A stretch of DNA of 64,000 nt. Origin: Chondrosia reniformis (Eukaryota; Porifera; Demospongiae; Chondrillida; Chondrillidae). The stretch spans positions 1,426,001 through 1,490,000 of the forward strand of contig OX359197.1 of the NCBI GenBank assembly GCA_947172415.1, in the 5' to 3' direction. The position numbers were made by a program, and so were the translations under genes. This document shows positions 1 to 64,000 of the stretch, in pieces (positions within the stretch are counted from its first letter, which is position 1; each line of letters starts with the position of its first letter). The notes under the pieces are model-generated. The model saw only the letters and a program-made list of their open reading frames with translations, did not search any database and was not told the DNA's origin.

Positions 1-490
1 TAGCAATCAACACCTCATAAATCGCCAACGAAGCGATTTTCGGTTATATTCGGTTATTTGTAGTGATTAATGCACGCTTTCCTAAATGCCAAAACATGTT
101 TCGACGCTCTACACGCTCTATAACGTTCAAAAAGCGGCTAACTAGGAATAGACCCACTTCCAAAATTCATTTTTTCTTCTTCTTCTTCTTCTTTTATTGA
201 ATAGACTAGCGCTAATATGCGAGCTTATGCGGGCACGTACTAGTTATAAATCGTCATAAATATTTCGGAACTAGGGAATAGACCGCCCTAAATCTGAATG
301 CGCTCTACAATAAGCATGTTAATTGTGAAGAGCGAAAATTGTGGTCTTCTCGGACGCCATTTTTTAATTAAGAGATCATAGTTTTCGGCATATTTCTCTT
401 GTCTAAGACGTTATTTTGAGATCTTCGCCAAGAAAACTTTCAAATCAATTTAAAACAAGTAATATTAAGAGGAAAAAAGGGGGAATACAA
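1..490. other. Non-coding, no gene seen
   Basis: No convincing coding exon is visible. The segment holds a short CTT microsatellite near 176-194 and a 16-base direct repeat (AACTAGG-AATAGACC type) near 140 and 269. It is probably intergenic or intronic sequence of the gene whose last exon begins at 923. Confidence 0.5.
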
Positions 491-862
491 GTAAATAAAA
501 AACATTTACAAAAATGATGTTAGAAGTAGAAATGGCAGTGTTCACTAATACATCTGCAAAAAGTATCGAAACAAGACACTGATTATATGATAAGGCTAAT
601 CATACAGAAGTTGCATATATACTGAAATTTAAGTAACTTAACCATACACTTCTGTGTTTGGGCGCACCATTCCTACTTAAGGTTAGTGCGCCCAAACACA
701 GAAGTGTATGGTTAAGTTACTTAAATTTCAGTATATATGCAACTTCTCTATGATTAGCCTTATCATATAATCAGTGTCTTGTTTCGATACTTTTTGCAGA
801 TGTATTAGTGAACACTGCCATTTCTACTTCTAACATCATTTTTGTAAATGTTTTTTATTTAC
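491..862. repeat. Near-perfect inverted repeat, 177-bp arms
   Basis: The left arm (491-667) and right arm (686-862) are reverse complements with one visible mismatch, near 610, and an 18-base spacer. A transcript across it would fold into a very long hairpin. The arms contain no coding sequence. Such structures are typical of recently inserted foldback/MITE-like elements. A diverged half-copy sits in a cathepsin intron near 4383-4500, so it belongs to a dispersed family. The element lies just upstream of the acceptor site of the next exon. Confidence 0.9.
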
Positions 863-922
863 TTTATATATATATATGTATCTGAAAATGTTATAGCTGC
901 TTTAATTTCACATATTTTACAG

Positions 923-1467
923 TTCACTCTGGCCAAAAGGTAGGCCTGAAATATGTCAGAGAGAGAGAAACCTGGCTTAACTGTCATCCAGCTGTATGTG
1001 GAAGAGGATATTGCCCAAAGCAGTTCTTTCACCCTGGCAAAAGTGGATGCATTGGTGAAATATTTCACATCTATAATGAAAATGGAGGAGAGATACGATC
1101 AGGAGATAGAATTGGATTGTATTATCCTCACAGTGGAAGGTGGTTTGGATGTCCTACTGCAAACCATTGCACTAAGAATCCAAATTGCCCTGGAAGCCCC
1201 AACTCAAGGACAGGATTTCAAAGTGCTAACAAGTGGGATGAGTGTTGGGGTGAAATATTTCAGGTCTATGCTGACAGGAGAGGAGTAGGAGAACCCATTG
1301 AGGAATTTGATCCTATTATGCTGTATTATGAAAGAGAAGGCAATTGGGTCAGTTTGGCAGGAGGAAACACAGACAAGAGAGGCTGTCCAGGTGCACCTCC
1401 TCCTTCAGATGGCAAGTTTGAAGACTGCTGGGGAGAAGTTTTTGTACTGACTCCTATCATGTTTTAA
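923..1467 (+). CDS. Last exon of an unrecognised cysteine-rich repeat protein
   Basis: An acceptor (TATTTTACAG) at 922 opens a reading frame that runs to a TAA at 1465-1467, about 180 residues, entering in phase 1. The frame has three related segments with the pattern C-(I/W)-G-E-(I/V)-F. Two continue as an aromatic strand, a G-D-x-I or E-F-D-P-I turn, 'LYY' and a W, then Cys-Pro-Gly clusters. The regular cysteines and lack of charged helices suggest a secreted, beta-rich, disulphide-bonded protein. I do not recognise the family. Upstream exons and the start codon are not identifiable here, so the entry is a 3' partial gene. An ATG-initiated frame at 953-1288 overlaps it but lacks these repeats and is probably spurious. 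Confidence 0.6.
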
Positions 1468-1518
1468 CACTTCAAGAATCAAACCTGAACACATGCATTC
1501 TATGTCATAGGACAATCC

Positions 1519-1524
1519 AATAAA
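1519..1524 (+). terminator. Poly(A) signal AATAAA
   Basis: A canonical AATAAA lies 52 bases after the stop codon at 1465-1467, followed by a T-rich tract. This is the expected position for 3' end formation of the cysteine-rich gene. Confidence 0.65.
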
Positions 1525-1674
1525 GAGGACTACATTTTTTCCTTTGAATCATTTTTGTTATTCTATTAATTATTTGTATTGTCCACTGCACTAATTCCGG
1601 TCCGATCCGCGATCATCTGCCACCCACGTGACCTTGTTAATCACATGACTGCCGGAGCAAGTCGTTTATCGAAA

Positions 1675-5018
<3,344 letters not shown>

Positions 5019-5394
5019 GTGACATGCAAGACCGCCATAGCATTTGTTATTAATTAGTATTGGTAACATTTACTGAACTATATACAGTACTTACGTATAT
5101 ATTATTTTTTTTCTGAAATGTACTTGCTATTTGAGATGTAAAGCTTAAATCTATTAACAGTTGATTGTAGCTGTATTTCCTAGGGGTCAGAGTAGTACTA
5201 TGAAGTTCTACCATACCATGAATAGTAAAACTTTATTAAACAATGTACATATGTATAAAATGTAAGTTGCATCATAAATTTATGTATTTAGAATTATACA
5301 CATGTGTAATGTTATAAATGAAGTATAAAATCAAAATTTAATAAGTTATTCTATTCTGATCAATATTAAACTGTAATACAGTTGTAGATTGATG

Positions 5395-6543
5395 TCAATA
5401 GACATATATTTCCAACTTTTCAACGCCTATATTATCTGGTAAGAATGCAAATCTTTGGTTTACAAGCCCACACCAGCGCACTTCAATATCTTGATTGGTA
5501 GGACTGTCCAGTGCTACATTAAACCATGGCCTTCCATCGTCAGGACAACAGTTGCTACCTTCATAACAATTGCCTTGCCACATTGTGTAGTTAGTGTACC
5601 ACTGATTTTGAGGTGCGTGCACTGTGGCTGTCTCACAGAAATAGTTGTCCCCAACAAATATTGGAGAGGCACTCCCTCTGGTGTTGCAAGGAGAGCCACC
5701 TTGAGAATTTTGCCCATCTTCTCCATAACCTGAAGCATAGGTCCAGACATGGGTACGATCATTAGCAGGGCCTCTGGTTATTGTAACACCAGACACATAC
5801 AAACCATCGATTGAGGTATCAGAATAGTAATAAGTGGAAGTGGACCATCGGAATGCCCCCGTGCTTGGCCCATGTGTATATCCTACAGCTCTGCCGCAGA
5901 TGTTACTGTATTTTATACCTTTGGTTGGGTAGGACACTGGATCACATGGAATAAGATTAATTGGCTGAGAATCATTATGTCGTCCGCAAAATATCTTGCC
6001 ATCTACCTCGTATTTAGTGAGATTTGTAGGACAAGTGGTTGATACACTTGTATCTAAGTAAGCTACACGCATCATTCCTTCCACTCCACATGCTAAGGTA
6101 TCCATGTCACAATAGACTTGCTGGGGAGACGATGCAGAAGTGATCCAGTAAAGACCAGAGGAAGATGTACTACTGCATTGGTAGATATAGCTACACGATG
6201 GAGCAGGCAGCGTTTCACTGAGACCCACACCATCACATACAGGTGAGCCAGAAGGGGAAGGACTTGAGATTATTCCAGATCCTGTTATAGATGGTGTAAC
6301 AGTTTCATTGTTGATAGCTACAGTTGAACTGGAAGGTTCAGTTGAAGTTGGAACTACAGTAACATGTACTGTTTCAGTAACTGTTGTAGTTGAACATTGC
6401 CCGGGAGGACCTGGAGGACCTGGAGGACCAGGTGGACCCAGAGGCCCAGGAAGGATGTGTACTGATGGAAAAGAGCATTTCCTCACATTTGACTGGGCTG
6501 GGCTGGCACACAAAACTAGTAACAGTAAGAACACTTGAAACAT
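5395..6543 (-). CDS. Secreted collagen-tract / fibrinogen-like protein, intronless
   Basis: A single-exon gene encoding about 382 residues from the ATG at 6543, chosen because it opens with a signal peptide (MFQVFLLLLVLCASPAQS). An upstream in-frame ATG at 6576 would add 11 residues before the hydrophobic core. After a short Gly-Pro-Pro tract (five Gly-X-Y triplets) comes a Thr/Ser/Pro-rich linker. Then there is a segment resembling the start of a fibrinogen C-terminal domain (SSGLYWI...VYCDMDT), and a cysteine-rich C-terminal half with a CC pair and the ending SPTNQDIEVRWC...VEKLEIYVY. The collagen tract is too short for a fibril; it may mediate trimerisation. Likely extracellular matrix or a lectin-like recognition protein; the exact function is unknown. 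Confidence 0.85.
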   Translation of the reverse strand: MFQVFLLLLVLCASPAQSNVRKCSFPSVHILPGPLGPPGPPGPPGPPGQCSTTTVTETVHVTVVPTSTEPSSSTVAINNETVTPSITGSGIISSPSPSGSPVCDGVGLSETLPAPSCSYIYQCSSTSSSGLYWITSASSPQQVYCDMDTLACGVEGMMRVAYLDTSVSTTCPTNLTKYEVDGKIFCGRHNDSQPINLIPCDPVSYPTKGIKYSNICGRAVGYTHGPSTGAFRWSTSTYYYSDTSIDGLYVSGVTITRGPANDRTHVWTYASGYGEDGQNSQGGSPCNTRGSASPIFVGDNYFCETATVHAPQNQWYTNYTMWQGNCYEGSNCCPDDGRPWFNVALDSPTNQDIEVRWCGLVNQRFAFLPDNIGVEKLEIYVY

Positions 6544-6576
6544 ATTGCAGTTCCAAGGGATTATGCTGATATACAC

Positions 6577-7379
6577 TGTACACTGTAGTTGTATTAAAGG
6601 ATCAAATACACTTTCTTGATCAACTATAACTTAGAGTAGTGACTCTTTAAAAAGCTATATGTATGTCTAGAGGCCGGGATATATAGTATGAATGCATGTG
6701 GGTTAATATACTATGTACACATTGACATATATATAGTTAGTACACATTCCAATAGAATACATGTCACACCTCTTGACATATTGTCTGGTGTGCTGGAATG
6801 TGTAGGATTGTATGACAGGCTCAAATCATGTGTACCACTCTGTCAGAAACTTTACAGACAATGCTAGTATTTAATGATTAAATTTAGAACACAGATTTTT
6901 CATTCTTAACTTGCACAATACAAATCTTGCATCACATATACGTACATGTAAAATATCAGTAGTGTAAATTAGTCAACAAAAAAGAAAGTTGGCATCTATA
7001 TATGTCCATTACCCTATTAATAAGCCTAGGAATACATATACATTACAGTACTCAAGCCCCATTTTTCCTGAATCTCATGTGACTCAGCTCTCATATGGCT
7101 GGCTATACATGTTATTTCAATAGTATTATAAGTATAGGAAAATGGTGTTAGCTAATGGCCATGTTGTGTAAAATTGGTCAATGTATGTAATCAAAATTGA
7201 TGTATGCTTTCAACTCTACTCAGACACAGACTAGCTAACCGTTAAATTTATTACATGCAGGTAAGTGCTCTAGAGATGGAGACAGTCTGGTTGCCATAGC
7301 AAAAGCAAATAAACATTAGCGGGATATCCGCAAAATGGCTGTTTGAACCTACGTAGTACCTATCTATGATTGAACTGAT
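6577..7379. promoter_or_regulatory. Divergent intergenic region, about 0.8 kb
   Basis: This lies between the minus-strand collagen-like gene and the plus-strand giant gene, so it should hold both promoters. I see no coding exon and no clear TATA box or known motif. Sequence is AT-rich throughout. Confidence 0.4.
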
Positions 7380-10300
7380 ATGGATGTAAAGAGGCTTTAC
7401 TCGGTTGTATTACTACTCGAGTTCGCGGGGTGTTTCGGAGAAGAGTCACTCAGCTCGACCTTGTTTACTCCAGGAAAGCAGTACCACTATGATTACGCCA
7501 GCCAATCGACACTCATGAATGCTAGCTTCGCTACTGAAGCGCAAGTAAGTTGCCAGCAATCGTAGGACAGCTATACTTAAAATCTTTAATCGGTTAATCA
7601 ATTAAAGCCATATGACTGTAGTAGAAACCATATGACTGCTTCGTGGTATCAGGTTAATATTGCCATAATAACTTGACTTCTTTGCAGGCCATTCTCGCAG
7701 TAATTCCTGGAGAAAGCTACCTTCAGGAAGATGAAATTCGTCTTACATTTGTTGGTCCTCCTTCAATTGAATATGAAGGAAACAACCACCGGAAACAATT
7801 GCTGCCCAATTCTTTAGATCTCTCAAAATGGTTTTCTTTCCAATGGAATAGAGACGGAACAATCTCCAAAGTTTATGCTCCCGTTGACGAAGACTTGGAG
7901 GTTTTGGCCTTCAAGAAAAGAATAATTAGTTTGCTTTCCTTCACCCTAAAGGAGGGCGTTCCGGCTTACCAGACTCACGAGACCACTGTGCATGGACAGG
8001 CAACTGTTGACCATTATGTTGAAGATGGTATACTGCGCTCGGTTGCAACTCTCAGCTCTGCGACTAACTCGGTAAAATCCGAAACTATTGTCCACTTTGA
8101 TGATGGCATGATGCCTGTAAGTATTATACAGAATGAGGAGCAGAAGATTGACGGAAGATTGTTTCTGAGTTTAACTACATCTGGTAGAGTTGTAACAACG
8201 TCCAGTCTAAGCCTCACTGATGTAAGCTCGGCTGCTATTGAGGATTTGCAAAGACCAGAGAATCTGAAATCTGGTAGTCTTGAGATAGTAACAACTGCAG
8301 TAAAGCAACAACACGAAATAGACATTAATGAACTGTTGGATTGTATCACTGAAGAACACGTTGAGAAGACTAAAAGGATGACTTGCATGCTTCAACTAGT
8401 GTCTTACCTCTCCACAGCTGAAACAGACAAACTGGATGAGTATTTATCACTCTATGCAGATATTTCTGATGACAAAATTGCTGCAGATGATAGGGCATAT
8501 GTCTTCTTGTATGCTTTGTTTCAAGTTGATAATCCTTTAGTTAACAAAGCAGCCCAGATTTACATAAGAGACAGTTTAAACATCTCTACAGTTCTGTCTC
8601 TTCTCAAACATGCCAGATACCCTCTACTTGATGAACTGGTTGATGACCTTATAAGGATGACGGAGACTAGTGCTAGTAACAAGGATATGGTTGGTCAGGT
8701 GTTATTAACTTTAGGAATTATTACGAGAAGATCTGAAAACATAAAGATTAAGGAAAGAATTATCTCCTTGATTCACACTCATATAGAAAAGCACACAGGT
8801 TTGTTTATAGAATGAATTTTTGTACATAATTAGTCCTTAATCATCACTTTCCCTCCATTTGGTTGACATACAGCTAAGAAAGTATACAAATTAAACTAGA
8901 TTTACTTAGTCTATAGAACTTTGATTGAAAATACAGTACTAGTTTTTATGCTAATTCTTTTCCTTTCTCCACTGGGCTATGTAAAGTGCATGTACATCAA
9001 TAGGAGGTTTCTGTAATATATAAGCTGAAAATGTATTCACTGATAAAATATTAACCAGATTAAATTTCACATTCAAATTCTTTCTTAATATCCTTTTCTT
9101 CTTTTTATTAGGTTCACAGGTAGATGATGATGAAGATTTCTTAGCTACTCTCTTTGATGCTCTGGGAAATGCTGGATCAGACTCCTCCCTTCAGTTATTA
9201 GCCGACCATGCTAGACAGGGAAGATCTCTGTCTGTCAGGCACTCTGCAGTGAGAGCCCTGAGGAGTTATCAGTGCCAGCAGGTAGGCCATCATATGCAGG
9301 TAACAGGTGTACATGTGCTTGCAGAGTGTAAGTCCTATTTCAAATTAGTAAAATTAGTGTTGAATTTCGTATATTAATATGTAAATATCTGTATAGTTCC
9401 TGCCTTACTTTGTAGGCATTTCCCTATATTATAATCCCAGGGATTAATTAGTGGTTACTGGTAGCATATATGCGCTAATCCTTGTTATTGCTATACTACT
9501 TTGACAATTATAGCTATAAGTTTTGACCAGTTTGTGAAATGGTTTTATGATTGTCTTATTATATTTTTCTAATTGTACATTCGTATATTGCATATACAAC
9601 TTGGGCCAGGTGTGAGTATAATTGTATACGTACGTATATACATGTAGTTTTTATTGTACACTTCTGTGTATACCTTCCAATACATGAACATTTTGGATTA
9701 ATCTCTACTTCCCTGCCTACATCACAGAGTGCTAGCTTCTTAGAAGAGATGATGACAGATGACACTGTTCATCCGAGCCTACAGACCACTGCTGCTCACA
9801 TCTATAAGAAGCACCCTCGGAATAGAAGGGACATTGTAATGGCAGATACTGAAATGTATGTATGTAAGAGCTAATGCAGGTATAAGAATTTGACCTTGTC
9901 TTTATTAGGGTATGGATTTACATTGACTTTAATGGTTGTGGTTAATCATGTTTTTACTATGTATTATGTAACAGTTGTAGTAGCTAAAAAATTTAATACT
10001 GGCAAGCCTAGATCAAATCTCGACGTCATTGCTACTGACTGTACCTTCATATAGTTGATCTGTGCTGTGTACATATGTACACGTGTTTATGTTAAGTATC
10101 AATGTCTGGTTCCTGATAGGCTTAAATAATTTTCATACATCTTTACCTTTTCAGAGGAAAGCCTTGTCTGTATGTATTGGTAATTATAGACAATCATATT
10201 GTTTCCTTTGTATATGTATACGTATATACCGTACTTGGGTATAAAAAATCATAAAAACTGATTTCTCTGTCATTTGTGTTTTGTAAATATTTTTATTTGT

Positions 10301-13300
10301 TACAACTGGTGATGTATTATAGACAAATGCATATTTAGAATGGCTTGCTGCTTGGACCCTGAGCTCCCTTTGAGTTGTAATACTATTCCTAAATCTCTTC
10401 TAACATGTAGCACTAATCATCATCATCATAGAAGGGCCCTCCAGATGTACAACGTGCAAGCACCATCCATTAACTGGAGGCAGAGATATGGAAGACAAAA
10501 TATTAGCACAGAATTGAGTAAAGTTCAATTAAATGGGCTTTCAATATCTGCAGGTACTTATATATATGTATACAAGGCTGACATACGTATATACAACATT
10601 GTTGTTTGATATAGCAATCCTTACATCCCTTCATAGCTATTTTATTAAATGAATAATGTATTGAAATCAAACTTAATTTTGTACTATAATACAGTTATTA
10701 GGTAGGATGCCAACATACTGTATTAACTTTTTATACATAGATGCTTACACAACTTCCTATTCCTTTTCTCTCTGGGATGAGTCTCTCTTTTCTGCTCATT
10801 TGGAGCTGAGTGAGGGAGATATCTCACATGAGATAATGAAAACACAACTATGCTATGAAGGCACAGTAACCTATGATATCAATATGTTAAATGTAAGTTT
10901 ATAGAGACATAGTACATAATATGTTTATCGAACTGTCTTTCTAAACCTTTTCTGTGAAAGTACACGTAAAATAGAGCATAGATATATTACACTGCAAGTT
11001 GCAGAAAATATAATTTGTGATAACAGAATTTCTTTATAAACAATAAAATGTAAGTTTTCTGGCACGCCACCATATCCGTATTCGTTACTGTAAGTTGTAT
11101 ATAGATGTACATGTATATATATATGCTACAGTTTTAAGTCATTTTTGACATTAACATGATATAACATTATAACCGATAGCATGATTTAGTACACGATTTC
11201 AAGTACACATGTACAAGACTATGACTAATGAGTTTCTTTAGTTTTTTCCGTACTTTTACAGGATAAATGTCAATGAACAAAGAATTAGGCCTGGAAAGCT
11301 TTGTTATGACTGAATTTTCTTAAGCTTCGCAGCTAAAAATTCGTTATAAAATAAAGGATCTATAATGGTACATGCAAAACCGTTTTTCAAAAAGTTTGTT
11401 ATAACCCCATATATATAAGGCAGCTTTGTTGTGTTTAAGTTGGGCCGGCTAAGTCATGAGGATACTTTGTGATTGGTAGAGAATGGCTCTCTTACAGGTG
11501 GTTCGACTCCACCACTTATCCTCAGATGCAATCTGGCCTTTTTCTCATTGTATCTGTGAACTCTTTATTGTCTTAAATACAGTACAACTTTTTTAGTTGT
11601 AACTATTGCTACCTTGAAGCTGTAAAATACTGTAAACTGTATGAAATGAAAACTTTATAAATGTATTTTAGATAAAAATCTTTAGAAATTGTTTAGAAAT
11701 AACTGACAATTTTGGGTTCATGTTTCATCAGAAGGTTGTGCTGTATAGTGAGTATTTTTGGATCAAGAAATTTACTACCATCTAAGTACCTCCTTTATAC
11801 ATGTGCTTAAATGATATTCATGACTTGGGGTGCTATTTTCACATGCTTATGATAAACTAAACCACAAATATTTCCTAGTCAGATGATTTATAAACCAACT
11901 GAGGTGTATGAAGTTTTAACTTACCTGGCACAGGTCATCTGTGATCAACAAGGCAGATGGTCCAGGTGGAGGCCAAGCATTGCACTTCGTTTGGCTGAAG
12001 CTTGCGATTCCCCCAAACGTGGGGAACTCGGGTGTACAATTTTTGATAGTGGGGGACTGCGTTCGCGCTATCCCCTGGAAATACAAAGCAATGAAATTAC
12101 CAAAATATAAATAATGTACACAATTTTCATATAATTATCTTACTGCAATTTTAAGCAACTTAGCTGGTCAGCATTTTTTAATTATTTCTGTTGCTTTCAT
12201 GTCTTCTGTTATCATTTGTTAGTTAAAGGTAATTGCTTATACAAAATGCTTATTAACACATGTACAATAGATGTAAAAGAGTGTTGTTGATGAACTATTT
12301 GTATTTTCTTTATCAAACCACAAGTATTTTATAGTCAGATGATTTATAAGCCAACTGAAGTGGAGGAAGTTTTAACTTACCTGGCACAGGTCATCTGTGA
12401 TCAACAAGGCAGATGGTCCAGGTGGAGGCCAAGCATTGCACTTCGTTTGGCTGAAGCTTGCGATTCCCCCAAACGTGGGGAACTCGGGTGTACAATTTTT
12501 GATAGTGGGGGACTGCGTTCGCGCTATCCCCTGGAAATGTTATAATTGTAAAAAGTACTTTATTGAGGAGTTGATTAGTTATATAGCCAAGCCATATCTA
12601 ACTTTGAGATAGAATACATAACTTGCTAGAATTATAGATAGCATATGCTATTGTGTAATGCTCGGAGTGCTCAATCCAACTTATCTTTTTTGCTAATGGA
12701 GTATTACTTTAGTTGTATAACTGTTTTCAATTAGTTTTTTCTAATTATGAAATTTACAAACAGATTTTTAGGAACTGATATTACTGATTCAATACAAGTG
12801 ATATATATGAATGATGTAAAAATATGCAGATGTCTTTTGAATGGTTCATAAAGATGTTGTAATACGACAACAACATAGGGTTACTCTAAATGTGAAATCT
12901 TGTTATTAGTTCTCCACAAAATAGTTCTTTTCCAAACTCTAGTATGTACATATATACCTTTAAAGTGGAGACACAATGAAAATTCTATTGTAAACTGTTT
13001 TAATTATGATCTATATGATATTGTTATACCTTGAATATTAAATATCCCTATGTTATAATGAGTTATTTAGTTGAAGTGTTTAGACTGAAACATTTTCAAA
13101 ATTCACAGATTGGTTACAAGTCGATTTTGTGGAGTCATTTATATGGCTGTAGTAACGTACGTATGTCTGTATGCGTTTTCCTATCAGTATGTATAACCAC
13201 AAGTATTTCGTCACTATGTTAAATATCTTGACCTCTAAAATTGAGAAAGATAACTTACCTGGCACAGGTCATCTGTGATCAACAAGGCAGATGGTCCAGG

Positions 13301-16300
13301 TGGAGGCCAAGCATTTGCACTTCGTTTGGCTGAAGCTTGCGATTCCCCCAAACGTGGGGAACTCGGGTGTACAATTTTTGATAGTGGGGGACTGCGTTCG
13401 CGCTATCCCCTGGAAATACAAAGCAATGAAATAAATGAAATGCGACTAATATTTGAGGGTAAAACCTAAGAAAACATGCAGCCTTGTAGAATCTTTGGTA
13501 TTAATTTGCGATGTATAGAACTAAGTCTTTCGTTGTGCGGAAGATTCCGTATAAACGATACTAGTCTGCCTGGCTAGCGATAGTTCGGACTAATCTGTTG
13601 TAGAAGCGGGTCCTTTTGACACCGATTACGCGCGTTAGAGCTTAGAGGCGCGATCGTGTGCAAAGCTTTGGGATCGATCATTGCTGCAACTGTGACTTGT
13701 ATAAGTGATTTGATGGGGGCAGTTTACTTTAATTGTTTACAATTGCTTTTGTAGTCGTTCGAGTTCAACCTTTCAAACTATACTCTGGATGATTACGGAA
13801 AACTTCGAGTCTCTATACAGAACGACTTTGCCGATTCTGTTAGAGATGTTCTCAACACTGCTTCAACTATACAGACTGCAAAGGATGCACTTATCACCAA
13901 TCTACTGCAACTCAGTCAGAGAGCTGACACCAGTTCTCTAATAGCAGAGTTCAACAGGATTCTAAAGGGTTTGTCCCTTGACAGTGCACTGAGAAGTGGC
14001 TTGGATGAGGTTGTCATTGAGGTATCTAATACATCACAAGAACACACAAGTTTGGCTCAAGACTTGTCTGCTGTAAGTTTCAATCCACATAATAATACAC
14101 AATGAAAACATGAAGTCTCAATCCAATGTATCCCAACAATAATGATGGAACTCATAGTCATTAAGAAATTCATGTTTTCATTGTGTATTATTATGTGGAT
14201 TGATAAAGTATTTCCTATGATCATGATGAGCTAGAAAGTTATTGAGCATCAACAACAAGGAATTCTTTAGTAGAATGTTTCAATCCAGGGGTCTTCATCA
14301 GTAAATAATACATGGAGCTATGGGCTAATGACTCATCCCAAATTGTTTTACATTTAGGGGACTGTATAATATTACCTCATTAATAATACATTTACTGTTA
14401 ATGCACTTGATTTCTATTTCAAGTTCTCATATTTGAACTTCAGTTAATATTCTAGGTTTAGTTGCATATAGAAGATTTTCCCCAGTTAGTTATGCTTTCT
14501 ATATATATGAGGTTTAAGCTACCTGTTCTCTAATAATGATCTTATTGTAGGCTGTAACACCTTTGGTGAATGATTTCTGTGCCTCCTATCCTGAAAGTGT
14601 TTTCAGCATTCTTGAAAGCTTTCCAGAAGTAGATGACGGAGCTCCTTTGAGAACTTTAAATTCCATTTATCCCCAACTCTGGAGTGCCAACTACTCACTA
14701 TTATCCATTGAGGATCAACTTATTAAAATTGAAGATACAGTGGCATCAGATGGTTAGTAAATAGTATGCATACAATAGACTGAATCTTAAGTCAGATGAG
14801 CCACATGATCATTTTACTAAGCTAGTGTCATGATCATCATACTAAAATGCATTGTAAGGATTGACTACTCCAAGGTAGTATCTACAGTCACCATATTGTG
14901 TGGTAGCAACATATTTGCTGCCTCTGATGTGTAACTAAAGTAGGAAGCCAGATGCGAACCTGTAACTGCTTGATGTAGACAGTGCATTTCTTTCTCGATT
15001 GTTACCTCAAGTGTTACATACGTACGTATGTATGAATAATCTAATACACCATTTTCCCACATACTATGCCTACTCTGTAATAAATTAAAAAGCCTAAACC
15101 TGGTGAAAGCTTCCAGTTCCTTGTTGGCAATCTATATATTTGATGTGTATGTATAATGATATAACCCATATTATATAATAATATGTATGTGTGTTTAATA
15201 TATGTACGTAGGTATGTTCACATTGTGTGAGTTTAACAATACACAATGTGTAACTTATTACTGTAGTATACTATAATTCCTTTAATCACTGGATCTTCCT
15301 ACATTAGGTGCTTATGGTCATGTGGTTGATCCTATTTTTGTGCTTTATGACACAAAGTTCCAGTTGTCACAGTTGAAGAAACTTGTTCAGTATCAGATTG
15401 TGCAACACACAACTTCAGTAAGTCCAATGGTGCCTGCACTGAATGATCAACTTAAGTCGGATATTTCATGTCCTTTGTGTTTCAGAAGCTAGGTTCTTTC
15501 ATGTTTATTTGGAACTACACTAGCCCAAAACTTGTTAACAAATTTCAAACATTTTAACCCAATCCAAGGCTTCATCAGGTCTAAATTCATTGATGGATTG
15601 GGTTAAAGCCTTTGAAATTTGTTAACTAATTATTGGCTAATATACGTAGTTCTAATAAAGTCAGCAGGATCTACCATTTTTAATTACCTTCCTCTGTCTA
15701 TGAATACAATTAAGTAATAACTGCCATATTAATCTTCTGATACTATATATTGGTTTGTAAAGGATACATTTCTTTTTATTTCAGTGTTCCAAACATCTAC
15801 GTGTGTACCTATGAGAATTGACATTTTAATGTCCATATTATGTGAAATACGTATCTACCTATCTTGCACATACAGTATATACATACGTACGTTCGTACAT
15901 ACATACATGTATATTCGTAAATGTGTAAAGATATATGTAAATATGGCAGTCATGAATATACATATGAATATTGTATTTGTCACACACTTTAGGAGTCTGA
16001 GAGGGTAGACTTGCAGAGTCTAAGTGAAGCCATCACAAATTACCTTGAACCTGCCATTGCTGCTATCGAAGGAGTTACCAGCGAACTGTCTTTTTCAATT
16101 TTAAATTTAAGTTCAGTCTTTACTGAGACTCAAAGAGAGTTTAGAGAATTAGTGCAAGTGTAAGTGTATGAATGTGCCGTACATGTTTCATAATCTGATT
16201 TACACTTATGATTCAGTGCAATACAACATTGATACATAAAGTCTTGCTGTCTTTATTGGAGAAGTACTGTAAGGTGTCATTCTGTCAAACTGTATCATAA

Positions 16301-19300
16301 GACATATAAGAGTATATATTTATCCCAGCCCTATATTATCGATTATTTTGTTTACATTTAGCCAAAGTCTACGTATATCCCAATATTCATTATATCTAAT
16401 AGATGCAAGATCTTACATCATCGTGTGAATCTTACTATGTTATTTGTTTGTTATACATGTTTACAAATACAGTAATTTAATACATTCAGACTAACTGTAC
16501 GTACAGTACATATATGTCACAGTAAGTAAGTTGCAGGCCATCTAATGGTAGACATATGCTACCAATGTAAAGCCAGTGTAGGTGTTGTACATAATGAATC
16601 ACATGTAAAGTTTATTGTCTGTTGACATTAAAACCTCATTGAACATGAAAGGCAACTTTGTCTGTATTCTCATTATTTGTCCTATTTTTACCATATTCTT
16701 TATAGTTACAGAAAATCCAGATCTGTAGTTGATGCAGTGTTTGGTATCAGATTTAACGATTCTTTTCCACAAAAGATTCGATCATGTGCTGATCAATGTG
16801 GTTGTGGTGGTTACCCTAGCAACGCTAATGGAGCTTACAACTCGGGAGTTCAGCTTGAGAGTGAAACTTCTCAAGTAATTAGTATTGCCTAGTCAATTTG
16901 ACTAGTTATCTTGTATAATACCTTTCATTGTGGTTAATATTATGAGAGTATGTGAATAATATATAAGTTTCCTGAGATTCAATTATGCATATATTGTATA
17001 TCTTTTCTAAAAGCTAAGTTTGCCATGCAGCAAATGAGATGTATGTATATACGTATGTACGTATATAGCTTTAATTTTTCTACAATACTATAGGAATCCA
17101 TCATTTAAAATGTATGTTTCTTTGACTTTGTTGTTGAATATACGTAGATACATATGTGTATTTATTGTAAGTATGGATCTACAGAAGGTATATACACCCA
17201 TTTGTAGGTATATTGTAGGTATACGTACGTATGTATACCCACTGTTGGAATGTGCACCCATTTGTAGGTATATGTGCCCATTGCTGGAATGGTTTTCCTA
17301 TCACCATCCAAACCATTGTACAATGGAGTAGTTGAATATGATGCAAGCACTACTGTTGCTATAGTACCCACGGACTTTAACCTCCCGAGTCATAGGTTTA
17401 TTATTGGAAATGTCGAGCCCAGAAGTGATTTAGTGAATGGAATGTTCCTTGCTACAGGTATGATATCACTAACAATACTGTACATACGTATATACAAGTA
17501 CATGTATATGTATTGTCAGATACTTGTACATGTACGTGTGTACGGTATGTGGATGATAGTATATACTAACAGTACTGTACATACGTATATACAAGTACAT
17601 GTGTATTGTTAGATGCTTGTATGTATGTACGGTATGTAGATGTTAATATATACTAACAGTACTGTACATATACAATAGAAGTATATGTATTATCAGATAC
17701 TCGTATGTAGATGTTAATGTTATGCATGATTATCCAAAGACTCCCAGGATCACTGATGAAGGGTGGAATTTCCAGAAACAACTGTCTGACCCAGTGGAGC
17801 AGAAGGAAGTAGAAGGAATAAACTCTGGTATCCTCATCCAAAGCTCTCACTAGGTTTAAGTGTCTACAGCCCTTTATTCTAAACTAAAATTAATGTAGCA
17901 TGTATTCATAATAGTTTGTATGCTATGGTATGGATGTAGGTGAAATATTAGGTGTCATAGCAAATCATCCAACTTGCGGCAACAGTTGGATCCATCTGGA
18001 GGCATGGAGGATTGATGAAGATTCTGATCAGCCCATTGACCCCACCCCCTTTCTCCAGCCAATTAGAGAACCAGATGTTCGAGTAGACTTTAACTGCAAT
18101 GAAATAGTAACATTACAGAATGACATGGTTGTCAATAGGCAGATACTCACAGCTCCCACAGTAGAGAAAGTGTTGGTGGGCGAAGAATTGATTGTAGATC
18201 TTCGGATTTTGCCGCATGAGTTTCCTCAGCCTGTTGACTATGTTCTCTCTGGAAGTGGATCTTACTCATCTTCACCCCAAGTGCAGTTTTTTGACGAAAC
18301 TACCAACATCATGGTGGGACCATTAATGAGTACCTTTGGTGAGTGCAACCAGTATTGCTTAATCATCTAATGAGTGATATCTCTAAAGGGAGTTAATTGC
18401 ACTTGGCCTGTGCAAAGGCTATGATGATAAGCAAAACTAGTGATTATTTTTGCTTATTATCTTACGTATATGCATGTTTGACAACCGGTATTGCTTAATC
18501 ATCTAATGTAAATTCTGTCTGATGTAGAGTTTGCTGGTGTTGGCTCAGCTAATGTCAGCTTCTCCTTGGAGGCTGCCCTATTAAGTGGGCACATGCAGGT
18601 AAGGAACTGAGTATTCTGGTTGTAATTACACTAATTTAGTGTTGTCTGCCATTTATTGTGTTTCTTAATATTTGTCATTGTCAATATATATATCCATGAA
18701 AGAAAAGGATAATATAGATCTTTTAGGTCAAAGGTGATCTTAGTCTGGTCATTTTCTCTGTTTTTAATTGTATGCAATTAAATATACGTACGTATATATC
18801 TCTAATTATGAGTTTGACCAGCAAGTAAGTTAACTGTTTGGTTAACTTTGTATAGTATTCCTTTTCGTACTTCCTTACTCTTACATACGTAGAATAGAAT
18901 GGAGATGAATTCTACAATGTGTTTACTGTTTATTCTTTCACTTGATTTCTTAGTAGTACAGTATAGTCAATTTGACTAGTGGAACTTCATATAAACCTAA
19001 TCTGATACATAAGTACTTATATATATGTACATACGAATTATTAGCCAGCTTTGCTAGCTCTGTAAGATATGTGATTCGTATATAATTCCATTGTATTTGA
19101 ATGAGTTGACTTGTTATATATACTACTGACAATGTAGTCTACACACGTACTTATGTGTCTGTTTCATTGATTTGCATATTTGTGAGCAGTTTGTGCATTA
19201 TTATATTCAATGTCATTTGTTATTGTTTTATTAGTCCACTGTCATTCCAAGTGCTTCCATCAGTGTCGCTGGAAATGCTAGAGTTGGTACAGCTCTCTAC

Positions 19301-22300
19301 TCAGTTGTTAGTCTCACGGGGACAATGATCGATGGATCCCTACCGTCAAACCTCTACCAAGATTGGAGCAACTGGCCCTTGCAAGCAAGGTAATGTATTG
19401 TGGTATGACATACGTATGGCTGCCATGTAAATGGGTACTCTCTTCCCACTGGGAAGCAAGGTTCAGATTGCAATATTTAGAACTGTGCATCATATGCACC
19501 TATGAACAGCCAAACCACTTATGCTAATAATCCATCTGCTGCAAACTGTACTCGGGGAATTATATTGTAGAGGTTTATTGCCAAGTCGAAATAAGTATCA
19601 AAGTTCTTGAGCTTATCAATGGCAAGTAAGATCTTCATCAGCTTACTGTACTCGGGGAAGCTACGTAACTTTTGTGTTACACTTACCACTTGTGCACATC
19701 ACTCTTATTCACTTTCCTAATTCTTCTTATGAGCTACGTACAGTCTTCACTGCCTGTACATGTATGGTTCTGTATATATCAGTAACTAATATTTACATAT
19801 ACTGTATGTTAGAATCTTATACAAGTGCTTGATTTTTGAGTCTATATATATTGTCTTTGTCTGCTTGTAGTGCCTCAATGGATCTAGTACTTGCTCATTC
19901 AGATGTTAGACTGACAACTGACCTCATACAGCAAACTGGAGTTGGTAACTTAACTGATGAAGAAATTCTTTCATCTCAAACACTGTGGCAGTACTATATA
20001 CCTCCCGTTGATCGTAATGAATACTTTTACAGTTCAGTAACCAATGATGAATCGCCTCCAGAATTTTCAGACAATGGCTGTTATGTCAGACAGTTACCAT
20101 GGCATCACCATGGCTACCCAGCTTTTGAGCTGAAGTACTCTGTAGGAGACCCAGAAAGTGTTTTAAATGTAACTTTGTACATAAGCAGTCTTGATGCTGG
20201 TGCACAGTTATTGGATCCAATGCAACTAAGGGGCAATTTATTAGTTGGGCCATATGAACTGACTGGTGGAGAAAGAATACAGTTTAAACTTGTGGCTCAG
20301 AACTCTCAAGGCTCTTCTGCCTTTGCCACTTGCGAACTACAGGCTTACGACAGATCTCCTCCGTTAGCTCGTATCAATCCGCGATATATCCTGTCTGCTC
20401 ATCCTTCTCAAATGGAAGTGATGGTCGCACTCTTTGATGAATTTGGTTTGGAAGCCATTCAGGATTTTGCAGTTGGAACTGTAGCTGGAAAAAGGGGACA
20501 CAATGTCCTTGACTGGCAGCCATTTTCAACTGATTTGATCAAAAACGAGTCTTTGAATGAAAATTTTAGTTTCTACAGGGTAGGTGATTCTATGTTTTCT
20601 ACGCATACAGTAGTCATTCCTATTATCTAATTTTCTTCTCTAGCAGTTTGTAAGACCAGAGTATAGTAAGTCTATATAAAATAGTGAAGTAATAAATGTA
20701 TGTTTTCTAGGGTTTGGCTTCTTACATGTGGTCATAACCAGCTGTCCTGGGTTCAATATCAAGCGATTGCTTTATTTTTATATTTGATAACTGATTATAA
20801 AAACTTGTTGTTTGATTATTACTTAGATATTATACGTATGTTCATACATTTGCCCTAAATGTACTATCCTTTTTGAACCATTATTTAAACGCTTTAGAAT
20901 CATGTTTGTGAATTTGTTTTGTAGAATGGTAGACTGGTCTCGAGCATTACCGAGATATTAACTCTGAGTGGTGAAGATTGTGCAGCTGTGTGCCACAACA
21001 GTAGTGGATGCCTGTCCTATGATTATTCTGTAATTGGCACTGTGTGTGTCCTCCACTCTGGTGTAGAGGGACCCACGACTGATGAGTATGAGAACGTGTT
21101 TGAAACACCTCCGTTGAGGTCATCAGCTGGTTTCAGCCATTTTGAGAAACTTGGAGTTGGGAATAGCACAGTTTTCAAAATAGCCAACTTGACCCTTCTT
21201 CATGGATTGTCCTATTTTGTAAACCTTCGCTTGAGGAATGTTCTCGGTTATGTTAATGTAGTTTCTTCACCAGCTATTATTGTAGACTTCATACCACCAG
21301 AACCAGGTCTCCTCAGAAATGTACAAAGTGATACACTTTCGACTGATGCCTGCACAGTATCGTATTTTCAAGTAAGTCTTTCTTGTAGTAAAAAGAGTTA
21401 CAAATGAACCAATCACATACTGATCAACAATCAATGCGCATAAGTTTCAAATTTTGCTAAATAAGAACACACTTGCATGCTCACGAATAGCCTAAACAAC
21501 TATACTATGGCTTTCGTGAAGGTAAGGAAACAAAGAGAATAGACTAAGACATATTTTTATTCTAATGACTTAGGGCAAACTTATAGAGATATTTGGATCA
21601 GAATACATTAGGCTTCTTTTCTTTCTTTCTTCATTGGGCTAGACAGTTGTTTCTAGGAATTCCACCTTTCATCAGTGACTCTTGGAGTCTTTGTTTTCCT
21701 TTTGGTCTTTTGTGAGTCTTTTGCATAAGTCAATTGCTATTCCATTTTTTTATTTAGCTAATGTATCTCCATCAGTTTCCATATCTACAGTACGTATACA
21801 TATAAATTAGTATCTAAAGCAAGAGCAATGATAATATATATACTGTGTGTATGTCCGTACACTTATATTAATATATTGCTTGCCACTGCTGTCCATAGAC
21901 TGAGTGTGTGGAACCGTATCCTGATGATTACCACAGGATCATCAAGGATGGTGAGGGTTCAGAGGTTTTATTCAATGGACCTGTACCACTGGTTGATGAG
22001 ATGTACACTAGAGCTAGTAAGATCATGTCAGGTCAGTATTTATGTCTTCATCTCGATCTTTTATGAGTCCTAGGGATTGCCTGGTCCTATGAACGTATGT
22101 AAACCATAGGTCCAGAAATGGTGCTAGATTAATGATCATAATGAGGTACATAGGTATATACCTACGTATGTTTCACTATAGTAGCGCTATTTGTTATATG
22201 TACGTATACAGCCAATTGGAATGAGTTTTCAGATGGTGAGAGTGGTATTATTGGGTATGCTTGGTGTATTGGTACTGGAGTTGGTGAGTGTGATGTCCTA

Positions 22301-25300
22301 CCGTTTCAAGATCCTCATGCTTCTCAGAGCTCCAGACATGCATGGACCAATTCTGCATTAGCCTCATTTGATGATGCAATACCTGATGGAGATTATTTCA
22401 TCACTCTTCAAGTTGAGAGCAGCGTAGTGTATGGAGGTCCCCTGGTGACCACATTACAGCATACAACACCATTCAGGGTGGATACTTCACCTCCTGTTGT
22501 CACTGGACCTGTGATTCTTGGCTATGATGGAGAGACTAATAAGTTGACAATGAACCTTTCAGCAAGGTACGTGGGTGCAGTACATGAGATAAATCAATCT
22601 ATGAAATGTCATTATTCAAACTCATTTATGACAAGAGAATCACTTAATTTATTCAAATTAATGCGTAGTTGATTATTGTATACAAGGATGGATATTTGCA
22701 AATGAAATATAGTTTTCAAAGTAAATTTTAAATTAACATTTTATGTACATACGATACTGTACATGTATGTATGTACATGCTAATCTTCAGATGCATATGT
22801 ATGACATTATACTTACATATATGATATGCTGCATATTGTAGTGATGATGGATCTGGAATCAAAGATGTAAGCTTTGCTTTGGGGTCTGCTGCACCCAGTA
22901 CTGATATCTTACAGTGGACAGCAATCAGTGACTTGAACAGCCCTGTTATAGTTACAGCTGATATACCAGATGGAATTTCAGCCTTTGTAAAAGTCAGAGC
23001 AACTAACAGAGGTACATACATGTGTACTAATATTTACATTAAGCAAAGGAGTACCGTATGGCCGGAAATTTTGGTGAAAAGAATGTTTGGTGGATTGCTC
23101 GGTATTTGGCAGATTTTACTTTGGCGATTTCATTGACAAGACAGCTATTCTCCTACGTTTGGTGTAGATTGGCAGTAAACATATTGATGGAATGCTCTCA
23201 TAACAGCCAATCCACCAAAATATATTCTCCACCAAAATTTTCAGCTATACGGTAATTAGTAATAATATGTAATTATGCACATTTTCAGCCATTTGTAAAG
23301 TTGAAATTTCTTCCTTACGTTACCATGTCACTCTGGTTCTGTGCAGTTGACTTGAGTACTGTCGCTGTAAATCCAACTTCAATCTCCGTGGATCGCACTC
23401 CTCCTCTGGAAGGACAAGTGAGAGATGGAGGAGTTCTCTTTGAAGATCAAGACTTCCAAAGTAGCCTAACCATTATCTGTGTCAACATTGATGGCTTCAG
23501 TGATGTAGATTCAGGCATATCTCGATACAACTGGAGGCTAGAGAATGTTGATTCTACAGTTCTATTTCAGAGGGACTTCTCCGTAATGGAGATGGTGAAC
23601 CAGGTAGCCTGTCAGAATGTTGCTTTGGTGAATGGAGTACAATATCAGAGTATCATTACAGCTTTCAATGGAGGCACCAATGAAATGTCTGTTAGTGTTA
23701 CCTCAAATGGAGGTAAGGAATTTTCCATATTAATTCTGTAGCAGCTCATTGTTGCATCCAAATAGTATGAACATAGCTTTTACTGACAGTTCATGAAAAA
23801 TCTAAGATACCATTTTGCTACATGCTATATGCCTATTCTGTAAAAGAGCCTATAGGGGAACTAAACCTGAAGAGAGCTTTGGATGAAGATACAGGAGTCT
23901 TTTCTTCCTTCTCTTCCCTTCTTTCATCTTCTTCTCCACTGGGTCAGACAGCTGTTTCTGGGAATTCCACCCTTCAGTGATCCTGGGAATCTTTGTCTTT
24001 TTCTTTATCTTGATCTTCTGTGAATCCTTTGCTCTCTATGCTAAATCTAGGGGCCTTATATACGTGCATGTTTGAGTTTATTTTGTCTGTATACGTATAT
24101 ATACATATAAGCTTTTGGTATACGTACACTGTGATTGCCTGACCTTAATTGTATACCTATGTCATATTGTGTACTGGTAACTTAGACCAGTTGTCCTATA
24201 TATATAGGTTCAATTCTCACTTATTACTTTCCTTAGTATGTACGTAAATGTAAAGCAAATTATAATTTGATTGTCACTACAACTCTTCATAGACTTCCCC
24301 AGCTTCCTGTATTTGATATTTGATGGTACCTTCACAGTAAATGGAGGAGTCCTTAATGTAAGGCCAACTAGAATTGGCTGCAATTAATCCACCAATTAAA
24401 ATGAGAACTACTTTGTATAGTTGGGGTATGATTATCATGTCAATTGTTTGTGTATGTGGGTGCCTACGATGATCTGTTTGTACACAATCATATGTATATG
24501 CAGTTATATACTGTATAACTTTACTTCATTGTATATATATATACAGTATGTATATGTGTATATACTTCTTTAGTGACCACTGACATTACTCCTCCTGAGG
24601 CTGGAATTGTAATTGATGGGTTATCCTCCCAAGGTGATGCAATGTATTCTTCCTGTTTCTCTTGTGTTGATGCCAGCTGGAGTGGGTTTCGTGACAATGA
24701 ATCGGGAATTGACCATTACCATGTGACCATATGGAAGAAGATGCCAAATTCAGCAGTCTTTAAAGAAATATTTTCACTTGATTTGGATGATTCTGAAAAT
24801 TCAATTGACTTTGATTCTTTTAATTTTGAAAATGGAGATAGAGTGAAAGTGGCTGTTGAAGGATTTAATCATGCAGGGTCATCCATTACTGTTGAATCTA
24901 GTGGCATTAATGTTGATTTTTCACCTCCAAAGGTCTCCTTTGTAAGAAATGGCAACGACCCCTACGTTGATGAGTACCAATATCACAGTAATACGACATA
25001 CCTGACTGTGAGTTGGGAGGCAACTGACTATGAATCTGGAATTGCTGAAGTGAGATTAACTGTCTACCAAGTCTTAGAGATGAATATCCTCTCCCAAGTG
25101 GTGCCTAATCAAATTCATGGATTGTGGCTCTCCATTGATCCTTCCCTTAATCAGTTCACAATTATGGATCTTTATCTGGAAAATGGGGCAACCTATGTTG
25201 CCATGGTGACATTTGTGAATGGAGCAGGTCTACCTGCATCACACAGTGCTCCACGTGTCATTATTGATGTAACTCCGCCAGTCATAGACTCTCTAACAAT

Positions 25301-28300
25301 TGTAGGTTCCGAATTCCTCTTCAGTGACAATGGAACGGATGTCTATGCCATCACTACACCTGATAGAGTAGAATTGTCTTGGATAAGTGAAGATATTGGG
25401 TCTGGACTTTTTGATTATAATGTCACTATAATGACCGTGGATGGCTTGATTGTGCAAGGAAATGTTAATTTCAACTTTGACACTTCTGGAGTTATTGATG
25501 GTCTTGCTCTTATGGTATTGAATGCAACAACCTATAGTCCAAGATATGTTGCAGAAATAGTAGCTGCTGACAGGGCAGGTCTTGCTTCTGAACCCGTCTT
25601 GTCTACCACATTTGTGTAAGTTTAGTTTTGCTGGAGATTATATACATATTGAAATTGGATTCTTTCTTAGTTATCTTTTGGATGGAAAACTTGCTGGGAC
25701 ATAGTTTTTGGTATAAATTTTGGTCGAACATTTCTCTGATGAAGACCCTCAGGGTTAAAATGTTTGACCAAAAGGGAAATACCAAAAACTGTGTCTTTAA
25801 ATGTTCAAAAAGTTGAAGGACATTCCATCCATAAGATAATACTGTAGATATTGCTTTAAACTATATAAGTAGATCAAGACTTGGTGTAAATGAAGTGTAT
25901 GTCCCTTAATACCGTAGTTCTATAAATGTATGCGTGGTATTTAATTATGCTATATAATTTCGCACTTGATTTAACTGCGCAAAAAATCTTATTACCAAAG
26001 GTACACTATGCTATACGTATGTGCATAAATGATTCGTTATGCCATAGTCTTTTGCTTAGTGCTCTTCTGCTCACAATTGTTACTATAGACAGGTGACACT
26101 TTAGTAATGTTTATCCTGATAGAATGTGTATTCATATGTAAGTACATAGAGTACGTATGTACGTATGTATATACTATGTATGTTTAATGAGACTTATCAT
26201 CTATGTATGTATATGGTATAGATGAAATGTTGAGTATTTACATGTATTGTATTAATTAATAGGGTTGTCCCCGGGCCAGCTGCTGGTATTGTATCAGATG
26301 GAAGTGACCCTGATGTAGATTTAGACTACACTTACCAGTTTGAAGCAGTCTCGATGACATTCAAAGGATTTCAGAGTGTCCAATGTGGAGGTATTCAGCA
26401 CTATACGTGTGCTGTAGGTACAGGCAAAGAGGGATTGCAGAGGGAGAATCTGCTATCTTTCACTTCAAGTGGATTAGTAGTAGATATCCTGGAAGGATCA
26501 GGACGTTCACATGTACGTAAGACCTATGTATTTCAGTAATCATAATAATAGTACATAATTAGGAATTGATATCAAAAAAACTATGGCGGATGGCGGATTT
26601 ACGAGTTATTGGTGGATCTATATAGTTTTGTAATACAAATGAATTTGTACAGGAGAAGGTCGGCGGATTGTGTGGTTTGGCGAATAAAGCGATGGTGGAT
26701 TAGGCGGAGTGCACTGTATCCATATCAAAATATTTAATGTGTTAGTGTTTTCATTCTCTCTATCAATTACAATATTCTGCAGATGTACTTGCCAAATCTG
26801 AGTGCTTATGAAGGAGCCATCTTGTATTCCACTGTAAGAGGTGTTGATGGGTGTGGCAATGCCTATGATGCCACCTCCGATGGATTCACTATTGATACAA
26901 CCCCACCTGTGTTTAGCAGGTTGACAATAGGAGGTCGGCCAATAACTTTAGGACCAAGTGAGCAGTTTTCCGAAGGTTTCGTGCACTATCAAGTGGACAC
27001 TTCATTGAGTGTGACTTGGAGGGCCAGCGATGATGAGAGCTCCCTTGTAAATTCCTTCACTGTTAAGGTTGGTACCTATGAGGGAGGAGATGATGTGGTA
27101 TCTGCCTTTCAAACTGATCTGAGCAGCTTAATAATAGACGCTTTCACTGCTGACTTGGAAGATAGATCGCAGTATATCACTATTGCTGTGGTTAACAGAG
27201 CTGGTTTGGTCACAGAGCTCAGCCTCCCTCCAATAGTAGTACAGACCTCTCCTTCGGAAACAGGAAATGTGAGTTGCTCTACTTATAAGTAATTTCTTAG
27301 TCTGAATTATTAGCTTTTCATTAACCTTGAAAATACAACTTCAAATTCAGTAGCTAAGAGACTTGCAACTGATGTCCTATATTACAACAAACATTAGTTA
27401 TTATTTCGTCTTGAGTAGTTACATTTCAGTCCATCCTCTATTCTTAGTAGCACTCTGTTGCTGGGGGTATTTCCCTCAATATTCTGAATTATCAATTTTG
27501 AATTCCTAACAGAATCCAAGTATTCAAAATACAGTGCCAATTGGTGGTTGCCAGGGCTCATAGAAAACATGTTATGTAATTCATGATAAATGCATATCAT
27601 TTCTTAGGCACATACAGTGTATAGATACGTGTAAGTTTAACAGACTATACCTGAGTGAATATAAGTACTCTTATGTACTTCAGCCAATACACACAGGGCC
27701 AAGTACTGTACATAGTAAATCATGAAGTATACTACATACGTATATGTTTATTTATTTAATTATTGTTATTATAATTTTTGTATTTTAATACTGATTGATA
27801 TAATAAAAATAAAAATAAAATAATAATAATAAAAATAATAATAATATTGTAATGTGTATGTTCAAAAATGTTTATAATAGAATCCTTTTTCTTTAATCTA
27901 GATATCTTGTCCACTGTTTATAATGGGCGATACCTGTGCTCCCCAGGCACCTGTGCTACACAGTATCACTTGTACATGGACTGGTGTACATGAGCATCAG
28001 GCGCATATTGCCTCCTATGCTGTTATGATTGGAAGCGGACCTGGGAAGCAAGATATACTCGCATCCATCATCCTGCCATCAGATTCCTCCGTCTTTGTAG
28101 CTCCTATGATTCAGTATGTCCCAGGCAATGAGTATTACGTCACACTTGAAGTGACTAGTCACACAGGACTGAAATCCCAGACCTTTTCAAATGCCTTCTA
28201 CGTGGAAACCTCTCCACCTGTCCCTGGGGATGAGGTTTATATCCAGGCCAACTATTTGGAGACAAATGTCTCAGATCTGTTGGGTGGTAATGTGTCTCCT

Positions 28301-31300
28301 TCTCCGGCTGAATGTATTTTTGGGACCAATTCTCTGGTGGTTATGTGGTCAGGTTTTACTGATCCTGAGTCTGATGTGCAATATTACCAAATAGGACTTG
28401 GCAGCTCCCGGTATGCTAGTAATCTACTACCATTCAGAAATATAACTGCCAATGAGTCTGATCTATATTCCTACACTTTGACTAATGTTTGGGATGTCCT
28501 GAACCAGATTGGTGACAGTTCATTTTATGTCAGTGTGCGAGGGTTCAATGGAGCCAATATGGCCTCAGTAACATCCAGTCAGCCACTCTATGTTGTCACC
28601 ACTGCTAACACCGAGGAATCTTGGATCTACGATGGCTGTGATACAGAGTCTTTTTGGGACATTGACTATCAGACGTCACTCACCAGAATATGTGCTATCG
28701 TTAGGATTGGTGTGAATTGTCCTGTTAGGGAGGTGCTATGGGCCGTTGAGAGTGTTGATGGATCCTATGTGATGAATTTTACAGAGGTTACAGATATTTC
28801 AGGCGTAAGGTTAAGCCAAGGGGATGACAAAATCAACAATCTCTTTTTCTTGTCCACTGATCGACTGACTCTTTACGATGATGAAACATATCGAGTTATG
28901 GTTCGCATCACTGATGTCACTGGAAGAGAATATTTTCTGAAATCTAATGGGACTCATGTGACAACTAGGCCGCTTGTGCAAGGGACCGTTCAGGATGGCA
29001 TTCTAGAAGGCTTTGACTTGAACTTTCAAGTGTCCACCTCATCTCTGAGTGTCCAGTGGAAGGACTTTGGAGACGGTACATTGGAGCAGAAGATTGTCAG
29101 TTATGAAGTGGCTGTTGGGACTGACAGGCTCCATGCAAGCACAAAGTCTAACATTCTGCCTTTTACAAACGTTGGCTTGGCAACGTCAGTCACATTTGAT
29201 AATCTGACACTTGTTCCTAAAGAGCAAAGATATTTTGTAACTGTGCGAGCACATGCTACTTCAGGTGCACTAGTTGAAGTTACCTCTAATGGTCTTACAG
29301 TTGGTTTTAATGAGATTATCATGCCTGGGCAGTTGTGGGCCCCTGAGCAGCAGAGCAGTACATCAGTACTCTATTTCCATTGGTCTCCATTTGAATCTGA
29401 TGTGCCAATCAGATCCTATGAATGGGGTCTGTTGGCCGAAGAACCAACCAATGATATCCTCTCCCAGCTCTGCGAGGACATTACAGCCAATTATTCCATG
29501 ATCCTACATGAACCACTAACAAAAGTAGGGTTAGATACATCTATAACAGAAAGAGGTTTGGCCCTTGATCATGGTAATACATACTATGTCGTTATTAGAG
29601 CAGTGGATGAAAGTGAGAAATGTTTGGCTATTGTTTCTTCTGGTACTGTGATTGATATTAAAACTCCAGTTGCTCAAGGCATATATGTGGGGGTAAGTGA
29701 GTCTCGCTACCATTTAGAGGACATTAACCTTCCCCACATAGTATATTTGAATCATGAAGAAGACATATTTGTTGCTTGGCAACCATTTTTTGACAATGAG
29801 ACAGCTATTGACCATTATGAGGTATCCCTACAGGAGCAAGATACATGTGGCGATCCTTCGTCTTCTGTGGACACTGTATCTGACTTTGTTAATGTTGGGT
29901 TGCAGTTAGATTATGTTTATAAGGCACTTTCAGTTCCCCTTCAACCTTACAGACCATATATGGTAGTTATAAAAGCCGTCAATAATGCTGACCTTGAAGG
30001 ATATGGATACAGCTATCCCTTAATGGTCACCGTTCACAGGCCGTTCTCTGGTGACCTGAAAGATGGTACAGTGTGGGAGGATGATATTGTGTACCAAGGC
30101 AGTCTTGACCAAATTGGTGGGACATTTACGCATGCAAAGCTTCAGCCTACTATTATGGGAATTACAACGTCAGATCCGTGTCCACGAGTAAGACATTATC
30201 CTCTTATTTCAGCTGAAGTTAACTGGTCTCCATTAGTACCTAACAGGTAGGTCTGGTATCCAAATGTGTCTCTATACAAAGCGTATTGTACCATATATAT
30301 GATTGCCTAATGTATACTTCTGCACCTTTTGACATGCATACGTATATATAGTGATTTTCTATTCTATTTGATTATTTATAGATATTTATGAATAATCATT
30401 CAAGTAATGATTTTCAGTGTTCTCTCACACCTAGCTCCTGTTATGCCCGTTTGATAGTGTTTGTGCTGTTATATGAATGCTGTCTGTCTCTGTCACTTCA
30501 CAGGATTTTAGGAATTGTTGAAGAAGCTATTCGATATCAGTCTAGTATGGTAAATTATTCCCGCTCTGATCCAATTGGAACTGTAGTTACTGTTGAACGA
30601 GACATCACTGGAGATCTTGTTTTAGCTGGTGCCTACAAACTCAATGATTCTTTAGTTATAGGAAATGGTGATCGTGTATCAGTTACCATCCGTGCAGCTT
30701 TAGGAGAGGAAACTTTACAGCTTAATTCTGTCTCATCCATGGTTCTCTATCGTACAGATTCTGATGGATATCTACCCAGCTTTGACCTGGAACTTTACAA
30801 ATCTGATCCCAACTTGTATGCTGACAGTCCACGATTTGCAGCTGTTGGACTGTCTATTTACCATGCCAACGCCTCAGGAGATGGGGTTGGTCCTAAAACT
30901 GTTCTCTGGGCATACAACAATCAGTACCAATCCGCACCTCTCTATACGTCAGCTGAATTATTCCTAAACCTTTCAACTGAGCACGAATATACCTTGAAAT
31001 TTAGTAGAAATGTTCGTGACTACAATCCTAGCCTTTCCTGTCAAATTTTAGTTGATGAAGTGGAGTCAGCTGTTTTGCATGGCATTGAAGACTTTCATGG
31101 TGCAGTCAATTTGGCCCTAACAGTTTTTAACCAAAATGGCTTCATACCTGAAATAGCTAACCCTTCAGATCCTCCTTCAGTTTCTGCAGTCTTCAGTAAT
31201 GTCCACCTTCCTGGTGTTGGTACAAGTCTGTGTCTCTATGGTACTCCATTCCACAGCTGGGATATTCCATTTGTTAGATTTGAAGCTGGTATTGGAACTT

Positions 31301-34300
31301 CTCCTGAATTAACTGACATTAAAGCTTTTAGGGTAAGAAATCTTTTTTGTAGGAAATGATCATTTGATCAGAATGTCAATGCTTATTCTAAAAGATATAA
31401 TTACATTAATTAGTAGTGATTCAGTTAACAGAACACAAACTGATACTTCCACCCATTTCCAGTGGGAGAGGCCATTTTACCAATTAATCTCTGGCCGCCA
31501 CCGATATACAACTACGTATGTATGTACTTGTTGTACATGTTATGAAGGTCTTTCTCTCTTTTCTAATTGTCCAGGTTGTTTCGGAGCCTTGTGTCCCTTG
31601 CATTCCAGGACCCTGTGAGATGTATGCCTGCAATACTTCATGTACTGGGGAAGACCCTTACATAATTGGCTTCAGTTTCTCTAATCTTTCTATTGCATCC
31701 TTCCCAATTAGTCCGTATACTGATACACCCTTAACCGTCTATCTCACTGTTCAAGCTACCACAGCCAATGGAGAAAAAATTACTAAATCTTCAAATGGTA
31801 TAGTTCTAGATTTTACGGCCCCTATACTAGTTAAGGATGTGGTTCACTTTGATGTTGTCTTTGATACCAACCAGCCAATAGAATTTCAGAGCAGTAATGA
31901 TACAATAGCAGTTGAATTTGAATTTGCAGATCCTGAGAGTGGTATTGTTGAATACAGTTGGGCTATTGGAACTGAACCATTCCTTACAGACATTCAAAAC
32001 TTTACTTCAGTAGGCCTGGAAACTAAGATTTCAAATTCACAGCTATCTGGCCTATTGACTCATAATTCCACTTATTATGCAACAGTAATGGCAGTAAATG
32101 GTGCTGGGTTACTTGGAAAGGCCTCTAGTAATGGAGTCACCTACATAGCAACTGAGCTGAATGTTACTGAGCTGGCATCCTATGTAAGGGTCCGGTCTGT
32201 GGAGTCACTGAGTGTTCCACTAGCCAGTGATAGAAATTTGTCCATCATCTTTGAGTTGGGTCATGTGCTAGACTTTGCTAGTATAGCTTGGAATGGTGTT
32301 ACTGAAGAAGTGGATCAAATTAGTAAGTCATTATTTGCTGTGTTTTGAACATTAAAGTCAATAAAGTGTAGTTATGAATTGAGAGGTAGGCCTTCTCTGA
32401 TAATATCAGTCTATCAACCTCTTTCTATGAATATGATTCACAATTTGTGCTTTACCCTATATGAAAAAGTGTCTCTGGTGTCATGTATAGGCATACCTAT
32501 GTAGTATATTATTTGATGTGCTTGCAGCAGTTGTATTTAGTTTATGATTATAAAGTGAAAGCTGTGACATATTGTATAAGCTGCAAGTATTCAAAATGTC
32601 AAAGCATCAAAAACTTTTGCAACAGATTGAGATGCAGAGATTTAACAATTTTGAGTTTATTGTCTTTTTCATCATCATAGATTGGTATCTTGGTACTGCT
32701 CCTAGAGAAGAGGATATACTGCCCTCTACACTAGTCAGCTATGGGATGGCCACTTCTGCTGCCATCGATGCTGGTGCACTCTACATAGATAGAACCATCT
32801 TTGCTACCCTCTCTGAAGTGTTGGCCTTGGCTGAACAGAAGAATCCAGTTGTTACCGATAACCTGCTGAGCATTGAGCCAGGACGAACATTTTATCACAC
32901 CGTTGAGATGTGTAATGTGGCCCACCGATGTCAAGAAGTGGTTAGCTCTCCAGGGATAATCTTTCGTAAGTCTCTGATTAGTTTTAAGTCTTGAAGAGAG
33001 CCCTTAAAATATTCATTGAAGCATTATATTCTGTAATCTCTTTCATTAATACAATGTTGTACTGGCTTTAGGTTACAACGATCACTTTTCTGTGGCTGGT
33101 GAAGATGGTAATGTATCAGTTCTGCTTCAGCAGGAGCAGCCTGTCAATCAGAGTATTAGTGAAACACCTATTGCTGACAGACGGGCAACACTGAGTATTT
33201 CCTCTACAAGAGGTAAGTCCAAAGTAGATATGAATGAATTTCAATATTTTTTATTTTAGCAATTTTACACTGTTCCAATGAATTAACACTGTATATATAT
33301 CTATAACACTATTTCCTACGTATATGTACGTACTGTGACTTAGGGTAGACATCTTATAATAATAATATACAATGCTTTGCTGCTATATGTATGTTATATT
33401 TATACTTTTATTATGAATTAAATAATTTATTTATATTAGATTACCTTAGTATATTGTAACTTGTACTTTATATAATTTACTCACTTTGTAATTCTACTGT
33501 AGCTCTCTTAAGGGACTCACTATTTGCATCAGGGTTCTTATCAGATTTTGATTTGCAAAGGTATTTTCGTAACACTGCTCCCTACACCAGTAATCCATAT
33601 GACACTATGGGCCAGACATCTGTCAGTGTATCAAGAAGGTATGTAGGTATATAGCACCACTGACACACTACGTATACAAGCCATTGTATGTGTAACATTT
33701 ATTAGATTGATTGGAAAGCTTGTTCAGATTAAATTTTAAATAGCTTGTGCAAGTCTGAAATCATTAAAAAGTACACATTTTCTTGAATTTGGACATACAT
33801 AAGCTTAAATGAACTTTAGTTAACACTTTTTTATCAAATTTTCCTTGTATCTTGTAAAATACAGGTTTACTAGTATTGGAGGTCCTAGTTTCTACGTGTC
33901 CTTCCTCGGCCAAACCGACCTCCTATCATCTTTGATAGTAAATGTCTCCTTTGATTCTTCACTTGATTGGTTTAATGCTCGACCAGAGTTATTGTATTGG
34001 GATACCACAGAGTTTGTCTGGAGAGAAGTTAGGGAGACTTGTGGACGTAATTCTACAATTGATTGGTCAAGCTACACCCTTCAAGCTGAACTGTGCTCTA
34101 CTGTAATCGAAGATACTGGAGTTGGAAGGAGAAGAAGACAAAGTGATAATGAAACTGCACCTTCTTTTCTTGATAGACCTGTTCATTTAATTGTCGGTCA
34201 GATCGGCAGCTTCTCTATCAACACTCCCCCCGTACTGCTTTTTCCAACTGAAGCTTACCAAATAGCTGAGTACCCAACGACCTTTACCCTTGACCTCTCC

Positions 34301-37300
34301 TCTCTCTATACTGATGCTGAGGGTGATACAGTAAAGTTTTATCTGTCTTCAGTGCCATCACTAGGAAGTGCCAACTTAACAGAGAGTGGTACCTTGGTTT
34401 ATTCACCCTGCCCCAACTGCATTGGGATAGAAATGCTTGAAGTCTATGTCCTAGAGGATCCTTTTGGTATTAACATACGTCTCTCGGCAACAGGCATGCT
34501 GAGATTGCAAATAAATAATATAAATGTAGCTCCTAATATATTCTTTTATGAAGAATTGTCAACTGGTAACATCAGCTTATCTTCTTCAAGCAGGGTCTAC
34601 TTGGATAACAATCGTACTGATTATACCTCAGTCATACAGATCGGAGCCTATGATTTAGATGGATACAATGACAAACTGACTTTAAGAGTGATTGGGGCAA
34701 TGAATGGTGATGTACAGGCTGATATATGGTTGGATGCAGTTGGATTAAGTGAGAGTTTGCCTGTGTTTTGGCCTCCTTCTGCCCCCGGAGGAGCATTCCA
34801 AGGCTATATGACCTTCTTAGGTGTAAATCTGACATATCTTCCAAGTAATCCTCTGTACACTGGTGAAGAGACTCTGTCCATTAGTGTCAAAGATGAAGGC
34901 TCTCTATTCAGTAATCCTCCTCTATCACTGACTATTGTCATGTTTGATAGCCCCTGTCAAAATGGTGGGCGCTGTGCTAACGGGAGTACAATGTTCAACT
35001 GCTCTTGTGAATGTCCTCTTAGTTTCAGTGGAGAGTTCTGTGAGATAGCTAACTTTACATCTGTTCCTGATATAGCAAGAGGTCAGTGAAATGTTGTGAG
35101 ACTTGACCTATGTTACTACATGCGTATATACTGTATATTGACTGTGGGACCTACTTATGTTACTGTATATGTTAAGTGTATCCTGTAACTGGTTTTCTTG
35201 TATGTTCCAAAACATTCTGATTTGCCAATATTATTCTGAAAATAGTGTTGATATGTGTGATTGTAGAGACTGTTGTCAATTCTTTTTAAAAAAGAATGCC
35301 TATTTTAATTTATGCTTGAAAATAGCTACTACATTATTATGCTAGCATATTGCAAATGTAAGAAGAGCGGTTTGGCACCTAGCATGTACGTACGTACGTA
35401 CATACGTACACTATTGTATTAGTTTAACTACGTACAATAACTTTTAGTATTTTGATGAATGTCTCACACTGGGACCTATTTTTATGTTAAACATTTCATA
35501 TAACTAGTTTTCATGAATGTCTCAAACTGGTCCATATCCTTTCACAGTTTGCCCTGATGGCATACCAGAGATGACTTGTGAGGATGATCCTTGCAGAGAA
35601 GCAATGTGTCCCTCCAATTCTTCAGCAGTGTGCAAACCAAATTTCTGTGGCAGCTGCACAGCAGAATGGTTCGTTGGAGATGAGAGGATCCAATGCAATG
35701 CAAATGATGTTCCAGGTGTTTGTCTGAAGCCAATAGATGTGACTATAGCAAGTTAGAATTTTAAATAGTACATATACGTACATATATATTATTCAAATAG
35801 AAGCCGTCCTTAAATAGTAACTGAACCTAGAGCTTGTTCAAAGAAATAACAGCTTCCATCGAATAGTAGCCACAATTAATTAAAGTAGTCCTCTGTGTTT
35901 TCATGTTCTCTCTGTTGCCTCCAGGAATGCCTATAGACACATGGAATCTACAACTAAAATGTACATTCACTGACATCAGTCATTGTAGCTAGCAATGTAT
36001 ACCGGTATTAATAAGGATAGTGTGTGAAATAAATTGGATAAAAGCCATCCTCGAATAGTAACCTTATATTTGACATGTAATATTATAGTAGTTATTTGTA
36101 TTGCAGTTTCTATTCAAATATAAAATCATATACATGATTATGTACTACACATACGTACGTACCTACGTATGTACGTATGTATGTAGGTTCCACGTAATAT
36201 ATACCAAAATAAGGAGCACTGTTCAAGATCACTACCATAAACCAATCTGTATTTTATTACAATATATAGCCTCAAATACAGTAAATAACATCTAAGAAAG
36301 CCTACCCCATTTGGTGGTATGTACATTATTCTATCTCACTTGAAGAATATAGAAATGTATGTATCTCACGCTCTGCCTCACTCTCTCCTATGGTTAGTAA
36401 CCTGTGGTGGTGTTACTTGTGACTGCCCTGAGCCACCCTTTGCATGCCCAGAAGATTCCATACTGGTGGAAGTGCGTACAAGTCCATGTTGTGTACGCTA
36501 CGACTGTGTCTGTCCTCAAGCCAGCTGTCCAGTACTAATGGAATGTGGTGTTGCTGTTCAGCCTGTACCCTCCAAGAGAGGCCATGGGTATCCCGGATAC
36601 TGTTGTCCTGACTACAACTTTGATGGTAAGAAAATACATAATTTGATTGATCACAATATTTATATGATATTCTGCCTTCACTTCCTGAGCAGCTATACTT
36701 ACATACATATGTGATTTGTGGCTTGCAACAGATAACCTATATATGATGTACATAGCTATGTGCAAAGAATCAATTGAAATCTAATCCATTTACTGCGGAT
36801 GGTTAATGGTTAATGATACAATATTAACATTGAAAATTAATTTTCAGATTGCACTAATGATTTCATGTGTTTATGAACTATTACTGTAATGTCTTATGTA
36901 AACTTTTGCAGATACCCATGTTAGTCTAATAAATAGTTACAAGTTCTATCCTGTTTTTTCCTAAACTTACCTAGCCTGAGCTCAACTTATATTATACGTA
37001 CTTATATACTGTTTTTCTATTTAAATATTATGAATGTCTGATTGGTCACAACCTAGCACTTTATTCTACTCTCCATGTTCACGTAGATATTAATGAGTGT
37101 GGCATTAGAAATGGTCTCTGCAGTGATATCTGTGTCAATCAGCCATTTACTCATCAATGTACCTGTCCTTCTGGTGTGACCTTAGCAAGCGACCAGCAGA
37201 ACTGCGGAGGTACATACATACTGTATGCATACAATTAATAATGATGTACTCTTCTACAGACATCTTTATTACTGAAAGACAACCTACCATTGTAATTATT

Positions 37301-38563
37301 TACTTATTGTTATGTGTTCTACACATATGTATTTGTATATAAAACACAGTTTGAAACTGTAGAGTGCTATAGATGCCTCACTAGTTAGTACAGTATCCCC
37401 CAAACTGTTTTACTCAGAAAGGACTATTTGAAATTTGAATTTGCTTCGTGTTATGATAATAAAAATGCTGTTTTGTGTCATTTTTAGTGTGTAAGTACAA
37501 TGATATGGAGTATCTCTATGGAGACAGAGTGAAGATTGGCTGTAACTGGTGGTACGTTGCCCATAACCACACACCTACACATGTAATTAATATCCTTCTG
37601 TGGAGTGTATACATTTACTATAGACTTCTATAATTTAAATTATCACTTTTCTTACCAGCTACTACGTATTGTATGTGCACGTCTTATTTTATGCATATAG
37701 TCTATTTCAATTAAGTTGTAGAATTAAAATTCTAAAAACCTGATTGCTTATCATGCTCAAACCACAAGTATTACTGTAATCACAGTCAAACATCATGAAG
37801 GAGGAAACACAATAAGCAATTACTGCTTTAGCCACCAGTGCTTGGCCACTGATCATGAGCTACTCTATTGCCATGCCTCCCTCTAATTCCATAACTACAA
37901 ATTATCCATTCACAAATTTGAACAAGCTGACCATATTTGAGACCCATCACCAATCACAGGAAAGCATAAAGCTAATTAAAATATTACAAATAGCTTTATT
38001 CATCGTGAATACCATATATATCTGTTGTATATCTATATGCTGTACATGTTACGTGGTGTTTGTCTCATATGCACTGTATAGTGTATGTCAGAGTGACAAT
38101 GTCAGTTCCGAGAGGTGGCGTTGCACTGCTGATCCTTGTACTCCAAGTTGCCTGATGAATGGTAGTTATTACAACATTGGACATAGGCTGCAGAGTGACC
38201 TGATTACTTGGTACGTATGCACGAGAGTGACCAATTGTTTGAACGTGTGTTGGTGTAACACTACAATATTCTTTGTTAAAATTTGGCTCAATTGATCTAA
38301 ATGGCATTTACACTTTAGGACTGTTTCATGCAGTGTATTAAATGCAGTGAATTTATGAACTATACACTATACAACAATATCTACATATAAAACTGTGGAT
38401 GTACTTGTTGCTAATTTACTGTATAGGTAGCATTTTACTGTCACATATAGTACATAGTTAATTTATATTAATCTGCATGTGTACGTACATATACGTATAT
38501 AGTACTTGTGGACCAACAGATACGGGAGCTGAGTGGTCATGTGAGAGAGAAGATGTAGTGTAA
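7380..38563 (+). CDS. Giant secreted LLTP / extracellular-repeat fusion protein, 37 exons
   Basis: Exons: 7380-7544, 7688-8798, 9112-9281, 9728-9855, 10432-10553, 10741-10892, 13755-14072, 14551-14752, 15308-15417, 15993-16159, 16706-16874, 17268-17457, 17940-18338, 18528-18598, 19235-19389, 19871-20579, 20925-21371, 21899-22031, 22212-22566, 22842-23011, 23347-23712, 24574-25615, 26263-26512, 26783-27268, 27902-30246, 30504-31332, 31575-32322, 32681-32965, 33072-33212, 33503-33638, 33865-35081, 35548-35715, 36398-36625, 37087-37209, 37488-37551, 38082-38210, 38503-38563. Every junction is GT-AG and in phase. The sum is 14,061 nt (4,686 residues), with the stop at 38561-38563. The ATG at 7380 starts a signal peptide. 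Order: LLTP module (1-~1,200), PAN-like segment, TPP repeat array, furin-like site, cadherin-like repeats, EGF, cysteine-rich and VWC modules. Probably an extracellular lipid-binding or matrix protein. Weakest points are the donors near 9855 and 16159 and the long intron 10893-13754. A two-gene alternative is not excluded, but no start, stop or poly(A) signal separates the halves. Confidence 0.75.
11457..11524 (+). tRNA. tRNA-like sequence, probably degenerate
   Basis: An 8-bp terminal stem (TGAGGATA / TATCCTCA) encloses a D-arm-like GTGATTGGTAGAG and a perfect T-arm (GGTGG-TTCGACT-CCACC). The T-arm includes an exact polymerase III B box (GGTTCGACTCC). The anticodon arm region (CTCTCTTACAG) does not form a proper stem, and the spacing to the acceptor stem is off. 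It is therefore a tRNA pseudogene or tRNA-derived element rather than a working tRNA. Located in an intron of the giant gene. Confidence 0.4.
11860..11873 (+). promoter_or_regulatory. PSE-like element of U1 copy 1
   Basis: AACCACAAATATTT starts 58 bases upstream of the U1 5' end. The same element occurs 58 and 57 bases upstream of the other two copies, in the range expected for a proximal sequence element read by SNAPc. Confidence 0.65.
11918..12077 (+). ncRNA. RNU1: U1 snRNA copy 1
   Basis: About 160 nt, close to the usual 164. The 5' end AACTTACCTG is the 5'-splice-site-recognition sequence. It has a 70K-loop-like GATCAACAAGG, the U1A-loop ATTGCACTTC and stem-loop III (CCCC-AAACGT-GGGG). 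An Sm site (AATTTTTGA) is followed by the highly conserved final hairpin GGGGGACTGCGTTCGCGC. The RNA base-pairs with 5' splice sites in the spliceosome. It lies in the sense orientation in an intron of the giant gene. Translated frames through it are spurious. Confidence 0.93.
12316..12329 (+). promoter_or_regulatory. PSE-like element of U1 copy 2
   Basis: AACCACAAGTATTT begins exactly 58 bases upstream of U1 copy 2. The following 45 bases are also largely shared with copy 1 (GTCAGATGATTTATAA), indicating a duplicated promoter. Confidence 0.65.
12374..12533 (+). ncRNA. RNU1: U1 snRNA copy 2
   Basis: Identical to copy 1 over the RNA region as far as I can read, including the 5' end, Sm site and terminal hairpin. 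The 3' flank differs from copy 1, so the duplication ends close to the RNA 3' end. Confidence 0.93.
13195..13208 (+). promoter_or_regulatory. PSE-like element of U1 copy 3
   Basis: AACCACAAGTATTT begins 57 bases upstream of U1 copy 3. The rest of the upstream flank differs from copies 1 and 2, so conservation of this block alone points to function. Confidence 0.65.
13252..13412 (+). ncRNA. RNU1: U1 snRNA copy 3 (U1A-loop variant)
   Basis: Same RNA as copies 1 and 2 except for one extra T at about 13314-13316, changing ATTGCAC to ATTTGCAC within the loop that binds the U1A protein. The 5' end, Sm site and terminal hairpin are intact. It shares a 3' flank (GGAAATACAAAGCAATGAAA) with copy 1. 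It is either a functional variant or an early pseudogene. Confidence 0.88.
14081..14202. repeat. Inverted repeat, 33-bp arms
   Basis: Arms 14081-14113 and 14170-14202 are perfect reverse complements around a 56-base spacer, and start nine bases after a splice donor of the giant gene. MITE-like; it could place the donor near a stable hairpin. Confidence 0.8.
14238..14305 (-). repeat. Hammerhead-like core (family 1 copy)
   Basis: On the minus strand CTGATGA (14301-14295) is followed by a 13-base hairpin, then GAAAC (14281-14277) and, further on, GATGCTCAA, the family stem-I strand. The partner stem-I strand is not visible upstream. Both conserved core blocks are intact. Confidence 0.5.
15025..15115 (-). 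repeat. Dispersed repeat, family 2 fragment
   Basis: Matches the AATCTAATACACCATTTT and CCTAAACCTG blocks of the copies at 3428 and 23790, with more substitutions. Ribozyme-like part absent. Confidence 0.55.
15513..15651 (-). repeat. Inverted-repeat element with CTGATGA block
   Basis: Ends are AACTAC...GTAGTT, and the inner arms (GTTAACAAATTTCAAA / TTTGAAATTTGTTAAC and AACCCAATCCA / TGGATTGGGTT) are inverted. On the minus strand CTGATGAAG is followed by GGGTTAAAATGTTTG, as in family 1 elements. Intronic. Confidence 0.6.
17741..17858 (+). repeat. Family 2 repeat with hammerhead-like ribozyme
   Basis: Stem I strands CTCC/GGAG and GGATCA/TGACCC flank a core of CTGATGA (17753-17759), a stem-II hairpin, GAAAC (17775-17779), a tiny stem III and GTC (17784-17786). 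This is the type I hammerhead layout. A CA/AGT internal loop in stem I sits where natural ribozymes make tertiary contacts. The first stem-II pair is A/A, a weakness. The downstream tail (TATCCTCATCCAAAGCTCTC) is shared with other family members. Confidence 0.6.
19545..19659 (-). repeat. Short insertion flanked by 15-bp direct repeats
   Basis: ACTGTACTCGGGGAA occurs at 19545-19559 and again at 19645-19659, exactly 100 bases apart. The 85 bases between hold, on the minus strand, a CTGATGA block and an inverted TTGCCA/TGGCAA pair. Long perfect direct repeats look like a target-site duplication from RNA-mediated insertion. Intronic. Confidence 0.55.
21600..21730 (-). repeat. Family 2 repeat with hammerhead-like core
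   Basis: On the minus strand: CTGATGA (21675-21669), AGG-loop-CCT hairpin, GAAAC (21653-21649) and GTC (21644-21642). Stem I is weak in this copy (GAGTCA against TAGCCC). Intronic. Confidence 0.55.
23052..23254. mobile_element. MITE with TACCGTA/TACGGTA terminal inverted repeats
   Basis: 203 bp, with ends TACCGTATGGCCGGAAATTT and its imperfect complement AAATTTTCAGCTATACGGTA. The arms continue inward as TTTTGGTG / CACCAAAA and TTGGTGGATTG / CAATCCACCAA. No coding capacity. Non-autonomous DNA transposon in an intron of the giant gene. Confidence 0.8.
23790..24050 (-). repeat. Most complete family 2 repeat copy
   Basis: Contains the full tail block and, on the minus strand, GGATCA, a damaged core (CTGAAGGG, missing three bases of CTGATGA), GAAAC, GTC and TGACCC. 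The deletion should abolish cleavage, so this is a dead copy useful for deriving the consensus. Confidence 0.7.
25672..25838 (+). repeat. Family 1 element with best-paired hammerhead-like stem I
   Basis: Terminal inverted repeats TATCTTTTGGATGGAA / TTCCATCC-TAAGATA. Stem I GAACATTT (25726-25733) pairs perfectly with AAATGTTC (25799-25806). CTGATGA is at 25736-25742, then stem II ACCC-TCA-GGGT, then AAAA where GAAA is needed, and GTC at 25793-25795. Architecture is conserved, but G12 is lost. Confidence 0.65.
26577..26716 (+). repeat. Dispersed repeat fragment shared with 56580-56645
   Basis: Blocks TGTGGTTT-G-GAATAAAGCG, GGTGGATTAG and GGAGTGCACT recur at 56580-56645. Short, non-coding, probably a MITE remnant. 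Confidence 0.55.
27801..27847. repeat. A/T microsatellite
   Basis: An uninterrupted run of AAT/AAAT units in the intron before the largest exon of the giant gene. Confidence 0.8.
33072..38563 (+). other. C-terminal region: furin-like site, cadherin-like, EGF and VWC modules
   Basis: The tetrabasic GRRRRQ encoded at about 34124-34141 fits a furin cleavage site. It is followed by two or more cadherin/'tandem-95'-like repeats (TDAEGDTVKF, AYDLDGYNDKL). An EGF module comes next (SPCQNGGRC...CEI), then a small cysteine-rich unit (DDPCREAMCPS...CGSC) and a second one with C-C pairs (36398-36625). A calcium-binding EGF follows (DINECG...QNCG, 37087-37209), then one complete VWC-type module and the start of a second (37488-38563). 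This is a typical secreted adhesion or matrix C-terminus. Confidence 0.7.
37759..37772 (+). promoter_or_regulatory. Orphan copy of the U1 PSE-like element
   Basis: AACCACAAGTATTA matches the element found 57-58 bases upstream of all three U1 genes. I do not recognise an snRNA about 58 bases downstream (near 37817). It may be chance, or the promoter of an unrecognised small RNA in this intron. Confidence 0.25.
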
Positions 38564-39337
38564 CTAGTGCAGTTTGACTTTAGTAGACACATACGTAGGA
38601 TATGGTATCTATATATCTATATATACTGTGTATGTAAAGACTTTTAAGTATTGTTTTATTGATTGATTCATCTCCATACTTATTATACTTATGCCTACAA
38701 TTATTCCTAGTTATTAGATAATTAATTTTAACCAAATTGATCAGCACCATATATAAGTACATTATTTCTATGTACTACCTATACAACTGATGAAGATTGT
38801 ATATTATACGGATTAAAACATCTTGAATTGATGATTGAACTTAAAAGTTTCCCTGCTGTGATATATACGCAAAGTATTCCCCCCATCCCCCCAAATGAAT
38901 AGTATTATATTAATCACCATGCAGTGTGTGCAAAACTCCTGCTTGCACTAACAGGTGTTTCTCCACTGTTTCCAGGGTCTCCTTGACTGACACCCTTTTG
39001 CCATTGCACTCAGTTTACTCCCTCTGAGTGTGGGCATGCATGCAATTGTTCCACCAAATGAGCAAGAGATCTAGACTGATCATGAGTTCTTTAATATTAT
39101 TCATCAGTGGCCAAGCAGGGACCAGAGGGAAAACTACGTAATCATACACGTACAACCAGATTCTTATAATATGATTAGAACATTTAATTTACAAAGATTA
39201 TAAGCTTACAGTTCAGAATAATGTGGACAATAATGTGTAATATACATATATATAGAGAGTTAATGTTAGATTGATAGCTGATCTTTAATTATAAAATTTA
39301 GCAAAGTTTCACAATTGACGGTTTGCTGTATACCAAT
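38564..39337. other. Intergenic region between convergent genes
   Basis: Holds the 3' end of the giant gene and of the minus-strand E2/E3 fusion. An ATTAAA near 38813 is a possible poly(A) signal. A CTGATGAAG block with a hairpin and AAAAC (38787 onward) resembles a decayed family 1 core. CAGTGGCCAAGCA near 39107 is an inverted match to the intron segment near 37840. No coding exon seen. Confidence 0.45.
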
Positions 39338-42300
39338 CTATTTGAGGTACCATGCTGTCTGGCTTTGGGATTTATTGTACTCAGCAACTGCCTGACGGAT
39401 GGCAATATTAGGTATCAAATTTTCTTTGCTCAGTGGCTTTTGAGCTAGTGGATCCATACCCTCATGCTCTCTTGATGATTTAAGAGCAGCTTCAAGAGCA
39501 GAGCGTTCATATGTGTAACCGTAAGGAGTTGTTACTGGGTCTATCAAAAGATTCATTGTGAGAGGACACAATAAGTGTTTAGGATGGTTACTTGTCCCTA
39601 ACGTCGTGGCTTCTTTCCCCAGGAGCTCTTCCTTCCATTCATTTAATGTCTTTTTGGCATGTGTTTGGGTACACAATTGTGCTTCTCTGTCATATTTATG
39701 CCTGTCCAAGAAATATTCTTCTGCCAAAGCACTATCTAGAGGATCATCCGGTTCTGGCTCTAGAAGTAATCCAAATAGGCAATCAAATATCTGCCGAATG
39801 CTCATATCAGAAATGTAATTGCGATCAAGTACACTGTGGCAAATTTTTCCATGTCCATTGACATTGCAGTGGTATATGGAAGTCACAAATCTAATTTCAG
39901 GCGGATTTTGAGGATAGTTAACAGGGAATTTAGCATACAGTAAGTACACTCCACCTTCATAAGGTGTTCCTTGTGGTCCCACCAAAAGGATTCGCCAAAA
40001 GTCTAGCTGGTCTTCACATGGATATATATGAAGGTTTGGATGTGGATCTTTTTGGTATTTGGAAATTTCTGCAAGTAGTCTTTTGGCTCTTTGAACTGAT
40101 GGTGCTGCTAGTCCAACTGGATTACTTAAACCAGCTCTGTAGAGTATTTTCTGAGGAGAAGTTACTGCTTTTTTCATCTCAACTGGTGGGGGACGTGTTG
40201 GTTGCTGGTCATATGGGTAATTATCGGCATTTTCCAACGTGGCTAAATCCACTTCCGAATTAACTTTAGGTTTTCTTTGGCCCACAAGACGTTCTCTTAT
40301 GCTCAACACAGTCTCCATTTGAAATAATCTCAGAGCTTCAGCATGAGATTTTGGATGAAATGCACATCCATTAGAGGCATGAGCTAAGGCTTTTGCAGTC
40401 TTGTTGCCTTTGCCCAAAAGAACACAATCAAGAACAATACCTTTACTCTGCAGGAGCTGTACAATTTCCAATGGCTTGTGCTTCGATTTTGAGTCTTCTC
40501 CATCACTTAAGCACAATATTCTCAAAATGCTGTCTTTATACTTGACAGAAAAGGCATCTAGTTGTCTAATGGTGTCAAACAATGCATCCCAGAGAGAGGT
40601 ACCCCTTCCCTTTTCAATTGAATCAAGAGCATTTTGAAAAAGACCAATGGTTTCAGATACATTAGTAATCATAGTCACTTGCAAGTCAAACACAGTCAGT
40701 CCAATCGCATGAGGATACCCATAAGCATTAGTACGGTCAGCAAATGTCTTGAAGAGTTGTTTAACTACATCAAGTCGGCTAAAATTTGGAAATACATTAA
40801 TACCCATTGATCCACTTCGATCAACCACCGCTACAATGCATTCTTTTGGCTCTTTTGTAATGACGCCTTCTTTTTTAAAAGTGTGATTGCTACCCAAGCT
40901 AGTTCCCACAGCCTCAGCCAAATCATCAAGCTTATGTGTTTCTTCAATTCCAGTTGTAGGATTGTAGATATAAAACATATCCTGATCTGGGCATTTAACG
41001 CCACCAGTTACCACACCTATCCGTTTCTGGTCCAAATGTGTAAGGTAACCATCACAATTATGTGATCCTTTCAAATCACTTGCTTTGTATATTCTAAATA
41101 TATCTGGGCAGTTAACTAATAATGCATTCGATGTAGGAGGGGCCATTGGTTTGGCTGGCTGTTCTAGGTCTATGCCAGAAGAACTTTCTTCTTTGCTTGG
41201 ATACCAACCAATACACATATCCTCTGTCTCAGGATAAGCAACTAACAACTGGCATATTTTATAATCAGCAATGAAATCTTGCTCACGACACAATACATTT
41301 TCAGAAATTCCTGGAATAATTTCTCCCTGGGACAATTTTTTATGAATGGATTCCATGTCAAATACAATTTGGCGTTGCTGTATATGCCTAACTGGTTCTT
41401 TCATGTGTTGTAAAGAGATGGGGCAAGTAAGCGATACTTCACTCGCATTTCCTTCTTTTGCATCAGTAGCTTGTGTTGAATTGTATATATGAGACCAAAA
41501 CCATGAGGAATATTCAAATATGGTTCCATTGGATTGACATGATTTTATGTCACCTGGTAATAAAGCTTCAAAAACTTCCAAAAGACACTCATTTAGAGCA
41601 ATTCTATGGGGCAACGAAGGCACTTTCTTCCTTAATATAGTTTCCAGTGCTACAATTAGTGGAGGACTTTGAGTAACACGATGAAAAAACCCTAACAATT
41701 CAGCACATTTTTCATCATCAACATCACGATTAGCCAAAATTCTTAGGCAAGAATTAAAATTACACAATCCCTCAGGTGACTGCAGTTTGGATGGATAACA
41801 GGTATTTCCCTTAAATGCATCATCCCAATTGGCCCACTTTTTCTTTGGTTTAATCCACATTTGAATTGTGGAACCAGCTCTAATTTCGTATTCTTCTAGA
41901 CTATGGCCTGAATCAAAAAGCGGCTTACCATATGAAAGACCAATCATTGAGGTTGGTATGTTACGTTTGGCAAAAATTTTCTGCCTCAAGGTAATAGCAC
42001 TATCTTTGCTTGGGTCAACATGTAATGTGTAAGATTTAGTGTGTTTCACAAATATCTGGCATGGCCCTTCATTTGGGTCTAAGGGGGGTAAGGATTCGGC
42101 TGGGTTAAAGTTTTCCATAATGGATGTCATATGGAAAATCACCCAAAAGAAGCTACTACTTGAGGTACAAATAAACCACTCCCTCAGGGTAAGGTTTATA
42201 GAGGCTTCATCAGTGAGTAAAGGTATACCTTCCAAGGTATACAATTGAACTGACACGTCTCTACCTTTCCCTTCCTGCTGTAGAATTTCCTTTTGCATTT

Positions 42301-42688
42301 GGGAGAAGGTTGTCTGATCAGGGTCAAAGTATAATACTTTTTTCACACGTTTTGCATAGAGGGGCTGAAGTGTACAGTAGCTTATTTGAACCATTTCTGG
42401 AGCATCACATGAAACTAATTCTTTAAAAGGACTTGAATTAGAAGAGACCTTGTTTGTAGTTTGATTGTTGACTTTCAGCCCCACAGCTCCATCTTTCCCG
42501 TGTTCATTCTTTAGCAATGACAGCAACTTCCTCCATCTTCGCATCTCCATTTCTGTACAGCCAAAGGATATTTGATCCTTCTCAGTAATGTCTAGAAGAT
42601 CGTTAACACAGGTGACCCCTAATTTTAGGAGATGATCTAAGTATCTTTCAAGCCTGAATTCCTTCAGTTTTTCTATCACCTCATCCAT
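39338..42688 (-). CDS. SAM-UBL-UBL-VWA-UBC-U-box fusion protein (E2/E3 ubiquitin enzyme), intronless
   Basis: A single exon encoding 1,116 residues. Residues 1-62 form a SAM-like helical domain. About 100-172 and 209-280 are two ubiquitin-like folds (the second IFVKHTKSYTLHVDPSKD). About 417-487 resembles a U-box (TCPISLQHMKEPVR). About 617-790 is a VWA domain with a complete MIDAS (DRSGS at 623-627, GTS at 696-698, SDGED at 728-732). About 863-1024 is an E2 domain with catalytic Cys950 (GKICHSVL). The usual HPN triad reads H-C-N at 940-942. About 1036-1108 is a C-terminal U-box (CPLTMNLLIDPV...YGYTYERSALEAAL...LIPN). Expected role: an E2 and E3 in one chain, directing ubiquitin to partners gathered by the SAM, UBL and VWA parts, probably cytosolic. 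Region 310-380 is helical and unrecognised. The start ATG is the first in frame and begins the SAM domain. Confidence 0.9.
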   Translation of the reverse strand: MDEVIEKLKEFRLERYLDHLLKLGVTCVNDLLDITEKDQISFGCTEMEMRRWRKLLSLLKNEHGKDGAVGLKVNNQTTNKVSSNSSPFKELVSCDAPEMVQISYCTLQPLYAKRVKKVLYFDPDQTTFSQMQKEILQQEGKGRDVSVQLYTLEGIPLLTDEASINLTLREWFICTSSSSFFWVIFHMTSIMENFNPAESLPPLDPNEGPCQIFVKHTKSYTLHVDPSKDSAITLRQKIFAKRNIPTSMIGLSYGKPLFDSGHSLEEYEIRAGSTIQMWIKPKKKWANWDDAFKGNTCYPSKLQSPEGLCNFNSCLRILANRDVDDEKCAELLGFFHRVTQSPPLIVALETILRKKVPSLPHRIALNECLLEVFEALLPGDIKSCQSNGTIFEYSSWFWSHIYNSTQATDAKEGNASEVSLTCPISLQHMKEPVRHIQQRQIVFDMESIHKKLSQGEIIPGISENVLCREQDFIADYKICQLLVAYPETEDMCIGWYPSKEESSSGIDLEQPAKPMAPPTSNALLVNCPDIFRIYKASDLKGSHNCDGYLTHLDQKRIGVVTGGVKCPDQDMFYIYNPTTGIEETHKLDDLAEAVGTSLGSNHTFKKEGVITKEPKECIVAVVDRSGSMGINVFPNFSRLDVVKQLFKTFADRTNAYGYPHAIGLTVFDLQVTMITNVSETIGLFQNALDSIEKGRGTSLWDALFDTIRQLDAFSVKYKDSILRILCLSDGEDSKSKHKPLEIVQLLQSKGIVLDCVLLGKGNKTAKALAHASNGCAFHPKSHAEALRLFQMETVLSIRERLVGQRKPKVNSEVDLATLENADNYPYDQQPTRPPPVEMKKAVTSPQKILYRAGLSNPVGLAAPSVQRAKRLLAEISKYQKDPHPNLHIYPCEDQLDFWRILLVGPQGTPYEGGVYLLYAKFPVNYPQNPPEIRFVTSIYHCNVNGHGKICHSVLDRNYISDMSIRQIFDCLFGLLLEPEPDDPLDSALAEEYFLDRHKYDREAQLCTQTHAKKTLNEWKEELLGKEATTLGTSNHPKHLLCPLTMNLLIDPVTTPYGYTYERSALEAALKSSREHEGMDPLAQKPLSKENLIPNIAIRQAVAEYNKSQSQTAWYLK

Positions 42689-44296
42689 TATATTGTAATC
42701 TATATATATAGATATGGGGAATAGAATAAAGTGCTACAACAAGTTTATTGCCATATTAACATTATTATATAGTATTCTTTTATATCAGATTACTTCTATA
42801 TATATGTGTCAGTGTCACAGTTAAAGTATCCCCCGGCCCTCGGACAGTTTAAACTGTCATGGCAATGGCATATATATATATGGCATACAAAAATAATGAT
42901 GTGCTTATAAAACTTACATTTATACAAATAGTACGTATATAGCTGAAGTGTTGGCCTCTGTCAAACAATTGCTTGCTTGCCGCTTTCACTCCACGGTTTT
43001 ACAGTAAACTGATCCCCCAGAAAGATTTTACATAATACACGTATATATGGTATGATAGTCAGGTGATTTCTTAGAAACACATACGGATTCCAAGAATGCA
43101 TTGCATCAGCAAATATATATAAGCCAGCACCACACAATACAAATACTGTACGAGGCCTAACCACAAGTTGATTGATTATAGGGGTACAGCCAGAAATTTT
43201 CAAAGGGGGTTTCTTTTTGCAGGTATGATATTCCAGCATTCTATTTTTGGCATGAAAAACTTTTCAACTTCACAAGATGTCACAGGCAACACCATGATGC
43301 ATATATATTAAGTACTGCCGTTATAAGACAGACTACGCATATTTGAATGTTTTTATTTAACTTATATTAAGTACTGCCGTTATAAGACAGACTACGCATA
43401 TATATAGGCATGTTTAATTCAGGGAAGCTAAGGGAGTGACTCTATAATATACACAGCTTCCACTGCAAAGAGTTTCAAAGATTCTCACCAGATGTGAATA
43501 TGTATATCCAGACCAGATATTGCAATCAATAATCGGTAAAAAGGCTGTGTGTATATGTATAGAACTGGTGTCACTGTTTATTGTATATAGTGCTGCATTG
43601 GGCAAATTTAGCCCTAGTGTGTAACTGCACATGATGCACTTAAATCAATAACAATAACAATAATAATAATAATAATAAAAAGCAATGTCCAATTGACTGG
43701 ACAACCGACCCAAAAAATACTGTAGATTAATTTATCAGCTATTTAAATATTAGTTTCACTCTTTGTGTTCCCTAGTTCAGAAAATTAATAAAAATTTAGA
43801 ACATGTTAGCGCTAAAAAAGAAGAAGCCAACTTAGAGAGTACTCCATACTCTCTAATAGAGTTAAATTGACAAATACATATTTGCTTCTGTTTACTGTTA
43901 TATCTAGTACATGGTATACCTCCTTTATGTAGATAAATACATGACTATGTACTTACGTATCTACTGTAAATATACTTTGTATTTAATTACTTGCAATACA
44001 GACAAAATAAAGATATATATATTATTTCACTTTATATTGATACAAAATTTTAACATTTATGAGTTAATAACTATGCGATGGCAAGTACACTATAGTTGGT
44101 AGTAGGTTCCCTTGTACATAACAGTCATTTGCTTTTCTAGATGGAAACCACTCGAAACGAGCCATCTCACAAGATCCGGATATCTGGTGGGACTAACGTG
44201 AATACGTACTGGTAAATCCTCCTTTGAAAGCTCTTGAAACACCTTTGCCATTAAACATATAAGAAATTCTACATTTTTAGCTAGAGTATGTATTTT
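42689..44296. other. Upstream intergenic region of the E2/E3 fusion
   Basis: Presumed promoter of the minus-strand fusion gene. A 39-base direct repeat (GTACTGCCGTTATAAGACAG core) occurs at 43304-43342 and 43363-43401, period 59. There is an AAT microsatellite near 43650-43680 and a short hairpin (AGAGAGTA...TACTCTCT) near 43834-43856. No supported coding exon. Confidence 0.5.
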
Positions 44297-44420
44297 AAGT
44301 CAGCAGCTGAGCCTGGTACAATATCCAATCTGGTGGCCATTTTAACGGCCAATGGGTTTATGCCACACCTTAGATTAACCACAAAAACGCCCATTAATAA
44401 ACTATATGTGTGCCAATGCA
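44297..44420 (-). pseudogene. Truncated acetyltransferase first exon
   Basis: On the minus strand this matches the first half of the exon at 48413-48616, including the predicted start ATG and the reading LDIVPGSAADL. It then runs into unrelated sequence at the duplication breakpoint near 44297. It cannot encode the domain and is a duplication remnant. Confidence 0.65.
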
Positions 44421-45033
44421 GTTAAATTTGTTGGTCTTATAATATATACATGTACATGTATATAGTTCTTTCTTAATGCAAGATATATAGCTATAGACAT
44501 ATGCATTTAATCTGCTGTGATTGTTAGCTGGATTAATGTAGCATTAAGACCCACTGTAGGGATGAGAATGTAAATAATAATGCCATATAATCGTGCTATA
44601 AAATGTCATGTTTGCTGCACTGGTGTAGCAGGAGTGCAAGGTGCCTCTATGTACACTACACAGTCCAGTGACTATATGACATTAACTCGTACCTTCTAAT
44701 ACTTCTATATATAGCGAGCTGCAGCCAATTGTTTGTAGTTGTCTTATAGGGGCTATAGAGCATTTTATTTGTAATTTACACTTCTGTACATGTATTTTTA
44801 TTGATGTTATACATTAGATAAGTATGACATGTTGTATATCTTACAAATGTTGCTAGATTTTATACATTTGATGAATGAACCTGTTTGAGTTTTGAAAAAT
44901 ATTAAAGAAATTAAATGTTAGGTTGAGCATACATTTATAATAATTATATTGTCTAATTAAGGTTCTATTAATTGTATTTACTAGGTGTATTATGCATGTA
45001 CATGTCTTTTTGCATGGTGCTTCTTTTATACAT

Positions 45034-46173
45034 CTAATTTAATAACTCTTTATTCATAGCCATCATCTTTTGATGTTCCTTTTTTAACTGACTGTAGTCT
45101 GTTTGGAGTTTTGTATATTCCTTCATCAGAAGAGATAGGTGTTCAGTAGTGTCCCTTGTTAGATGCCTTTGGATTTCACGTCTCCTATTCTTAACTGTAC
45201 AACCAACTGAAGAGAATTCACATGCCAACTCAGTCTCTGGACATTGTGAATCAATGTGGTCACGCAGAGTGGCTCTAGTGAGTGACAGTTGGTTATCACA
45301 CTTTTGAGGGCAACGCACTGGCCACTGGCGACATTTTTTGTAATGTGAGGAAATTAACTCTGAGTACCTAAAATATGCAGTGGCCATGGATTTTTGCCTT
45401 ACACCTATCTGGGCTTGGGAGCATCCAGCAGGACAAGGGATAGATCGCTCCTGACAATCATTTTCTAAGTGAGCTTGCAAATCTTCCCTTAATAGCTTCA
45501 CTTGTTTACATTGGGAACAAGTAACACCTTCAAATTTGCAATCTCTCTCCTTATGTCCCTCAACATCTTTCAGGAATCCTTTCCAGGTGCATTCGGCATT
45601 AGGGCAGTGGGTCAGAAGAGATGGAATACGTTGATTTGTTCTTGGGTCCTCGGTTGCCCCATAATTAGGTTTCCTGCAACTGGGGCAATTAGAATTCCAC
45701 TTTTTGATACATGCTCCACACATGGTTTTGGCACAGCACTTTGTTATCTGTGGCTCGTCAGCCAACTCGTGGCAGATTATGCAATCCAACCAATCTTCTG
45801 GCTTTTCAGCAAAGTTATATTGTCTTCCTTTAAAGGAAGCTACTATATTGCCTTTGGAGTAACATATATAATTAGTTTTCGCTGTCATGGTGTGCATTTC
45901 AGTAAACTCCTTCGGAAAGTAGCCTAGGTTCTGGTTAGCTAAAGCAACTTTTGAACCCCTCAACCATTTTCTTCCTGAAGACCACTCACTACTACTCACT
46001 TCAATAATGTCCCCAGGTTTCAAGGAGAGTTCATCATTATTATTTGCATCATAGGGATAAAGGACTTTAACAGTGACACTTTGCTTTGTCTGCAGCTGGC
46101 CAAACATATGGAAATTTGCAAAGCCTCCTTGCATGTGTGATCTATGTTTATGTTGCTGAAAAAACGGATCCAT
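45034..46173 (-). CDS. SH3-RING-TRAF zinc-finger protein A, intronless
   Basis: 379 residues. About 31-95 is an SH3 domain (VLYPYDANNNDELSLKPGD). About 128-168 is a RING-type finger starting CIIC, in which the usual C-x-H-x-x-C reads C-A-K-T-M-C. About 185-330 holds several TRAF-type zinc fingers with Cys/His spacing (HCPNAECTWKG, CKFEGVTCSQC). About 340-379 is a coiled coil (LLMKEYTKLQTDYSQLKKEH). The MATH/TRAF-C domain of classical TRAFs is absent. Likely a ubiquitin-ligase-type adaptor in signalling. A paralogue at 54181-55314 is highly similar except at the extreme N-terminus. The 3' flank is also duplicated. Confidence 0.9.
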   Translation of the reverse strand: MDPFFQQHKHRSHMQGGFANFHMFGQLQTKQSVTVKVLYPYDANNNDELSLKPGDIIEVSSSEWSSGRKWLRGSKVALANQNLGYFPKEFTEMHTMTAKTNYICYSKGNIVASFKGRQYNFAEKPEDWLDCIICHELADEPQITKCCAKTMCGACIKKWNSNCPSCRKPNYGATEDPRTNQRIPSLLTHCPNAECTWKGFLKDVEGHKERDCKFEGVTCSQCKQVKLLREDLQAHLENDCQERSIPCPAGCSQAQIGVRQKSMATAYFRYSELISSHYKKCRQWPVRCPQKCDNQLSLTRATLRDHIDSQCPETELACEFSSVGCTVKNRRREIQRHLTRDTTEHLSLLMKEYTKLQTDYSQLKKEHQKMMAMNKELLN

Positions 46174-46302
46174 ATGCTAGAAAATGAAGGCATTTATATA
46201 CTTAATGCAATATATTTAGAATAAGATATATTGTATATATATGGCCCAGTGGAGAAGAAGAGAAGGATCGAGAAGAAGAATTCGAAACTCCTTACATATA
46301 CA

Positions 46303-47170
46303 GTACGGTTCATAACATTAATCCACTATACTATAGTTACCACTTTTCTGTTGTATAGGTAACGGTTAACTGTTAACTTAAAGGTGCATGCAAAATCGTA
46401 TTCCAATAGCAATAGAAACTCTTCTCTTCCAAGAAGGCACAACACAGGAGGACCCGCTTGCTATGGCAATATATGCAATGGCAATCACTCCACTCATTCA
46501 GCCCCTCAATCTAGAAGGAACAAAACAAGTGTGGTTTGCAGATGACACCACTGCCGGCAAGTGGGAATTCCTAGACTGTACCATTCCCAATATTGCTGAC
46601 TTGCTGCAGCCGCTAGAAGACGCCATTAGTCAGAAGTTCCTGCAAGGTCTCACAGGCCAGAATGATTTTAATGATCTGGAGAGAGATGCCATAGCACTTC
46701 CAGTATGCCTAGGTGAACTTGGCATTGTCAATCCCTGCAAGCACAGTACCAGTCAGTACTCCATGTTGGAGAAGGTATCTGCTCCACTAGTTGCATGCAC
46801 TCATCATACAGCAGGCACAAATCTACCTGACACAAAAGCAGTTCAAACACTGTCACAAGATGACAAATAAGGAAGATGGTGCCCAAAGGACAGGCAACGT
46901 ACATTTTTCGATGTCCGGTTTTCAGCCATTTTGCTTCGAAATCGAGAATCGAATATTGGAAACGCTTTTTGGGGATATTTAGCTGTACGTGATTGTTATA
47001 ACTGGCGGACGTTTCCCGTCTCCATTTTATGGTTAGGTCCGTTTCGTAGGTCCGTCTTTTAGGTAGACGGACCCAGTTCCGGTTAGGTGTTTGGGTCGCC
47101 TAAAAAGTTAACCGAAATCTGGTAACTGGTAAGCGTTAATTAACTGTGTTACCGTCTTTATGAACCGTAC
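46303..47170 (+). mobile_element. Nested element with 13-bp terminal inverted repeats
   Basis: Ends are GTACGGTTCATAA (46303-46315) and TTATGAACCGTAC (47158-47170). It contains the reverse-transcriptase remnant at 46388-46870. It interrupts a family 2 repeat, which supports these boundaries. Confidence 0.65.
46388..46870 (+). pseudogene. Reverse-transcriptase remnant
   Basis: A 160-residue frame holding RT signatures: GTTQEDPLAMAIYAMA (the 'QGDPLA' turn, with G changed to E) and VWFADDTTAG (the catalytic Y/F-A-D-D). Both N- and C-terminal RT regions and any endonuclease are missing, so it is a fragment. It differs from the RT of the element at 48884-53865. Confidence 0.75.
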
Positions 47171-47385
47171 CGTATCCTCATCCAAAGCTCTCACTAGGTT
47201 TAGTTCCCTATAGGCATTCACTTAGAAGAAAAATATATAGCCTATTATAAGAACGCACATAGGAAGTATATACAATCATTTACATATTCATGAATCCTTA
47301 CTTTCTTTTAAAACGAGGCAAGAGTACTGAGCTAGTAAAAAGGTGCTTCTAAGAATTGTAGCCACACCTCCATCTAAATATAGTA

Positions 47386-47880
47386 CAGTCAGACCTCCGC
47401 ACCTCAGATAACCGGTTCCCTCACCATCCGCATCATTTCCTGCTGAAACTAAGCTGCACAATACATTTTTACCTCTATTAACCGGAAACCTCGCTATCCG
47501 CATCCGTTCACGCTTTTTGTATAACGTTGTATACCAATCCGTATAATTTTTCCTCAGTTAACCGTTGGTTTACACCTTGAGTGAAGGCTACGTACGATGG
47601 TATCCAAGCGCACTTCGAGAAGGACTGGAGTTTCAGGTCGGCCTTTCCACCATTGATGATGTCTGGTGCGCTCGCGACGAATGGTTAAAGGTAGAAGACG
47701 ACAGCAAGGAACCAGAGCGTGGAAGATGCACTATGGCTTTGGTTTTGCCAAGCGCGTACGTCTGGAGCTGCCATCAGCGATCTCATCGCATGCAATACTG
47801 CACCCTCACTTATCCAGTTCCCTCACTTTATCCGCAAATTCACCCAGAACGGATGTGTGCGGATAACTGAGCTCTGACTG
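47386..47880. mobile_element. pogo/Tigger-like non-autonomous DNA transposon
   Basis: 495 bp flanked by TA on both sides. Ends CAGTCAGACCTCCGCA and, inverted, CAGTCAGAGCTCAGTTATCC, with the TATCCGCA-type subterminal blocks seen in pogo/Tigger elements. The internal frame at 47565-47870 has no transposase motif. In the duplicated unit the sequence CTAAATATAG is uninterrupted near 55505, giving an empty site. Confidence 0.8.
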
Positions 47881-48412
47881 TATATATATTGACTTTATGC
47901 AGTGTATATGAAATAATAAGGGGTATATATTATTGTTGTGATCGTTATGGCTGATAAAATTATTGTGCACATGCAGCCACATGCACTTATTAAACAGTTC
48001 AAAAATCCAAGCAGGTCTTGCTAGTCTTTATGTTTTATTTATGTATGTGTATTGCGTATGAAACAGGAAGGGATATTATTGTTGCATAGTAGAAATTAAT
48101 TATCTTTGAAAATCAGCAGTACTACTTAAAATTAATTTAATAAATTAAAAAAATTAATTGATACTTTAGTAAATACTATAATAATAATACATATATTAGG
48201 GATATATCTACATATACGTATACATGTAAATTAATAATCAACATTAAATGCTAAAAAATGAGACATTGCAATTGGTGATAAATTATAATACAAGATACTA
48301 CACAGTTCTGTATGTTGACTTAAACTTTGCAATGTACACGTATCTTGCAGGTATATTTATATTAAGAGTATTAGGATTAACTATGTGAAATTGAACTATT
48401 ACTGAAACTAAC

Positions 48413-48616
48413 AGAACGGTCTTCTTTCATCACACAAAATTTAATATTCTTTGATTCAAAAGCTGATTTTAGGTAATCTAGCGCGTTTTTATCAGAAGAA
48501 AACGGAGGCTTTACTCCATTGTGGGTATTTAGTTTGTAAAAACCTTCATAGCAGATCTTGCTCGATTCAATTAAGTCAGCAGCTGAGCCTGGTACAATAT
48601 CCAATCCGGTGGCCAT
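48413..48616 (-). CDS. GNAT-like acetyltransferase first exon (orphan)
   Basis: From the ATG at 48616 to a GTTAGT donor after 48413: 68 codons in phase 0. The pattern MATGLDI...ADLIESSKICYEGFYKLN...HNGVKPPF followed by FCVMKEDRS resembles the start of GNAT-family N-acetyltransferases (ICYEAF-x-x-x-HGFPPDF, then VAE-DGR). The next exon would be expected to open with the VGSNFL-type strand, but none is visible downstream on this strand. The gene may therefore be broken by the segmental duplication. Not certain to be expressed. Confidence 0.5.
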
Positions 48617-49058
48617 TTTAACGGCTAATGGGTTTATGCCACACCTTAGATCAACCACAAAAACGCCCATTAATGAACTTTTATAATTTATGTGTGTCAA
48701 TGCAGTTAATTTTTTGGTATTATAATATATACATGTACGTGTATATAGTTCTTTCTTAATGCAAGATATATAGCTATATACATTCAATCTGCTGTGGTTG
48801 TTTGTTGTATATATATGGATTAATGTATCGTTAAGACCTCTGTATGTACACTAGACAGTGCAGTGACTATATGAAATTAACCTATAATAATAATAATAAT
48901 AATAATGATTTTTATTAATGTGACATGCTATTCTGAAAAAAAGATCAGTCAGAAATAGCCCAACCCATGGTGGGTTTACAAGTCACTAGCAGGGGGTATA
49001 CATTTCCAGGGCCATGCAGGGAGGGTGTATGTATTACAAAACCTTTATGGAACAAAAA

Positions 49059-52000
49059 TTAGTGAGAATGAGTGAGAGATTTACGATGAATGTACATACT
49101 GTAAATATAATTTGAGATCTTTTGATTTGGGTATGTTAGGATGAAGTGTTTTTTTTGGATACTTGGGTAAGAGTAGAAGTTAGGGGATAAAAGTGAGCAT
49201 TCAGCAAAAAGATTACATCTTATATGATTGAAAGCTGGACAGGTTGTAATAAAATGAGTGGAGTCCTCTATTGCACCACAGTTACACAGCTGGCAAATCC
49301 TGCTCTCCAGATCAACCTTAGGGTGTCTCAATCTGCCCTTCTCAATTTCGAGAGGGAGGCACCCACACCTCAGGGCTGCCAGGACTCTCCTTTTATCAAA
49401 ATTACCAGTCCTTATATAGTCATCAGTTGAGGGCGTTCTCTTAATGAGCCTGTAGTCAGCTAACCTGCCCCCAGATCTACTATTTTTGTCTATAGTGTCT
49501 AGTCTTAAGGTCCAATCTTGTAAGGCTAATTTATTTATAAGTTGCATTGTATAACTGAGGAAGTGTGATCTATCATACATGATGGTGTTCATGAAATTAC
49601 TGGGGTTAGAAATAGCAGGATAAGGAGCATCATTGGGGGTAATTAATTTAGAGATTACATCCATAACATTGCTATACCATGTATCTTTGAGGTTAAGTTT
49701 GGCTAAAAACAATAACACCTTCTTGGGCATGCATTTAATAGGGAGATCACAAAGGTGATGCCAGAATTTAATGGTGGTAAATTTAGTATGCCAGTGTAAT
49801 GGCTTCCAGTTTAGTTCACCCATGAGTCCGACAAGAGGAGCAGTCTTACCAAGGCCTATAAATGATCTCATGACATTGTTTTGTACCAATTCAAGGGCCT
49901 GATATTCTTTTGCACCCCAGACATGTGAGCTATAACTAATTATACTTAGGACTAGTGTTCGGTATAGATGACTAAAGACATTATAATGGAAGTTACCATA
50001 CGCTCTAGATTTAGCTGTTAAGAGGTTGGCAGCTTTGGAGGCTTTCTTGGAAATTAATGCAATGGAATTGCTCCAGGTTAAATGTTCATTTAGTGATAAA
50101 CCTAAGTAATTATAATCTTTGGTGTATTCTATGTGAGAGGAGCCTATATGAAATTTGAACTGTGATAGTTTGTGTTGAGTCGGGCGGAAATGAATCACCT
50201 TAGTCTTATTGGTGTTAATTTGGAGTTGCCATTTAGCACACCAAACATGAAGTATATCTAGTAGACGTTGTAAATCATTTACTGATTCGGCACAGGTTGC
50301 AATATCATCTGCATAGAGAAGGCAACTTAATTTATCATTATATATATTGAGGCCAAGCTGGCACTTTTTGAGGTCTATGGCTAAGTCATTAATGTAAATA
50401 TTGAAAAGTGTAGGGGAGAGGGGGCATCCTTGTTTTACACCCTGATCTACCTTAAAGTATTCTGTAAAGGTATCGTTAAGCTTTATTGTGTAGTGGACAT
50501 TAGAGTACATACTTTGAATAACCTTAAGTAATTTGCCTCTTACACCAATCCTCTGTAGTTTATCCCAGAGATGATTTCTAGGGATAGAGTCGAAGGCTTT
50601 CCTAAAGTCAATAAAGCAGACAAATGTGTCTAATTTCATTTTCATTCTAGCTTCAGTTACACTACTTAAAGAGAAAAGATGGTCGGCACAGCTTCTTTGT
50701 TTTCTAAATCCATACTGTTCCTCAACAAGTAAATCGTTAATTTCTAAGTACGAACTCAGTCTTTTGTTAAGTATGTGGCAAAAAACCTTTAGGATGATTG
50801 ATTGTATGGCAATGCCTCTGTAATTTTCAGGGGAGTAGGGGTCATTGTTATTTTTAGGGATAGGGCATATTAAGGTGTTATCCCAAGAGGAAGGAATTAG
50901 TCCAGAGTCAAAGCAATAGTTATAAAGCACGAGTAGGTATCTCTTGACCATTTCATTTTTAAGAATTGAGGTAGTAATTCCATCTAATCCGGGGGATTTG
51001 TTTTCTCCTAATAGGCTAATAGCTAAATCAATCTCCTCAGGGATAATAGTCACATCTAATTCCTCTGGGGGCATTAGAGGGTTAGGTAACTCATTACTGG
51101 GGTCATGATCAGTGTTAATGTGGTTTACATCATAGTCAGGTGTTATTTGGGAGACCAAAGGGTTACCTGCTGGGTTACTACAGTCAGTTGTTCCTGCATA
51201 AATACTTTTGAAGAAGGACAACCAAGAATCTTTAACAACCCTAGGATCATTACTTAGATTACCATTATGCAGTCTAACTTGTCTAGGTATGCCTCTTTTT
51301 TGTGCCCTTTCACTAGCTACTGAGATTCTGTCAAAGGTTTTCCAAAACTTCCTTTGGTTTTTGTACAGCATTCTTAATAGATTCTCTCGTTTCTTCCTAA
51401 TTAGAGATCGTTTAGAATTTCTGACTAACTTATCAAAATGTCTTTGGGCAACCTTGTACTTTATAAACAGGTTCTGATCTGATTTATTTTTTAACCATCT
51501 CCTCTGTGTACTTTTAAGGGTTTTCCTAGCTGCAGTAAGGGAGCTACTCCACCAGGGTTTTTTAGAGGATCTAATGTAACTGGAGGAAGATTTATGTAAA
51601 ACTGAAGTAGTGCGGGGGGCAGGGGGGATAATAGTACTGAGAAATGTACTGTAATTGGCTTCTAGGGAGGGGTATGTAACTATAGAAGGGTCCTGGAGGC
51701 TTTCTATTAGTGTCAAGATTTGATTTAGAGATTGAGAATCAGTGGGAGTATCTGCGATAGGAGAGGGGGGTGAAGGGATTGAAGGTTTACATATTAAAGG
51801 GGTGTGAGATTGTGAGTTGGGACAGAGTTGAATTGCAGAATTTTCATTGTTAACAACAAGATCCCATGTGAGAATAGAGTGGTCTGACAGTTTCTGTAGT
51901 GTATCTAGGTGAGACAGGAGGGCCAATAACTTTGTCATAGTGATAATAGAAAGGTTTTTATATCTATCAACAAACTCGGAGGGCAACAGACAGTAGTCTA

Positions 52001-52895
52001 CTACAGCAGAGCCTTTTGGGGAGATAGAAGTAAAGTCATTGTAGTTACCTTGATTATTGGAGTGGGTTCTTCCATTTAGTAAGCACATGTCACAACTATT
52101 GAGGAATTCCATGAGCTTTACACCATGTGAGTTCACTGTTCTATCGAGAATTTGTCTAGGGAATACATCTTCTAGGGGGTCCTTAAGAGTGCCACATCGG
52201 GCATTAAAGTCACCACAGATAAAGAAGTTACCAAAATCTTGAAATTTGTAGGTCTGGGATATAAGAGTATCAAAAAATTCTACTGATGTGTCACCTCTAC
52301 TAGAGCCTACTGGCGGGAGGTAGCCAACACACAGGACAAAGTCAACAAACATTTGTGTGATACTAGTGAAGCTGAGCCAGAGAATATCATCTACTGAATT
52401 ATCTAGAACATTAACATTAAATGACCTCAATAGTGATTGATTAATAAAGACCCCAACACCACCAGAGCCTCTGGTAGCTTTCTTTGATAACAGTTTCCTA
52501 TTAGAGCCAAACCAAATATAATTATCATGGTTAGAAGGAGGACAATCATTGTTCCTTAAGAAAGTTTCACAAACACAAAGAATATCTAAATCTAGGTGAA
52601 ACATAATATTAGCTATTAAATTGTTACCTAATTTATTGCCTAAACCACTTATGTTCCAAACACTACATTTTATCTGAGTAGTGACTGGGGGGGAGGTAGA
52701 GGATACAGGTATGGAATCTTTCCCGCACACTGGCCTGACCAGTGATGGAGATACGGACAGGGAGGTGACAGTAGCTGATTCTGAGGGGTTGGCAACCTCT
52801 GAGGGTGAGGAACCCCCCTTATTGGACAGCAAGGTGGTGGTAGAAAAGGTGGTCGAGGAGGGTACACAATCTGCTGCCGCGGATCCTGGGGGCAA
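49059..52895 (-). CDS. Retrotransposon ORF2: APE endonuclease and reverse transcriptase
   Basis: 1,278 residues. A Ser/Thr-rich lead is followed by an AP-type endonuclease (CSVWNISGLGNK, CVCETFL, CGDFNARCG, LSDHSILTWD). The reverse transcriptase follows (NKSPGLDGI, YGFRKQRSC, FIDFRKAFDSI, GVKQGCPLSPTLFN, LLYADDIATC). The C-terminus has a zinc-knuckle pattern (CQLCNCGAIEDSTHF...C). The frame is open throughout. It overlaps the end of ORF1 by about 226 bases in another frame, and the endonuclease begins right where ORF1 stops. Confidence 0.93.
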   Translation of the reverse strand: MPPGSAAADCVPSSTTFSTTTLLSNKGGSSPSEVANPSESATVTSLSVSPSLVRPVCGKDSIPVSSTSPPVTTQIKCSVWNISGLGNKLGNNLIANIMFHLDLDILCVCETFLRNNDCPPSNHDNYIWFGSNRKLLSKKATRGSGGVGVFINQSLLRSFNVNVLDNSVDDILWLSFTSITQMFVDFVLCVGYLPPVGSSRGDTSVEFFDTLISQTYKFQDFGNFFICGDFNARCGTLKDPLEDVFPRQILDRTVNSHGVKLMEFLNSCDMCLLNGRTHSNNQGNYNDFTSISPKGSAVVDYCLLPSEFVDRYKNLSIITMTKLLALLSHLDTLQKLSDHSILTWDLVVNNENSAIQLCPNSQSHTPLICKPSIPSPPSPIADTPTDSQSLNQILTLIESLQDPSIVTYPSLEANYSTFLSTIIPPAPRTTSVLHKSSSSYIRSSKKPWWSSSLTAARKTLKSTQRRWLKNKSDQNLFIKYKVAQRHFDKLVRNSKRSLIRKKRENLLRMLYKNQRKFWKTFDRISVASERAQKRGIPRQVRLHNGNLSNDPRVVKDSWLSFFKSIYAGTTDCSNPAGNPLVSQITPDYDVNHINTDHDPSNELPNPLMPPEELDVTIIPEEIDLAISLLGENKSPGLDGITTSILKNEMVKRYLLVLYNYCFDSGLIPSSWDNTLICPIPKNNNDPYSPENYRGIAIQSIILKVFCHILNKRLSSYLEINDLLVEEQYGFRKQRSCADHLFSLSSVTEARMKMKLDTFVCFIDFRKAFDSIPRNHLWDKLQRIGVRGKLLKVIQSMYSNVHYTIKLNDTFTEYFKVDQGVKQGCPLSPTLFNIYINDLAIDLKKCQLGLNIYNDKLSCLLYADDIATCAESVNDLQRLLDILHVWCAKWQLQINTNKTKVIHFRPTQHKLSQFKFHIGSSHIEYTKDYNYLGLSLNEHLTWSNSIALISKKASKAANLLTAKSRAYGNFHYNVFSHLYRTLVLSIISYSSHVWGAKEYQALELVQNNVMRSFIGLGKTAPLVGLMGELNWKPLHWHTKFTTIKFWHHLCDLPIKCMPKKVLLFLAKLNLKDTWYSNVMDVISKLITPNDAPYPAISNPSNFMNTIMYDRSHFLSYTMQLINKLALQDWTLRLDTIDKNSRSGGRLADYRLIKRTPSTDDYIRTGNFDKRRVLAALRCGCLPLEIEKGRLRHPKVDLESRICQLCNCGAIEDSTHFITTCPAFNHIRCNLFAECSLLSPNFYSYPSIQKKHFILTYPNQKISNYIYSMYIHRKSLTHSH

Positions 52896-53773
52896 TGAGG
52901 AGGTACAAAAACCGGGTGAGGCTGTGGGGGGATGTATGATTGATGTTGGGGGGGGAAGTTTGGCCCAGATTTCTGAGAAGGATTTGGGGGCAACCTTTTG
53001 GCTGAGCCAGTGATTTGCAGAACAGGGGGTTGGTCTTTGATGAACCAGGCGATATCCTTACAATTGTTAATAGAAGAGCTGATCTTGTCCAGATATTTGG
53101 AGTTCGTAGTTAACGCAAGAAATTTCCATTTTCCTTTGAAATCAGAGTCTTCTAAGACTTGGGAGACTTTGATATCTTTTATTCCGGAGATTTTCTTAAT
53201 CTTCTTATAAATATCGTCAATTTTCAGACTTTTTTCCACCTTACGAAGGTACTTTGTAACATGATCGTGATTCTCTAAGTCAGGGGCGTTACTCGCTTTA
53301 CTAGAGCTAGGCGAATCAGAGGGAGACTCAGGGCGATGCTGACTAGTGGGAGGGGGTTTGGGTCCAACACTAGCACTGATAGAAGAGTTATCGATGTTGA
53401 CAACGTTAGCAGCTTGAGGGGAGGATAAAGGGTCTTGCTGGGAAGCACTTAGGGGTGTAACGGGCGAATCGCGAGCGGCAGACTTTAGCTCCAGCGATGC
53501 CACCCTTTCAAGCAGATTATTGTTGTGTCGTTTGAGGATTTCAATCTCCTTGAGGAGGGAGGACAGGGTGTTTTCTAGTCTCGTACATTCGGGACAGTAC
53601 CATTTTACCTTAGACTCCAAGATTCTTTTACGAACGTCACTAGAGAGGTCCAGACAATCAAAATGGTACCACGCTTTGCAAAAGCCGTCGCAGGCTACTC
53701 CCTTCTCTGTTACATTCTCAAAACAGGATCCACAGGGGGCAAGGAGTGTAGAGTTCTTTTTCTTTGGAGGCAT
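52670..53773 (-). CDS. Retrotransposon ORF1 with PHD finger
   Basis: 367 residues. An N-terminal C4HC3 PHD-type zinc finger (CGSC...CDGFC...WYHFDC...WYCPEC, about 14-61) is followed by a short coiled coil (LSSLLKEIEILKRHNNNLLERV). Next is a charged linker, a folded segment (about 165-245), and a long Pro/Gln-rich tail. ORF1 proteins bind the element RNA; PHD-bearing forms are known in CR1-like clades. The stop overlaps ORF2. Confidence 0.88.
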   Translation of the reverse strand: MPPKKKNSTLLAPCGSCFENVTEKGVACDGFCKAWYHFDCLDLSSDVRKRILESKVKWYCPECTRLENTLSSLLKEIEILKRHNNNLLERVASLELKSAARDSPVTPLSASQQDPLSSPQAANVVNIDNSSISASVGPKPPPTSQHRPESPSDSPSSSKASNAPDLENHDHVTKYLRKVEKSLKIDDIYKKIKKISGIKDIKVSQVLEDSDFKGKWKFLALTTNSKYLDKISSSINNCKDIAWFIKDQPPVLQITGSAKRLPPNPSQKSGPNFPPQHQSYIPPQPHPVFVPPHCPQDPRQQIVYPPRPPFLPPPCCPIRGVPHPQRLPTPQNQLLSPPCPYLHHWSGQCAGKIPYLYPLPPPQSLLR

Positions 53774-54180
53774 GAGTTATTACGTTCGTAAGTTACTTTG
53801 TTCTTTAGCAGCAAGCACGAGAGGTCCCAAATCATACGCTTCGCCTTTTCAAGTTTTCGCGCCAAATATATAGTGATCGAGCTGCAGCCAATTGTTTGTA
53901 GTTGTCCTATAGGGGCTAGAGCATTTTATTTGTAATTTACACTTCTGTACATGTATTTTTATTGATGTTATACAATTTAGATAAGTATGACATATTGTAT
54001 ATCTTACAAATGTTGCTAGATTTTATACATTTGATGAATGAACCTGTTTGAGTTTTGAAAAATATTAAAGAAATTAAATGTTAGGTTGAGCATACATTTA
54101 TAATAATTATATTGTCTAATTTCTATTAATTGTATTTACTAGGTGTATATGTCTTTTTGCATGGTGCTTCTTTTATACAT

Positions 54181-55314
54181 CTAATTTAATAACTCTGTAT
54201 TCATAGCCATCATCTTTTGATGTTCCTTTTTTAACTGACTGTAGTCTGTTTGGAGTTTTGTATATTCCTTCATTAGAAGAGATAGGTGCTCAGTAGTGCC
54301 CTCTGTTAGATGCCTTTGGATTTCACGTCTCCTATTCTTAACTGTACAACCAACTGAAGAGAATTCACATGCCACCACAGTCTCTGGACATTGTGAATCA
54401 ATGTGGTCACGCAGAGTGGCTCTAGTGAGTGACAGTTGGTTATCACACTTTTGAGGGCAACGCATTGGCCACTGGGGACATTTTTTGTAATGTGAGGAAA
54501 TTAACTCTGAGTACCTAAAATATGCAGTGGTCATGGATTTTCGCCTTACACCTTTCTGGGTTTGGGAGCATCCAGCAGGACAAGGGATAGATCGCTCCTG
54601 ACAATCATTTTCTAAGTGAGCTTGCAAATCTTCCCTTAATAGCTTCACTTGTTTACATTGGGAACAGGTCACACCTTCAAATTTGCAATCTCTCTCCTTA
54701 TGTCCCTCAACATCTTTCAGGAATCCTTTCCAGGAGCATTCGGTATTAGGGCAGTGGGTCAGAAGAGATGGAATACGTTGATTAGTTCTTGGGTCTTCGG
54801 TTGCCCCATATTTAGGTTTCCTGCAATTGGGGCAATTAGAATTCCACTTTTTGATACATGCTCCACACATGGTTTTGGCACAGCACTTTGTTATCTGTGG
54901 CTCGTAAGCCAACTCACAGCAGATTATGCAATCCAACCAATCTTCTGGATTTTCAGCAAAGTTATATTGTTTTCCTTTAAAGGAAGCTACTATATTGCCT
55001 TTGTGGGGGTAATGTGTTGACTTAGTTTTCTCTGTCATGGTGTGCATTTCAATAAACTCCTTTGGAAAGTAGCTTTGTATGGAGGAAGATCTATAAGGTA
55101 AATTGGCTTTTGAACCCTTCAACCATTTTCTTCCTGAAGACCACTCACTTCTACTCACTTCAATAATGTCCCCAGGTTTCAAGGAGAGTTCATCATTATT
55201 ATTTGCATCATAGGGATAAAGGACTTTAACAGTGACACTTTGCTTTGTATGCAGCTGCAGCTGGCCATGCCGTGTCTTCAGAATGCTTCTTCCAGGTTGA
55301 TCATAATAGTCCAT
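54181..55314 (-). CDS. SH3-RING-TRAF zinc-finger protein B, intronless
   Basis: 377 residues, paralogue of the protein at 45034-46173 with the same order: SH3, RING with C-A-K-T-M-C, TRAF zinc fingers, coiled coil, no MATH domain. The first 28 or so residues (MDYYDQPGRSILKTRHG) are unrelated to those of copy A, although DNA on both sides aligns. The SH3-RING linker also varies (ANLPYRSSSIQS against VALANQNLG). Both frames are open, which suggests both are kept by selection. Confidence 0.9.
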   Translation of the reverse strand: MDYYDQPGRSILKTRHGQLQLHTKQSVTVKVLYPYDANNNDELSLKPGDIIEVSRSEWSSGRKWLKGSKANLPYRSSSIQSYFPKEFIEMHTMTEKTKSTHYPHKGNIVASFKGKQYNFAENPEDWLDCIICCELAYEPQITKCCAKTMCGACIKKWNSNCPNCRKPKYGATEDPRTNQRIPSLLTHCPNTECSWKGFLKDVEGHKERDCKFEGVTCSQCKQVKLLREDLQAHLENDCQERSIPCPAGCSQTQKGVRRKSMTTAYFRYSELISSHYKKCPQWPMRCPQKCDNQLSLTRATLRDHIDSQCPETVVACEFSSVGCTVKNRRREIQRHLTEGTTEHLSLLMKEYTKLQTDYSQLKKEHQKMMAMNTELLN

Positions 55315-56105
55315 ATACTAGAAACACAAAAAACAATGAAGAAGGCATATTCATTAGAATTCACTTAGAAAGTACAATTATTTACGTATATATATATAAA
55401 AGTGCATGAATGCTTACTTTTCTTTTAGTCACTTAAGCAAGAATTAGAACTAATAAAACGTACGTGCTTTCTAAGAATTGTATATGCAGCCACACTTCCT
55501 TCTAAATATAGAATGTCACATGTGAGCTTATAATAACAATTGCATAATATTATTATAAAAATAATATAAGGAAAATCTATAAATTACAGTATATAAGCAG
55601 ACTTACTATATTCAGGCTTAAGAATGACAATAATATTAGTTTATGATGACCTATTAATTTTTTGAGTGTGTACATATGTCACATTTATTTTTATGAGTAA
55701 AATTAAGACATTGTGATAAATTATAATACAAGATATTACACACTACTGTAATACTGTATATTGATTGTGTAATATTTATCTTGCAGATATTGATTAACTA
55801 CTATATGAAATTAAACTATTACTGAAACTAGTAATAAAGCACACCATGCACTAGTGCAGTCATAAATTGTACTAAAAGCATATTTTCAAAATGGCATAAC
55901 ATACAGTTACTGTACTGAATTATAGATCACATACAAGTATGTACACGCAGCAATTGTCAAGATCTTGGATTATTTTACTATTTATATTTATTTGCAATAC
56001 TCTTTAATTTATTATAATTCATTACATAAGTGCATTGATCTGGTCAGTGATGCTAGAGTTACAGTTGAATAGCACAATTACCCCTAATAAAAGAGTTTGT
56101 AAACA
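55315..56105. other. Upstream region of TRAF-like gene B
   Basis: Includes sequence shared with unit A (55410-55515 and 55690-55830). No coding exon seen. Presumed promoter for the minus-strand TRAF-like gene and 3' region of the TMED gene. Confidence 0.4.
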
Positions 56106-59100
56106 TCAGATTGTTGACCGCTTTTCAGTGAAAAATCTTCTCAGAATAAACACCTGACAGACTCCAACTACAAATATGATTATTGCTTCCCCAAGAGACC
56201 ACAGGAATATTCTCTTATTTAGCTTCTCAGCTTGATTTCTCCCCTTGGCCTCTCTCAGCCGATGATGAGTTTGGTAGTCTTCCACCATCTTTAAAGACTC
56301 ATGTATAATTCTTAGTGACCTTTCCATTTGAGTGTATGCATGATTCCCTTCTCCCTCCTTCTTGTAGATCTTGTCATAAGGAGGTTCATCTTCATCTAGG
56401 TGTAGAGAGAGAAGTGTACACATACACATACCATATCCGTATCTTAAGCTATATACATAATATATTATTATAGGCTTCCATAAATAATAAGTTCAGGAAA
56501 AAGATTATCCTATTTGTATGTGACTATATAGCCATATATGGAAGTCAACCATATCTACATACATACGTATATATCTATAAGGCTCTGCAGATTATGTGGT
56601 TTAGTGGATAAAGCGGTGGTGGATCAGCCGGAGTACACTATACTTATAGGAAATTCAGTCACTGAAGAAGACCCCCAGGGTTGAAACGTCTGACTAAAGT
56701 TTAATAACAAAACTGCGTCTCTAGATGCTCAAAAAGTCAAAGGATGAACTATCCAAAAGATACTTACAGGAAAATGATGCTTTAAGTTATTCATACATTG
56801 GCCTAATCTATAAGTTTATACTAACCTAAATCTGATATTAGATCAAAATACACAGTCTTGTGGGTATAGCTGGAGAACTCATTACTGAAGCAAAAATAAT
56901 ATTCCCCAACGTCTTCAATCTTGAAAGAAATGGAATCATACTGCTTCCGTTGGGCATCATATAGAATCTTCCCAGACGGAGCAAACAACCTCAAATCAAC
57001 ATCAAAGTTACCTCCCCTTATTACCTAATAAGGATAAGAAGATCAATTAAGGTATAATAAGTAATAAAGGATAGACTTGTACTATTCACATATACATAGT
57101 ATTCCTCCCAGCTACACAATAGCAAGTACAAGTATTTAATCTTCAGTATTCAACCAAGCGAAGAAAAACTCTGCCTCAGTGATTATTCACACACTTCACA
57201 CCTACAGTACGTACCTGATCTAATCTAAATTACATTCACCAGATGATTGCCTATATAAACACTTTAGTGTTTGATGGAGTATAATAAGAATCAAAGGAAC
57301 AAATTTTGCTAGCATAGCTACACTAGGATACTTCTACTCTGGGTAGACCTACTTAACATGTCAACATTCACACAAGATATCATTTACTTATTTCTTTATA
57401 ATTTATGTATTCCGGTTCGGACAGGTGTGTGAAAGCAAGGATATAAACATACGTACATACGTATGTAGTAGTTATACCACACTTGAGTGTGTTATAATTA
57501 ATATATATCACGTATGACTTGAATCAATTGTAAAGGTGATGATAAATAAACACCAGTAGGCCTACTGGTGATATAACATTTATCACTAGTTCAAATGTGA
57601 AATATAAGGTTTGTAACGCCCCAGATATCACCCGGTTGCCCTGGTAACGTGATATATGTATATAGACAAGTAACCTAACTATCATATACGTACATACAGT
57701 GGTACCTCTTTTGAGAGACCTGCATGTCTTAGGGACCAGTCTAAAAATTGAGAAGAGATGGTCTCTCGAAGGAGATGTCAGGTACATACATATGTACTGA
57801 ACATCAACATATGAATACTACATGTACAGTTAATAGGGACACACGTTCTTACCTAAAAACAACTTTATAAATTATAATTAAATAAAGAAAATAACAACAA
57901 AAGAAGTAAACGTATTACAAACACACACAATACGTGACTAAACCACATACTATATTTGCACTTGCTGTGTATGTTAATATTTAATATTAAGAGAACACAA
58001 AAAGCATACATAATTAGGTGAATATATCAGCATATACCAGGATTTCTTTGTTGGGGGGGGGGGGGGGTGAAATGCCTATTTGCTCCCCTGCCTTCTTATT
58101 TGAAGAAAATTGATTGCCAAAATATACTAGCACACAAACACATATGGAACCAGGTCGCTTACATTGCATTGCATTCCCCCCTCCCTACTTGTGATATTTC
58201 TAAAAGGAACCCTTTACATGTACATTGGTAAGACATATCTAGTTGTGTGTTTAATTTATTGCTAATAGCTCAATTAGACGAATTAACAAAATAGTGAACA
58301 CATGGAATATGCAAACAATATTAAATAAAAAATACAAATTTGAACGTCACCAACATTATATAACTGATACTATATATGATTTCTTACTAGTCTCTACTGC
58401 TAAGATGAGGTGGAAACATTTCCATATGAGAATAAAGATGAAAATAGCACTATATGCCAAGAAACTAAACAATTTAATGTTTAGACATTTTCAAGTTCAA
58501 GGTGTCACTTTACCAACACCTTTTTCACATAGATATCATCTTATGCCATAGATACGTATGTACATATGCAGAAATAAAAAAACTTTGGGAAAGATTTTTT
58601 TAACAAATTCACATATGTATGTGAATTAGCTGATATTTCAGGTTGCCATGGCAACAAATTTTTGATAACTTACAAACATAAACAAAGACATAGTAATGGT
58701 GCAGCCATATAAGTGAACAAAACATCACTTAACCAAACTATTATTGATTCAGGATACCATTTTCAGACTTAACACTTGCAAATATGGCCTACGTGCATAG
58801 GGCAGTTGTAAGGCTTAACGTATGGGATTTACTCTTACATACAGTGCTCCAGTAAAAGATACTAGTTCTAGCTGGCCAAGATTTCATACTGTCAATGTGC
58901 CACTTAGAGACAGGCAAATGTACAATTTTTGTATATACATATGCATGTTAATAATTATGTTCATACATATCTATATTTTTAAAGGTAGAAGAGGGAGGGA
59001 CATTGAGGAGAGGGAGGGAAGGTGAGGAGAGGGAGGGAAGGGAGGAGAGGGAGGGGAAGTGGAGGAGAGGGAGGTAAGGAGGAGAGGGAGGGAAGGGAGC

Positions 59101-60303
59101 AGAGGGAGGGAAGGTGAGGAGAGGGAGGGAAGGTGAGGAGAGGGAGGGAAGGGAGCAGAGGGAGGGAAGGTGAGGAGAGGGAGGGAAGGGAGGAGAGGGA
59201 GGGAAGGAGGAGAGGGAGGAGAGGAGAGGAGAGGAGAGGGAGGAGAGGAGAGGAGAGGGAGGAGAGGGGAGGAGAGGGATGGAGGGAGGGGGAGGAGAGG
59301 GAGGGAAGGGGAGGAGAGGGAGGGAAGGGGAGGAGAGGGAAGGAGGGAGAGGAGGGAGGGGGAGGAGAGGGAGGGATGAGAGGGGAGGAGAGGGAGGGAT
59401 GAGAGGGGAGGAGAGGGAGGGATGAGAGGGGAGGAGAGGGAGGGATGAGAGGGGAGGAGTGGGAGGGATGAGAGGGGAGGAGAGGGAGGGATGAGAGGGG
59501 AGGAGTGGGAGGGAGGAGAGGGAGGGATGAGAGGGGAGGAGTGGGAGGGAGGAGAGGGAGGGATGAGAGGGGAGGAGAGGGAGGGATGAGAGGGGAGGAG
59601 AGGGAGGGAGGAGAGGGAGGGATGAGAGGGAGGGATGAGAGGGAGGGATGAGAGGGAGGGATGAGAGGGAGGGATGAGAGGGAGGGATGAGAGGGAGGGA
59701 TGAGAGGGAGGGATGAGAGGGAGGGATGAGAGGGAGGGATGAGAGGGAGGGATGAGAGGGAGGGATGAGAGGGGAGGAGAGGGAGGGATGAGAGGGGAGG
59801 AGAGGGATGGAGGGGAGCAACAAGCATGGATGCATATGAAGACCAATTTACAATAGGTACGTATATAGTTTTATACATATGTACATACAGGTAACACAAC
59901 TACATGACATTTTCTACTCCGGGATACCCCTTAGTCCACCGGCTATACTTTATAGGGTACACAATTAAGAAATGTAGGCAATAGAAATGTAAATGTACAT
60001 CAGTATAATAGACTCAGTCATCTGCTAATTATCTTAGTGATACTTTTTATTTACTTGTAAGGTTGTAAATTTTCAAAGAATATTTTCAAATTAAGGTACA
60101 TTTCTACAACAGTAAGAGACAAAGAGTACAAAGCTATACAGTACCTGAAATTCTAGAATAGCTTCTTTTCCTGATTCTGAAAACTGTTCATGAAAACATT
60201 GTTGATCTCTATCGGCTAATTCAAATGTGTATTCCCCAGCTTGAGAGCTAACTAAGACGGAGATAATAAGAAAGATTTTATGAAACACACTATGGTCGGC
60301 CAT
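56106..60303 (-). CDS. TMED: p24/TMED cargo receptor, gamma type (3 exons)
   Basis: Exons on the minus strand: 60303-60145, 57024-56826 and 56395-56106. Phases agree and total 648 nt, giving 215 residues. A signal peptide ([22 protein letters not shown]) precedes the GOLD domain ([17 protein letters not shown]...[19 protein letters not shown]...[12 protein letters not shown]), with its two cysteines. A coiled coil and one membrane helix ([17 protein letters not shown]) follow, then a cytosolic tail [11 protein letters not shown] with the FF and basic motifs for COPII/COPI binding. The tail resembles TMED3/TMED7. Acts in ER-Golgi vesicle traffic. The first intron (3.1 kb) holds the 0.8-kb purine tract. 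Confidence 0.93.
56580..56645 (+). repeat. Dispersed repeat fragment shared with 26577-26716
   Basis: Blocks TTATGTGGTTTAGTG, GATAAAGCGGTGGTGGAT and CCGGAGTACACTATA match the earlier copy. It abuts the family 1 element that follows. Confidence 0.55.
56650..56762 (+). repeat. Family 1 element with intact CTGAAGA and GAAAC
   Basis: CTGAAGA (56662-56668) is followed by stem II ACCC-CCA-GGGT, GAAAC (56683-56687) and GTC (56717-56719), then the stem-I strand TCTAGATGCTC. The upstream stem-I strand is missing or replaced here. Lies in the second intron of the TMED gene, opposite strand. Confidence 0.55.
57698..57790. repeat. DNA-transposon end fragment
   Basis: CAGTGGTACCTCTTTTGAGAG with the nearby inverted block GGTCTCTCGAAGGAGATGTC resembles a mariner/Tigger-type MITE end. 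Partial, intronic. Confidence 0.45.
58053..58067 (+). repeat. Homopolymer G15
   Basis: Fifteen consecutive G on the plus strand in the TMED intron. Length may be affected by sequencing. Confidence 0.85.
58985..59820 (+). repeat. Polypurine satellite-like tract, about 0.84 kb
   Basis: Almost only G and A on the plus strand, built from GGAGAGGGAGGGAAG-type units and, in the right half, a 13-base unit GGGAGGGATGAGA repeated many times. Open frames across it on both strands (Ser/Pro/Leu or Arg/Glu/Gly proteins) are artefacts of the repeat. It can form triplex or G-quadruplex structures. In the first TMED intron. Confidence 0.95.
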
Positions 60304-60384
60304 TTTGTTTGCCCAAACTTTGGGGGTTTTTGGGCGTTATTTTAGGGATTGGGATATTTAGAAACATACGGCACCCGAGAAGAG
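60304..60384. promoter_or_regulatory. Head-to-head promoter region
   Basis: The TMED start codon (60303, minus) and the plus-strand proline-rich gene face away from each other. The interval is relatively GC-rich (GGGGGTTTTTGGGCG, CGGCACCCGAGAAG), without a TATA box, as in bidirectional housekeeping promoters. The plus-strand transcription start is not visible. Confidence 0.45.
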
Positions 60385-60693
60385 GAGAGATGACCGGTAA
60401 GTCTACGCATTGCCAGTGTGCAAATGAACCGAAATCGCAGAGTAGTAGCTTACCATTTTTATAATGTTTCTATTCCACATGTTTACTAATACTAATTGCT
60501 GGACACATAAGCGAAGGTTTGGCAATATTATCGATTGTTATTATTCAAGTTAAGGGCCTTACTCTTTCTGTACCATATTAAGTCTCATTTGGAATTTCGA
60601 AGCTGTAGCGCCTGAAGAGTCTCACATTGTTATCGGTAATCTACTTTTGCTTTCGTAGACTCTCACGTTAAAAATCTCCGAAGTTTGTTTCAG

Positions 60694-61164
60694 CAGCCAG
60701 ACGGGCCTCCGCTGCCGAGGAGACCTCCACCCGTTCGCCCAAACGAACCGCCTCCTCCTCCCGTAAGTGAACAGCCTCAACCTCCGCCGCGAAACTTGCA
60801 AAGTAGACCTTTGCCCACTCGACCTCCCCGTGAATCACCGCCGCCGTCCACCCCGCCAGTTCAGCATAGGACAGTGGCGATGAATGGACACGAACCGCCG
60901 CCTTCACCCGCGCCGCCCCTGCCGCCTGATCTTCCTCCCGATGTTCATGATACATTTGGCCGCAGTATGACAAGTGGCATTGAAGCGCTGCACATTCGGC
61001 ATGATGACGAAATGGAACTAATGGAGAACACTCGACAGATTATACACAAATGGGCTCGCGCTCAGCAACATTTCGCTCAAGAGCTAACAAAAATTCAAGC
61101 TATCATGAAAACCCCAAAGCCCGAATATTTGCGTGAGGAGCAAGGTATTGGAACAATCTTTCAA
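60694..61164 (+). CDS. 5' part of a proline-rich, F-BAR-like protein
   Basis: A reading frame entering after a TTGTTTCAG acceptor (60693) or starting at an internal ATG (60883). It ends at a GTGAGT donor after 61164. The first 85 codons are proline-rich (PPLPRRPPP, EPPPPP: SH3-ligand-like). The next 70 (FGRSMTSGIEALHIRHDDEM...LMENTRQIIHKWARAQQHFAQELTKI) resemble the first helix of an FCH/F-BAR domain, which bends membranes and links to actin. Further exons must lie to the right, but I cannot identify them before the window ends. The initiating exon is also uncertain. Confidence 0.55.
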
Positions 61165-61444
61165 GTGAGTGTGACAGCGTTTTGATGTATTAACACTTTA
61201 ATTATTCAATTAGAAATCCGTAGACCTTCCTACGTATTATGTCTGTTTAGTGAGTAAGGCAATGAATTAGTAATAATTATCATGGTACTCGTCTGTTTAG
61301 TGTGCCTAGTTTTCTTTGGCAGTGGAAATGGTCTTGTTAAAATGTTCAAAAGCTTGACAATGTACTATGTAGAGACAAGAGGAATAATTGTCTGTTTTGT
61401 TTCCTTTTTAAGATGTGTATACGCATCTTCATGATATGTTTAGG

Positions 61445-61765
61445 ATATGTGTGTAGGTAGGTAGGTAGGTAGGGTAGGTAGGGTAGGTAGGGTAGGTAGG
61501 GTAGGTAGGGTAGGTAGGGTAGGTAGGTAAGGTAGGGTAGGTAGGGTAGGTAGGTAGGGTAGGGTAGGTAGGTAAGGTAGGGTAGGTAGGGTAGGTAGGT
61601 AAGGTAGGGTAGGTAGGGTAGGTAGGTAGGGTAGGTAGGTAGGGTAGGTAGGGTAGGTAGGGTAGGTAGGGTAGGTAGGGTAGGTAGGGTAGGTAGGGTA
61701 GGTAGGGTAGGTAGGTAGGGTGGGTAGGTAGGTAGGTAGGTAGGTAGGTAGGTAGGTAGGTAGAT
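61445..61765 (+). repeat. TAGG / TAGGG microsatellite
   Basis: GGTAGGTAGGGTAGG-type units over about 0.3 kb, ending in GGTA and GATA units, G-rich on the plus strand. Open frames across it (Thr/Tyr/Leu/Pro) are artefacts. Lies downstream of the F-BAR-like exon, probably intronic. Confidence 0.95.
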
Positions 61766-62343
61766 AGATAGGATTAAGTTGCATTTCTGTAGGTATAGTT
61801 ACATAGATTTAATATACATATGTACGTATATAGATTGCTATGTATACATATGTTAGTAACACATCTCGGCATAGTTGGTGGTATTATGCAAGTGTTATGT
61901 TACATCGTGTTCCAATTATTTGTTCAGCTGAATTCTGTAGCCTGGCTTTGTGCATTACATATCACTGAATATTCTCTTTGTATTACTACTAGTGTGTATG
62001 TACGTATGTACAAGCTGTGACCTAATATGTGTAATATCTTGAAAACATCTCTCCTAATTGTCTTCCTTTATGTAGATAGTAGCTGCTTTGTACTGCCCTT
62101 AAACATACAGTGTTCTTGGCAGTTTATCTTAAATAGCGTGTTTATTTTGTGTAACAATCTAATACACACACCTGACACATAGATTCAGCATGTATAATTG
62201 CACAAGAGGTGGATATCCTCATCTGATTGGATGGATTGTGAGAGTCGGGATAACCTTGTTTAGCAAAGAACTAAGTGACAAAGTGTTTTGTGTAAACTAC
62301 AAATGAAATGATAGAAAATGGATTTCTTCTCACTCTGTTAACC
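61766..62343. other. Non-coding, probably intronic
   Basis: No supported exon or RNA gene seen between the microsatellite and the next repeat element. Confidence 0.4.
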
Positions 62344-62494
62344 TATCTTTTGAAAGGTTCATCTTTCAAACATTTTGAGCATCTAGAGAATGAAGAAGAC
62401 CCTCGGGGTCAAAATTGCTGACACTTAAAAAGATTACTACCAACTATGTCTCTAGGTGCTCATGAAGTTTGACAGATGAACATTTCAAAAGATA
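62344..62494 (+). repeat. Family 1 element with full terminal arms and hammerhead-like fold
   Basis: Ends TATCTTTTGAAAGG / CATTTCAAAAGATA. Stem I GAGCATCTAGA (62377-62387) pairs with TCTAGGTGCTC (62451-62461). The core is ATGAAGA, with C3 lost. Stem II GACCC-TCG-GGGTC is perfect. Then AAAA (G12 lost), and GTC at 62448-62450 adjoins stem I exactly where a hammerhead would cleave. Confidence 0.65.
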
Positions 62495-63028
62495 TGATAA
62501 AGAGTGTACATACGTACGTATGTTATAGTCACTGTATTTTGTATGACAGCTTGATGACTGTTGATATCCCCAAAATGTCTGTTCCTACAAAAGTGCAGAG
62601 CACAAGAAGAGATAGTGCATAAGACCCTTTCCAGTTTATACAAAGACTTTGCTGGTATTATCATCAGGGGTCAAGGATAGGTGGATAGTTTCCTAGCTTA
62701 CTACTTTGACCTTTGAAGATCTGTGGGATTCCTGTAGTATGTAGTACATCCCTTTTTAATCAGAATTGATGATTTAAGAATGGTTTGTCTAGCTTGGTCT
62801 GTTATTTTGTTTATTTTGGTTGCTCTAATGTGTGTATTAATTTTGTTATTTATACACTGCAAGTGCCACTTGGTAATGTCTTTGTAAAAATTGTGGTCAC
62901 TAAATCTGTAGAAATAATTTTTATACCTTTAATTCATTATAATGTGCGTATGTACATACATACCTCTGTAGTCATCCCATCAGAACACAGTAAGTGTATG
63001 TCTAGTAAATATACACTATATATAATGT

Positions 63029-63140
63029 GTATGGATGGATGGATGGATAGATGGATGTATGGATGGATGGATGGATGGATGGATAGATAGATGGATGGAT
63101 AGATGGATGGATGGATAGATGGATGGATTGATGGATGGAT
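63029..63140 (+). repeat. GGAT tetranucleotide microsatellite
   Basis: GGAT and GATA units with few interruptions. Frames across it are artefacts. Confidence 0.92.
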
Positions 63141-63193
63141 AGGTGAAACAATGGATGGAATGATTGATGGTTTTAGATCAAGTTGATCATCTT

Positions 63194-64000
63194 GCATATC
63201 TCAATTTTAGCGACTGACTGACTTGGAAATGATGAATAGATGTGAGATTGAAACTGCTATATTTCTGTGTACAAAGCCTTAATGAAAGCTGTAGTTCCAT
63301 TTTACAGGTTCATTCTTTTCTGTAACCTTGTAGGCAGTTAACCTATGAAGGTGGGCTTCTTATTGACCTAGAGAGTCTATAGAAATACAGTGAACTCCTT
63401 CTAATATTGAGCTCCCTTAAAATATACACCTCTTTTCCATAGGCAATTCTCCATGCATGAAATTGTTTTTCTAGTTATAAAGTATTTTTATTACGGAAAA
63501 AACAGATGACTCCCTTTTCCATGCTTTTTGAGAAAAATGCAAATTCAATATGATTCAAATTTGTAAAGAATAGAAGAGAAATAAATCTTGGTGTAGTAGT
63601 GTTTCTCAAAGTGAAGTCAATATAATTATATAGTAAAGGCCTTTTAACTATTTTTCCCTGATGTTCACTTTTGCACTTCTGTGAATCCCCAGAAGGAACT
63701 TTAAACTATTTACAGTAAAAGTAACGACCTACACTCAAAGCCTATGTACGTAAAAATGGCCACCTATACAATCAGAGTTAACTGGTTACTAGTATTTATG
63801 TACTACATGTACTGTAGTTTCAATGCACATAATATGTATTAATAACTTAATAAGATTTGCATGAGCTAGCTACTTACGTATGTTTTTCCTTTTCTGATGT
63901 ACCGAATATCATTCATTACAAAAATGTAATACGCATACAAAGAATGGCAAAACATACATTTTATTCAAATGGGGATTGTAACTGTTAATAATGTAGGCCA
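63194..64000. other. Non-coding to window end
   Basis: AT-rich. CAGTGAACTCCTTCTAATAT near 63397 resembles the end of a Tigger-type DNA transposon, but I see no partner end. No supported exon. Confidence 0.4.

What the first reader, a model, noticed from the sequence alone, without database searches (positions are those of the whole stretch)
39338..42688. E2 and E3 ubiquitin enzymes fused with SAM, ubiquitin-like and VWA domains in one intronless protein
Seen: an intact 1,116-codon frame with SAM, two UBL folds, a first U-box-like segment, a VWA with complete MIDAS, a UBC domain with Cys950, and a C-terminal U-box. Known: E2 and E3 are normally separate; a few proteins such as UBE2O and BIRC6 combine functions, but I know of none with this full order. 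Inferred: a self-contained ubiquitin-conjugating machine, with SAM/VWA as recruitment modules and UBLs possibly proteasome- or self-binding. Its neighbours are two RING/TRAF genes, so the locus may be a ubiquitin-signalling (perhaps immune) cluster.
Basis: partly seen in the sequence, partly recalled or inferred. Interest (0 to 1): 0.85.

Follow-up and report, generated by a model that had tools for sequence, protein, structure and literature searches.

The report
Animal E2–E3 ubiquitin fusion enzyme
A sponge-like genome carries an intact gene for a protein that joins both late steps of ubiquitin tagging (E2 and E3) with docking modules; it is real and conserved, but it belongs to an already database-named, little-studied family that also occurs in other sponges, acorn worms, ray-finned fish and protists.

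Summary
Window 39338-42688 on the MINUS strand encodes 1,116 aa in the stated order: SAM, two ubiquitin-like folds, helical domain, internal U-box fold, VWA with MIDAS, UBC with Cys950, C-terminal U-box; SAM and the first UBL rest on weak sequence signals. A 95% homologue differs at 1 of 154 UBC and 1 of 81 U-box residues but at 28 of 222 linker residues.

The novelty claim does not hold. The family occurs in Oscarella, hemichordates, many ray-finned fish, a ciliate and a metamonad; some fish records say 'bifunctional E2/E3 enzyme R795(-like)'. A giant-virus protein aligns along the model. The 'ubiquitin cluster' is weak: the neighbours belong to a genome-wide family (118 matched stretches) with none listed near the paralogues.

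Two points are new to the finding. The E2 tripeptide HPN is HCN in 207 of 215 retrieved proteins. Three relatives in the same genome lack catalytic Cys and C-terminal U-box.

Most likely: an active E2-E3 that ubiquitinates what its SAM/VWA/UBL modules bind. Activity, substrates and any immune role are inferred.

The parts
39338..42688 (-). Single-exon coding sequence, 1,116 aa (P0001): SAM-UBL-UBL-helical-U-box1-VWA-UBC-U-box2
42503..42688 (-). SAM domain, residues 1-62
   Evidence: SAM_TNK E 0.015, below cut-off; PDB SHIP2/EphA2 SAM chimera E 0.0088; five helices at pLDDT 88-94; relative P0029 passes the SAM cut-off
42119..42397 (-). First ubiquitin-like fold, residues 98-190 (tentative)
   Evidence: order of strands and helix in the model; no Pfam hit in P0001; weak Rad60-SLD hit, under cut-off, in relative P0049
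41846..42061 (-). Second ubiquitin-like domain, residues 210-281
   Evidence: Pfam ubiquitin 212-281 E 1.2e-6; aligns with ubiquitin chains over 208-280
41453..41827 (-). Conserved helical domain, residues 288-412
   Evidence: model of residues 285-612 alone: pLDDT 89.9, pTM 0.86; its own fold was not identified
41222..41446 (-). Internal U-box / RING-like fold, residues 415-489
40910..41221 (-). Beta-rich part, residues 490-593
   Evidence: no named fold
40289..40852 (-). VWA domain with complete MIDAS (D623, S625, S627, T697, D729), residues 613-800
39653..40114 (-). UBC (E2) domain, residues 859-1012
   Evidence: UQ_con E 5.6e-34; UBE2D/UBE2E nearest solved E2s in the rows shown; 36% to the genome's own UBE2D-like E2
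39863..39871 (-). H940-C941-N942, the family's HCN in place of HPN
   Evidence: 207 of 215 retrieved proteins; invariant in the 51 rows of A2
39839..39841 (-). Catalytic Cys950 codon
   Evidence: C in 214 of 215; no residue aligned in P0055
39359..39583 (-). C-terminal U-box, residues 1036-1110
   Evidence: Pfam U-box E 4.3e-17; LubX, PUB12 and CHIP U-boxes E 2.8e-10 to 3.3e-8
45034..46173 (-). Neighbour: SH3-RING-zf-TRAF protein, 379 aa; context, probably not a working part
54181..55314 (-). Neighbour: second SH3-RING-zf-TRAF protein, 377 aa, 89% identical to the first
49059..52895 (-). LINE-type retrotransposon frame (endonuclease + reverse transcriptase) between the two TRAF-type genes

Best explanation
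It is an intact, conserved animal member of the R795-type 'bifunctional E2/E3' family: one chain that takes ubiquitin from E1 onto Cys950 of a UBE2D-like UBC domain and discharges it with the help of its own C-terminal U-box, in cis or between subunits. Targets are most likely brought in by the SAM and the MIDAS-bearing VWA domain; the UBLs and the internal U-box module act as regulators or docking sites. Shown: domain content, conserved catalytic and MIDAS residues, folds, uneven conservation, spread of the family. Inferred: thioester formation, U-box stimulation, substrates, the roles of SAM/VWA/UBL, and any link to immunity.
Against: No activity or expression data. HPN is HCN, and the effect of this change is unknown. 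The E2 loop that reads SPA in the genome's own UBE2D-like E2 reads ISD here and is changed in 13 of 15 family rows, so ordinary RING/U-box docking may be weak. The CHIP residue aligned there is Arg and is Gln here, as in PUB12 (that this Arg is CHIP's activating 'linchpin' is recalled). pTM 0.50, so no arrangement of E2 and U-box is predicted. Some relatives with the catalytic Cys show no C-terminal U-box (P0022, P0033, P0038, P0046, P0049).
Confidence: 0.7

Rival explanations
1. E2 and U-boxes sit on one chain but work separately: the U-boxes serve cellular E2s, or the UBC domain serves other E3s, and the fusion only co-localises them.
For: P0022, P0033, P0038, P0046 and P0049 keep VWA and an UBC with Cys but show no C-terminal U-box. 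P0033 and P0038 are the sister group of the own-genome C12 copies, so U-box2 seems to have gone before the catalytic Cys: the parts are separable.
Against: The SPA loop of the UBE2D-like E2 is kept in only 2 of 15 family rows (P0039, P0040), which argues against a general-purpose E2; E2 and U-box2 are the two most conserved parts between P0001 and P0002.
Confidence: 0.19
2. The E2 carries a ubiquitin-like modifier (SUMO, NEDD8 or other), not ubiquitin.
For: The internal U-box-like module also resembles SP-RINGs of SUMO ligases (Siz1, PIAS), and HCN marks an unusual active site.
Against: In the 60 rows shown of 450, the E2s that have a specific name are ubiquitin-type (mostly UBE2D/UBE2E).
Confidence: 0.08
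3. The gene came into animals from a giant virus (or the reverse). This concerns origin and does not exclude the best explanation.
For: Best viral structure match is a Hokovirus HKV1 protein of 1,329 aa over 1,421 columns, E 7.7e-41; a moumouvirus protein of 1,311 aa matches over 373 columns. The coding sequence has no introns. Fish records use the gene name R795 (that it is a mimivirus gene is recalled).
Against: Only 14% identity to the Hokovirus protein, and rmsd 31.3, i.e. domain by domain. Three scans of IMG/VR contigs found no relative. The family is spread over a metamonad, a ciliate and animals; fish and hemichordates each form one clade. The deep branches are weak.
Confidence: 0.12
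4. It is a processed pseudogene or unexpressed relic.
For: No introns in the coding sequence.
Against: Uneven substitution pattern; full-length homologues elsewhere; no poly(A) tract directly behind the stop.
Confidence: 0.03

Closest known systems
'Bifunctional E2/E3 enzyme R795(-like)' of fish records (Scophthalmus P0037, Solea P0089, Liparis P0109), by name after mimivirus R795 (recalled)
   Same: UBC + U-box + VWA in one chain; HCN active site, also in P0037
   Different: P0037 has 30% identity over 85% of the query; 8 of the 120 proteins listed carry extra RING-type Pfam hits
Hokovirus HKV1 E2 ubiquitin-conjugating enzyme A0A1V0SEK3 (giant virus)
   Same: Aligns along the model, 1,421 columns, E 7.7e-41
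   Different: 14% identity, rmsd 31.3, 1,329 aa; its sequence was not fetched
UBE2D (UbcH5) family E2
   Same: Fold, catalytic Cys, DDPL motif
   Different: HCN for HPN, SPA loop changed, sits inside a multidomain chain
CHIP/STUB1 and plant PUB U-boxes
   Same: C-terminal U-box by sequence
   Different: CHIP Arg replaced by Gln; Pfam listed no TPR or ARM repeats in P0001
UBE2O and BIRC6 (E2-E3 hybrids; recalled)
   Same: E2 and ligase function in one chain
   Different: No U-box, VWA or SAM there (recalled); not compared by sequence here

Membership tests
R795-type bifunctional E2/E3 family | UBC, U-box and VWA in one chain | tested here: met
   (VWA by fold and MIDAS; its Pfam score is just under cut-off)
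R795-type bifunctional E2/E3 family | similarity over most of the length to proteins bearing that name | tested here: met
   P0037, 30% identity over 85% of the query, E 3.4e-111
R795-type bifunctional E2/E3 family | similarity to mimivirus R795 itself | tested here: inconclusive
   R795 not obtained; other giant-virus proteins match by fold
Ubiquitin-conjugating enzymes (E2) | UBC fold with catalytic Cys at the canonical place | tested here: met
Ubiquitin-conjugating enzymes (E2) | HPN tripeptide (usual, not strictly defining; recalled) | tested here: not met
   HCN; 207 of 215 retrieved proteins share it, HPN in 4; three E2s read among the loci scanned have HPN
Ubiquitin-conjugating enzymes (E2) | E1-dependent thioester | not testable with these tools
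   needs assay
U-box E3 ligases | U-box over the Pfam cut-off | tested here: met
   62.5 bits against 21.4
U-box E3 ligases | Arg at the CHIP position (found in some U-boxes, not defining; PUB12 has Gln) | tested here: not met
   Gln at that column; role of the Arg recalled
U-box E3 ligases | stimulates E2~Ub discharge | not testable with these tools
   needs assay
VWA domains | MIDAS metal-binding residues | tested here: met
   D623, S625, S627, T697, D729
SAM domains | profile match over cut-off | tested here: inconclusive
   15.8 bits against 25 in P0001; 1 of 7 relatives, P0029, passes
UBE2O / BIRC6 hybrids | sequence similarity outside the UBC domain | not tested
   no direct comparison made

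The most novel reading that the evidence does not exclude
An ancient eukaryotic single-chain ubiquitin machine with a private E2-E3 pair: its E2 has changed the general ligase-docking loop (SPA kept in only 2 of 15 family rows) and carries a second cysteine (C941, in HCN) nine residues before the catalytic one that could gate it by oxidation. Giant viruses hold a counterpart, and in animals the family multiplies, with catalytically dead paralogues as regulators, as expected of an innate-immune effector.
Probability: 0.1. Interest if true: 0.78.

Novelty: new member of a known kind. Interest (0 to 1): 0.47.

Why it matters
E2-E3 fusions let ubiquitin transfer be studied without the usual guess of which E2 pairs with which E3. 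This family offers natural fusions with a conserved but altered active site (HCN) and natural relatives without the catalytic Cys in one animal. In the open-access library searched, one paper holds 'enzyme R795', as a table row, so an old and widespread enzyme seems to lack a described function; subscription journals were not searched.

Tried and rejected
Neighbourhood as an operon-like ubiquitin cluster: rejected, because the TRAF-type family is genome-wide and none of its 118 listed stretches (a lower bound) lies on C6 or near the C12 paralogues.

Bacterial origin: 49 stretches in prokaryote genomes matched a pattern; 19 encode an E2-like stretch, one at 36% and 18 at 23-31% identity, none reaching beyond query residues 870-1011. 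Rejected.

Relatives in IMG/VR contigs: none in three scans with P0001, A1 and P0053; this does not exclude giant-virus relatives, one of which the BFVD structure search shows.

Redox role of C941: kept only as a guess, since three relatives have V, A or T there and five have P.

Cys and U-box2 lost together in the C12 copies, as an argument for a working pair: dropped on re-check, because P0033 and P0038 keep the Cys without U-box2. I lowered the best explanation from 0.72 to 0.70 and raised the first rival from 0.17 to 0.19 for this.

Fold of the helical part (288-412) and beta part (490-593): second model good (pTM 0.86), but Foldseek gave no match at E <= 0.001 and its list and the VIA list were filled by U-box/RING folds, so these parts remain unidentified, not new.

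dN/dS for P0001 itself: not possible, no DNA of P0002 was at hand; done for the C12a/C12b pair only (dN 0.116, dS 0.473, NG86).

A motif count by regular expression gave false hits and was replaced; a --auto alignment count covered 115 proteins with one gapped row (P0060) and was also replaced.

Rows dropped: the tree left out P0055, did not include P0056, and took 10 of the 115 proteins numbered P0057-P0171; the tree used 44 of 215 proteins plus two own paralogues.

Literature: ten search slots were used. Searches found no paper with all terms. Searches found 124, 264, 384 and 15 papers, of which 20, 10, 12 and 8 were listed; I saw titles and abstract starts there, none of them about this fusion. 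(either of two terms, 585 papers, 15 listed) put the eel paper first, and one search found that paper alone. In the giant-virus ubiquitin paper PMC11915834 I saw only passages; 'von Willebrand', 'bifunctional', 'domain fusion', 'E2 ubiquitin' and 'E2 enzyme' do not occur in its main text.

Full report

IS THE GENE ALIVE? P0002, 95% identical and 1,114 aa, differs at 56 positions, gaps included: 1 of 154 in UBC, 1 of 81 in U-box2, 4 of 188 in VWA, but 28 of 222 in three linkers (domain limits were set by me). Other catalogue proteins of 1,116-1,176 aa with 37-46% identity lie on contigs of over 1 Mb (P0004, P0011, P0013, P0021, P0026); whether these were predicted without introns is not stated there. 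There is no poly(A) tract right behind the stop. I take it as a working gene without coding introns; transcription was not tested.

ACTIVE SITE. Over 215 proteins (the listed rows of the three homologue searches plus P0001) the position of Cys950 is C in 214; P0055 has nothing aligned there. The E2 tripeptide is HCN in 207, HPN in 4, and HVN, HAN, HTN and NPN once each. MIDAS residues read DSSTD in 193; the rest are mostly unaligned or gapped there. Three other E2s of this genome that could be read among the loci scanned have HPN. The loop SPA of the genome's UBE2D-like E2 is kept in 2 of 15 family rows (P0039, P0040) and reads ISD here. The U-box column aligned with the CHIP Arg has Gln, as in PUB12. 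The meaning of these residues (HPN, SPA, linchpin) is recalled knowledge.

FAMILY. Search one: 55 proteins; only the 7,987 candidates sharing most words were scored. Search two, from a fish member: 294, best 120 listed; every organism name I read there is a ray-finned fish; 8 of the 120 carry extra RING-type Pfam hits; Solea, Scophthalmus and Liparis proteins bear the R795 name. Search three, from a eukprot transcript: 207, best 120 listed, with Oscarella lobularis, Saccoglossus, Glandiceps, Amia, Trimastix and fish. Blepharisma, Amphimedon and two fungi (weaker) appear. Lineages of four of these names were looked up. No tetrapod name appears in the listed rows, but 174 of 294 and 87 of 207 hits are not listed. 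In trees fish form one clade (100/100) and hemichordates one (100/100), while deep branches are weak; the places of Amphimedon P0049 and other long rows are unsure. The unnamed 'ena' rows that group with P0001 are probably sponges; this is inference, and so is calling the window's genome sponge-like.

VIRAL SIDE. Against BFVD the best match is a Hokovirus HKV1 protein over 1,421 columns (E 7.7e-41, 14% identity, rmsd 31.3, so domain by domain rather than as one rigid body); a moumouvirus protein of 1,311 aa ranks 45th over 373 columns. Three scans of IMG/VR contigs gave no relative. The link to R795 is by name and by fold of other giant-virus proteins, not by direct sequence comparison.

PARALOGUES. 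In the same genome a C6 copy keeps HCN and Cys, lacks UBL2, and lies in two overlapping frames. Three C12 frames of 914-939 aa keep VWA and MIDAS but have G, G and F at the catalytic Cys and no C-terminal U-box. P0033 and P0038, next to them in the tree, lack U-box2 but keep the Cys, so the two were not lost at once; this speaks against my idea that E2 and U-box2 must go together. The C12a/C12b pair shows dN/dS about 0.24, i.e. purifying selection. They look like pseudo-E2 relatives; a regulatory role is inference.

NEIGHBOURHOOD. Genes at 45034-46173 and 54181-55314 are SH3-RING-zf-TRAF proteins, 89% identical, with a LINE frame between them. Their family has 118 matched stretches in the genome (a lower bound), none listed on C6 and none near the C12 paralogues. 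A functional cluster is thus not supported.

LITERATURE. In an eel infection study (PMC5560681) a 'probable bifunctional e2 e3 enzyme r795' stands in the immune-defence table with fold change 0.18, p 0.008, apparently in the silver-eel columns, beside CXCL10/11 and GBP5 (passage; part 1 of 2 of that section read). It is the only paper in the library with 'enzyme R795'. This is a lead for an immune link, not evidence of function, and the transcript goes down.

MECHANISM. E1 loads Cys950, a U-box activates the thioester, and SAM/VWA/UBL bring targets or partners. Only the anatomy is shown. VERDICT: a real, well-read, conserved enzyme; a new member of a known but practically unstudied family.

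Noticed in passing
L025:2708-5452, L026:3255-6005, L027:3547-6366 (own genome C12): Three paralogous frames with VWA and a UBC domain whose catalytic Cys is Gly, Gly or Phe, and no C-terminal U-box.
   Followed up: partly
L024:2812-5900 (own genome C6): Closest own paralogue (54% in its C-terminal part), catalytic Cys kept, UBL2 missing, in two overlapping frames.
   Followed up: partly
P0062, P0070, P0089, P0094, P0096, P0101, P0104, P0111: Fish members with additional RING-type Pfam hits on the same chain.
   Followed up: no
window 49059-53773: LINE-type element: endonuclease-reverse transcriptase frame preceded by an overlapping frame with a PHD finger.
   Followed up: no
own genome, 118 matched stretches, e.g. 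G000:C9:5.98-6.02 Mb, C3:6.64-6.74 Mb, C2:9.34-9.40 Mb: Large expansion of RING-zf-TRAF frames in dense clusters; 7 of the 118 stretches have stops inside.
   Followed up: partly
L029:5001-5426: A Pseudomonas brassicae contig encodes an E2-like stretch with 36% identity to residues 870-1011, closer than the other 18 prokaryote hits; possible eukaryotic contamination.
   Followed up: no
window 40289-40852 (-): The best solved-structure rows for the VWA domain are TFIIH or complexes that contain it.
   Followed up: no
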